A DNA stretch of 64,000 nt from Dysgonomonadaceae bacterium zrk40. GTDB lineage: Bacteria; Bacteroidota; Bacteroidia; Bacteroidales; Dysgonomonadaceae. The notes under the pieces are model-generated. The model did no database searches. It had not been told where the DNA came from and was given only the letters and a program-made list of their open reading frames with translations. The stretch spans positions 62,001 to 126,000 of the forward strand of contig CP070276.1 in assembly GCA_016916535.1 (NCBI GenBank), read 5' to 3'. The position numbers and the translations under genes were made by a program. Numbering within the stretch: position 1 is the stretch's first letter; the number at the start of each line of letters is the position of its first letter. Shown one piece after another: positions 1 through 64,000 of the stretch.

Positions 1-2
1 AC

Positions 3-1781
3 CTGATTCCATTGGCACTCCCACTGGCTATCCTGCTGGCATCGCTCATGGTTTTCGGGAACCTGGGGGAGAACCTGGAGCTGCTCGCCATCAAATCGGC
101 CGGCATCCCCCTGCTCAAGACCATGAAGCCGCTCATCATCCTCATCGCTTTCATCAGCCTGGGTGCTTTCTTCTTCCAGAACAATGCACTCCCCAGGATA
201 CAGACCAAGTTTTACTCACTGCTGATATCGATCCGACAAGCTTCTCCCGAACTGGATGTGCCCGAAGGGGTCTTTTACAAGGAGATTGACGGATACAACC
301 TATACGTGGGAAAGAAAGATCGCGAGACAGGCATGCTTCATGATGTGCTGATCTATGACGTGGCCAGCGGTTTCAACAACATGGCGGTGATTGTTTGTGA
401 CTCGGCACGGATGAGCATGACCGAGGACAAGACCATGCTCATTTTCACCATGTACAGCGGACAGCAGTTCCAGAACTTCACTGAGGGCTCTTCATCACGT
501 TATCGTGCCGATTTTGTGCCCTATGCACGGGAGAATTTTGACACCAAGACCATGATGATCTCATACGATGCCAACTTCAACCGGATGGGGGAGGATGTAA
601 TCGAAGGCAGCTCTACAAGCAACTATGTATCGAAGAACCTTTCTGAGTTGAGTGTCTCGATCGACTCGATGACGGTGATTCTCGACAGTGTGAACCTGAT
701 GGATCGGAACCTGATGAAGAACTACTCCCATCTCTCTTTCAGGAACAGCTATCCCGCCAATCAGAAAGATTCGTTGATTTTGGCAGCACGCTCTTCAACA
801 GTGGAGACAGAGGTGCCGCGACCCGATACCCTGCTCCAGTCGATGACGTTGAACAAACAATCTTCCGTATTGCAATCCGCCTTTCACAAAGCGGAAAACA
901 ACAGCAACGAGTTCCTCTTCCGCTCACTAAATAAGACTACTACCCGTAAAACCATCAACCGTCACTGGGTAGAGTGGCACCGCAAGTTCACCATCCCCTT
1001 TACCTGCCTCCTCTTCTTCTTCATCGGGGCTCCGCTGGGATCTATCGTCCGCAAAGGGGGACTGGGTACACCCATTGTCATTTCAGTGATCCTCTTCATC
1101 ATCTACTACATCGTCGACAACGTCGGATACAAAATGACCCGCGACGGTGTCTGGGTGCATTGGTTCGGTATGTGGTTCAGTGCACTCACCTTGCTGCCCA
1201 TCGGGGTCTTCCTTACCTACAAGGCAATGAACGACTCGGTAATCATGAATGCCGACACCTATACCCAGTTCTTCAAGAGACTCTTCTTTATACGCGAGAA
1301 ACGATCCTATCCGGTGAAGAGCGTGGTGATAGACAAACCTAATTTCCCGGCCATCACAGCGATGATGGAAGAGATTTCCCGTGACACAAATCACATCCTG
1401 GAGAAATACAACGGCTTCTCATACAGGGATTATTGGAGCAATGAGGGCTATGAGCAGGAATTGCGTACCCTTAAAAGCAAGATGGAGATCACCCTCAACC
1501 AGGTATCCAATGCGCACGACCTCGACATCCTGGCGAAAGCAGAAGAGTTTCCCGTGCTGATCAGCAATTTAAGGATCTTTCGTCCCGGTTCGTTGCCGTC
1601 TCGCATTGCGATGTATTTCTTCCCGTTGGGTATCCTCCTGAGGCTACTCTCCTATCCCTTTGAAGTGCGCATCAGGAAAGACCTGAGAAGCATAGCCCAG
1701 CGCAGCGAAGAGCTGGCAGGGATCATTCGCAAGGATTATCCCCTGGTATACGAAAAAACCGCTCAAAACCAATTCATATAA
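3..1781 (+). CDS. LptF/LptG-family permease (YjgP/YjgQ), 5'-truncated
   Basis: Inner-membrane subunit of the lipopolysaccharide export ABC transporter, which with LptB extracts LPS for transfer along the Lpt bridge. The reading frame is open to the left edge (it reads L-I-P-L-A-L-P), so the first membrane segment and the true start lie outside the window; the TTG at 12 is an internal Leu codon. Visible are two N-terminal hydrophobic segments (about residues 1-16 and 36-58), a periplasmic beta-rich region (about 70-300), and three further membrane segments (about 325-415, with FTIPFTCLLFFFIG). A C-terminal cytoplasmic tail of about 170 residues follows, longer than in proteobacterial LptF/G. 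The stop codon abuts the ribBA start with no spacer, so the two are probably translated from one mRNA. Whether it is LptF or LptG cannot be decided here. Confidence 0.88.
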   Translation: MIPLALPLAILLASLMVFGNLGENLELLAIKSAGIPLLKTMKPLIILIAFISLGAFFFQNNALPRIQTKFYSLLISIRQASPELDVPEGVFYKEIDGYNLYVGKKDRETGMLHDVLIYDVASGFNNMAVIVCDSARMSMTEDKTMLIFTMYSGQQFQNFTEGSSSRYRADFVPYARENFDTKTMMISYDANFNRMGEDVIEGSSTSNYVSKNLSELSVSIDSMTVILDSVNLMDRNLMKNYSHLSFRNSYPANQKDSLILAARSSTVETEVPRPDTLLQSMTLNKQSSVLQSAFHKAENNSNEFLFRSLNKTTTRKTINRHWVEWHRKFTIPFTCLLFFFIGAPLGSIVRKGGLGTPIVISVILFIIYYIVDNVGYKMTRDGVWVHWFGMWFSALTLLPIGVFLTYKAMNDSVIMNADTYTQFFKRLFFIREKRSYPVKSVVIDKPNFPAITAMMEEISRDTNHILEKYNGFSYRDYWSNEGYEQELRTLKSKMEITLNQVSNAHDLDILAKAEEFPVLISNLRIFRPGSLPSRIAMYFFPLGILLRLLSYPFEVRIRKDLRSIAQRSEELAGIIRKDYPLVYEKTAQNQFI

Positions 1782-3002
1782 ATGGAACAAAAAATTATTC
1801 TGAACACCATTGAAGAAGCCATTGAGGAGATCCGCAAGGGCAACTTCATCATTGTGGTGGATGACGAGGACAGGGAGAACGAGGGGGACCTGGTGATCGC
1901 TGCCGAGTGCATCACTCCCGAAAAGATTAACTTCATGGAGACCCATGCGCGTGGTCTGATATGCGCACCTATCACCCGCGAACGTGCTGAGGAGCTCGAT
2001 CTGCCCATGATGGTGTCGCATAACACATCTGTGCACTCAACCCCCTTCACCATATCCATCGACTTGCTCACGCACGGATGTACAACAGGTATTTCGGCTT
2101 ACGACAGGGCACAGACCATTCTGGCGTTGACACGCCAGGAAACAGCCCCCGAGGACTTCGGTCGTCCCGGTCACATCTTCCCCCTGCGTGCTCAGACAAA
2201 AGGTGTGCTGCGCAGGTCTGGTCATACCGAGGCTACAATCGACTTTGCTCGCCTGGCAGGCCTCTATCCTGCGGGAGCACTCGCCGAAATAAAGAGGGAG
2301 GACGGCTCTATGGCACGGCTGCCTGAACTGATGGAGATGGCACGCAAGTTCAATCTGAAAATTGTCTCAGTGGCCGACCTCATCAAGTACCGCCTGAAGA
2401 GCGAGTCGCTTATCGAACGGGGGGAATCGGTACATCTGCCCACTGCCTATGGTGACTTCCGGATGATTGCCTTCCAGCAGATCTCGACCGGTCAGGAGCA
2501 TGTGGCACTTATCAAGGGTGAGTGGGGTGACGATGAACCCCTGTTAGTGCGGGTACACTCATCCTGCATGACAGGTGACATCTTCGGCTCAATGCGCTGT
2601 GAGTGTGGCGAGCAACTTCACAAGGCATTGCAATTGATAGAGAAAGAGGGTAAGGGTGTACTGGTCTACCTCAACCAGGAGGGCCGCGGCATTGGTCTCA
2701 TGGCCAAGGCGGCGGCGTACAAACTGCAGGAGGAAGGCCTCGACACCGTTGATGCCAACCTGCACCTCGGTTATCAGGCCGACGAACGGGACTATGGTGT
2801 GGGTGCTCAGATCCTGCGGAGCCTGGGGGTATCCAAGATGCGACTGATGAGCAACAACCCCACCAAGCGTATTGGCCTGGAAGCCTATGGCCTTGAGGTG
2901 GTGGAGAACGTGCCACTGGAGATCGAGCCAAATGCTTACAACCACTTTTACATGGAGACCAAGAAAAAGCGGATGGGTCACCAGCTCAAAAGCTTTAAGT
3001 AG
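1782..3002 (+). CDS. ribBA: Bifunctional riboflavin enzyme: DHBP synthase / GTP cyclohydrolase II
   Basis: Catalyses two entry reactions of riboflavin synthesis in the cytosol: ribulose 5-phosphate to 3,4-dihydroxy-2-butanone 4-phosphate, and GTP to the diaminopyrimidinone precursor. Residues about 1-205 are the RibB domain, with the acidic [10 protein letters not shown] motif near residue 27 and RSGHTEA near 147. Residues about 210-400 are the RibA domain, with Zn-binding cysteines in [17 protein letters not shown] and NQEGRGIGL. The length of 406 aa is normal for the fused enzyme and both catalytic motifs are intact. It starts directly at the stop codon of the preceding permease gene. Confidence 0.97.
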
Positions 3003-3059
3003 CATCTGTAACAGCTCGTTGTGTTGCAGTGAAATGAAAACAAAGGTCGAAAACTGTCT

Positions 3060-4316
3060 ATGGAACTTCTTTATCTGCTGATTGGTTTCGTGGTGGGAGG
3101 CCTGATCGCTTGGATCATGGGAACCCTCTTCATGCGGACGAAGATGATCCCGAAGGGCGATCATGCGGCACTGGAGGAGAAAAACCAGTCGCTGCACCGC
3201 TCACTGGCAACTGTCACTGCCGAAAACAGGGCTATGATGGAAAAGATGGATGGACAGAAGAGTGAGATCGAAGCCCTCCACAAGCAGTTTAACCTGGAGT
3301 TTGAACAGATCGCTAACAGGATCCTGGAGGAGAAGAGCGAACGATTCACCCGTCATAACAGAGAGAGCATCAACATCATCCTAAAGCCATTGGAGGAGAA
3401 TATTGACCGCTTCCGCAAAAAGGTGGAGGAGGTCTATATCACCGAGTCCAAGGAGCGTTTCTCGCTGGGCGAGGAGGTGAAAAAGCTGCGGGAGCTGAAC
3501 GACCGGCTCAGCACCGAAGCTGTAAACCTGACAAACGCTCTCAAGGGGAACAGCAAGACGCAGGGAGACTGGGGACAGATGATTCTGGAGAACATCTTGG
3601 AGCGCTCCGGCCTGGTGAAAGGGCGTGAGTACTTCGTACAGGAGTATTTGCGCGATGCAGATGGCAACACACTTACCAATGAGCAAGGGAACCGAATGCA
3701 GCCGGATGTGATCATCGTCTACCCCGACGAACGGCGGGTGATCATCGATGCCAAGATGTCGCTTACCGCCTATGCCAACTACGTGGGGAGCGACGACCCT
3801 TCGGAGCAGAAGCGACTGATTGGCGATCACCTGCGCTCCGTGCGGCGCCACATAGAGGAGCTGAGTCGCAAGAGCTACCAGGAGTACGCCGTATCGCTCG
3901 ACTTCGTGATGATGTTCATCCCCAACGAGCCGGCATACCTGCTGGCACTGCAACATGAGGAGTCGCTGTGGCAGTACGCCTACGAAAGGAAGATCCTGCT
4001 GATCAGTCCCACCAACCTGATCGCCGCCCTCAAGCTGATCGCTGATCTCTGGAAAAGGGAGTATCAGAACCGCAATGCCATCGAGATTGCCGAGCGGGGT
4101 GCCGCCCTCTATGATAAATTCGTAAACTTTGTCGGCTCCCTCACCGAGATAGATACACATCTCGAGCGGGCACGACGAAGCTACGACAACGCCTATGGTC
4201 AGCTCACGTCGGGTAGGGGAAACCTGATAGGTCAGGCGGAGAAGCTGCGTGAACTGGGTGTCAAGACAAAAAAATCACTTCCTTCATCCCTCACAGATGA
4301 GGCTGAGGATGTTTAA
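3060..4316 (+). CDS. rmuC: RmuC-family DNA recombination protein
   Basis: RmuC proteins limit inversions and recombination at short repeats. They carry a PD-(D/E)XK-like nuclease fold, although the activity is poorly documented. This 418-aa protein has an N-terminal membrane anchor (about residues 2-22), a long coiled coil (about 35-150), and a conserved globular domain (about 155-360) with the candidate nuclease core [20 protein letters not shown], where an Asp is followed by D-A-K. The C-terminal tail is charged. It lies 57 bp after ribBA on the same strand. Confidence 0.92.
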
Positions 4317-4329
4317 ATGAATAAAACCA

Positions 4330-4363
4330 ACAGCTGAATGCTGCATGCTGACAGCTGTATGCT
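4330..4363. repeat. Short direct repeat in the rmuC-kbl spacer
   Basis: Two 13-bp copies, acagctgaatgct (4330-4342) and acagctgtatgct (4351-4363), repeat at 21-bp spacing and differ at one base. Each contains the palindrome CAGCTG. They fill most of the 62-bp rmuC-kbl gap. Function unknown. Confidence 0.5.
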
Positions 4364-4378
4364 AAAAATTAAAAAACC

Positions 4379-5566
4379 ATGTACGGAAAAATGCAACAAC
4401 ACCTCCAGGCTGAATTGAAGGCCATCGAGGAGGCAGGACTCTACAAAAGGGAGCGGATCATAGTCACCCCACAGCGGGCGGAGATTAGGGTACAGTCGGG
4501 ACAGGAGGTCCTTAACTTCTGCGCCAACAACTATCTGGGTCTTTCCGACCACCCACGACTCATCAATGCAGCGACAAAAGCACTGGAAGAACGCGGCTAT
4601 GGCATGTCGTCGGTACGCTTCATTTGCGGTACACAGGATTATCACAAGCAACTGGAAGAGACCATCAGCCGCTTCTTCGGCACCGACGATACCATCCTCT
4701 ACGCCGCTTGTTTCGACGCCAACGGAGGCCTCTTTGAGCCGCTTTTCACCGATGAGGATGCTATCATATCGGATGCCCTCAACCACGCCTCCATCATCGA
4801 CGGCGTACGCCTCTGCAAAGCGAAGCGCTACCGCTACGCCAATGCAGATATGGAAGATCTGGAGGCAAAACTACAGGAGTCACAGGCACAGCGTTTCCGC
4901 ATCATCGTCACCGACGGTGTCTTCTCCATGGATGGCAACGTGGCGCCGCTCGACCGGATCATGGAGCTGGCCGTACAATATGATGCGCTGGTGATGGTGG
5001 ATGAAAGCCACTCAGCCGGCGTGGTAGGCAGGACCGGCAAAGGGGTGACGGAACTTTACAACCTGCAGGGTGAGGTGGACATCATCACCGGTACGCTGGG
5101 TAAGGCTTTTGGTGGCGCCATCGGTGGATTCACCACCGGACGGCAGGAGATCATCGACATGCTGCGGCAGCGGTCACGTCCCTACCTCTTTTCCAATTCC
5201 ATCCCCCCCCTGGTGGCAGCGGCCGGCACCGAGGCATTCCGCTTGCTACAGGAGTCGAATGAGCTGCAGGACAAGCTGCATGAGAACGTGGACTATTTCG
5301 TCAGTCGCATGAAAGAGGCAGGCTTCGACATCAAGCCAACACAATCTGCCATTTGTGCCGTGATGCTCTACGATGCTAAGTTGTCGCAGCAGTTCGCTGC
5401 CGACCTGCTGGAGGAGGGAATCTACGTCACCGGCTTCTATTACCCCGTGGTACCGAAAGAGCAGGCACGCATTCGTGTGCAACTCTCCGCCGGCCATAAA
5501 CGTGAACACCTCGACAGAGCCATCGCCGCCTTCACCAAGGTAGGAAAGAATTTAGGAATCATATAA
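4379..5566 (+). CDS. kbl: 2-amino-3-ketobutyrate CoA ligase (glycine C-acetyltransferase)
   Basis: PLP enzyme of the alpha-oxoamine synthase family. It cleaves 2-amino-3-ketobutyrate with CoA to glycine and acetyl-CoA, the second step of threonine degradation. The 395-aa length is standard. Motifs seen: [13 protein letters not shown] near residue 44, the cofactor-stacking DESHSAG near 207, and the PLP lysine in [10 protein letters not shown] near 242. A run of eight C (5203-5210) lies in the coding sequence but the frame is intact. The adjacent downstream tdh supplies its unstable substrate, the same gene order as in E. coli. Confidence 0.97.
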
Positions 5567-5575
5567 CAACCCCTT

Positions 5576-5593
5576 ACAACTGACAACTGACAA
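5576..5593. repeat. Heptamer tandem repeat in the kbl-tdh spacer
   Basis: Two exact acaactg heptamers (5576-5582 and 5583-5589) are followed by acaa, running up to the tdh start codon. Short ACAACTG-type tandem runs are, as I recall, common in Bacteroidetes spacers. Function unknown. Confidence 0.5.
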
Positions 5594-5594
5594 T

Positions 5595-6620
5595 ATGAAA
5601 GCACTCGTTAAATTGCGTCCCGAGAAGGGCATCTGGATGGAAGAAGTTCCCGTTCCCTCAATAGGGGTGAATGATGTACTGATCAAGATTAAAAAGACAT
5701 CAATCTGTGGTACCGATCTGCACATATACAAATGGGACGATTGGTCGCAGAAAACCATCAAGACACCCATGACGATTGGCCACGAGTATGTGGGCGAGAT
5801 AGTGGACATGGGTAGCGGTGTTACGAACCTTAAGGTGGGAGACCGCGTGACGGGCGAGGGTCACATCGCCTGCGGTCACTGTCGCAACTGCCGTCGCGGC
5901 AAGCTGCACGTCTGCGAGAACACCATCGGTGTGGGGGTAAATCGTGACGGTGCCTTCGCGGAGTATCTCTCCTTGCCGGCTGCCAACGTGGTGAAGCTCG
6001 ACCCGCGCATCCCCGATGAGATTGCTTCCATCATGGATCCCTTTGGCAATGCCACCCATACGGCGCTCTCCTTTCCGCTGATCGCCGAAGATGTACTGAT
6101 CACCGGCGCGGGACTGATCGGCAGCATGGCCACTGCCATCTGCCGTTTCGCAGGGGCACGCTACATTGTGGTGAGCGACCTGAGTGATTACCGCCTAGAA
6201 ATCGCCCGCAAGATGGGAGCCACCCTCACGGTGAATCCCTCAAAGGGAGAGACCATTGCACAGGCAGTGACGCAACTGGGCATGCGTGGTTTCGACGTGG
6301 GGCTGGAGATGTCGGGGTCACCTGCCGGCTTCCGCGAGATGATTGACAACATGTACAACGGATCCAAAATCTCACTGCTGGGTATCCTTCCCAACAACAC
6401 ACAAGTTGACTGGAACGAGATCATCTTCAAGGCGCTCACCCTGAAAGGCATTTACGGACGGGAGATGTGGGAGACATGGTACCAGATGGAACAGATGATC
6501 GTTTCCGGTATCGACCTCACCCCCATCATCACCCATCGTTTCCATGTTGAGGAGTTCCAGAAAGGGTTTGATGTGATGGAGAGCGGTCAATGTGGCAAGG
6601 TGCTGCTCAGCTGGGAGTAA
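5595..6620 (+). CDS. tdh: L-threonine 3-dehydrogenase
   Basis: Zinc- and NAD-dependent medium-chain dehydrogenase that oxidises L-threonine to 2-amino-3-ketobutyrate, the substrate of the upstream kbl product. Motifs in order: catalytic-zinc Cys in [11 protein letters not shown] near residue 38, GHEYVGEI near 63, four structural-zinc cysteines in [15 protein letters not shown] near 97-111, and the Rossmann stretch [10 protein letters not shown] near 171. At 341 aa it has the normal length. It ends 4 bp from the stop of the convergent DUF4230 gene. Confidence 0.97.
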
Positions 6621-6624
6621 TTAA

Positions 6625-7449
6625 TCAATACTTTAACAGATCGCTTGCCTTGTCGATCAGATGGTTTATTTTCTGCATGGGTGTGCTACCCTCTTGCTGT
6701 GGGAGCAGTGCAACCTCCTCTTCGGCTTTCGGTTCCAGCGGCTCGGGGTAAGCATACTCATCGATTAACGACATGTTTTCCAGCTGCCAATGGTTGGCAC
6801 TGACCACTTCACCGAGCAGCAGCTTCATCTGGTCGGCGGCGATCTTCATCAAACCGCTTTTGAGGGCAGCCTTTTTCACCTGCTCCTTGGCCAATTCCTG
6901 TATCTTCTGCAGGTCGCTTCGACCGATGAAGTTGAAAAGATCATCTTCAAAGTAGTAGTAGTTGAAATCGGTCTCCACTGAGAAGATCTCTGGCTTCGGG
7001 AACTCCAGCAAACGCACCCGCTTCTGCTCTTCATCAATTTCCCAGCGGCACTTCTTCACGTCGTAGCCGATCAGCACCCGTGCACGTACAATTACCAGTG
7101 CCTTTTTGGTGGAGGGAATGAATTTTAGCAGTTTCTTGGTATTCTCGTAGTTGTAGATTTCGTTGAGCTGACCTTCCGCCAGCACGATCTTGAAGACACG
7201 CTTCACACCCTCCACCACCGTGTGTGACTCGCTGCGCACGCCCGAGGATGCTCTTCTTGCATTTCGCAACTGTACCCACAAGTAGGTGATAATTCCGCCC
7301 GCCAGGAGGCCTGTGACCAATAGGCCGGTCACGTTCGGAGCTGCCGTACGACTGGTCGGTGTAAAGGATCGGTAAAGGTAAGCCGCAATCAACAGCAGTA
7401 GCAATGCAGCGATAATAATGACTGCTGTCTTAGCGATTTTTTTGGTCAT
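6625..7449 (-). CDS. DUF4230 domain-containing membrane-anchored protein
   Basis: Protein of the DUF4230 family; no biochemical role is known to me. The ATG at 7449 is preferred because the residues added by the longer frame (to 7476) are poorly suited to precede a membrane anchor. It then starts MTKKIAK, followed by two hydrophobic segments (about residues 6-22 and 33-53), suggesting membrane insertion. The DUF4230 core (about 70-235) is predicted to face the periplasm. The last 35 residues are acidic and low complexity. It is a single gene convergent with tdh. Confidence 0.8.
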   Translation of the reverse strand: MTKKIAKTAVIIIAALLLLLIAAYLYRSFTPTSRTAAPNVTGLLVTGLLAGGIITYLWVQLRNARRASSGVRSESHTVVEGVKRVFKIVLAEGQLNEIYNYENTKKLLKFIPSTKKALVIVRARVLIGYDVKKCRWEIDEEQKRVRLLEFPKPEIFSVETDFNYYYFEDDLFNFIGRSDLQKIQELAKEQVKKAALKSGLMKIAADQMKLLLGEVVSANHWQLENMSLIDEYAYPEPLEPKAEEEVALLPQQEGSTPMQKINHLIDKASDLLKY

Positions 7450-7558
7450 AGGGCAGTGGTTTGTTATAAAACGCAAAAAGAGGAGGAAAGGTTTGTTTTT
7501 TACTCATATTTTCTGTTCATGCATGAATGAGTCTACAGGGTATCTGAAATATTATCTG

Positions 7559-7566
7559 TAATTTTG
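7559..7566 (+). promoter_or_regulatory. Bacteroidetes -7 box (TAATTTTG) for the sixA-type gene
   Basis: TAATTTTG matches the TAnnTTTG -7 element of the Bacteroidetes primary sigma factor and lies 24 bp before the start codon at 7591. No clean -33 TTTG is seen. Confidence 0.5.
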
Positions 7567-7590
7567 TGCACTTAAAACGTCACCAACGAG

Positions 7591-8079
7591 ATGAAGACAC
7601 TTATTATACTGCGACACGGCAAAGCCGAACAAGATACAATGGCCAAGGATGATTACGACAGGATACTCACAGAACGGGGGCGAAAGAATGCCCGGGATAT
7701 GGGTGACTATATCGCAAACCGTTTTGGTAAACCCGACCTCATTCTCGCCTCATCAGCCAGAAGAGCTCACGAAACAGCCATCCAGGCAGCACAAGGCCTT
7801 ACATATTCCGAAGAGATGATTCAAACCGATCAGAACCTCTATTTTGCACCTGCCGCCTGGATCCTCAACAACCTCTCCAAGTTGCCCGACAGCGTGGAGA
7901 GCTGTCTCTACGTGGGTCACAATCCAGGTGTGACCGAGCTGATCAACGATCTGGGGGTACGCCTCGACAACCTCCCCACCGCTTCTGCCGTCTGCTTCGA
8001 GTTTCAACTCGATGCGTGGGTGGAGATCACACCGGAAAAAGCCAATTTCCGTTGGATCAAGCTGGCGCGCGAACTTTAA
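7591..8079 (+). CDS. SixA-type histidine phosphatase
   Basis: Small histidine-phosphatase superfamily protein. SixA removes phosphate from phosphohistidine in proteobacterial phosphorelays; the substrate here is unknown. The 162-aa chain begins with the catalytic signature LRHGKAEQD (phosphoacceptor His near residue 9). A second catalytic His lies in YVGHNPGVTE near 108, and the Arg pocket includes SSARRAHET. No signal peptide, so cytosolic. It is a single gene with its own predicted promoter, convergent with the YeiH gene. Confidence 0.88.
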   Translation: MKTLIILRHGKAEQDTMAKDDYDRILTERGRKNARDMGDYIANRFGKPDLILASSARRAHETAIQAAQGLTYSEEMIQTDQNLYFAPAAWILNNLSKLPDSVESCLYVGHNPGVTELINDLGVRLDNLPTASAVCFEFQLDAWVEITPEKANFRWIKLAREL

Positions 8080-8103
8080 ACTTACTGCTGCCGGGAGAGT
8101 TGC

Positions 8104-9288
8104 TTATAAGGAGCTGAACAACAGCCATGTGATCAGCAGAGTGAGCAGTATGTTAAAGGTTTGTGCTGTCAGGAACGACCAGATGTATTTGGTATTCTCT
8201 TTCTTGAAGATATAACGGAAATCGGTCTCCAGGCCGATGCTGACGAAAGCCAGCGAGAAGAGAAGTTCCCGTGCTCCCTTATTGGCCACTTTCGACAAAG
8301 CCTTACCTGTTTCCAGATCGAAAGCAAAACTGAACACCAATGATGCTGCCATGAAACCGAGCACGAACTTTGGGAAACGCTCCCAGAGAACACTCCCCGA
8401 AGGGCGGATGTCACTGTTGGTTCCCTTGTAGGACCAGTAGATGGAGATGGCAAAGGCAGCCACTCCCAGCAGCACGTTCTGTGCCGACTTGATGATCACA
8501 CTGTATTTCTCAGCAGTTTCACCAATGAACTTACCGGAGGCTACTACCGCTGCGGTGGTGTCGATGGTGCCACCCAGCCATGCACCCGCCACCTCCTGAC
8601 TCAGACCAATTATTTGAGCCAGCCAGGGGAGTAGATACATCATCGGGATGGCGATGATCAGTACCAGTGAGATGACGAACGAGAGCTTCTTGGGATCTCC
8701 CTTCATAGCACCGCTGGTGGCCACTGCCGCCGAGACACCACAGATGGAGACCGCGCTTGAGAGTAGAATCGACATCTCCTTGTCGATGCGAAAGAGGCGG
8801 GTTGCAATCCAGAAGCTGAAGTACCAGACTGAGAGCACCACGATCACCGCCTGCACCATGCCAAGAGATCCGGCCACCATGATTTGTTGAAAGAAGATGG
8901 AACTACCCAGGATCACCAGTCCCGCTTTGATGTAGTATTCACTGCGGGCCGCCGGTGCCAGCCATTTGGGCAAGCCGATGGTGTTGCGGATCAGCAGTCC
9001 GATGATTACGGCAAAGAAGACCGATTCAAAGCCGGTGCTCTTGATGAAGGGGATGCCGGTAAGGCTTCGTGAAAGCCATGCCAATAGAAAGATGACACCG
9101 AAAGAGAGCAGGAACTGTCCCCTGTCGCGGTTGCCCATGAAACGGTACCCCAGCCAGGCCAGCAATGCAACTATAACCGATACGGCAGCATAGTGCTGCA
9201 TCACCGATGGGATAAGAATCACAAATAACAGTATCACTCCACCGATGATGGTGGCTACCCAATCTTCATTTTTTAATGATTTCAACAT
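8104..9288 (-). CDS. YeiH-family putative sulfate exporter
   Basis: Integral membrane protein of the YeiH/PSE family (COG2855), annotated as putative sulfate exporters although substrates are rarely shown. The 394-aa protein has about ten hydrophobic segments across its length. A conserved central region reads SICGVSAAVATSGA (about residues 180-193) and GGTIDTTAAVVASG (about 238-251), typical of the family. No soluble domain. It stands alone, with a leader that holds a small hairpin (9304-9320). Confidence 0.87.
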   Translation of the reverse strand: MLKSLKNEDWVATIIGGVILLFVILIPSVMQHYAAVSVIVALLAWLGYRFMGNRDRGQFLLSFGVIFLLAWLSRSLTGIPFIKSTGFESVFFAVIIGLLIRNTIGLPKWLAPAARSEYYIKAGLVILGSSIFFQQIMVAGSLGMVQAVIVVLSVWYFSFWIATRLFRIDKEMSILLSSAVSICGVSAAVATSGAMKGDPKKLSFVISLVLIIAIPMMYLLPWLAQIIGLSQEVAGAWLGGTIDTTAAVVASGKFIGETAEKYSVIIKSAQNVLLGVAAFAISIYWSYKGTNSDIRPSGSVLWERFPKFVLGFMAASLVFSFAFDLETGKALSKVANKGARELLFSLAFVSIGLETDFRYIFKKENTKYIWSFLTAQTFNILLTLLITWLLFSSL

Positions 9289-9303
9289 AAAAGGTCGGTT
9301 TAC

Positions 9304-9320
9304 TTACCCGAGGCGGGTAA
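9304..9320 (-). promoter_or_regulatory. Inverted repeat in the YeiH gene leader
   Basis: TTACCCG and CGGGTAA form a perfect 7-bp stem with a 3-nt loop, between the predicted -7 box (9353-9360) and the start codon. It could be an operator or an RNA hairpin; there is no U-tract, so it is not a terminator. Confidence 0.4.
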
Positions 9321-9352
9321 CGAATTTCTTACATGATCTTTTGAATGATTGA

Positions 9353-9360
9353 CAAAAGTA
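9353..9360 (-). promoter_or_regulatory. Bacteroidetes -7 box (TACTTTTG) for the YeiH gene
   Basis: Reverse-strand TACTTTTG, about 65 bp before the YeiH start, gives an untranslated leader containing the 9304-9320 hairpin. Confidence 0.45.
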
Positions 9361-9471
9361 AAAAAAAATTATGAAATAGAGATAAATGTTCTTTTCGATT
9401 CCCCTCTTCTTTGTCATTGCTCCTCAAAAGAGAGTGTTTTGTCGATAAAACCGCGTTGTTCATCTATTTCA

Positions 9472-9503
9472 TTTGCCGTTGACCCTTGCAGGAACTATTT
9501 TTG
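9472..9503 (+). promoter_or_regulatory. Bacteroidetes promoter (TTTG-N20-TATTTTTG) for the outer-membrane receptor gene
   Basis: TTTG at 9472-9475 and TATTTTTG at 9496-9503 with 20-bp spacing fit the -33/-7 consensus. The box lies 56 bp before the chosen start at 9559 and inside the longer open frame from 9349, which supports the shorter start. Confidence 0.6.
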
Positions 9504-9558
9504 TGGAGTGTTTCTAAATTTATTTCAATTACGAATCAAACAATCTGTTAAAGACAAA

Positions 9559-26186: not shown

Positions 26187-27974
26187 ATGAATAAGATACG
26201 CAACTTTTGCATCATTGCCCACATTGACCATGGTAAGAGCACCCTGGCCGACCGCCTGCTGGAGTTCACCAAAACGGTGGAAGGAAAAGACCTGCAGGCG
26301 CAGGTGCTCGACAGCATGGATCTGGAGCGGGAACGAGGCATCACCATCAAGAGTCACGCCATCGAGATGGCCTATCAGTATGAGGGGGAGAACTACACCC
26401 TCAATCTGATTGACACCCCGGGACATGTGGACTTCTCATACGAGGTGTCGCGCTCCATCGCCGCCTGCGAGGGAGCCTTGCTGGTGGTGGACGCCGCTCA
26501 AGGGATTCAGGCACAGACCATCTCGAATGTCTACATGGCCATCGAGCATGACCTGGAGATCATCCCGGTACTCAACAAGGTGGATCTGGAGAGCGCCATG
26601 CCCGACGAGGTGGAAGACCAGATCGTGGACCTGCTGGGCTGTAAGCGCGAGGAGGTGATCCGTGCCAGCGGCAAGACAGGCATCGGCATCGAGGCGATCC
26701 TTAAAGCGATCATCGAGCGGGTACCCGCGCCAGTGGGTGATCCGGAGGCACCGCTGCAGGCGTTGATCTTCGACTCTGTGTTCAATCCCTTCCGCGGCAT
26801 CATCGCCTACTTCAAGATCGTGAACGGCTCCATCCGCAAGGGCGACCTGGTGAAGTTCATCAACACCGGCAAGGAATATGAGGCCGATGAGGTGGGGATC
26901 CTGCGTCTTTCCATGGTGCCCCGCGATGTGGTGCACTGTGGTGATGTAGGGTACATAATCTCCGGGATCAAAACCTCTAAGGAGGTGAAGGTAGGTGATA
27001 CCATCACCCACGTGAAGCGGCCTGCCAGTAAGGCTATTGCCGGCTTCGAAGAGGTGAAGCCGATGGTCTTCGCGGGGGTATACCCGATAGAGAGTGAAGA
27101 TTTTGAGAACCTGCGTGCCTCGCTCGAAAAGCTGCAACTCAATGACGCCTCACTTACCTTTCAACCGGAGTCGTCCGTAGCCTTGGGCTTTGGCTTTCGC
27201 TGCGGCTTCCTGGGATTGCTTCACATGGAGATTATTCAGGAGCGGCTGGAACGTGAGTTCAACATGGACGTGATCACCACCGTGCCCAACGTATCGTACA
27301 AAGTGTACGACAAGAAGGGGGAGATGAAGGAAGTACACAACCCCAGCGGGTTGCCCGATCCAACGCTGATTGAGCGGATCGAAGAGCCTTTCATCCGTGC
27401 TTCGGTGATTACCAGCACCGCCTATATCGGTTCCATCATGACGCTCTGCCTTGGTAAGCGGGGAGTGCTGATCAAGCAGGAGTATATCTCTGGCGACCGG
27501 GTGGAGATCATTTACGACCTGCCGCTGGGCGAGATTGTGATTGACTTCTACGATAAGTTGAAGAGCATCTCAAAGGGGTATGCCTCATTCGACTACCACA
27601 TGCATGACTTCCGGCCCTCCAGGCTGGTGAAGATGGATATCCTGCTCAACGGTGAGCCGGTGGATGCCCTCTCCACGTTGACTCACAACGACAATGCACA
27701 GGCATTCGGACGACGCATGTGCGAGAAGCTTAAGGAGCTGATTCCACGCCAGCAGTTCGACATTGCAATCCAGGCTGCCATCGGTGCCAAGATCATCGCC
27801 CGTGAGACGGTGAAGGCGGTACGCAAGGATGTGACCGCCAAGTGTTACGGCGGGGACATCTCCCGAAAACGAAAGCTGCTGGAGAAACAGAAGGAGGGCA
27901 AGAAGCGTATGAAGCAGGTGGGCAACGTAGAGGTGCCGCAGAAAGCGTTCCTGGCGGTACTGAAGTTGGATTAG
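26187..27974 (+). CDS. lepA: Elongation factor 4 (LepA)
   Basis: Ribosome-associated translational GTPase that affects ribosome assembly and elongation under stress. The G-domain motifs are [16 protein letters not shown] (P-loop, near residue 10), RGITIKS (switch I), [15 protein letters not shown] (G3, near 76) and NKVDLE (G4, near 130). The C-terminal half shows the LepA-specific region ([18 protein letters not shown] and a Lys/Arg-rich end). At 595 aa it is full length. Confidence 0.97.
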
Positions 27975-28021
27975 AACAGCTTACTGATCCCAGCATATAA
28001 CCAACTAAAAATATCAAAACG

Positions 28022-28432
28022 ATGAAGACAAGATTTTTTCTGATGTTGCTGTTCGTTGCGGGAAGCGTTTCGCTGGCGCGGGCACAGTATGTGAATGAGA
28101 CACCAATCGGGTCGCTGGATGCCGACTATATCCGTATCTGGTCTGACTCGGGACCACTGCTCAGTTCGAAGGTGACGGTACGTGTCGACTGGGGACAAGG
28201 GGGGCGTATCCCCCAGATCACTGACGACCGCCGCAGGGTGGTCTCCTTCAACGGGATGATCGCTGTGCTGAATATGCTCAGCAAGGAGGGATTCGAACTG
28301 ATGGAGATCGTGAGGGATGCAAAAGAGGAAAACGAGTTTTTCTACCTGCGAAGAAAAGAGGGATTTGTCCCTTTTTCCGGTGACAGTGAAGGTGGAGCAG
28401 TGGAGTATGATCCTGTGACACACAGTCGGTAA
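28022..28432 (+). CDS. Small secreted protein of unknown function
   Basis: 136 aa with a clear signal peptide (MKTRFFLMLLFVAGSVSLARAQ). The mature part is about 114 residues and has no cysteines. It includes an acidic/aromatic start (SLDADYIRIWSDSG), a conserved-looking VTVRVDWGQGG, and the motif FNGMIAVLNMLSKEGFELMEIV (about residues 76-97), whose pattern resembles bacterial proteins annotated as hypothetical. It follows lepA by 47 bp and is closed by a strong terminator. I do not recognise the family. Confidence 0.75.
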   Translation: MKTRFFLMLLFVAGSVSLARAQYVNETPIGSLDADYIRIWSDSGPLLSSKVTVRVDWGQGGRIPQITDDRRRVVSFNGMIAVLNMLSKEGFELMEIVRDAKEENEFFYLRRKEGFVPFSGDSEGGAVEYDPVTHSR

Positions 28433-28453
28433 TCGCGACTGTAACAAAAAACA

Positions 28454-28483
28454 AAAGGCACGCCAATCACTTGGAATGCCTTT
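28454..28483. other. Hairpin downstream of the small secreted protein gene
   Basis: AAAGGCA-cg-CCAA-tcac-TTGG-aa-TGCCTTT is a two-part symmetric stem-loop before the main terminator. It may be an additional or reverse-strand termination hairpin for the btuG-like gene. Confidence 0.45.
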
Positions 28484-28514
28484 CTGATCAAAATAATAAT
28501 AAAGTAGAGAGAAG

Positions 28515-28549
28515 GCTGCTGACAGCAAAACTGTCACGCAGCTTTTTTT
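28515..28549 (+). terminator. Rho-independent terminator
   Basis: GCTGCTGACAG / CTGTCACGCAGC stem (one bulged C) with loop CAAAA, followed by seven T. It ends transcription from the lepA side, one base before the btuG-like stop codon on the other strand. Confidence 0.8.
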
Positions 28550-28550
28550 G

Positions 28551-29633
28551 TTATTGCCACACTACGACCGAGGGGTTGATGCCAGTGGCCGTAAGCCTGA
28601 ATTTCATCTTTCCGGTCTTGTCAAAACAGTAGAGATCGCCCGGATGGACATAGTCGGTGGATGCCACGAAGAGATCACCACTCACGGGATCGACAGTCAC
28701 ATTGTTCATGATTGGAATCTCAGTACCATCGCTGATGAAGCTGTTGGTGATGACTCTCTCCTCAAGGCAATCGTAGACCACTATACTGTTGGGAACACCA
28801 TAGGAACCGGTGATGATATAGGCTTTGTTGTCACTGATCACAAACTTTTGCGGAGATGTGATGCCTTCAACAGTCTCAGCAGTGTTGCTACCTGAGCGAA
28901 TGATCTTGAAAGCGCCGGGCTCATCTCCGTAGTTGCCTGTTACCGAGAGATAGATGTCTCCCTGGCTGTCGGTTTGTACTGCTCCCGGGTTGGTGCCCAC
29001 CACGATTTTTTTCTCTTCTGTAAAACTGGAGAGATCGATCACCGAGAGGGTGTTGTCATACCCATTTTCCCAGTTCAATCCCCCCGAGTTTGCCACGTAG
29101 ATCTTGTTGTTTTTGATGGCTATTCCTTCCGGATCCATTCCTACTTCTACAGATCCATCCACTGTGAGGGAGACCGTATCGATACGGGTAACGGTGTCAT
29201 CGAAAGAGGTGACATATACTTTCCCTCCATGGGTGGCGATTCGTCGTGGCTCTTTGCTTGCACCGCTAGCGGTTTCCATTTTAATCTGTTGAATTGAAAT
29301 GCCTGATGCAGCTTCGATAACCTCTACGGTTCCCGACTTATTAACCGCAATGTAGATCTTCGACCCGTATTGTACCATGTCGTTTGCCACATCCCCCAAT
29401 CCCCGTTTATTCTTATTCCGGAAATAATCCTTCGTGATAGCATCTTCCTGCAGGTTATACTGCGTCAGGGTGGCATCATTCATCCCCATACTTCCCTCAT
29501 TGAGAATCAGCAGCGATGTTGCCTCTTCAGGGGTCTTATCTCCTTCACCGGCCGGATTGTCGTTCTCGTCGCAACTCGATATCAAAAGAGTTGTCAGGAG
29601 CATCACAAAAAATAAAAGTCTGTTTTTGTTCAT
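28551..29633 (-). CDS. BtuG-like surface beta-propeller lipoprotein (DUF5074/YncE family)
   Basis: Predicted outer-membrane surface lipoprotein that captures cobalamin for the adjacent BtuB. A lipoprotein signal ends at Cys in LLISSCDEND (residue 20), followed by acidic residues as in Bacteroidetes surface-export signals. The remainder is a seven-bladed-type propeller with repeated strands such as KIYVAVNKSGTVEVIEA, KIYVANSGGLNWENG and GDIYLSVTG. Bacteroides BtuG proteins have this architecture and position. It lies 13 bp after btuB, in the same riboswitch-controlled transcript. A generic YncE-like protein remains possible. Confidence 0.85.
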   Translation of the reverse strand: MNKNRLLFFVMLLTTLLISSCDENDNPAGEGDKTPEEATSLLILNEGSMGMNDATLTQYNLQEDAITKDYFRNKNKRGLGDVANDMVQYGSKIYIAVNKSGTVEVIEAASGISIQQIKMETASGASKEPRRIATHGGKVYVTSFDDTVTRIDTVSLTVDGSVEVGMDPEGIAIKNNKIYVANSGGLNWENGYDNTLSVIDLSSFTEEKKIVVGTNPGAVQTDSQGDIYLSVTGNYGDEPGAFKIIRSGSNTAETVEGITSPQKFVISDNKAYIITGSYGVPNSIVVYDCLEERVITNSFISDGTEIPIMNNVTVDPVSGDLFVASTDYVHPGDLYCFDKTGKMKFRLTATGINPSVVVWQ

Positions 29634-29646
29634 TTCATTGAATTAT

Positions 29647-31671
29647 TTAAAAGTGAATAGATAGTGTCAATCGGAAGGATCGGCCGGGCATAGGATAGTT
29701 GCGGACGATTTCGTAGTTCTTGTTTGTCAGATTCAGCACTTCTCCTACCAGCATAAGCCTCCCCAGGGATGTGTTGAAGGATTTCTGAAGGGAGATGCTG
29801 TGATCGGCATACCTCTCCATTCGATAGGCAGCATCGTTATAGCCGTTGCTGTAGCGTTTGCCCGACCAAATCAGGGTGTAGGCAACCTGCAATTGTTTAA
29901 TCTCCAGGGCCATTCGGGAAGACCCCGAGTGGTGGGGGGTATAGGGGAGTTGATGTCCAAAGCTCACCTGTTGGCGGTCCGTGTGGTCGATAGCTGTCTG
30001 CCAGGTGTAACTGCTCCCGGCATGGAGCATCATCTCGTCGGTCACAGCTGTCGAGCCCTCCAACGAAAGGTCAATACCGTTAATGATCACTTTGCCAACG
30101 TTTACCATTGCCCACTGGTGCAAGTTGCGGGTGGGGTAGGCTACTATCTTGTTTTCTACCCGGTTGTGATAGGTATCAGCCGTAATTGTAAACTGCTGCA
30201 ACAGCTCATCGTTGGTGGTGCCGAAGGTGAGTCCGATGTTGAACTGCTCTGCATCTTCCGGCTGCAAGTTCCGCACTCCCACCTGCGGAAAGTAGAGATC
30301 GTTGAAGGTGGGCAACCGGAAGCTCTTCTTATAAAAGGCACGCATACGTAAATCATGCGTGTGGAAAGGCTTGAAAGATACACTCAGGTAGGGTGAAAAT
30401 CGGGTGCGATTGGTGCCTGCTACACCATTGTCGGCGGACTCGAATGTCTGCGTGTGAAGTAGGCTGGCAGTAGCAAGCAATTGTTCACTGACCCACTTTG
30501 TGGCAATTACTGTATGGGAAGTAAGTCGGGTGGGAATAACAAATCCCTTTCGGTTAGCATGCATGGTGGCCGATATCAGGTCGGTGGAGGCAGAAAAGGA
30601 GAGGTTGGGAAAAGCACGGTAGAGTGCTGATAGAGAGCCGTAATGCTCATTTTGTGTGAAGACATCCTCAACTTTTCCAGATACACCCAGGTAGGTGGGA
30701 TCAAGGTAACGCAGGTAGCCCCGCTGGTACTTACCGTTGGTCTGAAACAACCACTTGCTGGAGAAGGTATGCTCGAAATGTCCCTGCAGAAAGAAGTTCC
30801 TGTCCCACAATCGTTGACCGGCATCATGGAGTGTGTTATAGTAGATGGTGGCTCCCGGAAGACCTCGTTCTGAACTGAAATAGTAGAGATGTAAATCACC
30901 CCGGCTGCTGGCAGAGAATTTGGCATGCAGAGACCCTTCCAGGCGCAGGTTTTCCACATCGCTGTTGATGCGACGCTCCCGGGAAGTACTGTCACCTGCA
31001 GAAGTGCCGTAACTTAGCAAATAGGGATAATCTCCGCGGGAACTCATCCACTCACCGCTGAAGGTGGCACTTACCCTCTCCGAAAGCTTACTGTTAATAA
31101 GAAGGGAGGGGTTATAGAGTCCATAAGAACCACCACGCAGAGATACCTTACCATTCAACCATTCGTTCCCGTTAAAACGGGGTTCAGAGGTGATGATCTC
31201 CAATACCGAAGCGGAAACAAAGGAGCGTGCAGGCCGAAAGATACGATCATCTTGCCCGTTGTGGAGGGTCACCCTATCTACGTTCTCGAGCGAAAAGCGA
31301 CCGATGTCGATCTGCCCCGTCTGCTGATCTGAGAGGGTAATTCCGTTGTAACTTACTGCCGTGTGGTGTGCCCCAAGACTCCGTACAGAGATCGTTTTCA
31401 GTCCCCCAATGCCGCCATAATCGCGGATGGTGACTCCCGGAAGATACTTCACCGCATCAGAAAGCTGAAGGGCATTAAGTTGTCCTATTTGTTCCCCTGT
31501 AAGGATATACCGGGGTGCAGTTGCCCGGATCTCGCGGTCACTGAAGCGCTCGGTAACCACCACTTCAGGAAGACCGATTGTGTCGGAAACCGTCTGTCCA
31601 ATAGCACTAATGGGCAGTACACAAATAGCTGTACTTGCCAACAAACAAACAGATTGAAAAAGAGATCTCAT
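29647..31671 (-). CDS. btuB: TonB-dependent cobalamin receptor BtuB
   Basis: Outer-membrane active transporter for vitamin B12 and related corrinoids, 674 aa. Features in order: signal peptide (about residues 1-25), a TonB-box-like segment LPEVVVTERFS near 34-44, plug domain (about 50-165, with LPGVTIRDYGGIGGLKTISVRSLG), and a 22-strand-type barrel ending in a terminal Phe (RLTLSIHF). Assignment to cobalamin rests on the cobalamin riboswitch in the leader and on the downstream BtuG-like gene. No BtuCDF or cobamide synthesis genes are in the window. Confidence 0.92.
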   Translation of the reverse strand: MRSLFQSVCLLASTAICVLPISAIGQTVSDTIGLPEVVVTERFSDREIRATAPRYILTGEQIGQLNALQLSDAVKYLPGVTIRDYGGIGGLKTISVRSLGAHHTAVSYNGITLSDQQTGQIDIGRFSLENVDRVTLHNGQDDRIFRPARSFVSASVLEIITSEPRFNGNEWLNGKVSLRGGSYGLYNPSLLINSKLSERVSATFSGEWMSSRGDYPYLLSYGTSAGDSTSRERRINSDVENLRLEGSLHAKFSASSRGDLHLYYFSSERGLPGATIYYNTLHDAGQRLWDRNFFLQGHFEHTFSSKWLFQTNGKYQRGYLRYLDPTYLGVSGKVEDVFTQNEHYGSLSALYRAFPNLSFSASTDLISATMHANRKGFVIPTRLTSHTVIATKWVSEQLLATASLLHTQTFESADNGVAGTNRTRFSPYLSVSFKPFHTHDLRMRAFYKKSFRLPTFNDLYFPQVGVRNLQPEDAEQFNIGLTFGTTNDELLQQFTITADTYHNRVENKIVAYPTRNLHQWAMVNVGKVIINGIDLSLEGSTAVTDEMMLHAGSSYTWQTAIDHTDRQQVSFGHQLPYTPHHSGSSRMALEIKQLQVAYTLIWSGKRYSNGYNDAAYRMERYADHSISLQKSFNTSLGRLMLVGEVLNLTNKNYEIVRNYPMPGRSFRLTLSIHF

Positions 31672-31674
31672 CTA

Positions 31675-31694
31675 TACCGAATATTATTCCGGTA
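31675..31694 (-). promoter_or_regulatory. Hairpin directly upstream of the btuB start codon
   Basis: Imperfect inverted repeat TACCG-AAT...ATT-CCGGTA (+ strand), 3 bp before the btuB ATG, downstream of the riboswitch. It may form part of an expression platform acting on translation initiation. Confidence 0.4.
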
Positions 31695-31792
31695 AAGCCT
31701 GTTGAAAATGAAACACGTAGTTAAAAAATGATTCTCTTGCGTGTTGTTTTCAAGCTTTATTCCCCGAAAGCCATGTAACTGTTTTATGAACC

Positions 31793-31970
31793 ATTGGCAG
31801 GTCTTCTGACTTACTCCCGTGTCTGAACGCCTTCCCATCCCGCAGGGGGACAGTGGCAATTTAGGTTTTTGTTCAGCACGTAAGTGGAGCTTACAGCAGC
31901 GGGTCTGTTCAGGATTTGCACCTGATTCCCTTTTCATTTCGATGCGGGAAACCGCACCGGAACACCAAGA
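31793..31970 (-). ncRNA. Cobalamin riboswitch (AdoCbl class)
   Basis: Reverse-strand leader of btuB with the conserved cobalamin aptamer segments in order: GGTTTCCCGC, AAAAGGGAATCAGGTGCAAA, GCTGCTGTAAGC, the B12-box core GCCACTG, GATGGGAAGG, and the 3' signature AGTCAGAAGACCTGCC. TTGG and CCAA close the outer P1 helix. Corrinoid binding is expected to repress btuB and the btuG-like gene. About 120 nt separate the aptamer from the btuB start. I see no strong terminator there, so translational control is the more likely output. Confidence 0.95.
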
Positions 31971-31980
31971 TTTCTGTGGA

Positions 31981-31988
31981 CAAAGATA
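31981..31988 (-). promoter_or_regulatory. Bacteroidetes -7 box (TATCTTTG) for the btuB transcript
   Basis: Reverse-strand TATCTTTG sits just upstream of the aptamer P1 helix, so transcription would start at or very near the aptamer. The upstream TTTC matches the -33 TTTG only partly. Confidence 0.6.
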
Positions 31989-32018
31989 GAGATTATTTTG
32001 ATAATCCCCGAAAATAAA

Positions 32019-32492
32019 TCAATAATTAATGATTGTTCCCTTGTAAAAACCGTTTACACAACGATTGTCGTTGAGCGCCAGAGAGAACTTCAAATCGCAG
32101 CTACCTGCACCGTCGAGCACTTTGAACTGCACATTGGCACTCTGAAACCCAACTCTACCTGCTCGACTGCCTGCAAAGGGCATATCGTGAATGGCACCGT
32201 TCACCGACCAGTCGCCGCGTGAAAGCGGAATGGTGAATAGCGTATCGGTATAGCTTGCTGGAAAAGTAAGTTCAATAAAATGACGACTGGAAGCAGCATC
32301 ACTGCCCGAATATAGTTTGAAGACAAAATCATCACCCGAGCGGGTTGATTCAATCTCCCTGATCGCTAATCTGTCCCCTTCAAAAGTAAAATAGTTGTTG
32401 CTGTCAGCCCCTACATTTTCACCCAGGTTATCGCAACCTGAAAGTAGTGCTGCTATAGCCAAAACCAATGTACCAAATATGATTTTCCTCAT
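32019..32492 (-). CDS. Small lipoprotein of unknown function
   Basis: 157 aa with a lipoprotein signal peptide and lipobox Cys in ALLSGCDNLGEN (residue 20). The mature region looks beta-rich (FTFEGDRLAIREIE, DDFVFKLYSG, HFIELTFPASY) and contains one further pair of cysteines near the C-terminus (GSCDLKFSLALNDNRCVNG) that could form a disulfide. No family recognised. It ends about 30 bp before the btuB promoter, so it is not under the riboswitch. A role in corrinoid uptake is suggested only by position. Confidence 0.72.
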   Translation of the reverse strand: MRKIIFGTLVLAIAALLSGCDNLGENVGADSNNYFTFEGDRLAIREIESTRSGDDFVFKLYSGSDAASSRHFIELTFPASYTDTLFTIPLSRGDWSVNGAIHDMPFAGSRAGRVGFQSANVQFKVLDGAGSCDLKFSLALNDNRCVNGFYKGTIINY

Positions 32493-32634
32493 GTTGTAAC
32501 TGTTTGAATTTGTTTTATATAATAATTATTTGTTTGTCTCATTTATATTAATTGCCAGGCGTATAGGATTGTTCACCACAAAACATTAATAAACCTTAAC
32601 AAGGACACATTTCCCTTTATCAGGATGATTTCCT

Positions 32635-33480
32635 TCAATTGGCCGGAAGTTCTGTTGGTTTATCGTTACGGCTCTCGAGATAGCGGATCAGTACTTCACT
32701 CCTTTCTTTCTCAAACTTCAGCTGCTCTATGTCGAGCAGCAGCGTGGAGAGTTCGAAGGAGCGACTAATCCCCTTTTTTGCGGCATCGATGAGCGGAACC
32801 TTCACCGTTCGTTTGCCGATGAAATGAACTGTAAGGGGTTGGTCGTGATAGGTGTGAATGTATCCTGCCACACCCTTCTCATCGCCCCCCGTGAAGCGTA
32901 CAATCTCATAGTTTTTGTCGAGAGTGTTGAACCGATAATTGAAGCCGTCGGCAGTGACACTGCCACTTTCGGAAAAGCTGCCGTCAGCAGCTGTTACCCT
33001 GATCCGGTTATGATTAATGGCAGTTCCGGAGAGCACACTCTCGATAAAGAGAGTCCCATTCTCTCGTACACCTGAACGGAGGCCGTTCCTGTCGAGTGAT
33101 GAGTGATGCGGATAGATCTTGGGATAATACTCACCAAATTCCTGATACCGGTTGTCTCTGACATAATCAAAATTGTTGAGCAGTTGGCTGAGTGCAGTAT
33201 AGTTCACACGCAGCAGCGAGTCGCAGTAGCTGATGTTTCGCCGGTTCTCTGCCATGCGAATCTCCTGCATCAGTTTGAAACCGGCATCAATCTCATCAAA
33301 AGCTTCGGGAAAAAGCACTTTTATGCTGTCAATCTTCATCTTGGCAAGCGCATAATTCCCCTTTTCGAAAGCATTTCCCGCTTCTTTCAGATAATCTCTG
33401 GCGCCACTGTCACTGCCTCCGCAGGAGAGCATGAAAAGCAGTATCATCCAGAGTGAAATCAAACGAAGTGAGTTACGCAT
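32635..33480 (-). CDS. Lipoprotein of unknown function with TPR-like N-terminus
   Basis: 281 aa with lipobox Cys in LLFMLSCGGSDSG (residue 20). Residues about 28-75 resemble a helical repeat (AGNAFEKGNYALAKMKIDSI). The middle is beta-rich (about 125-225), and a final helix is predicted as coiled coil (about 250-275, LDIEQLKFEKERSEVL). I do not recognise a named family, although similar lipoproteins occur in Bacteroidales. It faces the divergent cca gene across a compact promoter region. Confidence 0.72.
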   Translation of the reverse strand: MRNSLRLISLWMILLFMLSCGGSDSGARDYLKEAGNAFEKGNYALAKMKIDSIKVLFPEAFDEIDAGFKLMQEIRMAENRRNISYCDSLLRVNYTALSQLLNNFDYVRDNRYQEFGEYYPKIYPHHSSLDRNGLRSGVRENGTLFIESVLSGTAINHNRIRVTAADGSFSESGSVTADGFNYRFNTLDKNYEIVRFTGGDEKGVAGYIHTYHDQPLTVHFIGKRTVKVPLIDAAKKGISRSFELSTLLLDIEQLKFEKERSEVLIRYLESRNDKPTELPAN

Positions 33481-33536
33481 ATCGGAAAAACAAAATCAAC
33501 TGATAAAAATAACCTGTTTAACAACGGTTTCACCCG

Positions 33537-33552
33537 CAAAAGTACAAATATA
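33537..33552 (-). promoter_or_regulatory. Paired -7 boxes for the 32635-33480 lipoprotein
   Basis: On the reverse strand TATATTTG (33545-33552) and TACTTTTG (33537-33544) are adjacent, both matching TAnnTTTG, 57-64 bp before the lipoprotein start. They could be alternative start sites. Confidence 0.5.
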
Positions 33553-33587
33553 TTCGGTATAAAAATGGCTTTAAAAGACAATTATTG

Positions 33588-33595
33588 TAATTTTG
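33588..33595 (+). promoter_or_regulatory. Bacteroidetes -7 box (TAATTTTG) for cca
   Basis: TAATTTTG followed by C, 78 bp before the cca start, divergent from the lipoprotein promoter 36 bp away. Confidence 0.5.
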
Positions 33596-33673
33596 CAAAT
33601 CGTAACAAAATATCAGCGATGCAAAATGACAACCTGCACCGGAGCTGATTGAATAGACTAAAGTCCATTAAAC

Positions 33674-35110
33674 ATGAACATTTCCACGGAAGATATAAAG
33701 GCACATATTGATACCCCACTATTCAGGTTGATCTCTCGCACTGCCGATGAGATGCAGTTGGGATGTTACTTGATTGGCGGGTATGTGCGTGATTTCTTCC
33801 TCTATCGTCCCTCGAATGATATCGATGTGGTTGCCATCGGAAAAGGTATTGACCTGGCAACTGCAGTCGCGCTCAAGCTGGGCAGGGAAGCGCACCTAAC
33901 TCTTTTTAAAAACTTCGGTACAGCACAGATCAAATACAAAGAATTTGAGATTGAATTTGTGGGTGCCCGAAAGGAGTCATACCGGAGCGATTCACGCAAG
34001 CCCATCGTGGAGGACGGCACATTGGAGGATGATCAGCGGCGACGCGACTTTACCATAAACGCAATGGCTTTCTGCCTGAACAATAATCGCTTCGGGGAGT
34101 TTCTGGATCCCTTTGGGGGCATGCAGGACCTGGAGGATCTGATTATCCGTACGCCACTCGACCCCGACATTACCTTCAGTGATGACCCACTGCGAATGAT
34201 GCGTGCTGTTCGTTTTGCTGCTCAGCTGGGTTTTGACATACACCCCGATAGCTTCGACGCCATTGATCGCAACAAGGAACGTATCTCCATCGTTTCCATG
34301 GAACGAATCACCGATGAGTTGAACAAGATCATTCTCTCACCCAAGCCCTCTGTCGGTTTCATCCTGCTCGAAAAAACAGGGCTTCTGGAGATACTCTTTC
34401 CGGAGTTCACAGCATTGAAGGGTGTAGAGACCAAAGAGGGGATAGGGCACAAGGACAATTTTTATCACACGCTCTCCGTGTTGGACAACATTGCCCGTGA
34501 AACAGATGATCTCTGGTTACGGTGGGCAGCAATAATGCACGACATCGCCAAGCCGGTGACCAAGCGTTGGGACCCCAAGTTGGGATGGACTTTTCACAAC
34601 CATAACTTCATTGGCGAGAAGATGGTCCCCCATATTTTCCGGAGGATGAAGTTGCCCCAGAATGAGAAGATGAAGTATGTGCAGAAGCTGGTCTCCCTCC
34701 ACATGCGACCTATGCAGCTGGTAGAGGATGAGGTTACCGACTCGGCTGTGCGGCGATTGCTCTTCGATGCCGGTGACGACATTGAACACCTGATGACTCT
34801 TTGTGAAGCTGATATTACTTCTAAGAACCCAGTCAAGGTACGTCGTTTTGTGTCCAACTTCAAAATCTTACGTCGTAAGCTTCGTGAAATTGAGGAGAAA
34901 GACCGGGTTCGTAACTTCCAGCCACCTGTCGATGGCAATGAGATCATGACGCTATTTGGCCTTCCCGAATGCAGGGAGGTAGGTATCCTGAAGGCGGCTA
35001 TTAAAGATGCTATCCTCGACGGGATAATTCCCAACGAGCATGATGATGCATATCGTTATATGATGGCACGTGCCCAGGAGATGGGGCTCAAACCGGTGAA
35101 AGAGGGTTGA
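33674..35110 (+). CDS. cca: CCA-adding tRNA nucleotidyltransferase with HD domain
   Basis: Adds or repairs the 3' CCA of tRNAs without a template. The class II nucleotidyltransferase head has GGYVRDFFLYRPSNDIDVV near residues 35-53 (catalytic D-x-D), RRDFTINAMAF near 122, and the following neck/body region. The C-terminal half carries an HD phosphohydrolase-type domain (KDNFYHTLSVLDNI, IMHDIAKPVTKRW near 288) that may process phosphorylated tRNA ends. At 478 aa it matches other Bacteroidetes homologues. It is needed here because the tRNA-Val gene does not encode CCA. Confidence 0.93.
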   Translation: MNISTEDIKAHIDTPLFRLISRTADEMQLGCYLIGGYVRDFFLYRPSNDIDVVAIGKGIDLATAVALKLGREAHLTLFKNFGTAQIKYKEFEIEFVGARKESYRSDSRKPIVEDGTLEDDQRRRDFTINAMAFCLNNNRFGEFLDPFGGMQDLEDLIIRTPLDPDITFSDDPLRMMRAVRFAAQLGFDIHPDSFDAIDRNKERISIVSMERITDELNKIILSPKPSVGFILLEKTGLLEILFPEFTALKGVETKEGIGHKDNFYHTLSVLDNIARETDDLWLRWAAIMHDIAKPVTKRWDPKLGWTFHNHNFIGEKMVPHIFRRMKLPQNEKMKYVQKLVSLHMRPMQLVEDEVTDSAVRRLLFDAGDDIEHLMTLCEADITSKNPVKVRRFVSNFKILRRKLREIEEKDRVRNFQPPVDGNEIMTLFGLPECREVGILKAAIKDAILDGIIPNEHDDAYRYMMARAQEMGLKPVKEG

Positions 35111-35220
35111 AAATAAAACCGTTTACCACTTGTTTTCTGCAAGATTTTGTATTACTTTGCAACTTAATTTGGAATAGACTGTTTTAACACCTATCACGCC
35201 TTTCGATTATCGAAGCGCCT

Positions 35221-36099
35221 ATGTCAAACAAGAAAAAAGTATCTGTTATCCGTTTTTTAAATGCGAAGATCACCTCCACCATCAGCATTACACTGGTGCT
35301 GGTACTGTTGGGTGTGACCTTGCTAATCCTGTTCACCGGCAACAGCCTCTCGAAACAGGTTAAAGAGAACATGAGTTTCAATGTAATGCTCTCTGCCGGT
35401 ATCAGTGAATCTCAGATCACCAACATACGACGCAATCTCGATGCGCAACCCTTTGTGCGATCTTCGCGTTTCATCAGTAAGGAGGAGGCCAAAGAGCAGC
35501 TGATCAAGGAGCTGGGTGATGATCCAGAAGAGTTGCTTGGCTACAACCCCGCTCTCGATTGCATTGAGATCTTCCTACACTCAGAGTATGCCAACAGTGA
35601 CAGCATTGCCGTAATCAACAACGTTATCCGTGAGGAGAGCAATGTCACCGATTTGCTATACCAGCAGGAAGCAATAGACCTGATAAACAACAACCTGTCG
35701 AAAGTGATGTCGGTGTTGCTGGTGCTCGCCTTGGTGCTGCTTTTCATCTCTTTCACGTTGATTCGCAACACCATCCGGCTCAGTGTTTACTCTAAGCGGT
35801 TCATCATTCACACCATGAAACTGGTGGGTGCTACCGGTAGTTTCATTCGTAAACCATTTGTGGTAAACAACATCTATACCGGTATCATTTCCGGCATCCT
35901 CGCGGATGGTATCATCTTGGTACTGATCAGCTATTTCAACAGGGAGTACGCAACTATTCAACCCATCATCTCCAATGCCGATCTGGGAATCATATTCACG
36001 GCGGTTGTCCTGATGGGAGTTCTGATTTCCACACTTGCCACTCTGTTCGCCGTGAACAGATACCTGAAGATGCGTTCCGATCAGCTTTATTATGTATAA
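35221..36099 (+). CDS. ftsX: Cell-division permease FtsX
   Basis: Membrane partner of the FtsE ATPase, which regulates septal peptidoglycan hydrolysis. The 292-aa protein has one N-terminal membrane segment (about residues 20-42), an extracytoplasmic domain (about 45-160), and three C-terminal membrane segments (about 165-190, 215-240 and 255-280) with the FtsX-typical FIIHTMKLVGATGSFIRKPF. ftsE is not adjacent. The next genes DUF3098 and uppP follow closely, a common Bacteroidetes envelope cluster. Confidence 0.93.
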   Translation: MSNKKKVSVIRFLNAKITSTISITLVLVLLGVTLLILFTGNSLSKQVKENMSFNVMLSAGISESQITNIRRNLDAQPFVRSSRFISKEEAKEQLIKELGDDPEELLGYNPALDCIEIFLHSEYANSDSIAVINNVIREESNVTDLLYQQEAIDLINNNLSKVMSVLLVLALVLLFISFTLIRNTIRLSVYSKRFIIHTMKLVGATGSFIRKPFVVNNIYTGIISGILADGIILVLISYFNREYATIQPIISNADLGIIFTAVVLMGVLISTLATLFAVNRYLKMRSDQLYYV

Positions 36100-36111
36100 A
36101 CAACGAAAGAA

Positions 36112-36351
36112 ATGTCTCAGAAGAACTTAGCGTTAAGCAAAACAAACCTGATTATTTGCGGCATAGCTGTCCTGCTAATCATTGCCGGACTACTGCTAAT
36201 GACAGGACCTTCCACCACCGAGAGCGGTTTTGAACCGGATATATTTAGCGTGAGAAGGATCAGGGTGGCACCAGTGGTTGCCCTTTCAGGCTTTGTCCTG
36301 ATGATAGTTGGAATTCTCTATCCGTCCAACAAAGGGAAAAAAGAGGAATAG
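36112..36351 (+). CDS. DUF3098 small membrane protein
   Basis: 79 aa with two membrane segments (about residues 12-30 and 53-69) linked by a short loop, and a Lys-rich C-terminus. DUF3098 proteins are found next to ftsX in many Bacteroidetes. The function is unknown; a role with FtsX or UppP is guessed only from this context. It starts 12 bp after the ftsX stop. Confidence 0.85.
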   Translation: MSQKNLALSKTNLIICGIAVLLIIAGLLLMTGPSTTESGFEPDIFSVRRIRVAPVVALSGFVLMIVGILYPSNKGKKEE

Positions 36352-36392
36352 TAAACCGTTCGTGACGGTAAACAGCTGATAACAAAATTTTC

Positions 36393-37274
36393 ATGACGTT
36401 TATTGAAGCAATTATCATTGCCATCGTTGAGGGACTGACTGAGTTTCTCCCTGTCTCTTCAACTGGACATATGATTATCACCCAATCGTTGCTCGGTATG
36501 GAGAGCAGTGAATTTGTGAAAGCCTACACCGTAATCATTCAGTTTGGGGCGATTCTCTCAGTTGTGGTACTCTACTGGAAGCGTTTTTTTCGACTCAATC
36601 ACACTGAGAGACCACAAGAGGGGATCCAGGACACACCCTCTTCCAAACAAAGAATTGTTCAATCCGGGAAGAACTTTCTGTACAAATATGATTTTTACTG
36701 GAAACTTTTCATCGCGGTCCTGCCGGCAGGTGTTATTGGACTGCTGATGGGTGACCTGATTGACAGCATGCTCGAGAGCGTAACCGTGGTGGCAGTAATG
36801 CTGGTGATCGGAGGTGTTTTCATGCTCTTTGTGGACCGCTGGTTCAACCGTCCCGTGGCTGACCAGTCGATGAGCTGGCAGAGGGCACTCAAGATCGGTT
36901 TCTTCCAGTGCATAGCCATGATACCCGGGGTGTCCCGTTCAATGGCTACCATCGTGGGTGGAATGGGAACAGGACTCAATCGCAAGAATGCCGCCGAGTT
37001 CTCATTCTTCCTGGCTGTGCCCACAATGGCTGCGGCAGCAGGCTACAAACTCTACCAGCTTTTAAAAGACCCTGTTCAAATGGATATGCTTTCCGATCAC
37101 TTCTTACTGCTGTTCATCGGCAATCTGGTGGCATTCCTGGTGGCAATGCTGGCCATTCGCTTTTTCATTGATTTTCTTACCAGGTATGGCTTCAAAGCCT
37201 TCGGCTACTATCGTATCATTGTGGGAGGAATCCTACTCATCCTGATCGTGGCAGGTGTGAATGTAAGCATGTGA
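36393..37274 (+). CDS. uppP: Undecaprenyl-diphosphate phosphatase (BacA/UppP)
   Basis: Inner-membrane enzyme that dephosphorylates undecaprenyl pyrophosphate to recycle the lipid carrier for peptidoglycan and O-antigen; overproduction confers bacitracin resistance. The 293-aa polytopic protein has the two signature motifs [16 protein letters not shown] near residues 10-25 (catalytic Glu) and [18 protein letters not shown] near 179-196 (catalytic Arg). Length is a little above the E. coli enzyme. It is followed 4 bp later by truB. Confidence 0.96.
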
Positions 37275-37278
37275 CAAT

Positions 37279-37995
37279 ATGACTGATTTTATTGAAGGTG
37301 CTGTCTTATATATTGATAAACCGTTGCATTGGAGCTCCTTCCGTGTGGTGCGAGTAGTAAGAGCCAAATTGTGTCAGAAACTGGGCCTCAAAAAACTAAA
37401 AGTGGGACATGCCGGAACGCTCGATCCCCTCGCTACCGGGGTGATGACCCTCTGTACCGGCCGGATGACCAAGCAGATTGATCGATTACAGGCAGAAACA
37501 AAAGAGTACCTGGCAACTATTCGCTTGGGGGCAACAACACCCTCATTTGATATTGAAACCGCAGTAGATGGTGAATATCCTACCGATCACATCACCCCAC
37601 AACTGGTGGAAGAGGCACTCGCCCGATTCACAGGTGAGATCATGCAAATACCCCCAATGTTCTCTGCCGTGAAGGTGGATGGCAAGAGAGCATATGAACT
37701 AGCCCGCAAAAATGAAGATATTGAACTTAAACCCAAATTATTGGTTATAGATAGTATCGAGCTGATGACATGCAATTTGCCCGATATCACCATCCGGGTG
37801 ATATGCAGCAAAGGCACCTACATAAGAGCATTGGCCCGGGACATCGGTGAGGCGCTGCATTCGGGTGCACATCTCACTGCCCTTACCCGTACAAGGGTAG
37901 GGGAGGTGACCCTGGATCAATGTCTGAAGATGGAGGAGGTAGACCTTTTTCTGGATCAACAGATTGGCAGAAGCGTTACAGAGAGCAAACAGTAG
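37279..37995 (+). CDS. truB: tRNA pseudouridine-55 synthase
   Basis: Modifies U55 in the T loop of nearly all tRNAs. The 238-aa catalytic domain shows the active-site Asp in GHAGTLDPLATGVMTLCTG near residues 43-61, the substrate Tyr region KEYLATIRLG, and CSKGTYIRALARDIGE near 174-189. The C-terminal PUA domain of E. coli TruB is reduced, as in many Bacteroidetes. It is the middle gene of uppP-truB-queA-folK, nearly contiguous. Confidence 0.96.
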   Translation: MTDFIEGAVLYIDKPLHWSSFRVVRVVRAKLCQKLGLKKLKVGHAGTLDPLATGVMTLCTGRMTKQIDRLQAETKEYLATIRLGATTPSFDIETAVDGEYPTDHITPQLVEEALARFTGEIMQIPPMFSAVKVDGKRAYELARKNEDIELKPKLLVIDSIELMTCNLPDITIRVICSKGTYIRALARDIGEALHSGAHLTALTRTRVGEVTLDQCLKMEEVDLFLDQQIGRSVTESKQ

Positions 37996-38004
37996 ATATA
38001 ACAT

Positions 38005-39057
38005 ATGAAACTTTCACAATTCAAATTTAACCTGCCGGAAGAGCTTATTGCGAAGCATCCGTCAGTACATCGTGATGAAGCCCGCTTGATGGTTTTGCAT
38101 CGAAAATCCGGCATAATAGAACACAAAGTGTTTAAGGATGTGCTGGACTATTTTCAAGCCAAGGATTTCTTCATCTTCAACGACACCAGGGTCTTTCCTG
38201 CAAGACTCTTTGGAAACAAAGAGAAGACAGGAGCTAAGATAGAGGTGTTCCTGCTGCGGGAGTTGAACCCCGATCAGCATCTTTGGGATGTGTTGGTAAA
38301 CCCGGCACGTAAAATTCGCATTGGCAACAAACTCTATTTTGGCGAAAACGAGGAACTGGTAGCAGAGGTGATCGACAACACCACCTCCCGTGGCCGTACG
38401 CTCAGGTTTCTTTACGACGGGCCTTACGATGAGTTCAAACAGCAACTCTTTGCCATTGGCGAGACACCCATTCCTGAATATATGGAGCGGAATGCCGAAC
38501 CTGATGATGTAGAAAGATACCAGAACATTTTTGCCCGTAACGAGGGGGCAGTTGTGGCTCCCGCTGCCGGACTTCATTTTAGTCGTGAATTGATGAAGCG
38601 AATGGAAATCAGGGATGTCAATTTTGGATTTCTAACCCTCCATAATGGACTGGGTGCTTACCGCATGATCGATGTGGAAGATCTCACCAAACACAAGATG
38701 GAGTCGGAACAGATGATCATTTCAGAAGAGCTTTGCAAACAGGTGAACAACGCCAAGGATGAAGGACACAACATCTGCGCGGTGGGTACTTCTGTACTGC
38801 GTGCCCTGGAGACGACAGTGAGCACTGACGGTCATATTAAGCCCAGAGAGGGATGGACCAATAAGTTCATCTTCCCTCCTTACGAGTTTACCCTTGCCAA
38901 CAGCCTGATTACCAATTTTCACCTGCCATATTCAACCTTGCTGATGATGGCTACCGCCTTTGGCGGTTACGAAGTTGTGATGGCTGCATATGAAGAAGCG
39001 GTGAAAGAGAAGTATCGCTTTGGAGCCTATGGAGACGCCATGCTGATCATAGACTGA
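38005..39057 (+). CDS. queA: S-adenosylmethionine:tRNA ribosyltransferase-isomerase
   Basis: Converts preQ1 at the tRNA wobble position to epoxyqueuosine using the ribosyl part of SAM. The 350-aa protein is of the QueA fold, with [12 protein letters not shown] at the N-terminus, [13 protein letters not shown] near residue 57, AAGLHFS near 188, and [12 protein letters not shown] near 304. No other queuosine genes are in the window. One base separates its stop from the folK start. Confidence 0.96.
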
Positions 39058-39058
39058 G

Positions 39059-39562
39059 ATGAATGTATCGGATACCGGCACAGTCTCCCTGATTTTGGCG
39101 CTGGGATCAAATCTGGGTGACAGGGAGCATCAGATCCATACAGCTCTCCGGAAAATAGAAGCGCGGATTGGGAGAATCATTTCCCTATCCGCGCTTTATC
39201 ATACCCGGCCTGAAGGTTTTGACTCACCCAACGAATTTGTGAACTGTGTTTGCGAAGTAGATAGCAGGTTAGACATATATACTATATTCGCAATCACTCA
39301 AAATATTGAAGTAGAGCTTGGTAGGGTTAAAAAAAGTGTGAATGGCAGCTACGCAGATCGCCTTATCGACATTGACCTGATCATGGCAGGTGATATGATC
39401 CTTGACACTCCGTTGCTCACGCTGCCGCACCCCCGATTTCATCGGCGTGACTTCGTACTCACACCACTGTGCGAGATAGCCCCCGACCTGGTACATCCGG
39501 TATTGGGTAAGACCATTCGTCAGTTAAAAGATGAGTTGCCGTTAGAGGAAACAGATCAGTGA
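39059..39562 (+). CDS. folK: 6-hydroxymethyl-dihydropterin pyrophosphokinase
   Basis: Transfers pyrophosphate from ATP to 6-hydroxymethyl-7,8-dihydropterin in folate synthesis. The 167-aa chain shows LALGSNLGDRE near residue 13, the substrate site (YHTRPEGF), and the metal/ATP motif DRLIDIDLIMAG near 101-112 followed by LPHPRFHRRDFVLTPL. It is last in the ftsX-to-folK run, with its stop interleaved with that of the convergent pirin gene (7-bp overlap). Confidence 0.95.
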   Translation: MNVSDTGTVSLILALGSNLGDREHQIHTALRKIEARIGRIISLSALYHTRPEGFDSPNEFVNCVCEVDSRLDIYTIFAITQNIEVELGRVKKSVNGSYADRLIDIDLIMAGDMILDTPLLTLPHPRFHRRDFVLTPLCEIAPDLVHPVLGKTIRQLKDELPLEETDQ

Positions 39563-40404
39563 GGCTCGTGCTTGATAAAAGTGCCTCTATCCAGTTCATC
39601 AAAGGCTTCCATCAGTTCCTGTCTGGTGTTCATCACCACGGGACCGCCCCAGGCAATCGGTTCATTGAGTGATTCACCTGAGAGCAATAACATTCTCAGC
39701 CCCTCTGCTCCTGCCCGGAAGATCAATTGATCACCCTTGCTGAACAACAACGCCGTGTGAGACTCAATTGCATCAGATGACTCACCTGTTGTACCGCTGC
39801 CGCTAACAACATAGACAAACAGGTTCTCGGAGGGCAGGGTAGGGATCACCATTGACAACCCGGGATGGATCTCAACATCGAGGTAGAGCACCTTCACATA
39901 AGAGGCCTCAATGGCTCCTGCTCTTCCAAGGTAATTGCCTGAGATGATTCGAATCACTCCATTTTCATCTTTCACCACCGGAACCATGTCGGCCGTGATG
40001 TCGCGGTACTGTGGTTCGGTCATCTTATCCTTCTGCGGCAGGTTGACCCAAAGCTGCGCACCCAACATCCGCTCTGATGCAATGGGCATCTCCTGGTGAA
40101 GGATACCGCTTCCGGCGGTCATCCACTGGCACTCTCCCTCACCGATAGAGCCTTTATTGCCGAGGCTGTCTTCATGGTCCATCCTTCCCTTAATCAGGTA
40201 TGTAACAGTCTCAATCCCTCTGTGTGGATGCCAAGGAAAACCCTTTATGTAATCTTCCGGATCATGTGAATCAAAGGCATCCATCATCAGGAATGGATCA
40301 AAATCACGAACATCGTGGAATCCAAATACCCTAACCAAACTCACTCCCGCCCCGTCTACCTGACGGCTTCCCCGAACTACTTTCTCAATTCTTCTTGTTT
40401 TCAT
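39556..40404 (-). CDS. Pirin-family bicupin protein
   Basis: Metal-binding bicupin related to pirin/YhhW; bacterial members include quercetin 2,3-dioxygenases, though physiological substrates are generally unknown. The N-terminal cupin shows metal ligands in FPWHPHRGIETVTYLIKG (two His near residues 56-58) with later His/Glu in GRMDHEDSLG and WMTAGSGILHQEM. The C-terminal cupin (about 180-275) lacks an obvious metal site. Length 282 aa is normal. It is monocistronic. Confidence 0.92.
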   Translation of the reverse strand: MKTRRIEKVVRGSRQVDGAGVSLVRVFGFHDVRDFDPFLMMDAFDSHDPEDYIKGFPWHPHRGIETVTYLIKGRMDHEDSLGNKGSIGEGECQWMTAGSGILHQEMPIASERMLGAQLWVNLPQKDKMTEPQYRDITADMVPVVKDENGVIRIISGNYLGRAGAIEASYVKVLYLDVEIHPGLSMVIPTLPSENLFVYVVSGSGTTGESSDAIESHTALLFSKGDQLIFRAGAEGLRMLLLSGESLNEPIAWGGPVVMNTRQELMEAFDELDRGTFIKHEPH

Positions 40405-40457
40405 TCCTGTGACCTGTCCATTTTAAAAAAATTTCATTGCAAGATAATACTTTTACC

Positions 40458-40465
40458 TATATTTG
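40458..40465 (+). promoter_or_regulatory. Bacteroidetes -7 box (TATATTTG) for the patatin gene
   Basis: TATATTTG followed by C, 108 bp before the 40574 start. A weaker second candidate (CATATTTG, 40530-40537) is nearer the gene. Confidence 0.4.
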
Positions 40466-40573
40466 CAAAAATTGATTTAAATTGACCTTCTTAAACAACG
40501 GGTGATGCCGAGAATAGGAAAAAAAGTAGCATATTTGTAATCGAATATATACTTCTCTTTGTGGTTTCAAATT

Positions 40574-41446
40574 ATGCCAATCTTCGGTAAAGGTTATGAT
40601 TATTTTCTGGGATATGTCCTTAGCGGGGGGGGGGCCAAGGGCTTCGCACACCTCGGTACCCTGAAGGTGCTTGAACAGTATGGTCTTAAACCCGATGTGA
40701 TTGCCGGCACCAGTGCCGGTGCGCTTGCCGGTGTATTTTATGCAGACGGCTTTCATTCCGATGAAATCGTAGATCTTTTTCGCAAGCATGAATTCCGTGA
40801 GTTTGTGTCACTCACCATTCCCCGTACCGGCTTCCTGAAAAGTACCGGGTTGCACACATTTCTGAAAAAGAACCTTCGTGCAAAAAGTTTCGAGGATCTG
40901 CAACTCCCTTTCTATGCGATTGCTACAGACTGGGAGAAGGCGCGTACCGTTGCTTTTTCACAAGGAGATAATCTTGTTGATGCGGTAGTTGCCTCTTGTT
41001 CGGTGCCCATCGTCTTCAGTCCTCAGTTGATCGATGGCGTTCCCTACGTGGACGGGGGAATCCTGAAAAACTTCCCGGTAACGGTGATCAGGAAGATGTG
41101 CCGTTATGTAGTGGGCATCAACGTATCACTGATGATTCCCAAGTCAGAGAAGGAATCGATTCGCACCATGGTGGAACGCACCTTCAACCTGATGTCCAAT
41201 TCAAACACGTTGATGGATAAAACAAAATGTGACATTCTGATTGAGACGAACGGACTTGAAAAGGTATCGATGTTCGATATGCACAGCCAGAATCAAATCA
41301 TGGAAGTTGGGTATCAAGCCGCGGCCAATACAATGGCAGAAAAAAGATCACTGGAAATTGTGAGGAGATGTCAACGACATGCCTTGCTCGAACAGAAGGT
41401 TAAAACCCGACTGGATAAGATGACCTTTGGAAAGGCAATTAAATAA
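40574..41446 (+). CDS. Patatin-like phospholipase (RssA type) with G10 tract
   Basis: Cytosolic patatin-family esterase or phospholipase, 290 aa from the ATG at 40574 (the frame is open from a TTG at 40559). The catalytic elements are oxyanion loop LSGGGAKGFAH near residues 16-26, Ser nucleophile in GTSAG near 47, and Asp in DGGILKNFP near 160. No signal peptide or barrel, unlike the patatin at 14896-17115. Codons 18-21 include ten consecutive G bases (40625-40634), a slippage-prone tract at the start of the catalytic core. The next gene begins 11 bp after its stop. Confidence 0.9.
   Translation: MPIFGKGYDYFLGYVLSGGGAKGFAHLGTLKVLEQYGLKPDVIAGTSAGALAGVFYADGFHSDEIVDLFRKHEFREFVSLTIPRTGFLKSTGLHTFLKKNLRAKSFEDLQLPFYAIATDWEKARTVAFSQGDNLVDAVVASCSVPIVFSPQLIDGVPYVDGGILKNFPVTVIRKMCRYVVGINVSLMIPKSEKESIRTMVERTFNLMSNSNTLMDKTKCDILIETNGLEKVSMFDMHSQNQIMEVGYQAAANTMAEKRSLEIVRRCQRHALLEQKVKTRLDKMTFGKAIK
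40625..40634 (+). repeat. Homopolymeric G10 tract inside the patatin gene
   Basis: Ten consecutive G encode the oxyanion-loop glycines Gly-Gly-Gly and the first base of Ala. A one-base change would frameshift the gene after about 20 codons. It is the longest G/C homopolymer I noticed in the window. Confidence 0.9.
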
Positions 41447-41456
41447 TACTTATGAA

Positions 41457-43151
41457 ATGAGAGAAAAGCTGTTCATTTACCAAATGATGCCCCGTCTGTT
41501 TAGCAATAGAAACGGCACAAACCGATACAACGGCTCTCTGGATGAAAATGGTTGTGGCAAATTTAACGATATCAGTCAATCCCTTCTAAGCCGCTTCAGA
41601 AATGATGGTTACACGCATATCTGGTACATTGGGGTACCGGCACATGCATCGGCAACAGATTATACAGCTTATGGCATTCCGAAGCAATACCCCGAGATCA
41701 TAAAAGGCAAGGCCGGTTCTCCTTACGCCATAAGAGACTACTATGATGTGGATCCTGACCTTGCAATAGATGTATCCCGACGGATGGAGGAGTTTGAAGC
41801 ACTGGTTGATCGTACCCACGAAGCAGGGTTGAAGGTGATCATCGACTTCATTCCCAACCATGTGGCACGCAACTATTGCTCGGTCGCAAGGCCCTCCGGT
41901 GTCAAAGATTTTGGTGAAGATGACGATGATTCAGTTGCTTTCTCACCCCAAAATAATTTTTATTACCTCCCCGGAGAGTCGCTGAGGATACAGCTACCCT
42001 CGGAAAAAAAAGCCGATTTCAATTTTCGTGAATCGCCTGCACGTGCCACCGGTAACGATTGCTTCACCCATATGCCAACTATCTACGACTGGTATGAGAC
42101 GATAAAGCTCAACTACGGGGTAGATTATCTCAACGGGAAACAGGCTTATTTTGATCCACTGCCCGATACATGGCTTAAGATGAGGGATATCCTCCTTTAC
42201 TGGGCATCGAAGAATGTGGATGGCTTCCGTTGTGATATGGCAGAGATGGTACCCCTCTCATTCTGGCAGTGGGTCATTCCGCAGGTGAAGGAGCATTATC
42301 CCCACATCATCTTCCTGGCTGAAATATACAACCCGTCTGCATATCGTGATTTCCTGGGTGAAAATCTTTTCGACTACCTATACGACAAGGTGGGCCTTTA
42401 TGATGTCCTGCGCGAGGTCTCCTGTGGCTACAGACCTTCGTCAGACATTACCTTTGCCCTGAACAACGTGGGTGACATTCAGCATAGAATGCTCACCTTC
42501 CTGGAGAACCACGATGAACAGCGACTGGCATCCGATTATTTCCTGAAAGAGGCTTACAAAGGTAAGGCTGCGATGATTGTCACCGCAGCAATCAACAGGA
42601 ACCCGGTGATGGTTTACAACGGCCAGGAGCTGGGCGAGAGAGGGATGGACCATGAAGGATTCAGCGGAGTGAACGGACGCACTACCATTTTCGACTATTG
42701 GTCGCCCGACACATTGCGGCGGTGGAACAACAACGGACAGTGGAACAGTCAGCTGTTAACGCCAAAAGAGCGTGAATTGCAAGACTTCTACCGACGGCTC
42801 ATCACTCTTTGCAACAAGGAGGAGGCGTTCTCTGCAGGCCTCTTTTACGACCTGATGCCGTCCAATTATGAGAATCAGGATTTCGACTCCACCAAGTTGT
42901 TTGCCTTTCTACGTGGAAATGAGAGTGAATTGATGCTGGTGGTGACCAACTTCGACCAAAAGCCAAGAGAATGCACCCTGCATATTCCACAACATGCCTA
43001 CTCCTTTTTCGGAATAAAAGCGAGCGATGAAGGAACGTTGACACCTTTGTTGGAAGAGAAAGGAGAGACGTTACTCTTCACGCAAGGGTTTCCTTATCAT
43101 GTTCAGATAAATGGCTACAGCGGGGAAATATACCGCATCACTTTTTTGTGA
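41457..43151 (+). CDS. GH13 alpha-amylase-family glycosidase, cytosolic
   Basis: Glycoside hydrolase family 13 enzyme acting on alpha-glucans or malto-oligosaccharides. Exact specificity is not assignable. The start at 41457 (MREKLFIYQMM) follows the patatin stop by 10 bp; the frame continues upstream only through a TTG inside that gene. All four GH13 motifs are present: I DFIPNH near residue 136, II GFRCDMAEM (nucleophile Asp) near 257, III FLAEIY (acid/base Glu) near 288, IV LENHDEQR near 356. A beta-sandwich C-terminal domain follows (about 475-564). No signal peptide, so it probably acts on internal glycogen or imported oligosaccharides. Confidence 0.9.
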   Translation: MREKLFIYQMMPRLFSNRNGTNRYNGSLDENGCGKFNDISQSLLSRFRNDGYTHIWYIGVPAHASATDYTAYGIPKQYPEIIKGKAGSPYAIRDYYDVDPDLAIDVSRRMEEFEALVDRTHEAGLKVIIDFIPNHVARNYCSVARPSGVKDFGEDDDDSVAFSPQNNFYYLPGESLRIQLPSEKKADFNFRESPARATGNDCFTHMPTIYDWYETIKLNYGVDYLNGKQAYFDPLPDTWLKMRDILLYWASKNVDGFRCDMAEMVPLSFWQWVIPQVKEHYPHIIFLAEIYNPSAYRDFLGENLFDYLYDKVGLYDVLREVSCGYRPSSDITFALNNVGDIQHRMLTFLENHDEQRLASDYFLKEAYKGKAAMIVTAAINRNPVMVYNGQELGERGMDHEGFSGVNGRTTIFDYWSPDTLRRWNNNGQWNSQLLTPKERELQDFYRRLITLCNKEEAFSAGLFYDLMPSNYENQDFDSTKLFAFLRGNESELMLVVTNFDQKPRECTLHIPQHAYSFFGIKASDEGTLTPLLEEKGETLLFTQGFPYHVQINGYSGEIYRITFL

Positions 43152-43179
43152 TTTATTCCTTTATTGTTGTTTGTTTTTG

Positions 43180-43187
43180 TACTTTTG
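43180..43187 (+). promoter_or_regulatory. Bacteroidetes -7 box (TACTTTTG) for prs
   Basis: TACTTTTG, 73 bp before the prs start and 29 bp after the GH13 stop. Confidence 0.5.
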
Positions 43188-43259
43188 TCTTATCATTCAA
43201 ACATCACCGGTAGTAGGATCACACTAAGCGATCAGAACCTAATTTGAAAACAACAGAGC

Positions 43260-44195
43260 ATGCAGGAAAGACCATTTAAAATCTTTTCGGGAACAAAATC
43301 ACGTTATTTTGCCGAGAAGGTGTGCAATAGCCTGGGGTGCCCCCTGGGTAACATGATTATTGAACACTTCGCCGACGGTGAGTTTGCCGTATCCTATGAG
43401 GAATCGATCAGAGGCAAGCAGGTGTTTCTCATTCAATCTACATTTCCCAATTCCGACAACCTGATGGAGTTGTTGTTGATGATTGATGCCGCAAAACGAG
43501 CATCAGCAAAGTCGATTGTTGCAGTGATCCCCTACTTCGGATGGGCCCGGCAGGATCGTAAAGACAAACCACGCGTCAGTATCGGCGCGAAACTGATTGC
43601 CGATATGCTGGCCGCTGCCGGTATCAACCGGTTGATCACGATGGATTTACATGCCGATCAGATCCAGGGTTTCTTCAACGTCCCGGTTGACCACCTCTAT
43701 GCCTCGGGCGTTTTCGTGGAGTATGTGAAGCAACTCGACCTGGCAAACATGGTGATCGCTACTCCCGACGTGGGAGGCACCAAACGGGCCAGTGCTTATT
43801 CCAAGTTCCTGGGATGTCCCATGGTGATTTGCTATAAGCTACGTAAAAAGGCTAATGAGATCTCCGATATGCAGATCATCGGTGATGTGAAGGGAATGGA
43901 CGTTTTGCTCATCGATGACATTGTAGATACGGCGGGTACCATCACCAAGGCTGCCGACCTGATCATGGAACATGGTGCCAATTCGGTAAGGGCCATTGCC
44001 AGTCATGCCGTGATGTCCGATCCGGCTTCCACCAGGGTTGACCATTCCAAATTGAAAGAGATTATCTTCACGGACAGCATTCCCTATTCCAAAAAATCGG
44101 AAAAAGTGAAGATTCTCTCTGTGGCTGACATGTTTGCCGACTCCATCATGCGCGTCTGCAACAATGAGTCGATCAGTTCTCTCTACGTGGTTTGA
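43260..44195 (+). CDS. prs: Ribose-phosphate pyrophosphokinase (PRPP synthetase)
   Basis: Makes PRPP from ribose 5-phosphate and ATP for purine, pyrimidine, NAD, His and Trp synthesis. The 311-aa class I enzyme shows FADGEFAVSYEESIRG near residue 36-51, the ATP loop YFGWARQDRKDKPR near 94-107, the metal/His site MDLHADQIQGFF near 129-140, and the PRPP loop LLIDDIVDTAGT near 219-230. It is preceded by its own candidate promoter. It links functionally to purB, purM and pyrF elsewhere in the window. Confidence 0.97.
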   Translation: MQERPFKIFSGTKSRYFAEKVCNSLGCPLGNMIIEHFADGEFAVSYEESIRGKQVFLIQSTFPNSDNLMELLLMIDAAKRASAKSIVAVIPYFGWARQDRKDKPRVSIGAKLIADMLAAAGINRLITMDLHADQIQGFFNVPVDHLYASGVFVEYVKQLDLANMVIATPDVGGTKRASAYSKFLGCPMVICYKLRKKANEISDMQIIGDVKGMDVLLIDDIVDTAGTITKAADLIMEHGANSVRAIASHAVMSDPASTRVDHSKLKEIIFTDSIPYSKKSEKVKILSVADMFADSIMRVCNNESISSLYVV

Positions 44196-44307
44196 CCAAC
44201 AGATCAGGCACAAACGGTTCTTCCTTACGGAGAAGATGAAAAAGGGAATTTTTCCCCACACGTTTGCAATTGACTTCTGCTCTCTATGATTGTTTCTTTA
44301 GAATGAT

Positions 44308-44315
44308 TATATTTG
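44308..44315 (+). promoter_or_regulatory. Bacteroidetes -7 box (TATATTTG) for the DUF4332 gene
   Basis: TATATTTG, 46 bp before the start at 44362. No good -33. Confidence 0.45.
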
Positions 44316-44361
44316 GTATATTGTCAAAGTTATTGTTCAATTAACCTAAACATTTTTTGAT

Positions 44362-44769
44362 ATGGATTACAAAATTGAAGAGATTGAAGGGATTGGTCCC
44401 GTGTATGGTGAAAAATTAAAAGGAGCCGGCATCAACAAGGTTAGCCAGTTACTCGAGAAATGTGCTGCCAAGAAAGGGCGTACAGAGTTGGCAAAAGATA
44501 CAGGTATCGATGAGAAATTGATCTTGAAGTGGACCAATCACGCCGATTTATTCCGCATCAATGGTATCGGACCCCAATTTTCGGAACTGCTTGAAGCTGC
44601 CGGAGTAGATACTGTCAAGGAGTTGCGCACCCGCAATGCTGAAAATCTCTATGCCAAAATTCAGGAGATTAACGAAGAGAAAGAACTTGTGCGCCGTTTG
44701 CCATCACTGAGCCAGGTGACTCAGATGATTGAAGATGCCGGCAAGTTGGAAGTACGGATGACCTACTAA
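44362..44769 (+). CDS. DUF4332 helix-hairpin-helix protein
   Basis: 135 aa, cytosolic. Two helix-hairpin-helix-like modules are visible: IEGIGPVYGEKLKGAGI near residues 8-24, and INGIGPQFSELLEAAGVDT near 71-89, each with the GIGP turn typical of nonspecific DNA backbone binding. The family is DUF4332. Its role is unknown; relatives are often described as pathway- or DNA-related but without experiments known to me. It is monocistronic and closed by a strong bidirectional terminator. Confidence 0.85.
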   Translation: MDYKIEEIEGIGPVYGEKLKGAGINKVSQLLEKCAAKKGRTELAKDTGIDEKLILKWTNHADLFRINGIGPQFSELLEAAGVDTVKELRTRNAENLYAKIQEINEEKELVRRLPSLSQVTQMIEDAGKLEVRMTY

Positions 44770-44797
44770 TCGAAACAGTCAGGTTTACACATCATAA

Positions 44798-44834
44798 AAA
44801 AAGGGGCTGAATCATGAATGATCAGCCCCTTTTT
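44798..44834. terminator. Bidirectional rho-independent terminator
   Basis: AAAAAGGGGCTGA / TCAGCCCCTTTTT, a perfect 13-bp stem with flanking A- and T-tracts, between convergent genes. Confidence 0.88.
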
Positions 44835-44837
44835 ATT

Positions 44838-45350
44838 TTATATCAGGATATGTTCCTTTTTGATGGTGAGCAGCAATCCCTCGCAGGCATCTTCCAACAA
44901 ATCGAGTACCAGTTCGAAGCCTGTAGCATCACCGTAATAGGGATCGGGAATATGGTCATGTAGCTTGCGGAATTGCACCAGATAATCGGTCATCAGATGT
45001 ATCTTCTCGGCTTCCTCGCTGTTAGACGCCATGGCCCGCACTGTGCTGTAGTTGTTTTCATCCATCACTAGTATGTAATCGAAGGTGAAGAGATCCTTTT
45101 TCGTGAGTTTTCTTGAACGGCTGCAGATGTCATACCCTCTTTTCTCACCGTGAAATCGCATGCGTTCGTCGGGTAATTCCCCCTCGTGCCATCCAGAGGT
45201 GCCGGCAGAATCGACTTCAATCAGATCCTGAAGACCATTTTTCTCTACGAGACCCATCATGATTCCTTCTGCTGCAGGTGAACGGCAGATGTTTCCCAGA
45301 CAAACAAAAAGCAACCGGATCTTCTTTTTCTTTCCTTCTGTAGGATTCAT
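44838..45350 (-). CDS. Low-molecular-weight protein-tyrosine phosphatase
   Basis: Cytosolic phosphatase of the LMW-PTP/ArsC fold, 170 aa. The P-loop CLGNICR (C-x5-R) is near residue 17-23 in LFVCLGNICRSPAAEG, and the general-acid Asp is in PDPYYGD near 135. Bacterial members often act with BY-kinases on capsule and exopolysaccharide systems, but no such genes are nearby. It has its own promoter, divergent from the YbaN-like gene. Confidence 0.93.
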   Translation of the reverse strand: MNPTEGKKKKIRLLFVCLGNICRSPAAEGIMMGLVEKNGLQDLIEVDSAGTSGWHEGELPDERMRFHGEKRGYDICSRSRKLTKKDLFTFDYILVMDENNYSTVRAMASNSEEAEKIHLMTDYLVQFRKLHDHIPDPYYGDATGFELVLDLLEDACEGLLLTIKKEHILI

Positions 45351-45394
45351 ATGTTTAATAGAAGTTTACAGTTCAATAACCTTAACAATTTCTA

Positions 45395-45425
45395 CAAAGA
45401 TAATGGATTTCCAAAGAAGTCCAAA
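45395..45425 (-). promoter_or_regulatory. Bacteroidetes promoter (TTTG-N19-TATCTTTG) for the tyrosine phosphatase gene
   Basis: Reverse-strand TTTG (45422-45425) and TATCTTTG (45395-45402) with exact 19-bp spacing, 45 bp before the start. Confidence 0.7.
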
Positions 45426-45474
45426 AAAAATAACAAGTAAGATCAAGCTATTGAGGGGGTAATCTCTGATCCTG

Positions 45475-45505
45475 TTTGCCTGTTTTGGGAATTTGGTTAT
45501 CTTTG
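45475..45505 (+). promoter_or_regulatory. Bacteroidetes promoter (TTTG-N19-TATCTTTG) for the YbaN-like gene
   Basis: TTTG at 45475-45478 and TATCTTTG at 45498-45505, 19 bp apart. It lies within the longer open frame starting at 45476, so the start at 45557 is favoured. Confidence 0.7.
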
Positions 45506-45556
45506 CACCCTTGCAGGCTCTCATTTTTTGAGTCGGCACCAGAGAGATTGAAGACA

Positions 45557-46066
45557 ATGAACAGAAACGAAATAAAGGAAAAGGTTGCGCCACCGCAGGA
45601 GGCAGTAGCAACCATTCCCGAGAAAAAGGTTAAGCTGGAAATTGAGAAGAACAGGATACGGCGTGGCCTTTACCTTACAGGGGGAATCCTGGCACTGGCA
45701 CTGGCCATCCTGGGCATCGCCGTGCCGGGGCTGCCGGTGACTCCACTGGCACTCTTGTCTGCCTTCCTCTTTGCCAAGAGTTCGGAGCGACTTTACAACT
45801 GGCTTCTGAACAACAGAATCCTGGGCCCCCGCATCAGGAATTTCCAACGTCGTAAAGGGGTTACCCGCAGGGGTAAGCTGGGGATCATGCTGTTTATGAC
45901 AGTGATGGTGCTTTTTTCCTCCTTCGTGGTCATTCAAATCATTCCCATCCGAATTGTGATCCTCTCCATGGGGGTGATCGGCATGGTGGTGGTCTGGTTT
46001 TTTGTGCCTACTGCCCTCGATGATTCCCCACCCGTAGCGGATGAGGATGAAATAAGACAGAATTAA
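45557..46066 (+). CDS. YbaN/DUF454-family inner-membrane protein
   Basis: 169 aa from the ATG at 45557, chosen because a consensus promoter ends at 45505. A charged N-terminal stretch of about 40 residues precedes the DUF454 region, which has a hydrophobic start (LYLTGGILALALAILGIAVP), the typical LPGLPVTPLALLSAFLFAKSSERLY-like loop, and two further membrane segments (about 110-150). The function of the family is unknown. It is convergent with the HD-protein gene. Confidence 0.85.
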   Translation: MNRNEIKEKVAPPQEAVATIPEKKVKLEIEKNRIRRGLYLTGGILALALAILGIAVPGLPVTPLALLSAFLFAKSSERLYNWLLNNRILGPRIRNFQRRKGVTRRGKLGIMLFMTVMVLFSSFVVIQIIPIRIVILSMGVIGMVVVWFFVPTALDDSPPVADEDEIRQN

Positions 46067-46077
46067 TCGTCCGCGAA

Positions 46078-47301
46078 CTAACCGCGCAGATAGGCAAAAT
46101 AGTGCTTCACCACCTTCTTTGAGAGTAGTTCAATATTGAGCATATCCGAAGCGCGGGAGATATCTTTTACTGTGCCATCCTTGTAGAGAATATCGATGCT
46201 GTCATCTTTCTCACTGTACATATCGGTGGAGAGTTTGTCAGAAGAGATGAAACTGGCAGCTTCCTTTGGTGAAATACGGTACTTTTCAGCATATATTTTT
46301 ATCAGTTTTTCTGCTCGCTCTTCGCCATAAGGCTGTTCAGAGATCTCAATCTTGAACAGGCGGCGGTTAACCATCGCTTCGCTCAACACCGACAGGACGG
46401 TGTCATGATGGGTACTCCACACTTTGAGTGCCGTCCAGATGTCATTGTCGTCGAGTTCCATGAAACGGAGCAATGCCTCGTCTTCACCTTTAAAGTCATC
46501 GAGGGTTGGATCATTCCGCAGGAAGTAGGAGAGGGCGGGAGAAGCAAACAGCTGTTCCCCCTCAGTGGAGAGCTGGCGTGCACGGCGCAACGTGTTGATC
46601 AACATTTTTTCCGCCGCCACGGCGGTCTTGTGTAAATATACCTGCCAGTACATCAAGCGTCGCGACATCAGGAAGTTCTCAATTGAGTAGATCCCTTTCG
46701 ATTCCACCACCAGCCGATCATCCTTCAGGTTGAGCATCTTAATGATACGAGCCGAACCGATGTTGCCCTCGCTCACACCCGTAAAAAAGCTATCGCGCCG
46801 CAGGTAGTCGAGCCGGTCCACATCAAGCTGACCGCTCACCAGTTGGTGCAAGTATCCCTTGGGATGGCGGTCGGTGAAGATTTCAATGGCGGTCTGAAGT
46901 GCACCCTGCAACTCCCGGTTCATCTGCTCCATCATCAACAGTGAGATTGCTTCATGATGCACGGTGGTAACCAGGGCGTGTTCCAAAACATGGGAGAAGG
47001 GTCCATGGCCGATGTCGTGCAGCAAGATGGCCGCCAGCGCCCCATTGTACTCCTCTTCCGTGATGGAGTGTCCTTTCTCTCGGAGAGTCTTCAGTGCCTC
47101 ATCCATAAGGTACATCGCTCCGATGGAGTGGTGGAAACGGGTATGCTGTGCCCCCGGATAGACGAAGGGCGCCAACCCCAACTGACGAATACGGTTTAAC
47201 CGCTGCAGGTTAGGATGGCATATCAACTCATAGACAAAGTCGTTCGGGATACTGATGAATCCGAAAACCGGGTCGTTGATGATTTTTCGCTTCAGGGACA
47301 T
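46078..47301 (-). CDS. HD-domain phosphohydrolase (dGTPase-like)
   Basis: Cytosolic metal-dependent HD protein, 407 aa. The metal site is visible as H in RFHHSIGAMYLM near residue 57, HD in LLHDIGHGPFSHVLEH near 95, and Asp in LDVDRLDYLRRDSFF near 160. Relatives include dNTP triphosphohydrolases such as SAMHD1/EF1143-type proteins, so dNTP hydrolysis is plausible but not shown. It precedes repeat copy B, which lies about 45 bp upstream of the start. Confidence 0.88.
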   Translation of the reverse strand: MSLKRKIINDPVFGFISIPNDFVYELICHPNLQRLNRIRQLGLAPFVYPGAQHTRFHHSIGAMYLMDEALKTLREKGHSITEEEYNGALAAILLHDIGHGPFSHVLEHALVTTVHHEAISLLMMEQMNRELQGALQTAIEIFTDRHPKGYLHQLVSGQLDVDRLDYLRRDSFFTGVSEGNIGSARIIKMLNLKDDRLVVESKGIYSIENFLMSRRLMYWQVYLHKTAVAAEKMLINTLRRARQLSTEGEQLFASPALSYFLRNDPTLDDFKGEDEALLRFMELDDNDIWTALKVWSTHHDTVLSVLSEAMVNRRLFKIEISEQPYGEERAEKLIKIYAEKYRISPKEAASFISSDKLSTDMYSEKDDSIDILYKDGTVKDISRASDMLNIELLSKKVVKHYFAYLRG

Positions 47302-47343
47302 GATACCGGGGGTGTTATGCTTCTTATTTTCGCTTTAATTGAA

Positions 47344-47439
47344 TCGTAACTGACTCTAATCAGCGCCTAATCTATTAGAACCATATTAGAACCATATTAG
47401 AACCATATTAGAACGAGATTAGAACCAGATTAGAACCAG
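47344..47439. repeat. 11-bp tandem repeat element, copy B
   Basis: A 30-bp head (47344-47373, TCGTAACTGA...CTAATCT), about 23 of 30 bases identical to copy A, followed by six 11-bp units starting at 47374, 47385, 47396, 47407, 47418 and 47429. Unit consensus is ATTAGAACSAK (ending CAT, GAG or CAG). It lies between pyrF and the HD-protein gene, upstream of the latter in the same orientation as copy A to its minus-strand gene. Confidence 0.88.
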
Positions 47440-47493
47440 ATATGGACTATCTCCCTACGAAACGGAGGTATAAAGTAGCAATAAATTGTTGAA

Positions 47494-48321
47494 TCAACCC
47501 AAATATTTCTCCAACATCAATTGCATCTCTTGTTGCAACTTTCTTGACTCGTTGGCGGCTGCAGATGCAAAATCCTCATCGTTGCCGGCATAGATGATGT
47601 TTCGGGATGAGTTCACCAAAAGACCGCACTGTTGGTTCATGCCGTAACGACACACCTCTTCCAGTGAACCACCCTGCGCCCCCACACCGGGGACCAGCAG
47701 GAAATGGTCGGGCACAATCTTACGCACCTCTTCAAACAGCTTGCCCTGTGTGGCACCCACCACGTACATCATCTGATCGGATGAAGCCCATTCTTGTGAG
47801 CGGGAGAGCACCTTCTCAAAGAGCGGTTTCCCTACACGGTCCTCCGTCAGCTGGAAATCGAGTGAGCCCTTGTTGCTGGTGAGTGCCAGCAGGATCACCC
47901 ATCGTTGAGGATAAATCAGGAAGGGCTTGACACTGTCCTCACCCATGTAAGGGGCTACGGTGACGGCATCCACCTTCATCCGGTCGAAGAAGGTGCGGGC
48001 ATACATCTCGCTGGTGTTGCCGATATCGCCGCGCTTGGCATCGGCAATGATGAACTGCTGCGGGTAACGTTGCCTGATGTAAGCCACCGTCTTCTCCAGC
48101 GCGAGCCAACCCTGCACCCCCTGGCTTTCATAAAAAGCCACGTTGGGCTTGTAGGCCACGCAATAGGGGGCGGTGGCATCCACGATTGCCTTGTTGAAGG
48201 CGTAGAGCGGATCATCGCTCTCCAGCAGGTGCTCCGGTATCTTGTTGATGTCACTGTCAAGTCCCACGCAAAGAAACGATTGTTTCTTTTCTATCTGATC
48301 AAAAAGTTGTTGGCGGTTCAT
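47494..48321 (-). CDS. pyrF: Orotidine 5'-phosphate decarboxylase
   Basis: Last step of UMP synthesis, OMP to UMP. The 275-aa protein is of the longer OMPDC type. The catalytic Lys/Asp network is in [17 protein letters not shown] near residue 92-108, and the substrate loop in [14 protein letters not shown] near 213-226. Its start lies 3 bp after the stop of the preceding lipoprotein gene, so it is likely co-transcribed with purM and prfA upstream. Confidence 0.96.
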
Positions 48322-48324
48322 TTA

Positions 48325-50073
48325 TCATTTGTTGGTTATGTTTACTAATTCCAGGTGCCAGGCATCGGTAGGCAGGTCATGGCTATCGATGTTCTTCACC
48401 AACAGGAGTTGGTTTCCGTTGTTGGAGGTAAAGAGGTAATGGGCCATGGTTTTATAGTATTCTGCTTTGCCAGTCACGTTGAAGACGTAGTCGTTCAATG
48501 TGATGGTGCGCTGGCGGTTGTAGTTGCGGTCGTCGAACGCTACCACGATATTACGACCCAGCGATACGAGCGATGCGTAAGCACCCCATATCACTGAGCG
48601 CTCCTTGTTATGATCGAAAGAGCTAAAGTAATAAAAATATTCGTACCCGCTGTCATAGGGAATCAATTTACCGGACTCCCTGATCTCTTCTCCGGTTGAT
48701 TCATCCGGAGTATGATAGACCTTCCCGTCGTTGGTGCTAAAGAGCAGCTGCTGATCTTCTGAGGTCCAGTACCTGGCCCCGAACCCGGTATGCCAGTAGC
48801 TGAGAAGCCTGGGCATAGCGGGATTAGCAATATCGACCAAATAGACCCCGTTGGGGGAGGTTGCTTTCCTGGAGAGCAGCAATGTTGGTTTGCCTTTTAA
48901 TTTCAGTAGCACATCACCTTCAAACCTGTTCTGCCATAAACCGGCAGAGTGGTTGATCACTTCTGCTGTCTTTCTCTCCACAGAGTAGAGCTCATTGTTT
49001 GTATCGGAGAAATAGTAGCGCCCGTTTTCACCATCGGTGATATCGGTGACGATGAAATCGGTGACAAAGCTCTCCTGTCGCTGCAGGGTGGAGAGTTGAA
49101 AGCTCTCTATACGGTCGTTCATCCCCACCAGTATCAACTGATTATCTGAAGAGAGTTGTATTGAACTTGGATTTCTCTCCAGGCTGATCACCTGTTTCTC
49201 TTTCCGATCCAGCTGGTATGTGATTAACTGTGCCGGGGTCTGGGTGATGAGTATGGCGCAATTGGTCAGCTTGTCAAATTCGGCATCGATCACCTTTCCA
49301 TCGAGCGGGATCATGGAGTCCGGGTTTTTAAACGAACGGACCACAACCTTAACCGTGATCAGCAACCTGGGATTATCCGGGTCATTCGTCTCCAGGATGA
49401 TCTCACCTTCATGCGTTCCCGCAGGTAGCTGTTCCCTGTCGGGGATGATGCTGAAAGATGTCTGGCTGAATGGAGGCAGTACGCGGGTACTATCCGGTTG
49501 GAATGAGTCTTCATAAACCGACTGTTGCGAAAGTCTGATCCAATCAGGTTTGGCAATGAGGCGGTAAAAGAGATAGCCGTCGGCCTGGTTGGTGAGTGTG
49601 AAATCCTTCCCGATGCTCACTGAGTCGAGGTCGATCAGTTGCGGAGTGAGTGCTGCATGCGGGATGCCGGGATTGTAATGCATCACAGGGATGGAGAGAA
49701 GTCCGAATCCGTCGATCTCCAGTACGATCGTGCCAAGATCCAGCGGTTCGAGACGAACAGTGGATTCAAAGGGATCCACCTTGATGTCGAAGGTGAGCTT
49801 TCCCGATCCATCGATCTCCCCGTGCAGCGATGCGAAGTGAAGGATGCGTGGGTACTGTCCCACTTTATAATGGCTCACCTTGTATCGGTTGACGTCCAGG
49901 TCGGCAAGGGTGAGGGTCACCTCGGTAAATTGCGGGGTGGGATACACGAAGAGGGTGCCATCGAGGATATAGGAGTCTGTTCCCTTACTGTTCTCTTCCA
50001 GGAAAGAGTCGTCACAGGCCGTGAAAAGGGTCAGCAGTGAAAGAATCAATAGGATGGAGATGGTCTGTTTCAT
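48325..50073 (-). CDS. Large lipoprotein, BACON-like plus beta-propeller region
   Basis: 582 aa from the ATG at 50073, which opens a lipoprotein signal with lipobox Cys in LLTLFTACDDSFLEE; the 35 extra residues of the longer frame would precede this signal. After an N-terminal beta-rich domain, about residues 130-260 resemble BACON/Ig-type sandwiches (LYFRLIAKPDWIRLS-like strand, NPDNPRLLITVKVVV). From about 270 on, repeated strands (VIDAEFDKLTNCAILITQ, NQLILVGMNDRIESF, GRYYFSDTNNELYSVER) suggest a propeller. It is probably a surface protein; the ligand is unknown. It lies 7 bp after the outer-membrane protein gene and 3 bp before pyrF. Confidence 0.75.
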   Translation of the reverse strand: MKQTISILLILSLLTLFTACDDSFLEENSKGTDSYILDGTLFVYPTPQFTEVTLTLADLDVNRYKVSHYKVGQYPRILHFASLHGEIDGSGKLTFDIKVDPFESTVRLEPLDLGTIVLEIDGFGLLSIPVMHYNPGIPHAALTPQLIDLDSVSIGKDFTLTNQADGYLFYRLIAKPDWIRLSQQSVYEDSFQPDSTRVLPPFSQTSFSIIPDREQLPAGTHEGEIILETNDPDNPRLLITVKVVVRSFKNPDSMIPLDGKVIDAEFDKLTNCAILITQTPAQLITYQLDRKEKQVISLERNPSSIQLSSDNQLILVGMNDRIESFQLSTLQRQESFVTDFIVTDITDGENGRYYFSDTNNELYSVERKTAEVINHSAGLWQNRFEGDVLLKLKGKPTLLLSRKATSPNGVYLVDIANPAMPRLLSYWHTGFGARYWTSEDQQLLFSTNDGKVYHTPDESTGEEIRESGKLIPYDSGYEYFYYFSSFDHNKERSVIWGAYASLVSLGRNIVVAFDDRNYNRQRTITLNDYVFNVTGKAEYYKTMAHYLFTSNNGNQLLLVKNIDSHDLPTDAWHLELVNITNK

Positions 50074-50080
50074 GGCATCA

Positions 50081-50797
50081 TCATTGGATATAGTAACGCA
50101 ATCCGACGGTAAGATGGATGTTGGAGGCATTGTATTGCTCATCCTTGTCCAGCTTCTGTTCACGGGTGTGGGTGCCATCGGTGATCTTCACCTTCCGGAA
50201 GGTGCCGCTGAAAGTGCCGAGGGTGACCCCCAGCCCCAGGTTGGGATGGAACCGGTAATCGGTGCCAATCTCAACGTTCATCGCAAAATTGCCACCGGTG
50301 ATCAGCAGCTGCTGCCCGATCATGGAGAGCTCACTGCGCAGAAAGGCATAGCCGGCACTCAGGGAGGAGGTTAGACCGATCCTCTTTCTTTTTCCTACAG
50401 CGGAGTAACCACCAATGGAGAGACCGACGAAGTTGAGATAATCGCTCTCGCGCAAATCGGTCACGATAAAATGAATCTCATCTCCCGGATCGACCACCAC
50501 CTCTGCGGCTTCACCCGATGTGTGGTGGAAGATGTACTTGATGCCTATTCCATACTGATCCTTTATCAGGTAATGGATGTCACCATTCAAATTTTTGGCA
50601 CGTCGAAGTGACTGGTAGAGCTGATCAGTCTTGGCGGTGGTGATCACTCCCTCAATCTCAGAGCCGCTTTCAGCAAAGAGAACTCCTACCCCTCCCGATG
50701 CAGAAAAACGAAGAGTGGGGGTGCGCATCGCCACTTGTGCTGTGGCAACAACAATCGTCATCCACAGCAACACTGTAAACCATAATTTTTGATTCAT
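50081..50797 (-). CDS. Outer-membrane beta-barrel protein of unknown function
   Basis: 238 aa with a signal peptide (about residues 1-20, ending VATA-Q). The mature part is built of alternating amphipathic strands (LRFSASGGVGVLFAE, IGLTSSLSAGYAFLRSEL, ASNIHLTVGLRYYIQ) with an aromatic C-terminus, typical of small outer-membrane barrels. The gene is 18 bp downstream of prfA and 7 bp upstream of the large lipoprotein, so the pair probably works together. Confidence 0.75.
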   Translation of the reverse strand: MNQKLWFTVLLWMTIVVATAQVAMRTPTLRFSASGGVGVLFAESGSEIEGVITTAKTDQLYQSLRRAKNLNGDIHYLIKDQYGIGIKYIFHHTSGEAAEVVVDPGDEIHFIVTDLRESDYLNFVGLSIGGYSAVGKRKRIGLTSSLSAGYAFLRSELSMIGQQLLITGGNFAMNVEIGTDYRFHPNLGLGVTLGTFSGTFRKVKITDGTHTREQKLDKDEQYNASNIHLTVGLRYYIQ

Positions 50798-50815
50798 GAA
50801 TCGTACGCATTATAT

Positions 50816-51901
50816 TCAGAGATTGGCCTCTTTCATTCTTTCTGCATTCTCACTGATCATCAGTTGGTCTATCACCCCCTGGATATCGCCCTCCATGAAG
50901 GCGGAGAGGTTGTAGAGGGTGTAGTTGATGCGGTGGTCGGTGATGCGTCCCTGCGGATAATTGTAGGTGCGGATCTTCGCTGAGCGGTCGCCCGTGGAGA
51001 CCATCGTTTTGCGACGCGAAGCGATGTCTCCCTGTCGTTTAGAGAGCTCGATGTCATAGAGCTTCGCACGCAGCATCTGCATGGCTAGCTCTCTGTTCTG
51101 GAGTTGTGAGCGGGCTTGCTGACAGACTACCACAATGCCGCTGGGCCTGTGGGTAAGCTGTACCTTTGTCTCCACTTTGTTGACGTTCTGACCGCCTGCA
51201 CCACTGGAGCGTGCGGTGTGGAAATCGATGTCGGCGGGATTGAGCTCCAGGTCGAATTCCTCCGCTTCGGGCAGCACCGCAACGGTGGCTGCCGAGGTAT
51301 GTACCCGCCCCTGTGTTTCTGTCTGGGGTACCCGCTGCACGCGGTGCACACCCGATTCATACTTGAGAGTGCCGTACACATCGCTGCCGGTGACGGTGAA
51401 GATGATTTCCTTGAAGCCTCCGGAAGTACCCTCTGTGAGACTGGTCACCTCAGTTTTCCAACCTTTGCTTTCACAATATTTGCTGTACATCTTGAATAGG
51501 TCACCGGCGAAGATGGCTGCCTCATCTCCACCTGTACCGCCACGGATCTCCATGATCACGTTCTTGGCATCTTCGGGGTCAGCCGGTATCAGAAGCAGTT
51601 TGATCTGTTCCTCCAGTGCCGGAAGCATCTCCGTGTTGGCAGACAACTCTTCATTGGCCATCTGTCGCAGGTCGCTGTCCGACTCACTGTCAAGAATCTG
51701 ACGTGCCTCCTCTATACCGGCAAGCGCCGTCTTGTAGCGGTTGCGCACCTCCACGATTTTCTGCAGGTCGCTGTACTCCTTGTTGAGTTTCACGAAGCGG
51801 TTCATATCGGCAATCACCGAGGGGTCGGTGATCAGGGTGGAGACCTCTTCGAATCGGGCTACCAGGTGTTGCAGCTTGTCTAGCAAAGAATGTTCTGACA
51901 T
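50816..51901 (-). CDS. prfA: Peptide chain release factor 1
   Basis: Recognises UAA and UAG stop codons and triggers peptide release. The 361-aa protein has an N-terminal coiled coil (about residues 1-100), and the catalytic GGQ in [18 protein letters not shown] near 230, followed by THRPSGIVV. The decoding region in the second domain reads [19 protein letters not shown] near 187-205, with the P-x-T-type tripeptide at the position expected for RF1 rather than RF2. No programmed frameshift. It lies 34 bp after purM. Confidence 0.96.
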
Positions 51902-51935
51902 ATCTGTTTGTATCTAACTCTTGGGGGATGACTTC

Positions 51936-53105
51936 TCAGTAGACAAAGCGTCCCTTTTCACTTTCTATCACCAGTTCTCTTTTCTCCGATGATTCTACAC
52001 GTCCAACGACCTGAGCATCGATCGCGAAGGAACGGGAGATATCGATCACCTGTTGTACGTATGCTTCCGGCAGGTAGATCTCCATCCTGTGTCCCATGTT
52101 GAACACCTTGTACATCTCTTTCCAACTGGTTCCGGAGTGTTGTTGTATCAATTCAAAGAGGGGAGGAATCGGGAATAAATTGTTTTTCAAAACCTTAAGT
52201 CCTTCACCCAGGAAATGAAGAATCTTTGTCTGGGCACCACCGGAACAGTGTACCATTCCGTGGATATTACCTTTTAATTGATTGATTATATGTGATATAA
52301 CTGGGGCGTAGGTGCGGGTGGGGGAGAGTACCAGTTTTCCTGCATCGATGCCGAGTCCTTCAATCTTATCGGTTAGATGCATGCCTCCTGAGTAGACTAA
52401 ATCAGCAGGAATGGAACTGTCATAACTCTCCGGATATTTCTGAGCCAGATAATTGGCAAAAAGATCGTGACGGGCGGATGTGAGACCGTTACTACCCATA
52501 CCGCCGTTGTAGGAATTCTCGTAGGTGGCTTGTCCCGAAGAGGAGAGTCCAACAATCACGTCACCTGCCTGAATGTTGGCATTGTCGATAACGTCCGAAC
52601 GTTTCATGCGGCAGCTCACGGTGCTGTCCACGATGATGGTGCGCACCAGGTCTCCCACATCTGCCGTTTCACCCCCAGTAGGATAGATATGAACTCCCAG
52701 AGAGGCGAGCTCTTCGCATAACTCGTTGGTAGCGTTGATGATGGCTGCTATTACCTCACCGGGAATCAGTTTTTTGTTGCGCCCAATGGTAGATGACAAC
52801 AGGATGTTGTCAGTGGCCCCCACACAGAGCAGGTCATCCACATTCATGATCAGTGCATCTTGCGCAATTCCTTTCCAGACTGACAGATCACCTGTTTCAC
52901 GCCAATAGATGTAAGCCAGTGAAGATTTGGTGCCGGCTCCATCGGCATGCATGATGTTGCAGTAATCTGGATCATTTCCCAGATAATCGGGTACTATTTT
53001 GCAGAATGCTTTCGGAAAAAGTCCTTTGTCGATATTTTTGATCGCGTTGTGGACATCTTCCTTGGAGGCGGATACACCACGCTGATCGTAACGTTGATTG
53101 CTCAT
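51936..53105 (-). CDS. purM: Phosphoribosylformylglycinamidine cyclo-ligase
   Basis: ATP-dependent closure of FGAM to AIR in purine synthesis. The start at 53105 (MSNQRYDQRG) gives 389 aa; the frame to 53168 would begin upstream of the predicted -7 box. Motifs: HADGAGTKSSLAYIYW near residue 53, DLLCVGATDN near 91, TGGETADVGDL near 146, and GLSSSGQATYENSYN near 194. The protein is longer and more divergent than E. coli PurM, as seen in other Bacteroidetes. It heads purM-prfA-outer membrane protein-lipoprotein-pyrF. Confidence 0.93.
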   Translation of the reverse strand: MSNQRYDQRGVSASKEDVHNAIKNIDKGLFPKAFCKIVPDYLGNDPDYCNIMHADGAGTKSSLAYIYWRETGDLSVWKGIAQDALIMNVDDLLCVGATDNILLSSTIGRNKKLIPGEVIAAIINATNELCEELASLGVHIYPTGGETADVGDLVRTIIVDSTVSCRMKRSDVIDNANIQAGDVIVGLSSSGQATYENSYNGGMGSNGLTSARHDLFANYLAQKYPESYDSSIPADLVYSGGMHLTDKIEGLGIDAGKLVLSPTRTYAPVISHIINQLKGNIHGMVHCSGGAQTKILHFLGEGLKVLKNNLFPIPPLFELIQQHSGTSWKEMYKVFNMGHRMEIYLPEAYVQQVIDISRSFAIDAQVVGRVESSEKRELVIESEKGRFVY

Positions 53106-53130
53106 CAGATGCTTCTTTCTTATGTTTGTG

Positions 53131-53138
53131 CAAAGATA
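53131..53138 (-). promoter_or_regulatory. Bacteroidetes -7 box (TATCTTTG) for purM
   Basis: Reverse-strand TATCTTTG followed by C, 25 bp before the 53105 start. It supports that start choice. Confidence 0.55.
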
Positions 53139-53298
53139 ATAAATATAGCGTTGCTGTGAGAGCTTCAATGCATTTTATGGAGCTATTATAAAGTGAGATT
53201 ATATACCTATAATAACAATTATGTTTAATATAAAACTGGAATATCTGTCTCAAGTATCCCCTCCTTCATATTTCAATACTCCTAACGTGTTATAAATA

Positions 53299-53334
53299 AA
53301 AAAAGAGTGACTCGGTAAAAAGTCACTCTTTTTT
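53299..53334 (-). terminator. Rho-independent terminator after the TPR gene
   Basis: AAAAAAGAGTGACT / AGTCACTCTTTTTT, a perfect 14-bp stem with an 8-nt loop, 27 bp after the TPR gene stop. A/T-tracts on both sides make it potentially bidirectional. Confidence 0.85.
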
Positions 53335-53361
53335 ATCTAATTACTGGTATTGGTGAAGCAA

Positions 53362-54642
53362 TCAGAGATTCAGCTCCTTTTCCACTTCTTCCATTTCTTT
53401 CGATTTGTCTACCCCCATGCTGCTAAGATTGTAATAGACATTTCTCAGTTTCAGCAGCGCCGATTCGATGTCATGTGCAGGCGCTTCACGTCCTTTAAGC
53501 AACTCCGCAAATTTTTCGAGCGAAGGTAACGCTTTCTGATAAAGTTCGACTGTTTTTTTGTCGTTTTCCATCTGCTGCTGTCTGTCGCTCATCATGGCTG
53601 TTTTTTCTTTCAAATCCTGAGCCTGGAGGATAAAGTTTACCGCGATGGCTTCGAGAGCCCTTTCACAGTTGGGATCCTGGGCCAATGCTTTCCTGTATTC
53701 TGCTTCGGCTGCATCGTAGTTACCTTGTTCAGCCAGGAGAGCTCCCTTCACGCTGTTCAGGTCGCAACTGTTTTGCGGAGTGTTCTCAATTGCTTTATCC
53801 AGATATTGCATCGCTTTTTCAGTGTTCCCTTCGCGGATGAAAACATTCACCAAATTAGGGAGGAAATAGTTGCTGGAGGGGAATTTTTCCGCTCCATCGT
53901 AAAGGATCTCGAGGAACTTGGCAGAGTCTCCCAATTGAATATATTCACTGGCCATCAATTCATAGATGTCGCTTTCCTTGTAGGCGCTGTTTTCAATGAA
54001 AGGTTCTTTGGCAGCGCGTTGCAGCATGGCAAGTGCACGCTTGTGATCTTCACCCTGAATGGCGGTGATGATGGCATAATATTTGATGGTCTGGAACGTG
54101 CTGTCGAGCACGAAAGCATCCTTCTCTCCTTCAAACATCGGCAAACTGGGAATATTCCAGTATACCTCGAAGAAGTCGGTTGCTTTTTTATAGTCACCCT
54201 GGTCGTTGTAATAAACACCACCGTTAATGTAGAAGGGATGATTGGCACGAAGGATACCACTAATATCTTTCCGTACTCTGTTTTTCACCCTCCCCTTTGC
54301 GTCTGGTAACTCAGCCAGTGAGTCAGCCTTCACATAAGGAGCGTAAGACTCCATCAATCCGTCGTACATCACTTTGTCGTTTGCACTTTTGCCAAGCATG
54401 GCATTGGTGCGTTGGAGGTCGAATGCCTTGTTCCCGATATCCCCCCAAATCTTCCAGGTTTCAGGATCGGTTGCAGTTTCAGGATGTTCGGCAGCCTGTT
54501 TGATCATTGTTCTGGCTTCATGCAGATCATCACGGCCCAATGCTCTTTTGGCATCCTTCAATGCCGATTTCTGTGCAAAGATGCTTCCGCTGGTCAGAAC
54601 AGCCATCATAGTAAGGAATAGGATCTTTCTCATGTTGTTCAA
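53362..54642 (-). CDS. Secreted tetratricopeptide repeat protein
   Basis: 426 aa with a signal peptide ending FAQ (near residue 24; the start may be the Met at 54633). The chain is almost entirely helical, with TPR-like units at about residues 150-170 (DYKKATDFFEVYWNIP), 195-215, and clear ones at 265-320 (NTEKAMQYLDKAIENTP, YDAAEAEYRKALAQDPNCERAL). A charged coiled coil follows. It is probably a periplasmic scaffold; partner unknown. It lies 90 bp after gyrA on the same strand. Confidence 0.85.
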   Translation of the reverse strand: MNNMRKILFLTMMAVLTSGSIFAQKSALKDAKRALGRDDLHEARTMIKQAAEHPETATDPETWKIWGDIGNKAFDLQRTNAMLGKSANDKVMYDGLMESYAPYVKADSLAELPDAKGRVKNRVRKDISGILRANHPFYINGGVYYNDQGDYKKATDFFEVYWNIPSLPMFEGEKDAFVLDSTFQTIKYYAIITAIQGEDHKRALAMLQRAAKEPFIENSAYKESDIYELMASEYIQLGDSAKFLEILYDGAEKFPSSNYFLPNLVNVFIREGNTEKAMQYLDKAIENTPQNSCDLNSVKGALLAEQGNYDAAEAEYRKALAQDPNCERALEAIAVNFILQAQDLKEKTAMMSDRQQQMENDKKTVELYQKALPSLEKFAELLKGREAPAHDIESALLKLRNVYYNLSSMGVDKSKEMEEVEKELNL

Positions 54643-54732
54643 TTTTTATATGTGTGATTGTTGCAATTGATTGTCACTTTTTCTGTTGTACGTTTTTTGA
54701 CTGAAAAAAAGCAAAAAGTTTAATCAGTTGTG

Positions 54733-57276
54733 TCATTCTTCCGGTTCCGGTATCATCGGATCATCAGAAATATTCTCAACAACAGCATCATCCTCAACCG
54801 ATTCTTCTTCCATCCTATTCACCTTGCAAACCGATGCAATCTGATCACTTCGCTTTTCCAAATTGATGAGTCGTACCCCTTGCGTGGCACGCCCCATGGT
54901 GCGAATATCGGAAATATTCAGGCGAATGGTGATGCCTGACTTGTTAATAATCATTAAATCGTTCTCATCCGATACACTCTTAATGGCAACCAGTTTGCCG
55001 GTCTTATCGGTGACATTCAGCGTCTTCACGCCCTTGCCGCCACGGTTGGTGATACGGTATACCGGTTCACCACTCTCATCGTCGAGAAAAGTACGTTTTC
55101 CGTAACCCTGTTCTGAAACAACCAGGATGGTGTTTTCACTGCCTGGATCCATACAGATCATACCGATCACCTCATCCTGTCCATCTTCGTCGAGCGTCAT
55201 ACCCCTGACACCGGTGGCTGTTCGACCCATCGGACGAACTGCTTCCTCTTCAAACCGGATGGCTCTACCGTTCTTGTTTGCCAGTATCACATGCTTCTTC
55301 CCATCGGTTAGACGCACTGAAATTACCTGGTCATCCTCGCGGATGGTGATGCCGTTCACTCCGTTTTGCCGCGGACGTGAGTAGGCCTCAAGTGAGGTCT
55401 TCTTGATTACCCCCTGACGGGTACAGAAGAGCAGATAATGGGAGTTGATGTACTCCTGATCGCTCAGCGTTTCAACCCTGACAAAAGCAGTGACTGCATC
55501 ATCCGGATCAATGTTCAGTAGATTCTGAATGGCCCTGCCCTTCGAATTCTTTGTGCCTTCGGGTATTTCGTAGACGCGCAGCCAGTAACATTTACCCTTT
55601 TGCGTAAAGAAGAGCATGTAGTTGTGTGTGGTGGCAGGATAGATATACTCCACGAAGTCCTCCTCACGGGTGTCGGAACCTCTCGCCCCTACCCCTCCCC
55701 TGTTCTGGGTGTGGAAATTGACCAATGGTGTCCGTTTGATGTACCCCAGGTGAGATATGGTGATTACCATCTCATCGTCGGCATAGAAATCTTCAGGATT
55801 CATCTCTTCCGAGGCGAAGATGATCTCCGAACGGCGTACATCCCCATATTTATTGCGAATTTCGATCAACTCATCCTTAATCACCTCCATGCGTAGTTCC
55901 TCATTGTTGAGAATCTCATTGAGGTGAGCAATCAGCTTCTGTATCTCCTCATACTCGGCGCGCAATTTGTCCTGTTCCAGACCGGTTAATTGCCGCAGAC
56001 GCATCTCCACGATGGCGCGCGATTGGATGTCACTCAACTCGAATCGCTCCATTAACCGCTGAATTGCCTCCTGCGGTGTTGATGAGCTACGAATGATGGC
56101 AATCACCTCGTCGATGTTGTCGGAGGCAATGATCAGCCCCTCTAGGATGTGGGCCCGTTCTTCGGCTTTGCGTAATTCATAGCGGGTGCGTCGAATCACC
56201 ACGTCGATGCGGTGCTCCACGAAAAGCTCGATCATTCGCTTAAGGGTCAGCAATTCAGGCCGGCCCTTCACCAGTGCGATGTTGTTCACGCTGAAAGAGG
56301 ATTGTAGCGCCGTGAGCTTATAGAGCTTGTTGAGCACCACGTTGGCGTTCCCATCCCGTTTGATATCCACCACGATGCGCATCCCGTCCCGGTCGCTCTC
56401 ATCGTTGATGTTGGAGATGCCTTCAATTTTTTTATCTGACACCAGGTCCGCAATATGTTTGATCATATCCGCCTTGTTGACCAGGTAAGGTATCTCGGTG
56501 ATGATGATCTTGTCGTGGGTCTTTCCTGACTCAATCTCGGCACGACCACGCATCACGATGCGACCCCTTCCGGTTTCAAATGCCTCTTCCACACCTTTAT
56601 ATCCATAAATAAAGGATCCGGTGGGGAAATCGGGTGCCTTGATGTGTTCCATCAATCCTTTGATATCGATCTCCCGGTCGTCGATGTAGGCGATTATGCC
56701 GTTGATGCATTCTGTCAGGTTGTGTGGGGCAATGTTGGTAGCCATACCCACCGCAATTCCGGAAGAGCCGTTGATCAGCAGGTTGGGAATACGGGTTGGC
56801 AACACGGAGGGTTCCAGCAGCGTGTCATCGAAGTTGAGCTGAAAGTCTACAGTCTCCTTGTCTATGTCACGCAGCATCTCTTCTGCCAGCCTATTCAGGC
56901 GTGCCTCCGTATAACGCATGGCGGCGGGGCTGTCACCATCAACACTCCCCATATTTCCCTGACCATCTACCAGTGTATATCGCATGCTCCACACCTGTGC
57001 AAGACGCACCATCGCATTGTATACTGACGAGTCACCATGGGGATGGTACTTACCCAGCACCTCACCCACAATCCTGGCGGATTTCTTGTGTGGTTTATCG
57101 GGGGTGTTCCCCAACTCCGACATCCCGAAAAGGATGCGTCGGTGTACCGGTTTGAACCCGTCGCGCACGTCGGGCAAGGCGCGTGAAACAATCACAGACA
57201 TCGAGTAATCGATGTATGACGATTTCATTTCATCTTCGATATTGATCTTGATGATTCTGTCTTCCTGATCCATCAT
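54733..57276 (-). CDS. gyrA: DNA gyrase subunit A
   Basis: Breakage-reunion subunit of gyrase, 847 aa. Visible are the N-terminal [19 protein letters not shown], the quinolone-determining helix [18 protein letters not shown] with Ser83 and Asn87 (numbering coincides with E. coli), and the catalytic Tyr122 in [10 protein letters not shown]. The C-terminal half has the six-bladed wrapping domain, with the GyrA box region ([13 protein letters not shown]) that distinguishes gyrase from topoisomerase IV. The tail is acidic. gyrB is not in the window. secA lies upstream, separated by a terminator. Confidence 0.96.
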
Positions 57277-57399
57277 ATGAAAAAACGTGATTTTTCTCTT
57301 TTTTAAAAAAGTGTATGTAGTTTAATATCAAACGGTTCTGATTTCTACAAACAGTCCCCGTTTCAATAGACTAAGATACAACTTTTCCCGCTATTAACA

Positions 57400-57434
57400 A
57401 AAAAAACAGGGAGTTTATTGCCCCCTGTTTTTTT
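57400..57434 (-). terminator. Rho-independent terminator after secA
   Basis: AAAAAAACAGGG / CCCTGTTTTTTT, a perfect 12-bp stem, 20 bp after the secA stop. T-tracts on both strands. Confidence 0.85.
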
Positions 57435-57453
57435 AATTGTTACTGTTTTCTTC

Positions 57454-60759
<3,306 letters not shown>

Positions 60760-60855
60760 AATTCAAATTTTGTTTATTGTGTAGCTGACCTGTTCACCGC
60801 CAATAGATTGGGAAGAGTCAGTTCTCCTATTATCTTATAAGTGTGATGTAATATC

Positions 60856-62454
60856 TTAATAGAGTTCTTCAAGTATCATGCCGGCGGCAGCGTTGGGTGC
60901 ACGTATACGCAGGCGATAGGAGACCGAGGGTGCTATCGCAGTAGCATCAATGGTACGATTGATCTTCTGTGGTTTAATGTCGTTGCCGAAAAAGATGACA
61001 GGAGCAATGACAGCATTGCTACGCTCACGCACCTGCAGATCCGATCCGGGTTCAACAACCCTCCAGCCGGGTTTAAGTTCCAGCATCAGGTCTCCTGAGA
61101 TCCCGGGGTAATAACCGTTTCGCAGAAAAAGGGTCTGTTCATTGTGACCTGCCTGTGTCATTTGGTTCGCAGTGATTACCTGCTGAATGCCGGCCGACTG
61201 TACCAGAAAGGCTGCCGCTTTCTCCTGAAAGTCAGCAAAATCAATCTTGTGGTCTTCCACCAACTTGCGATCGAAGAAGATATGACGGCCGTGATACTTT
61301 TTGATCCACTGCTCATGACCGTAGAGTGCCATCAGGTACATGTTGAGGAGTGCCTGACTCCTGTCGGGATGAAAATCGCCACCTGCAGGCAGCATCCCCT
61401 CGGGAATGATTTCCTGTTCATTGAAATAACCGGTGGAGACCAGGTAGACAAGGGTATGTTTCAAGCCAACAGTTGCTTCAATGGCATCCAACAATCGACC
61501 GATCTCCTGGTCGAGACGGTAGTAGGTATCCTGTATCTCTACTGAGTAGTTCTTGTCGAGCGCTTTTTCATAATTACCGGCGTAGAAAGTGACCGCCAGA
61601 AAGTCGGGATTCATCCGTTTCCCCAGCTGGCTACTCTCCAGCACCTTGATCGCCATGTTATTCACCTCACTGTTCACGTAGGGTGACTGCTTGAAAAGCT
61701 CGTAGCTATCCTTTTTGTCGTTACCAAAGTAATGCTGAAAACGGTATCTGTTCTTTGTATAAGGAAAAGCATCGTAGCTCTCTATCTCCCGCGAGGGACG
61801 CCATGTAATGCTGCCAATGGTGTAGGTGAGTGACTCGTCACTACGGTTTTGTTGGTCCACTGCCGGCTGTTTGTTTTTGTAGAAGGTGCTGGTGGCCCAC
61901 TTGCCTTTGCTTTCCTCAATCCAGTAGGCACCGCTGGCTGCATGTCCACCCGAAGCGAACGCTTGTGAGGCGTAGGGAGCAAAAGCGTAAACATCTGATT
62001 GTCCCCCCGAGGCTATTTTGAGCTCATCAGCGAGGGTGGAGACCCTTATGGGTCGGGGTGAGAGCTTCTCGGTAGTGTAGTTACCCAGGTAACGGTCGTC
62101 GGAAAAGGAGGAGATTTCCTGTCCCGTTTCTAACTGATACCTCTTTTCACCTGTAATGCCATGGTAGGAGGGATAGGCTCCGGTAAAAAGTGTAGTGATG
62201 GCCGAAGCTCTGTCGGGATTGGGGTAGTTGTATCGTATATTGCTATATACAAGACCATTGCTTATCAGCCTATTGAACCCTTTGTTGTCAAAGCTGTGGC
62301 GGAACATCTCCAGATAGTCACCCCGCAATTGGTCCACAGTGATGGCAACCACCAGCTTGGGCACCTCTCCCGAACGGGTTTGTGCAGCGAGTGGTGCAAT
62401 AGCAAAAAATGCAACCAACGAAGAAAGTATGCGAATCATATTGTTACCGCTCAT
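60856..62454 (-). CDS. PafA-like alkaline phosphatase superfamily protein lacking catalytic residues (pseudoenzyme)
   Basis: 532 aa with a signal peptide (start possibly at the Met at 62439). It has the alkaline-phosphatase fold scaffold: TVDQLRGDYL (metal Asp41 kept), TLFTGAYPSYHGITG near 88-102, GGHAASGAYW near 169, VEIQDTYYRLDQEIG near 305, and IDATAIAPS near 502. Compared with the PafA active site as I recall it, the nucleophile Thr aligns with Arg82, the D-x-x-x-H ligand pair with TFYAGNY (289-295), the D-H of the ADHG motif with STGY (340-343), and the last His ligand with NAVIAP (480-485). Loss of phosphatase activity is therefore inferred. It is placed 10 bp after the Lnb-like gene. 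Confidence 0.82.
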   Translation of the reverse strand: MSGNNMIRILSSLVAFFAIAPLAAQTRSGEVPKLVVAITVDQLRGDYLEMFRHSFDNKGFNRLISNGLVYSNIRYNYPNPDRASAITTLFTGAYPSYHGITGEKRYQLETGQEISSFSDDRYLGNYTTEKLSPRPIRVSTLADELKIASGGQSDVYAFAPYASQAFASGGHAASGAYWIEESKGKWATSTFYKNKQPAVDQQNRSDESLTYTIGSITWRPSREIESYDAFPYTKNRYRFQHYFGNDKKDSYELFKQSPYVNSEVNNMAIKVLESSQLGKRMNPDFLAVTFYAGNYEKALDKNYSVEIQDTYYRLDQEIGRLLDAIEATVGLKHTLVYLVSTGYFNEQEIIPEGMLPAGGDFHPDRSQALLNMYLMALYGHEQWIKKYHGRHIFFDRKLVEDHKIDFADFQEKAAAFLVQSAGIQQVITANQMTQAGHNEQTLFLRNGYYPGISGDLMLELKPGWRVVEPGSDLQVRERSNAVIAPVIFFGNDIKPQKINRTIDATAIAPSVSYRLRIRAPNAAAGMILEELY

Positions 62455-62464
62455 CAGAATAATA

Positions 62465-63751
62465 TTATTGCCCCCATGCTGCCTTCATCTCCCGGCTGGA
62501 TGTGAAACGTCTGCTTTTCAGTTTCAGCCTCCTGACCACAAAGAGGTTTGTCGCCGAACGAATCCAGAGACTCATGGAAAAGGGTATGGTTGCCACCGGT
62601 AGTTGTTGTGGTATAAACCACCAACAGAGCAAGAACAGCGTTAAGAGTACAAAGTTAATAAAATGATAGACATAAACACCCCTTCGGGCTGATTTCACCC
62701 AAAAGAAAAGAGCGGCCAGCAGCGCAACAGGATGCAGCCACACAAGGTTCCAGTTTGGGTTCGTAGCGGGATGTGAAGAGAAGTACATCAGGAAAAAGAT
62801 GATCACTCCTCCCAACCCGGCAACACCGAAGAGAAGGGTATCATAGATCCTGGAAAAGCGACTCCCGCGCATCTTGAAAACTTGCATCAGTGAGATTATC
62901 AGCGTAAAGAGCAATAATAAGAGTGCCGTCACAAGCGGCGTAAAAAGGCTCTGCTTCGCGACACCGTTGCGCACATGGTCCTGTGTGATGATCACCTCAG
63001 AATGAGCTACCAGTGGTATTGTGAGTGAATCGTTCTTTCTGATGGTTGCTTCTTCAAAGGAATCCATCAGATAGGAAGGAATGAACATCTTTTCCCGCAC
63101 GCCAATGGTACTGTCCGATTCCGTACCTATCAGAAGATCAACGCCAAAACTATACCATGGATAGTGTACCAGCGATTCATGTACCAGATCACGATAAGAC
63201 TGTGGTTTCCTGGTCGGGGGATAGTGAACCACTCCCTCCATATATTTCTCAACCATGTCGCGTGGACGGGTTGCACAGTTATCGTAAAAGTAATTGTAGC
63301 GATATCCTCTGTTCTCAGGGAGAGCATTCTCATAAAGGGCGTTGTAGAGCAGCTGTTTCTCCTGCTGTGAGAGGTTCAGTTGTTGTTCCACCACCTGTTG
63401 TCCCTTTGCGTTGTATTCATAGAGGAAATCAGCAAAAGAGGTTATCCCAAGGATATAATCGGTTCTACCCCTCACGAAATTATAGATGAATCCCGGTTGT
63501 GAGGAATCGAAAAAGCCATAGTTGAAAACTGCATCTATCCCGGTAGAGTCATCCTGTACCCTGATAGCAGTATGACCGAACAGGGCATAGAGGGCCCCGT
63601 TCCAGGGAGAGGCGGTAAGCAGGCTAACCGATGCACTGTCATTCAACTGCACCTGTGCATTCAGCGACTGGCTCATCAGTAGCAGGCAAACTGAAAAGAG
63701 TGGTATGAAGATTCTATTTCGGGTAAAAAGTGTTGTAACTGCTTGTTTCAT
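62465..63751 (-). CDS. DUF4105 membrane protein, candidate lipoprotein N-acyltransferase (Lnb-like)
   Basis: 428 aa from the ATG at 63751; the longer frame begins upstream of the -7 box. Order: signal peptide (about residues 1-33), a periplasmic DUF4105 domain (about 40-260) with His in ALFGHTAIRV and Cys in YDNCATRPRD, then about five membrane segments (about 275-400). DUF4105 proteins were, to my recollection, recently linked to lipoprotein N-acylation in Bacteroides (Lnb). The His-before-Cys order suggests a permuted papain-like site. The window encodes many lipoproteins that would need such an enzyme, but the assignment to this gene is inference. Confidence 0.8.
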   Translation of the reverse strand: MKQAVTTLFTRNRIFIPLFSVCLLLMSQSLNAQVQLNDSASVSLLTASPWNGALYALFGHTAIRVQDDSTGIDAVFNYGFFDSSQPGFIYNFVRGRTDYILGITSFADFLYEYNAKGQQVVEQQLNLSQQEKQLLYNALYENALPENRGYRYNYFYDNCATRPRDMVEKYMEGVVHYPPTRKPQSYRDLVHESLVHYPWYSFGVDLLIGTESDSTIGVREKMFIPSYLMDSFEEATIRKNDSLTIPLVAHSEVIITQDHVRNGVAKQSLFTPLVTALLLLLFTLIISLMQVFKMRGSRFSRIYDTLLFGVAGLGGVIIFFLMYFSSHPATNPNWNLVWLHPVALLAALFFWVKSARRGVYVYHFINFVLLTLFLLCWWFIPQQLPVATIPFSMSLWIRSATNLFVVRRLKLKSRRFTSSREMKAAWGQ

Positions 63752-63786
63752 CTTTCTCTGTTTGTTCTTTTCAACAATCACAGTTG

Positions 63787-63794
63787 CAAAAATA
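63787..63794 (-). promoter_or_regulatory. Bacteroidetes -7 box (TATTTTTG) for the Lnb-like gene
   Basis: Reverse-strand TATTTTTG followed by C, immediately after the L31 terminator and 35 bp before the 63751 start. Confidence 0.55.
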
Positions 63795-63797
63795 GGC

Positions 63798-63828
63798 AAA
63801 AAAAACGGCGGTCTCAACAGATCGCCGT
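63798..63828 (-). terminator. Rho-independent terminator for the L31 gene
   Basis: Reverse-strand ACGGCGATCT / AGACCGCCGT (one G-U pair) with loop GTTG, then a run of eight T, 26 bp after the L31 stop. Confidence 0.85.
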
Positions 63829-63854
63829 GCAAATTCCGTTCCCAGAATCTATTT

Positions 63855-64000
63855 TTACTTCTTCTTGTTACGGTTTCCGTAACGGTTCATGAACTTGTCG
63901 ACACGTCCTGCTGTATCAACCAGTTTCTGCTTACCGGTGTAGAACGGATGCGATGCGCTGGTGATTTCAAGTTTCACCAACGGATAGGTAACGCCATCTA
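63855..64000 (-). CDS. rpmE2: 50S ribosomal protein L31 type B, 5'-truncated at window edge
   Basis: The last 48 codons are visible: the frame reads [20 protein letters not shown], then [21 protein letters not shown] and NRNKKK, and stops at 63855. This is the C-terminal part of a type B (zinc-free) L31. The start lies beyond position 64000. It is followed by a strong terminator. Confidence 0.92.

Follow-up and report, generated by a model that had tools for sequence, protein, structure and literature searches.

A PafA-like pseudoenzyme between lnb and secA in Bacteroidales carries an arrest-like C-terminal motif and may serve as a secretion monitor

Results

A pseudophosphatase gene between lnb and secA

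The window, that is, the whole 64,000-nucleotide stretch of DNA analyzed (Dysgonomonadaceae bacterium zrk40, contig CP070276.1, positions 62,001 to 126,000), contains a gene for a homologue of the phosphatase PafA, situated between an Lnb-like gene and secA on the reverse strand and referred to herein as pseudo-PafA. The features are given below in the direction of reading.

62465..63832, reverse strand: Lnb-like lipoprotein N-acyltransferase gene, with a TTG start as listed, 10 nt upstream of pseudo-PafA
60856..62454, reverse strand: pseudo-PafA, an exported pseudophosphatase (ORF of 532 aa, PafA homology, active-site alignment)
62383..62454, reverse strand: N-terminal export signal, residues 1-24, as judged by hydropathy (hydrophobic at 6-24, ending ...APLAAQ)
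60892..60909, reverse strand: motif R-I-R-A-P-N, residues 516-521, whose Pro is 12 codons away from the stop
60760..60855, reverse strand: gap of 96 nt from the pseudo-PafA stop to the secA start, in which no conserved hairpin was found
57454..60759, reverse strand: secA, 1101 aa, directly downstream of pseudo-PafA and the proposed regulated gene

The pseudo-PafA reading frame is intact over its 532 codons and begins with ATG; a lipobox Cys is absent from residues 1-24 of the window copy. Translation of the Lnb-like gene likelier starts at a Met 27 codons into the frame than at the listed TTG. Its product scored above the cut-offs of both PF13387 and PF25221, and obtained 396 bits with the NCBIfam Lnb model, under the cut-off of 550; this cut-off may be too strict for the window's lineage, both Pfam Lnb domains being passed.

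A PafA-like match was found in 241 of 392 genomes of the order. Orthologues of the window gene, of the lnb/secA kind, are termed S-type, PafA proteins with an intact site canonical, and the other degenerate PafA homologues of Bacteroidales gld-type; L numbers denote loci, G numbers genomes, and f and g numbers their family and genus codes. The S-type set comprises 66 loci, drawn from 21 named records (Proteiniphilum, Dysgonamonadaceae, Porphyromonadaceae or unplaced Bacteroidales), the window and 44 genomes, and covers 16 family codes. All 66 loci have the gene flanked by lnb on its upstream side and by secA on its downstream side, in the same orientation (at L020, lnb is only partly visible), and the order Lnb-like gene, pseudophosphatase, secA, whose recurrence in Bacteroidales the first-pass annotation had put forward as a check, is thus found again throughout the 16 family codes. 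The distance from lnb to pseudo-PafA falls between -30 and +35 nt in 48 of the 60 measurable loci and is exactly -4 in nine, while the secA start lies 11-320 nt past the pseudo-PafA stop (median 92.5).

The gene is under purifying selection. In comparisons with three near relatives (L001, L002 and L003), dN/dS was 0.062, 0.054 and 0.064 for pseudo-PafA, below the values for the neighboring lnb (0.097, 0.104 and 0.104) and above those for secA (0.021, 0.041 and 0.041); six further pairs with higher or saturated dS were set aside. The range of 0.054-0.064 supports the earlier view that this is a maintained pseudoenzyme and not a decaying gene.

Loss of the PafA active site across orthologues

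Homology to PafA extends over residues 26-530 (PDB 5TJ3, E 1e-47; 5TOO, E 7e-48), and PF01663 matched with an E value of 9e-23. With the NCBIfam PafA model NF042991, the window protein scored 300.2 bits, below the equivalog cut-off of 650. Because an AlphaFold model of pseudo-PafA (21 rows) had a mean pLDDT of 35, the fold assignment rests on homology.

We take the active site of PafA to be formed by D38, T79, N100, K162, R164, D305, H309, D352, H353 and H486, numbers and roles being presumed; the letters of all ten were checked on the 5TJ3 chain. Aligned to that chain, the ten positions in the window read D, R, E, Y, S, N, A, T, G and Q, such that the first metal Asp (D38) is kept and nine of ten residues are replaced. 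An Arg at the nucleophile position, the stretches TFYAGNY and STGY, loss of the last His and survival of the first metal Asp alone had all been read from the sequence beforehand, and this alignment bore them out. Alignment with the orthologues likewise upheld the claim of an erased site: T79, K162, R164, D305, H309, D352 and H353 are retained in none of the 66, N100 is retained in 16 and D38 in 63, and ten different residues occupy the nucleophile position. H486 was matched in three of 66, in a stretch where the alignment is unreliable. As a control, canonical PafA with all ten residues was found at 60 loci (58 distinct genes), these being the top-scoring matches of a phylum search (30 loci) and a class search (30 loci), with two genes in both sets; the first 30 were picked by the PafA model, which favors intact sites, and therefore the control shows contrast, not frequency. 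Pseudo-PafA is confirmed as a PafA homologue that lacks the catalytic site across its orthologues.

Could the ligands have shifted to nearby residues? His reaches 60% or more of the 49 orthologues in only two columns, and in canonical PafA the same two columns are likewise at least 60% His, which makes a bimetal site with shifted ligands unlikely at the sequence level. A metal site rebuilt from new His residues is disfavored by the same lack of a new His column among the 49 orthologues. An alternative in which the body has remained some kind of enzyme by remaking its active site, or holds a phosphorylated ligand where the original pocket was, would fit the conservation around the old metal site, where T341 (84%) and G342 (94%) of the STGY stretch and D41 (94%) are kept in the 49 orthologues. 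We nonetheless regard this as improbable, given that the nucleophile together with D305, H309, D352 and H353 is gone in 66 of 66, that the nucleophile position has drifted to ten residues, and that neither the three doubtful matches to H486 nor any new His column supplies a substitute.

Other degenerate PafA homologues in Bacteroidales

Forty further Bacteroidales loci with weaker matches (L154-L193) were collected. Thirty-five of them are gld-type, keeping 0-5 of the ten active-site residues, and gldD lay within the fetched stretch at 11 of these 35; the other five consist of three intact copies (L154, L162 and L171), an S-type copy (L157) and a fused copy of family f37 (L182). These 35 loci (within L155-L193) and L089-L092 make up a second degenerate group, from other Bacteroidales families, which keeps different subsets (0-5 of ten) of the active-site residues. 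Some gld-type copies stand beside ychF and a convergent cluster of pcrB, PPTase, gldD, gldE, ssb and mutY, and the intact L162 and L171 are among their relatives. A role in type IX secretion (T9SS) or gliding, suggested by gldD and gldE as neighbors of the degenerate homologues, was set aside: those genes face the opposite way, and the window copy lies elsewhere.

A single origin of all degenerate Bacteroidales PafA also seems unlikely. The quick tree is poorly resolved and L154, L162 and L171 are intact, which makes repeated erosion likely; on this sequence comparison, catalysis was probably lost repeatedly in Bacteroidales PafA homologues with the gene kept. L154 (G222:C22) is a PafA with all ten active-site residues in a genome that also has an S-type copy; the quick tree places it with canonical PafA from other orders, and it was possibly transferred. 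Two loci, L223 (G922:C133) and L199 (G373:C1:2757719-2759302), are second, more distant PafA-like copies of 27-29% identity, in genomes that carry another copy as well.

A conserved C-terminal motif

The protein ends in a conserved tail, [RKY]-I-R-[A/S/P]-P, which is present at all 66 S-type loci as RIRAP (33), RIRSP (20), RIRPP (10), YIRPP (2) or KIRPP (1). The residue after the motif Pro is N in 59, S in four, T in two and G in one. Between motif and stop are 4-21 codons, 12 or 13 in 45 of the 66, and from the motif to the secA start are 60-362 nt (median 133).

A column test was made on 49 S-type rows, with 18 close Proteiniphilum-like rows left out. I517 and R518 are present in 49 of 49, and every one of these rows has A, S or P at position 519. 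R518 was found in none of 39 gld-type rows and in two of 45 canonical rows, and 40 of the 45 canonical PafA proteins carry F or Y at position 519. Pro520 and a mostly Asn521 are common to S-type and canonical PafA, leaving R516, R518 and the small residue at 519 as the sole new elements. As N371, L369 and W186 are, like R518, near-invariant and specific to the orthologues, part of the conservation could belong to the surface of a folded protein.

The motif is rare outside this gene. Among 1598 other distinct ORFs in the DNA examined, IR[ASP]P occurs within the last 25 residues of nine, eight being S-type pseudo-PafA genes that had passed the filter and the ninth a 122-aa ORF at L305, described below.

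The motif follows secA in cis

Of 111 pseudo-PafA genes followed immediately by secA on the same strand, 110 have I-R-[A/S/P]-P. The 110 consist of the 66 S-type loci, L216, L217, L157, 29 new loci of a fresh family sample, 11 of 20 further places, and L292. In the fresh sample, 193 of 199 genomes matched, and the best 30, taken as loci, had RIRAPN, lnb and secA in 30 of 30 (L232 repeats an earlier gene, leaving 29 new ones). The 20 further places were picked from the family list and are mostly lower-ranked; 11 of 11 with secA directly downstream read RIRAP, seven without such a secA all lack the strict motif, and two (L256 and L272) stop at a contig end. The single counterexample is L222, in a 65%-complete genome, with RICSPN directly upstream of secA.

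By contrast, where secA does not follow directly, strict I-R-[ASP]-P was found in none of the 11 copies. Their tails read RIRRPN (L255, L258 and L259), HIRRPN (L257), NISIPN and KLNTPN (L260 and L262, where an opposite-strand gene intervenes between pseudo-PafA and secA), KISVPN (L261, fused to lnb with secA on another contig) and RIRVPN (L068, with neither lnb nor secA adjoining); the f37 copies L182, L196 and L219 have lnb, no secA directly downstream and no motif. L088, also of f37, has neither gene beside it and misses the motif, and was not counted among the 11. The difference between 110/111 and 0/11 (Fisher p 9e-15) is uncorrected for kinship, and the unlinked genes are spread over few lineages (f26, g486, g492 and f37), representing about four independent unlinkings. 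L216 has the opposite arrangement, in which secA adjoins, lnb is elsewhere, and the tail reads RIRPPN. The C-terminal motif tracks secA, not lnb.

An element for secA encoded in the nucleic acid (a promoter, leader RNA or protein-binding site) that is merely read as amino acids could also track secA in cis. We hold this to be very improbable: 48 distinct 15-mers occur at the motif in 50 genomes and all six Arg codons are used at R518, which argues that the peptide is conserved and not the DNA. Nor was a consistent fold found. Rfam gave three matches in window positions 60000-64000, all far below gathering scores, and folding of the 3' end and the gap revealed no mRNA hairpin that would hide the secA start and be opened by a stalled ribosome (a shift above 0.1 in two of 38, with a mean z of -0.8; window -0.01).

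Body and tail part company

The two parts of the protein do not share the same fate. Over 15 positions, the body is kept in eight unlinked S-type copies (103 of 120) about as in 41 linked ones (547 of 615), whereas the strict tail is present in none of the eight and in all 41. Single tail residues are partly kept in the unlinked copies, at 24 of 32 positions against 164 of 164 in the linked ones (R516 in 4/8, I517 in 7/8, R518 in 5/8 and P520 in 8/8), and two unlinked lineages mostly retain R-I-R with the middle residue alone changed, to V or R.

The opposite separation may be seen in L305, where a short ORF of 122 aa (5817-6185, reverse strand) lies between lnb and secA, at 6 nt from the former and 84 nt from the latter. 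It consists of a signal peptide and ...GIKIRAPSLLPLA (GIKIRAPS), with the phosphatase domain absent. In a 52-row set, it aligned with the N-terminus of the full-length protein at the signal peptide (41% over 29 aa, E 0.002), and its matches to the full-length C-terminus are weak (E 2-9); taken together, these alignments suggest an internal deletion as its likely origin. This shrunken form was seen in one genome; a congeneric genome, G280, retains the gene at full size, with RIRAPN.

Pseudo-PafA is dispensable at the lnb-secA place in some lineages, as lnb abuts secA with no pseudo-PafA between them in L202, L203, L295 and L296. For L202 and L203, neither the three forward frames of the lnb-secA gap nor the C-terminus of Lnb showed an IRxP-like tail. 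L200 and L201 are from genomes of 1.0-1.2 Mb that have lnb and no pseudo-PafA beside it; larger genomes of the same family (f83) keep pseudo-PafA.

How, then, is the protein related to Lnb? It could be, tail included, a non-catalytic periplasmic partner of Lnb, such as a scaffold or a presenter of lipids or lipoproteins, with the tail as a binding surface and the secA neighborhood as operon inheritance. The close-packed or overlapping genes speak for this, as do Lnb-pseudo-PafA fusions in two different families (L182:5971-8745, reverse strand, 924 aa; L261, a 956-aa frame), Lnb-pseudo-PafA pairs without secA (L196 and L219), the other orthologue-specific conserved residues in the body and the strong purifying selection. 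In neither genome does secA adjoin the fused gene, and in both fusions the pseudo-PafA signal peptide has become an internal hydrophobic segment. However, the strict tail is absent where Lnb adjoins or is fused and no secA lies directly downstream, it is present in L216 with secA and no lnb adjoining, and Lnb is found in genomes without pseudo-PafA at the lnb locus. Gene order should be irrelevant to a surface that acts in trans, and the cis dependence of the motif therefore weakens this account, which we consider unlikely for the whole protein. The first-pass annotation had suggested an envelope role from the position between Lnb and SecA; its Lnb side remains plausible in view of the gene overlap and the two fusions, and the likely reason for the secA neighborhood has changed, since the motif, which that annotation had not noticed, tracks secA rather than lnb.

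Discussion

A proposed secretion monitor for SecA

With moderate confidence, and reasoning from sequence comparison, we favor the view that this exported pseudoenzyme carries a SecM-like secretion monitor for SecA, in which the tail would serve secA in cis and the body would have a separate job. The protein would thus consist of two separable parts. The tail, I-R-[A/S/P]-P-[N/S/T/G], would be a force-sensitive translation-arrest motif of the SecM/RAPP kind, with R518-A519-P520 as the putative arrest core and N521 in the A site. The pull of Sec on the nascent protein during export would release the ribosome; under slow export it would stall, mostly with 12-13 codons left to the stop and 60-362 nt short of secA, and secA expression would rise, such that pseudo-PafA would act as a sensor of export failure. 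The degenerate body may perform a non-catalytic periplasmic job, most likely with Lnb, a link suggested by the close-packed or overlapping genes and the two fusions.

Comparison with known arrest peptides

The likeness to SecM is drawn from motif and position, not from a sequence relationship. SecM, the secretion monitor of E. coli, is described in parts of PMC10987492 and PMC7897499 as ending in GIRAGP and regulating secA. Both are exported proteins with an N-terminal localization signal (here hydrophobic at 6-24, by hydropathy alone), encoded directly upstream of secA on the same strand (at a gap of 96 nt in the window), and both end in related motifs, GIRAGP in SecM and [RKY]IR[ASP]P here, with GIKIRAPS in the short form. 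In addition, the spacer from signal to motif exceeds 30 residues and would reach the translocon, at ~490 residues in the window and ~90 in the short form. They differ in that the carrier here is a pseudoenzyme of ~530 aa under strong selection compared with the 170 aa of SecM, that the motif here usually lies 12-13 codons before the stop, and that no stem-loop over the secA start was found here. The missing hairpin (two of 38 with a shift above 0.1) counts against the monitor proposal.

Closer parallels may be found in ApcA, ApdA, ApdP and the RQH family, which likewise have an R-[small]-P core near the C-terminus, are exported, and lie upstream of a sec or yidC gene. As reported in part of PMC12992588, ApcA, ApdA and ApdP share an R-A-P core, the residue that follows it occupying the A site, and the Arg is irreplaceable. 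At the middle Ala, ApdA and ApdP accept G and, to some degree, S, D and P, and ApdP also E, and V in B. subtilis, whereas ApcA tolerates no change there (parts of PMC12992588). The A site of ApcA takes P, C, N, T, S, G, D or A, and ApdA and ApdP require Pro in it (portions of PMC7897499). By analogy, the S-type variation (A/S/P, followed by N/S/T/G) lies within the range of these three peptides together; no single one of them allows all of it, which weighs against the proposed monitor, as do the counterexample L222 with RICSPN directly upstream of secA and the few unlinked lineages, whose copies still hold 24 of 32 tail positions. Also against it, RAPP-like motifs alone were insufficient in the published cases described in PMC12992588. 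The fourth residue is mostly Asn here and Pro or Gly in RAPP-type peptides.

Size sets the present protein apart, the ApcA, ApdA, ApdP and RQH families being under 300 aa by search criterion and the window protein being 532 aa with a PF01663 match; only the 122-aa form of L305 falls below 300 aa. In the literature consulted, Sec-monitoring arrest peptides are small proteins, and two published screens were restricted to ORFs of 80-200 aa or of <300 aa that lack an annotated function; a monitor on a 530-aa "phosphatase" would therefore have fallen outside them. Candidate monitors upstream of secA or secDF in Bacteroidota, uA_NSP-stop and uDF_NAP-stop, are given in part of PMC10987492; they share the phylum and the position upstream of secA or secDF with pseudo-PafA, and uA_NSP-stop differs in being short, reported from Sphingobacteriaceae and terminated by Pro-stop. 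The parts of PMC10987492 on Bacteroidota candidates do not mention pseudo-PafA. Our literature searches found no paper on the S-type pseudoenzyme or its tail, and a word search of two BAM papers gave no mention of phosphatase or related terms. As for PafA itself, the relationship to 5TJ3 is one of full-length sequence homology, the differences being the nine of ten replaced active-site residues in the window and the score below the NCBIfam cut-off.

Implications

A broader reading, to which we give somewhat less than even credence, is that in much of Bacteroidales the secretion monitor arose at the C-terminus of a full-size, catalytically dead phosphatase and the protein is bifunctional, the tail stalling the ribosome to govern secA in cis and the body serving Lnb-dependent lipoprotein maturation. 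On this reading, the cell would gauge its export capacity by how well a protein of envelope biogenesis, whose gene lies between those of the two machines, is itself exported. Some lineages would later have retained one part alone, either the body as a fusion with Lnb or the tail as a SecM-sized peptide.

PafA-like genes in Bacteroidales should have their active sites checked before being counted as phosphatases; according to part of PMC8812569, a published survey has already applied such a filter. If the proposal of a monitor is true, the separation of body and tail would amount to a natural experiment, and Bacteroidales would gain both a feedback device for secA and a selective reason for the tail of the pseudoenzyme.
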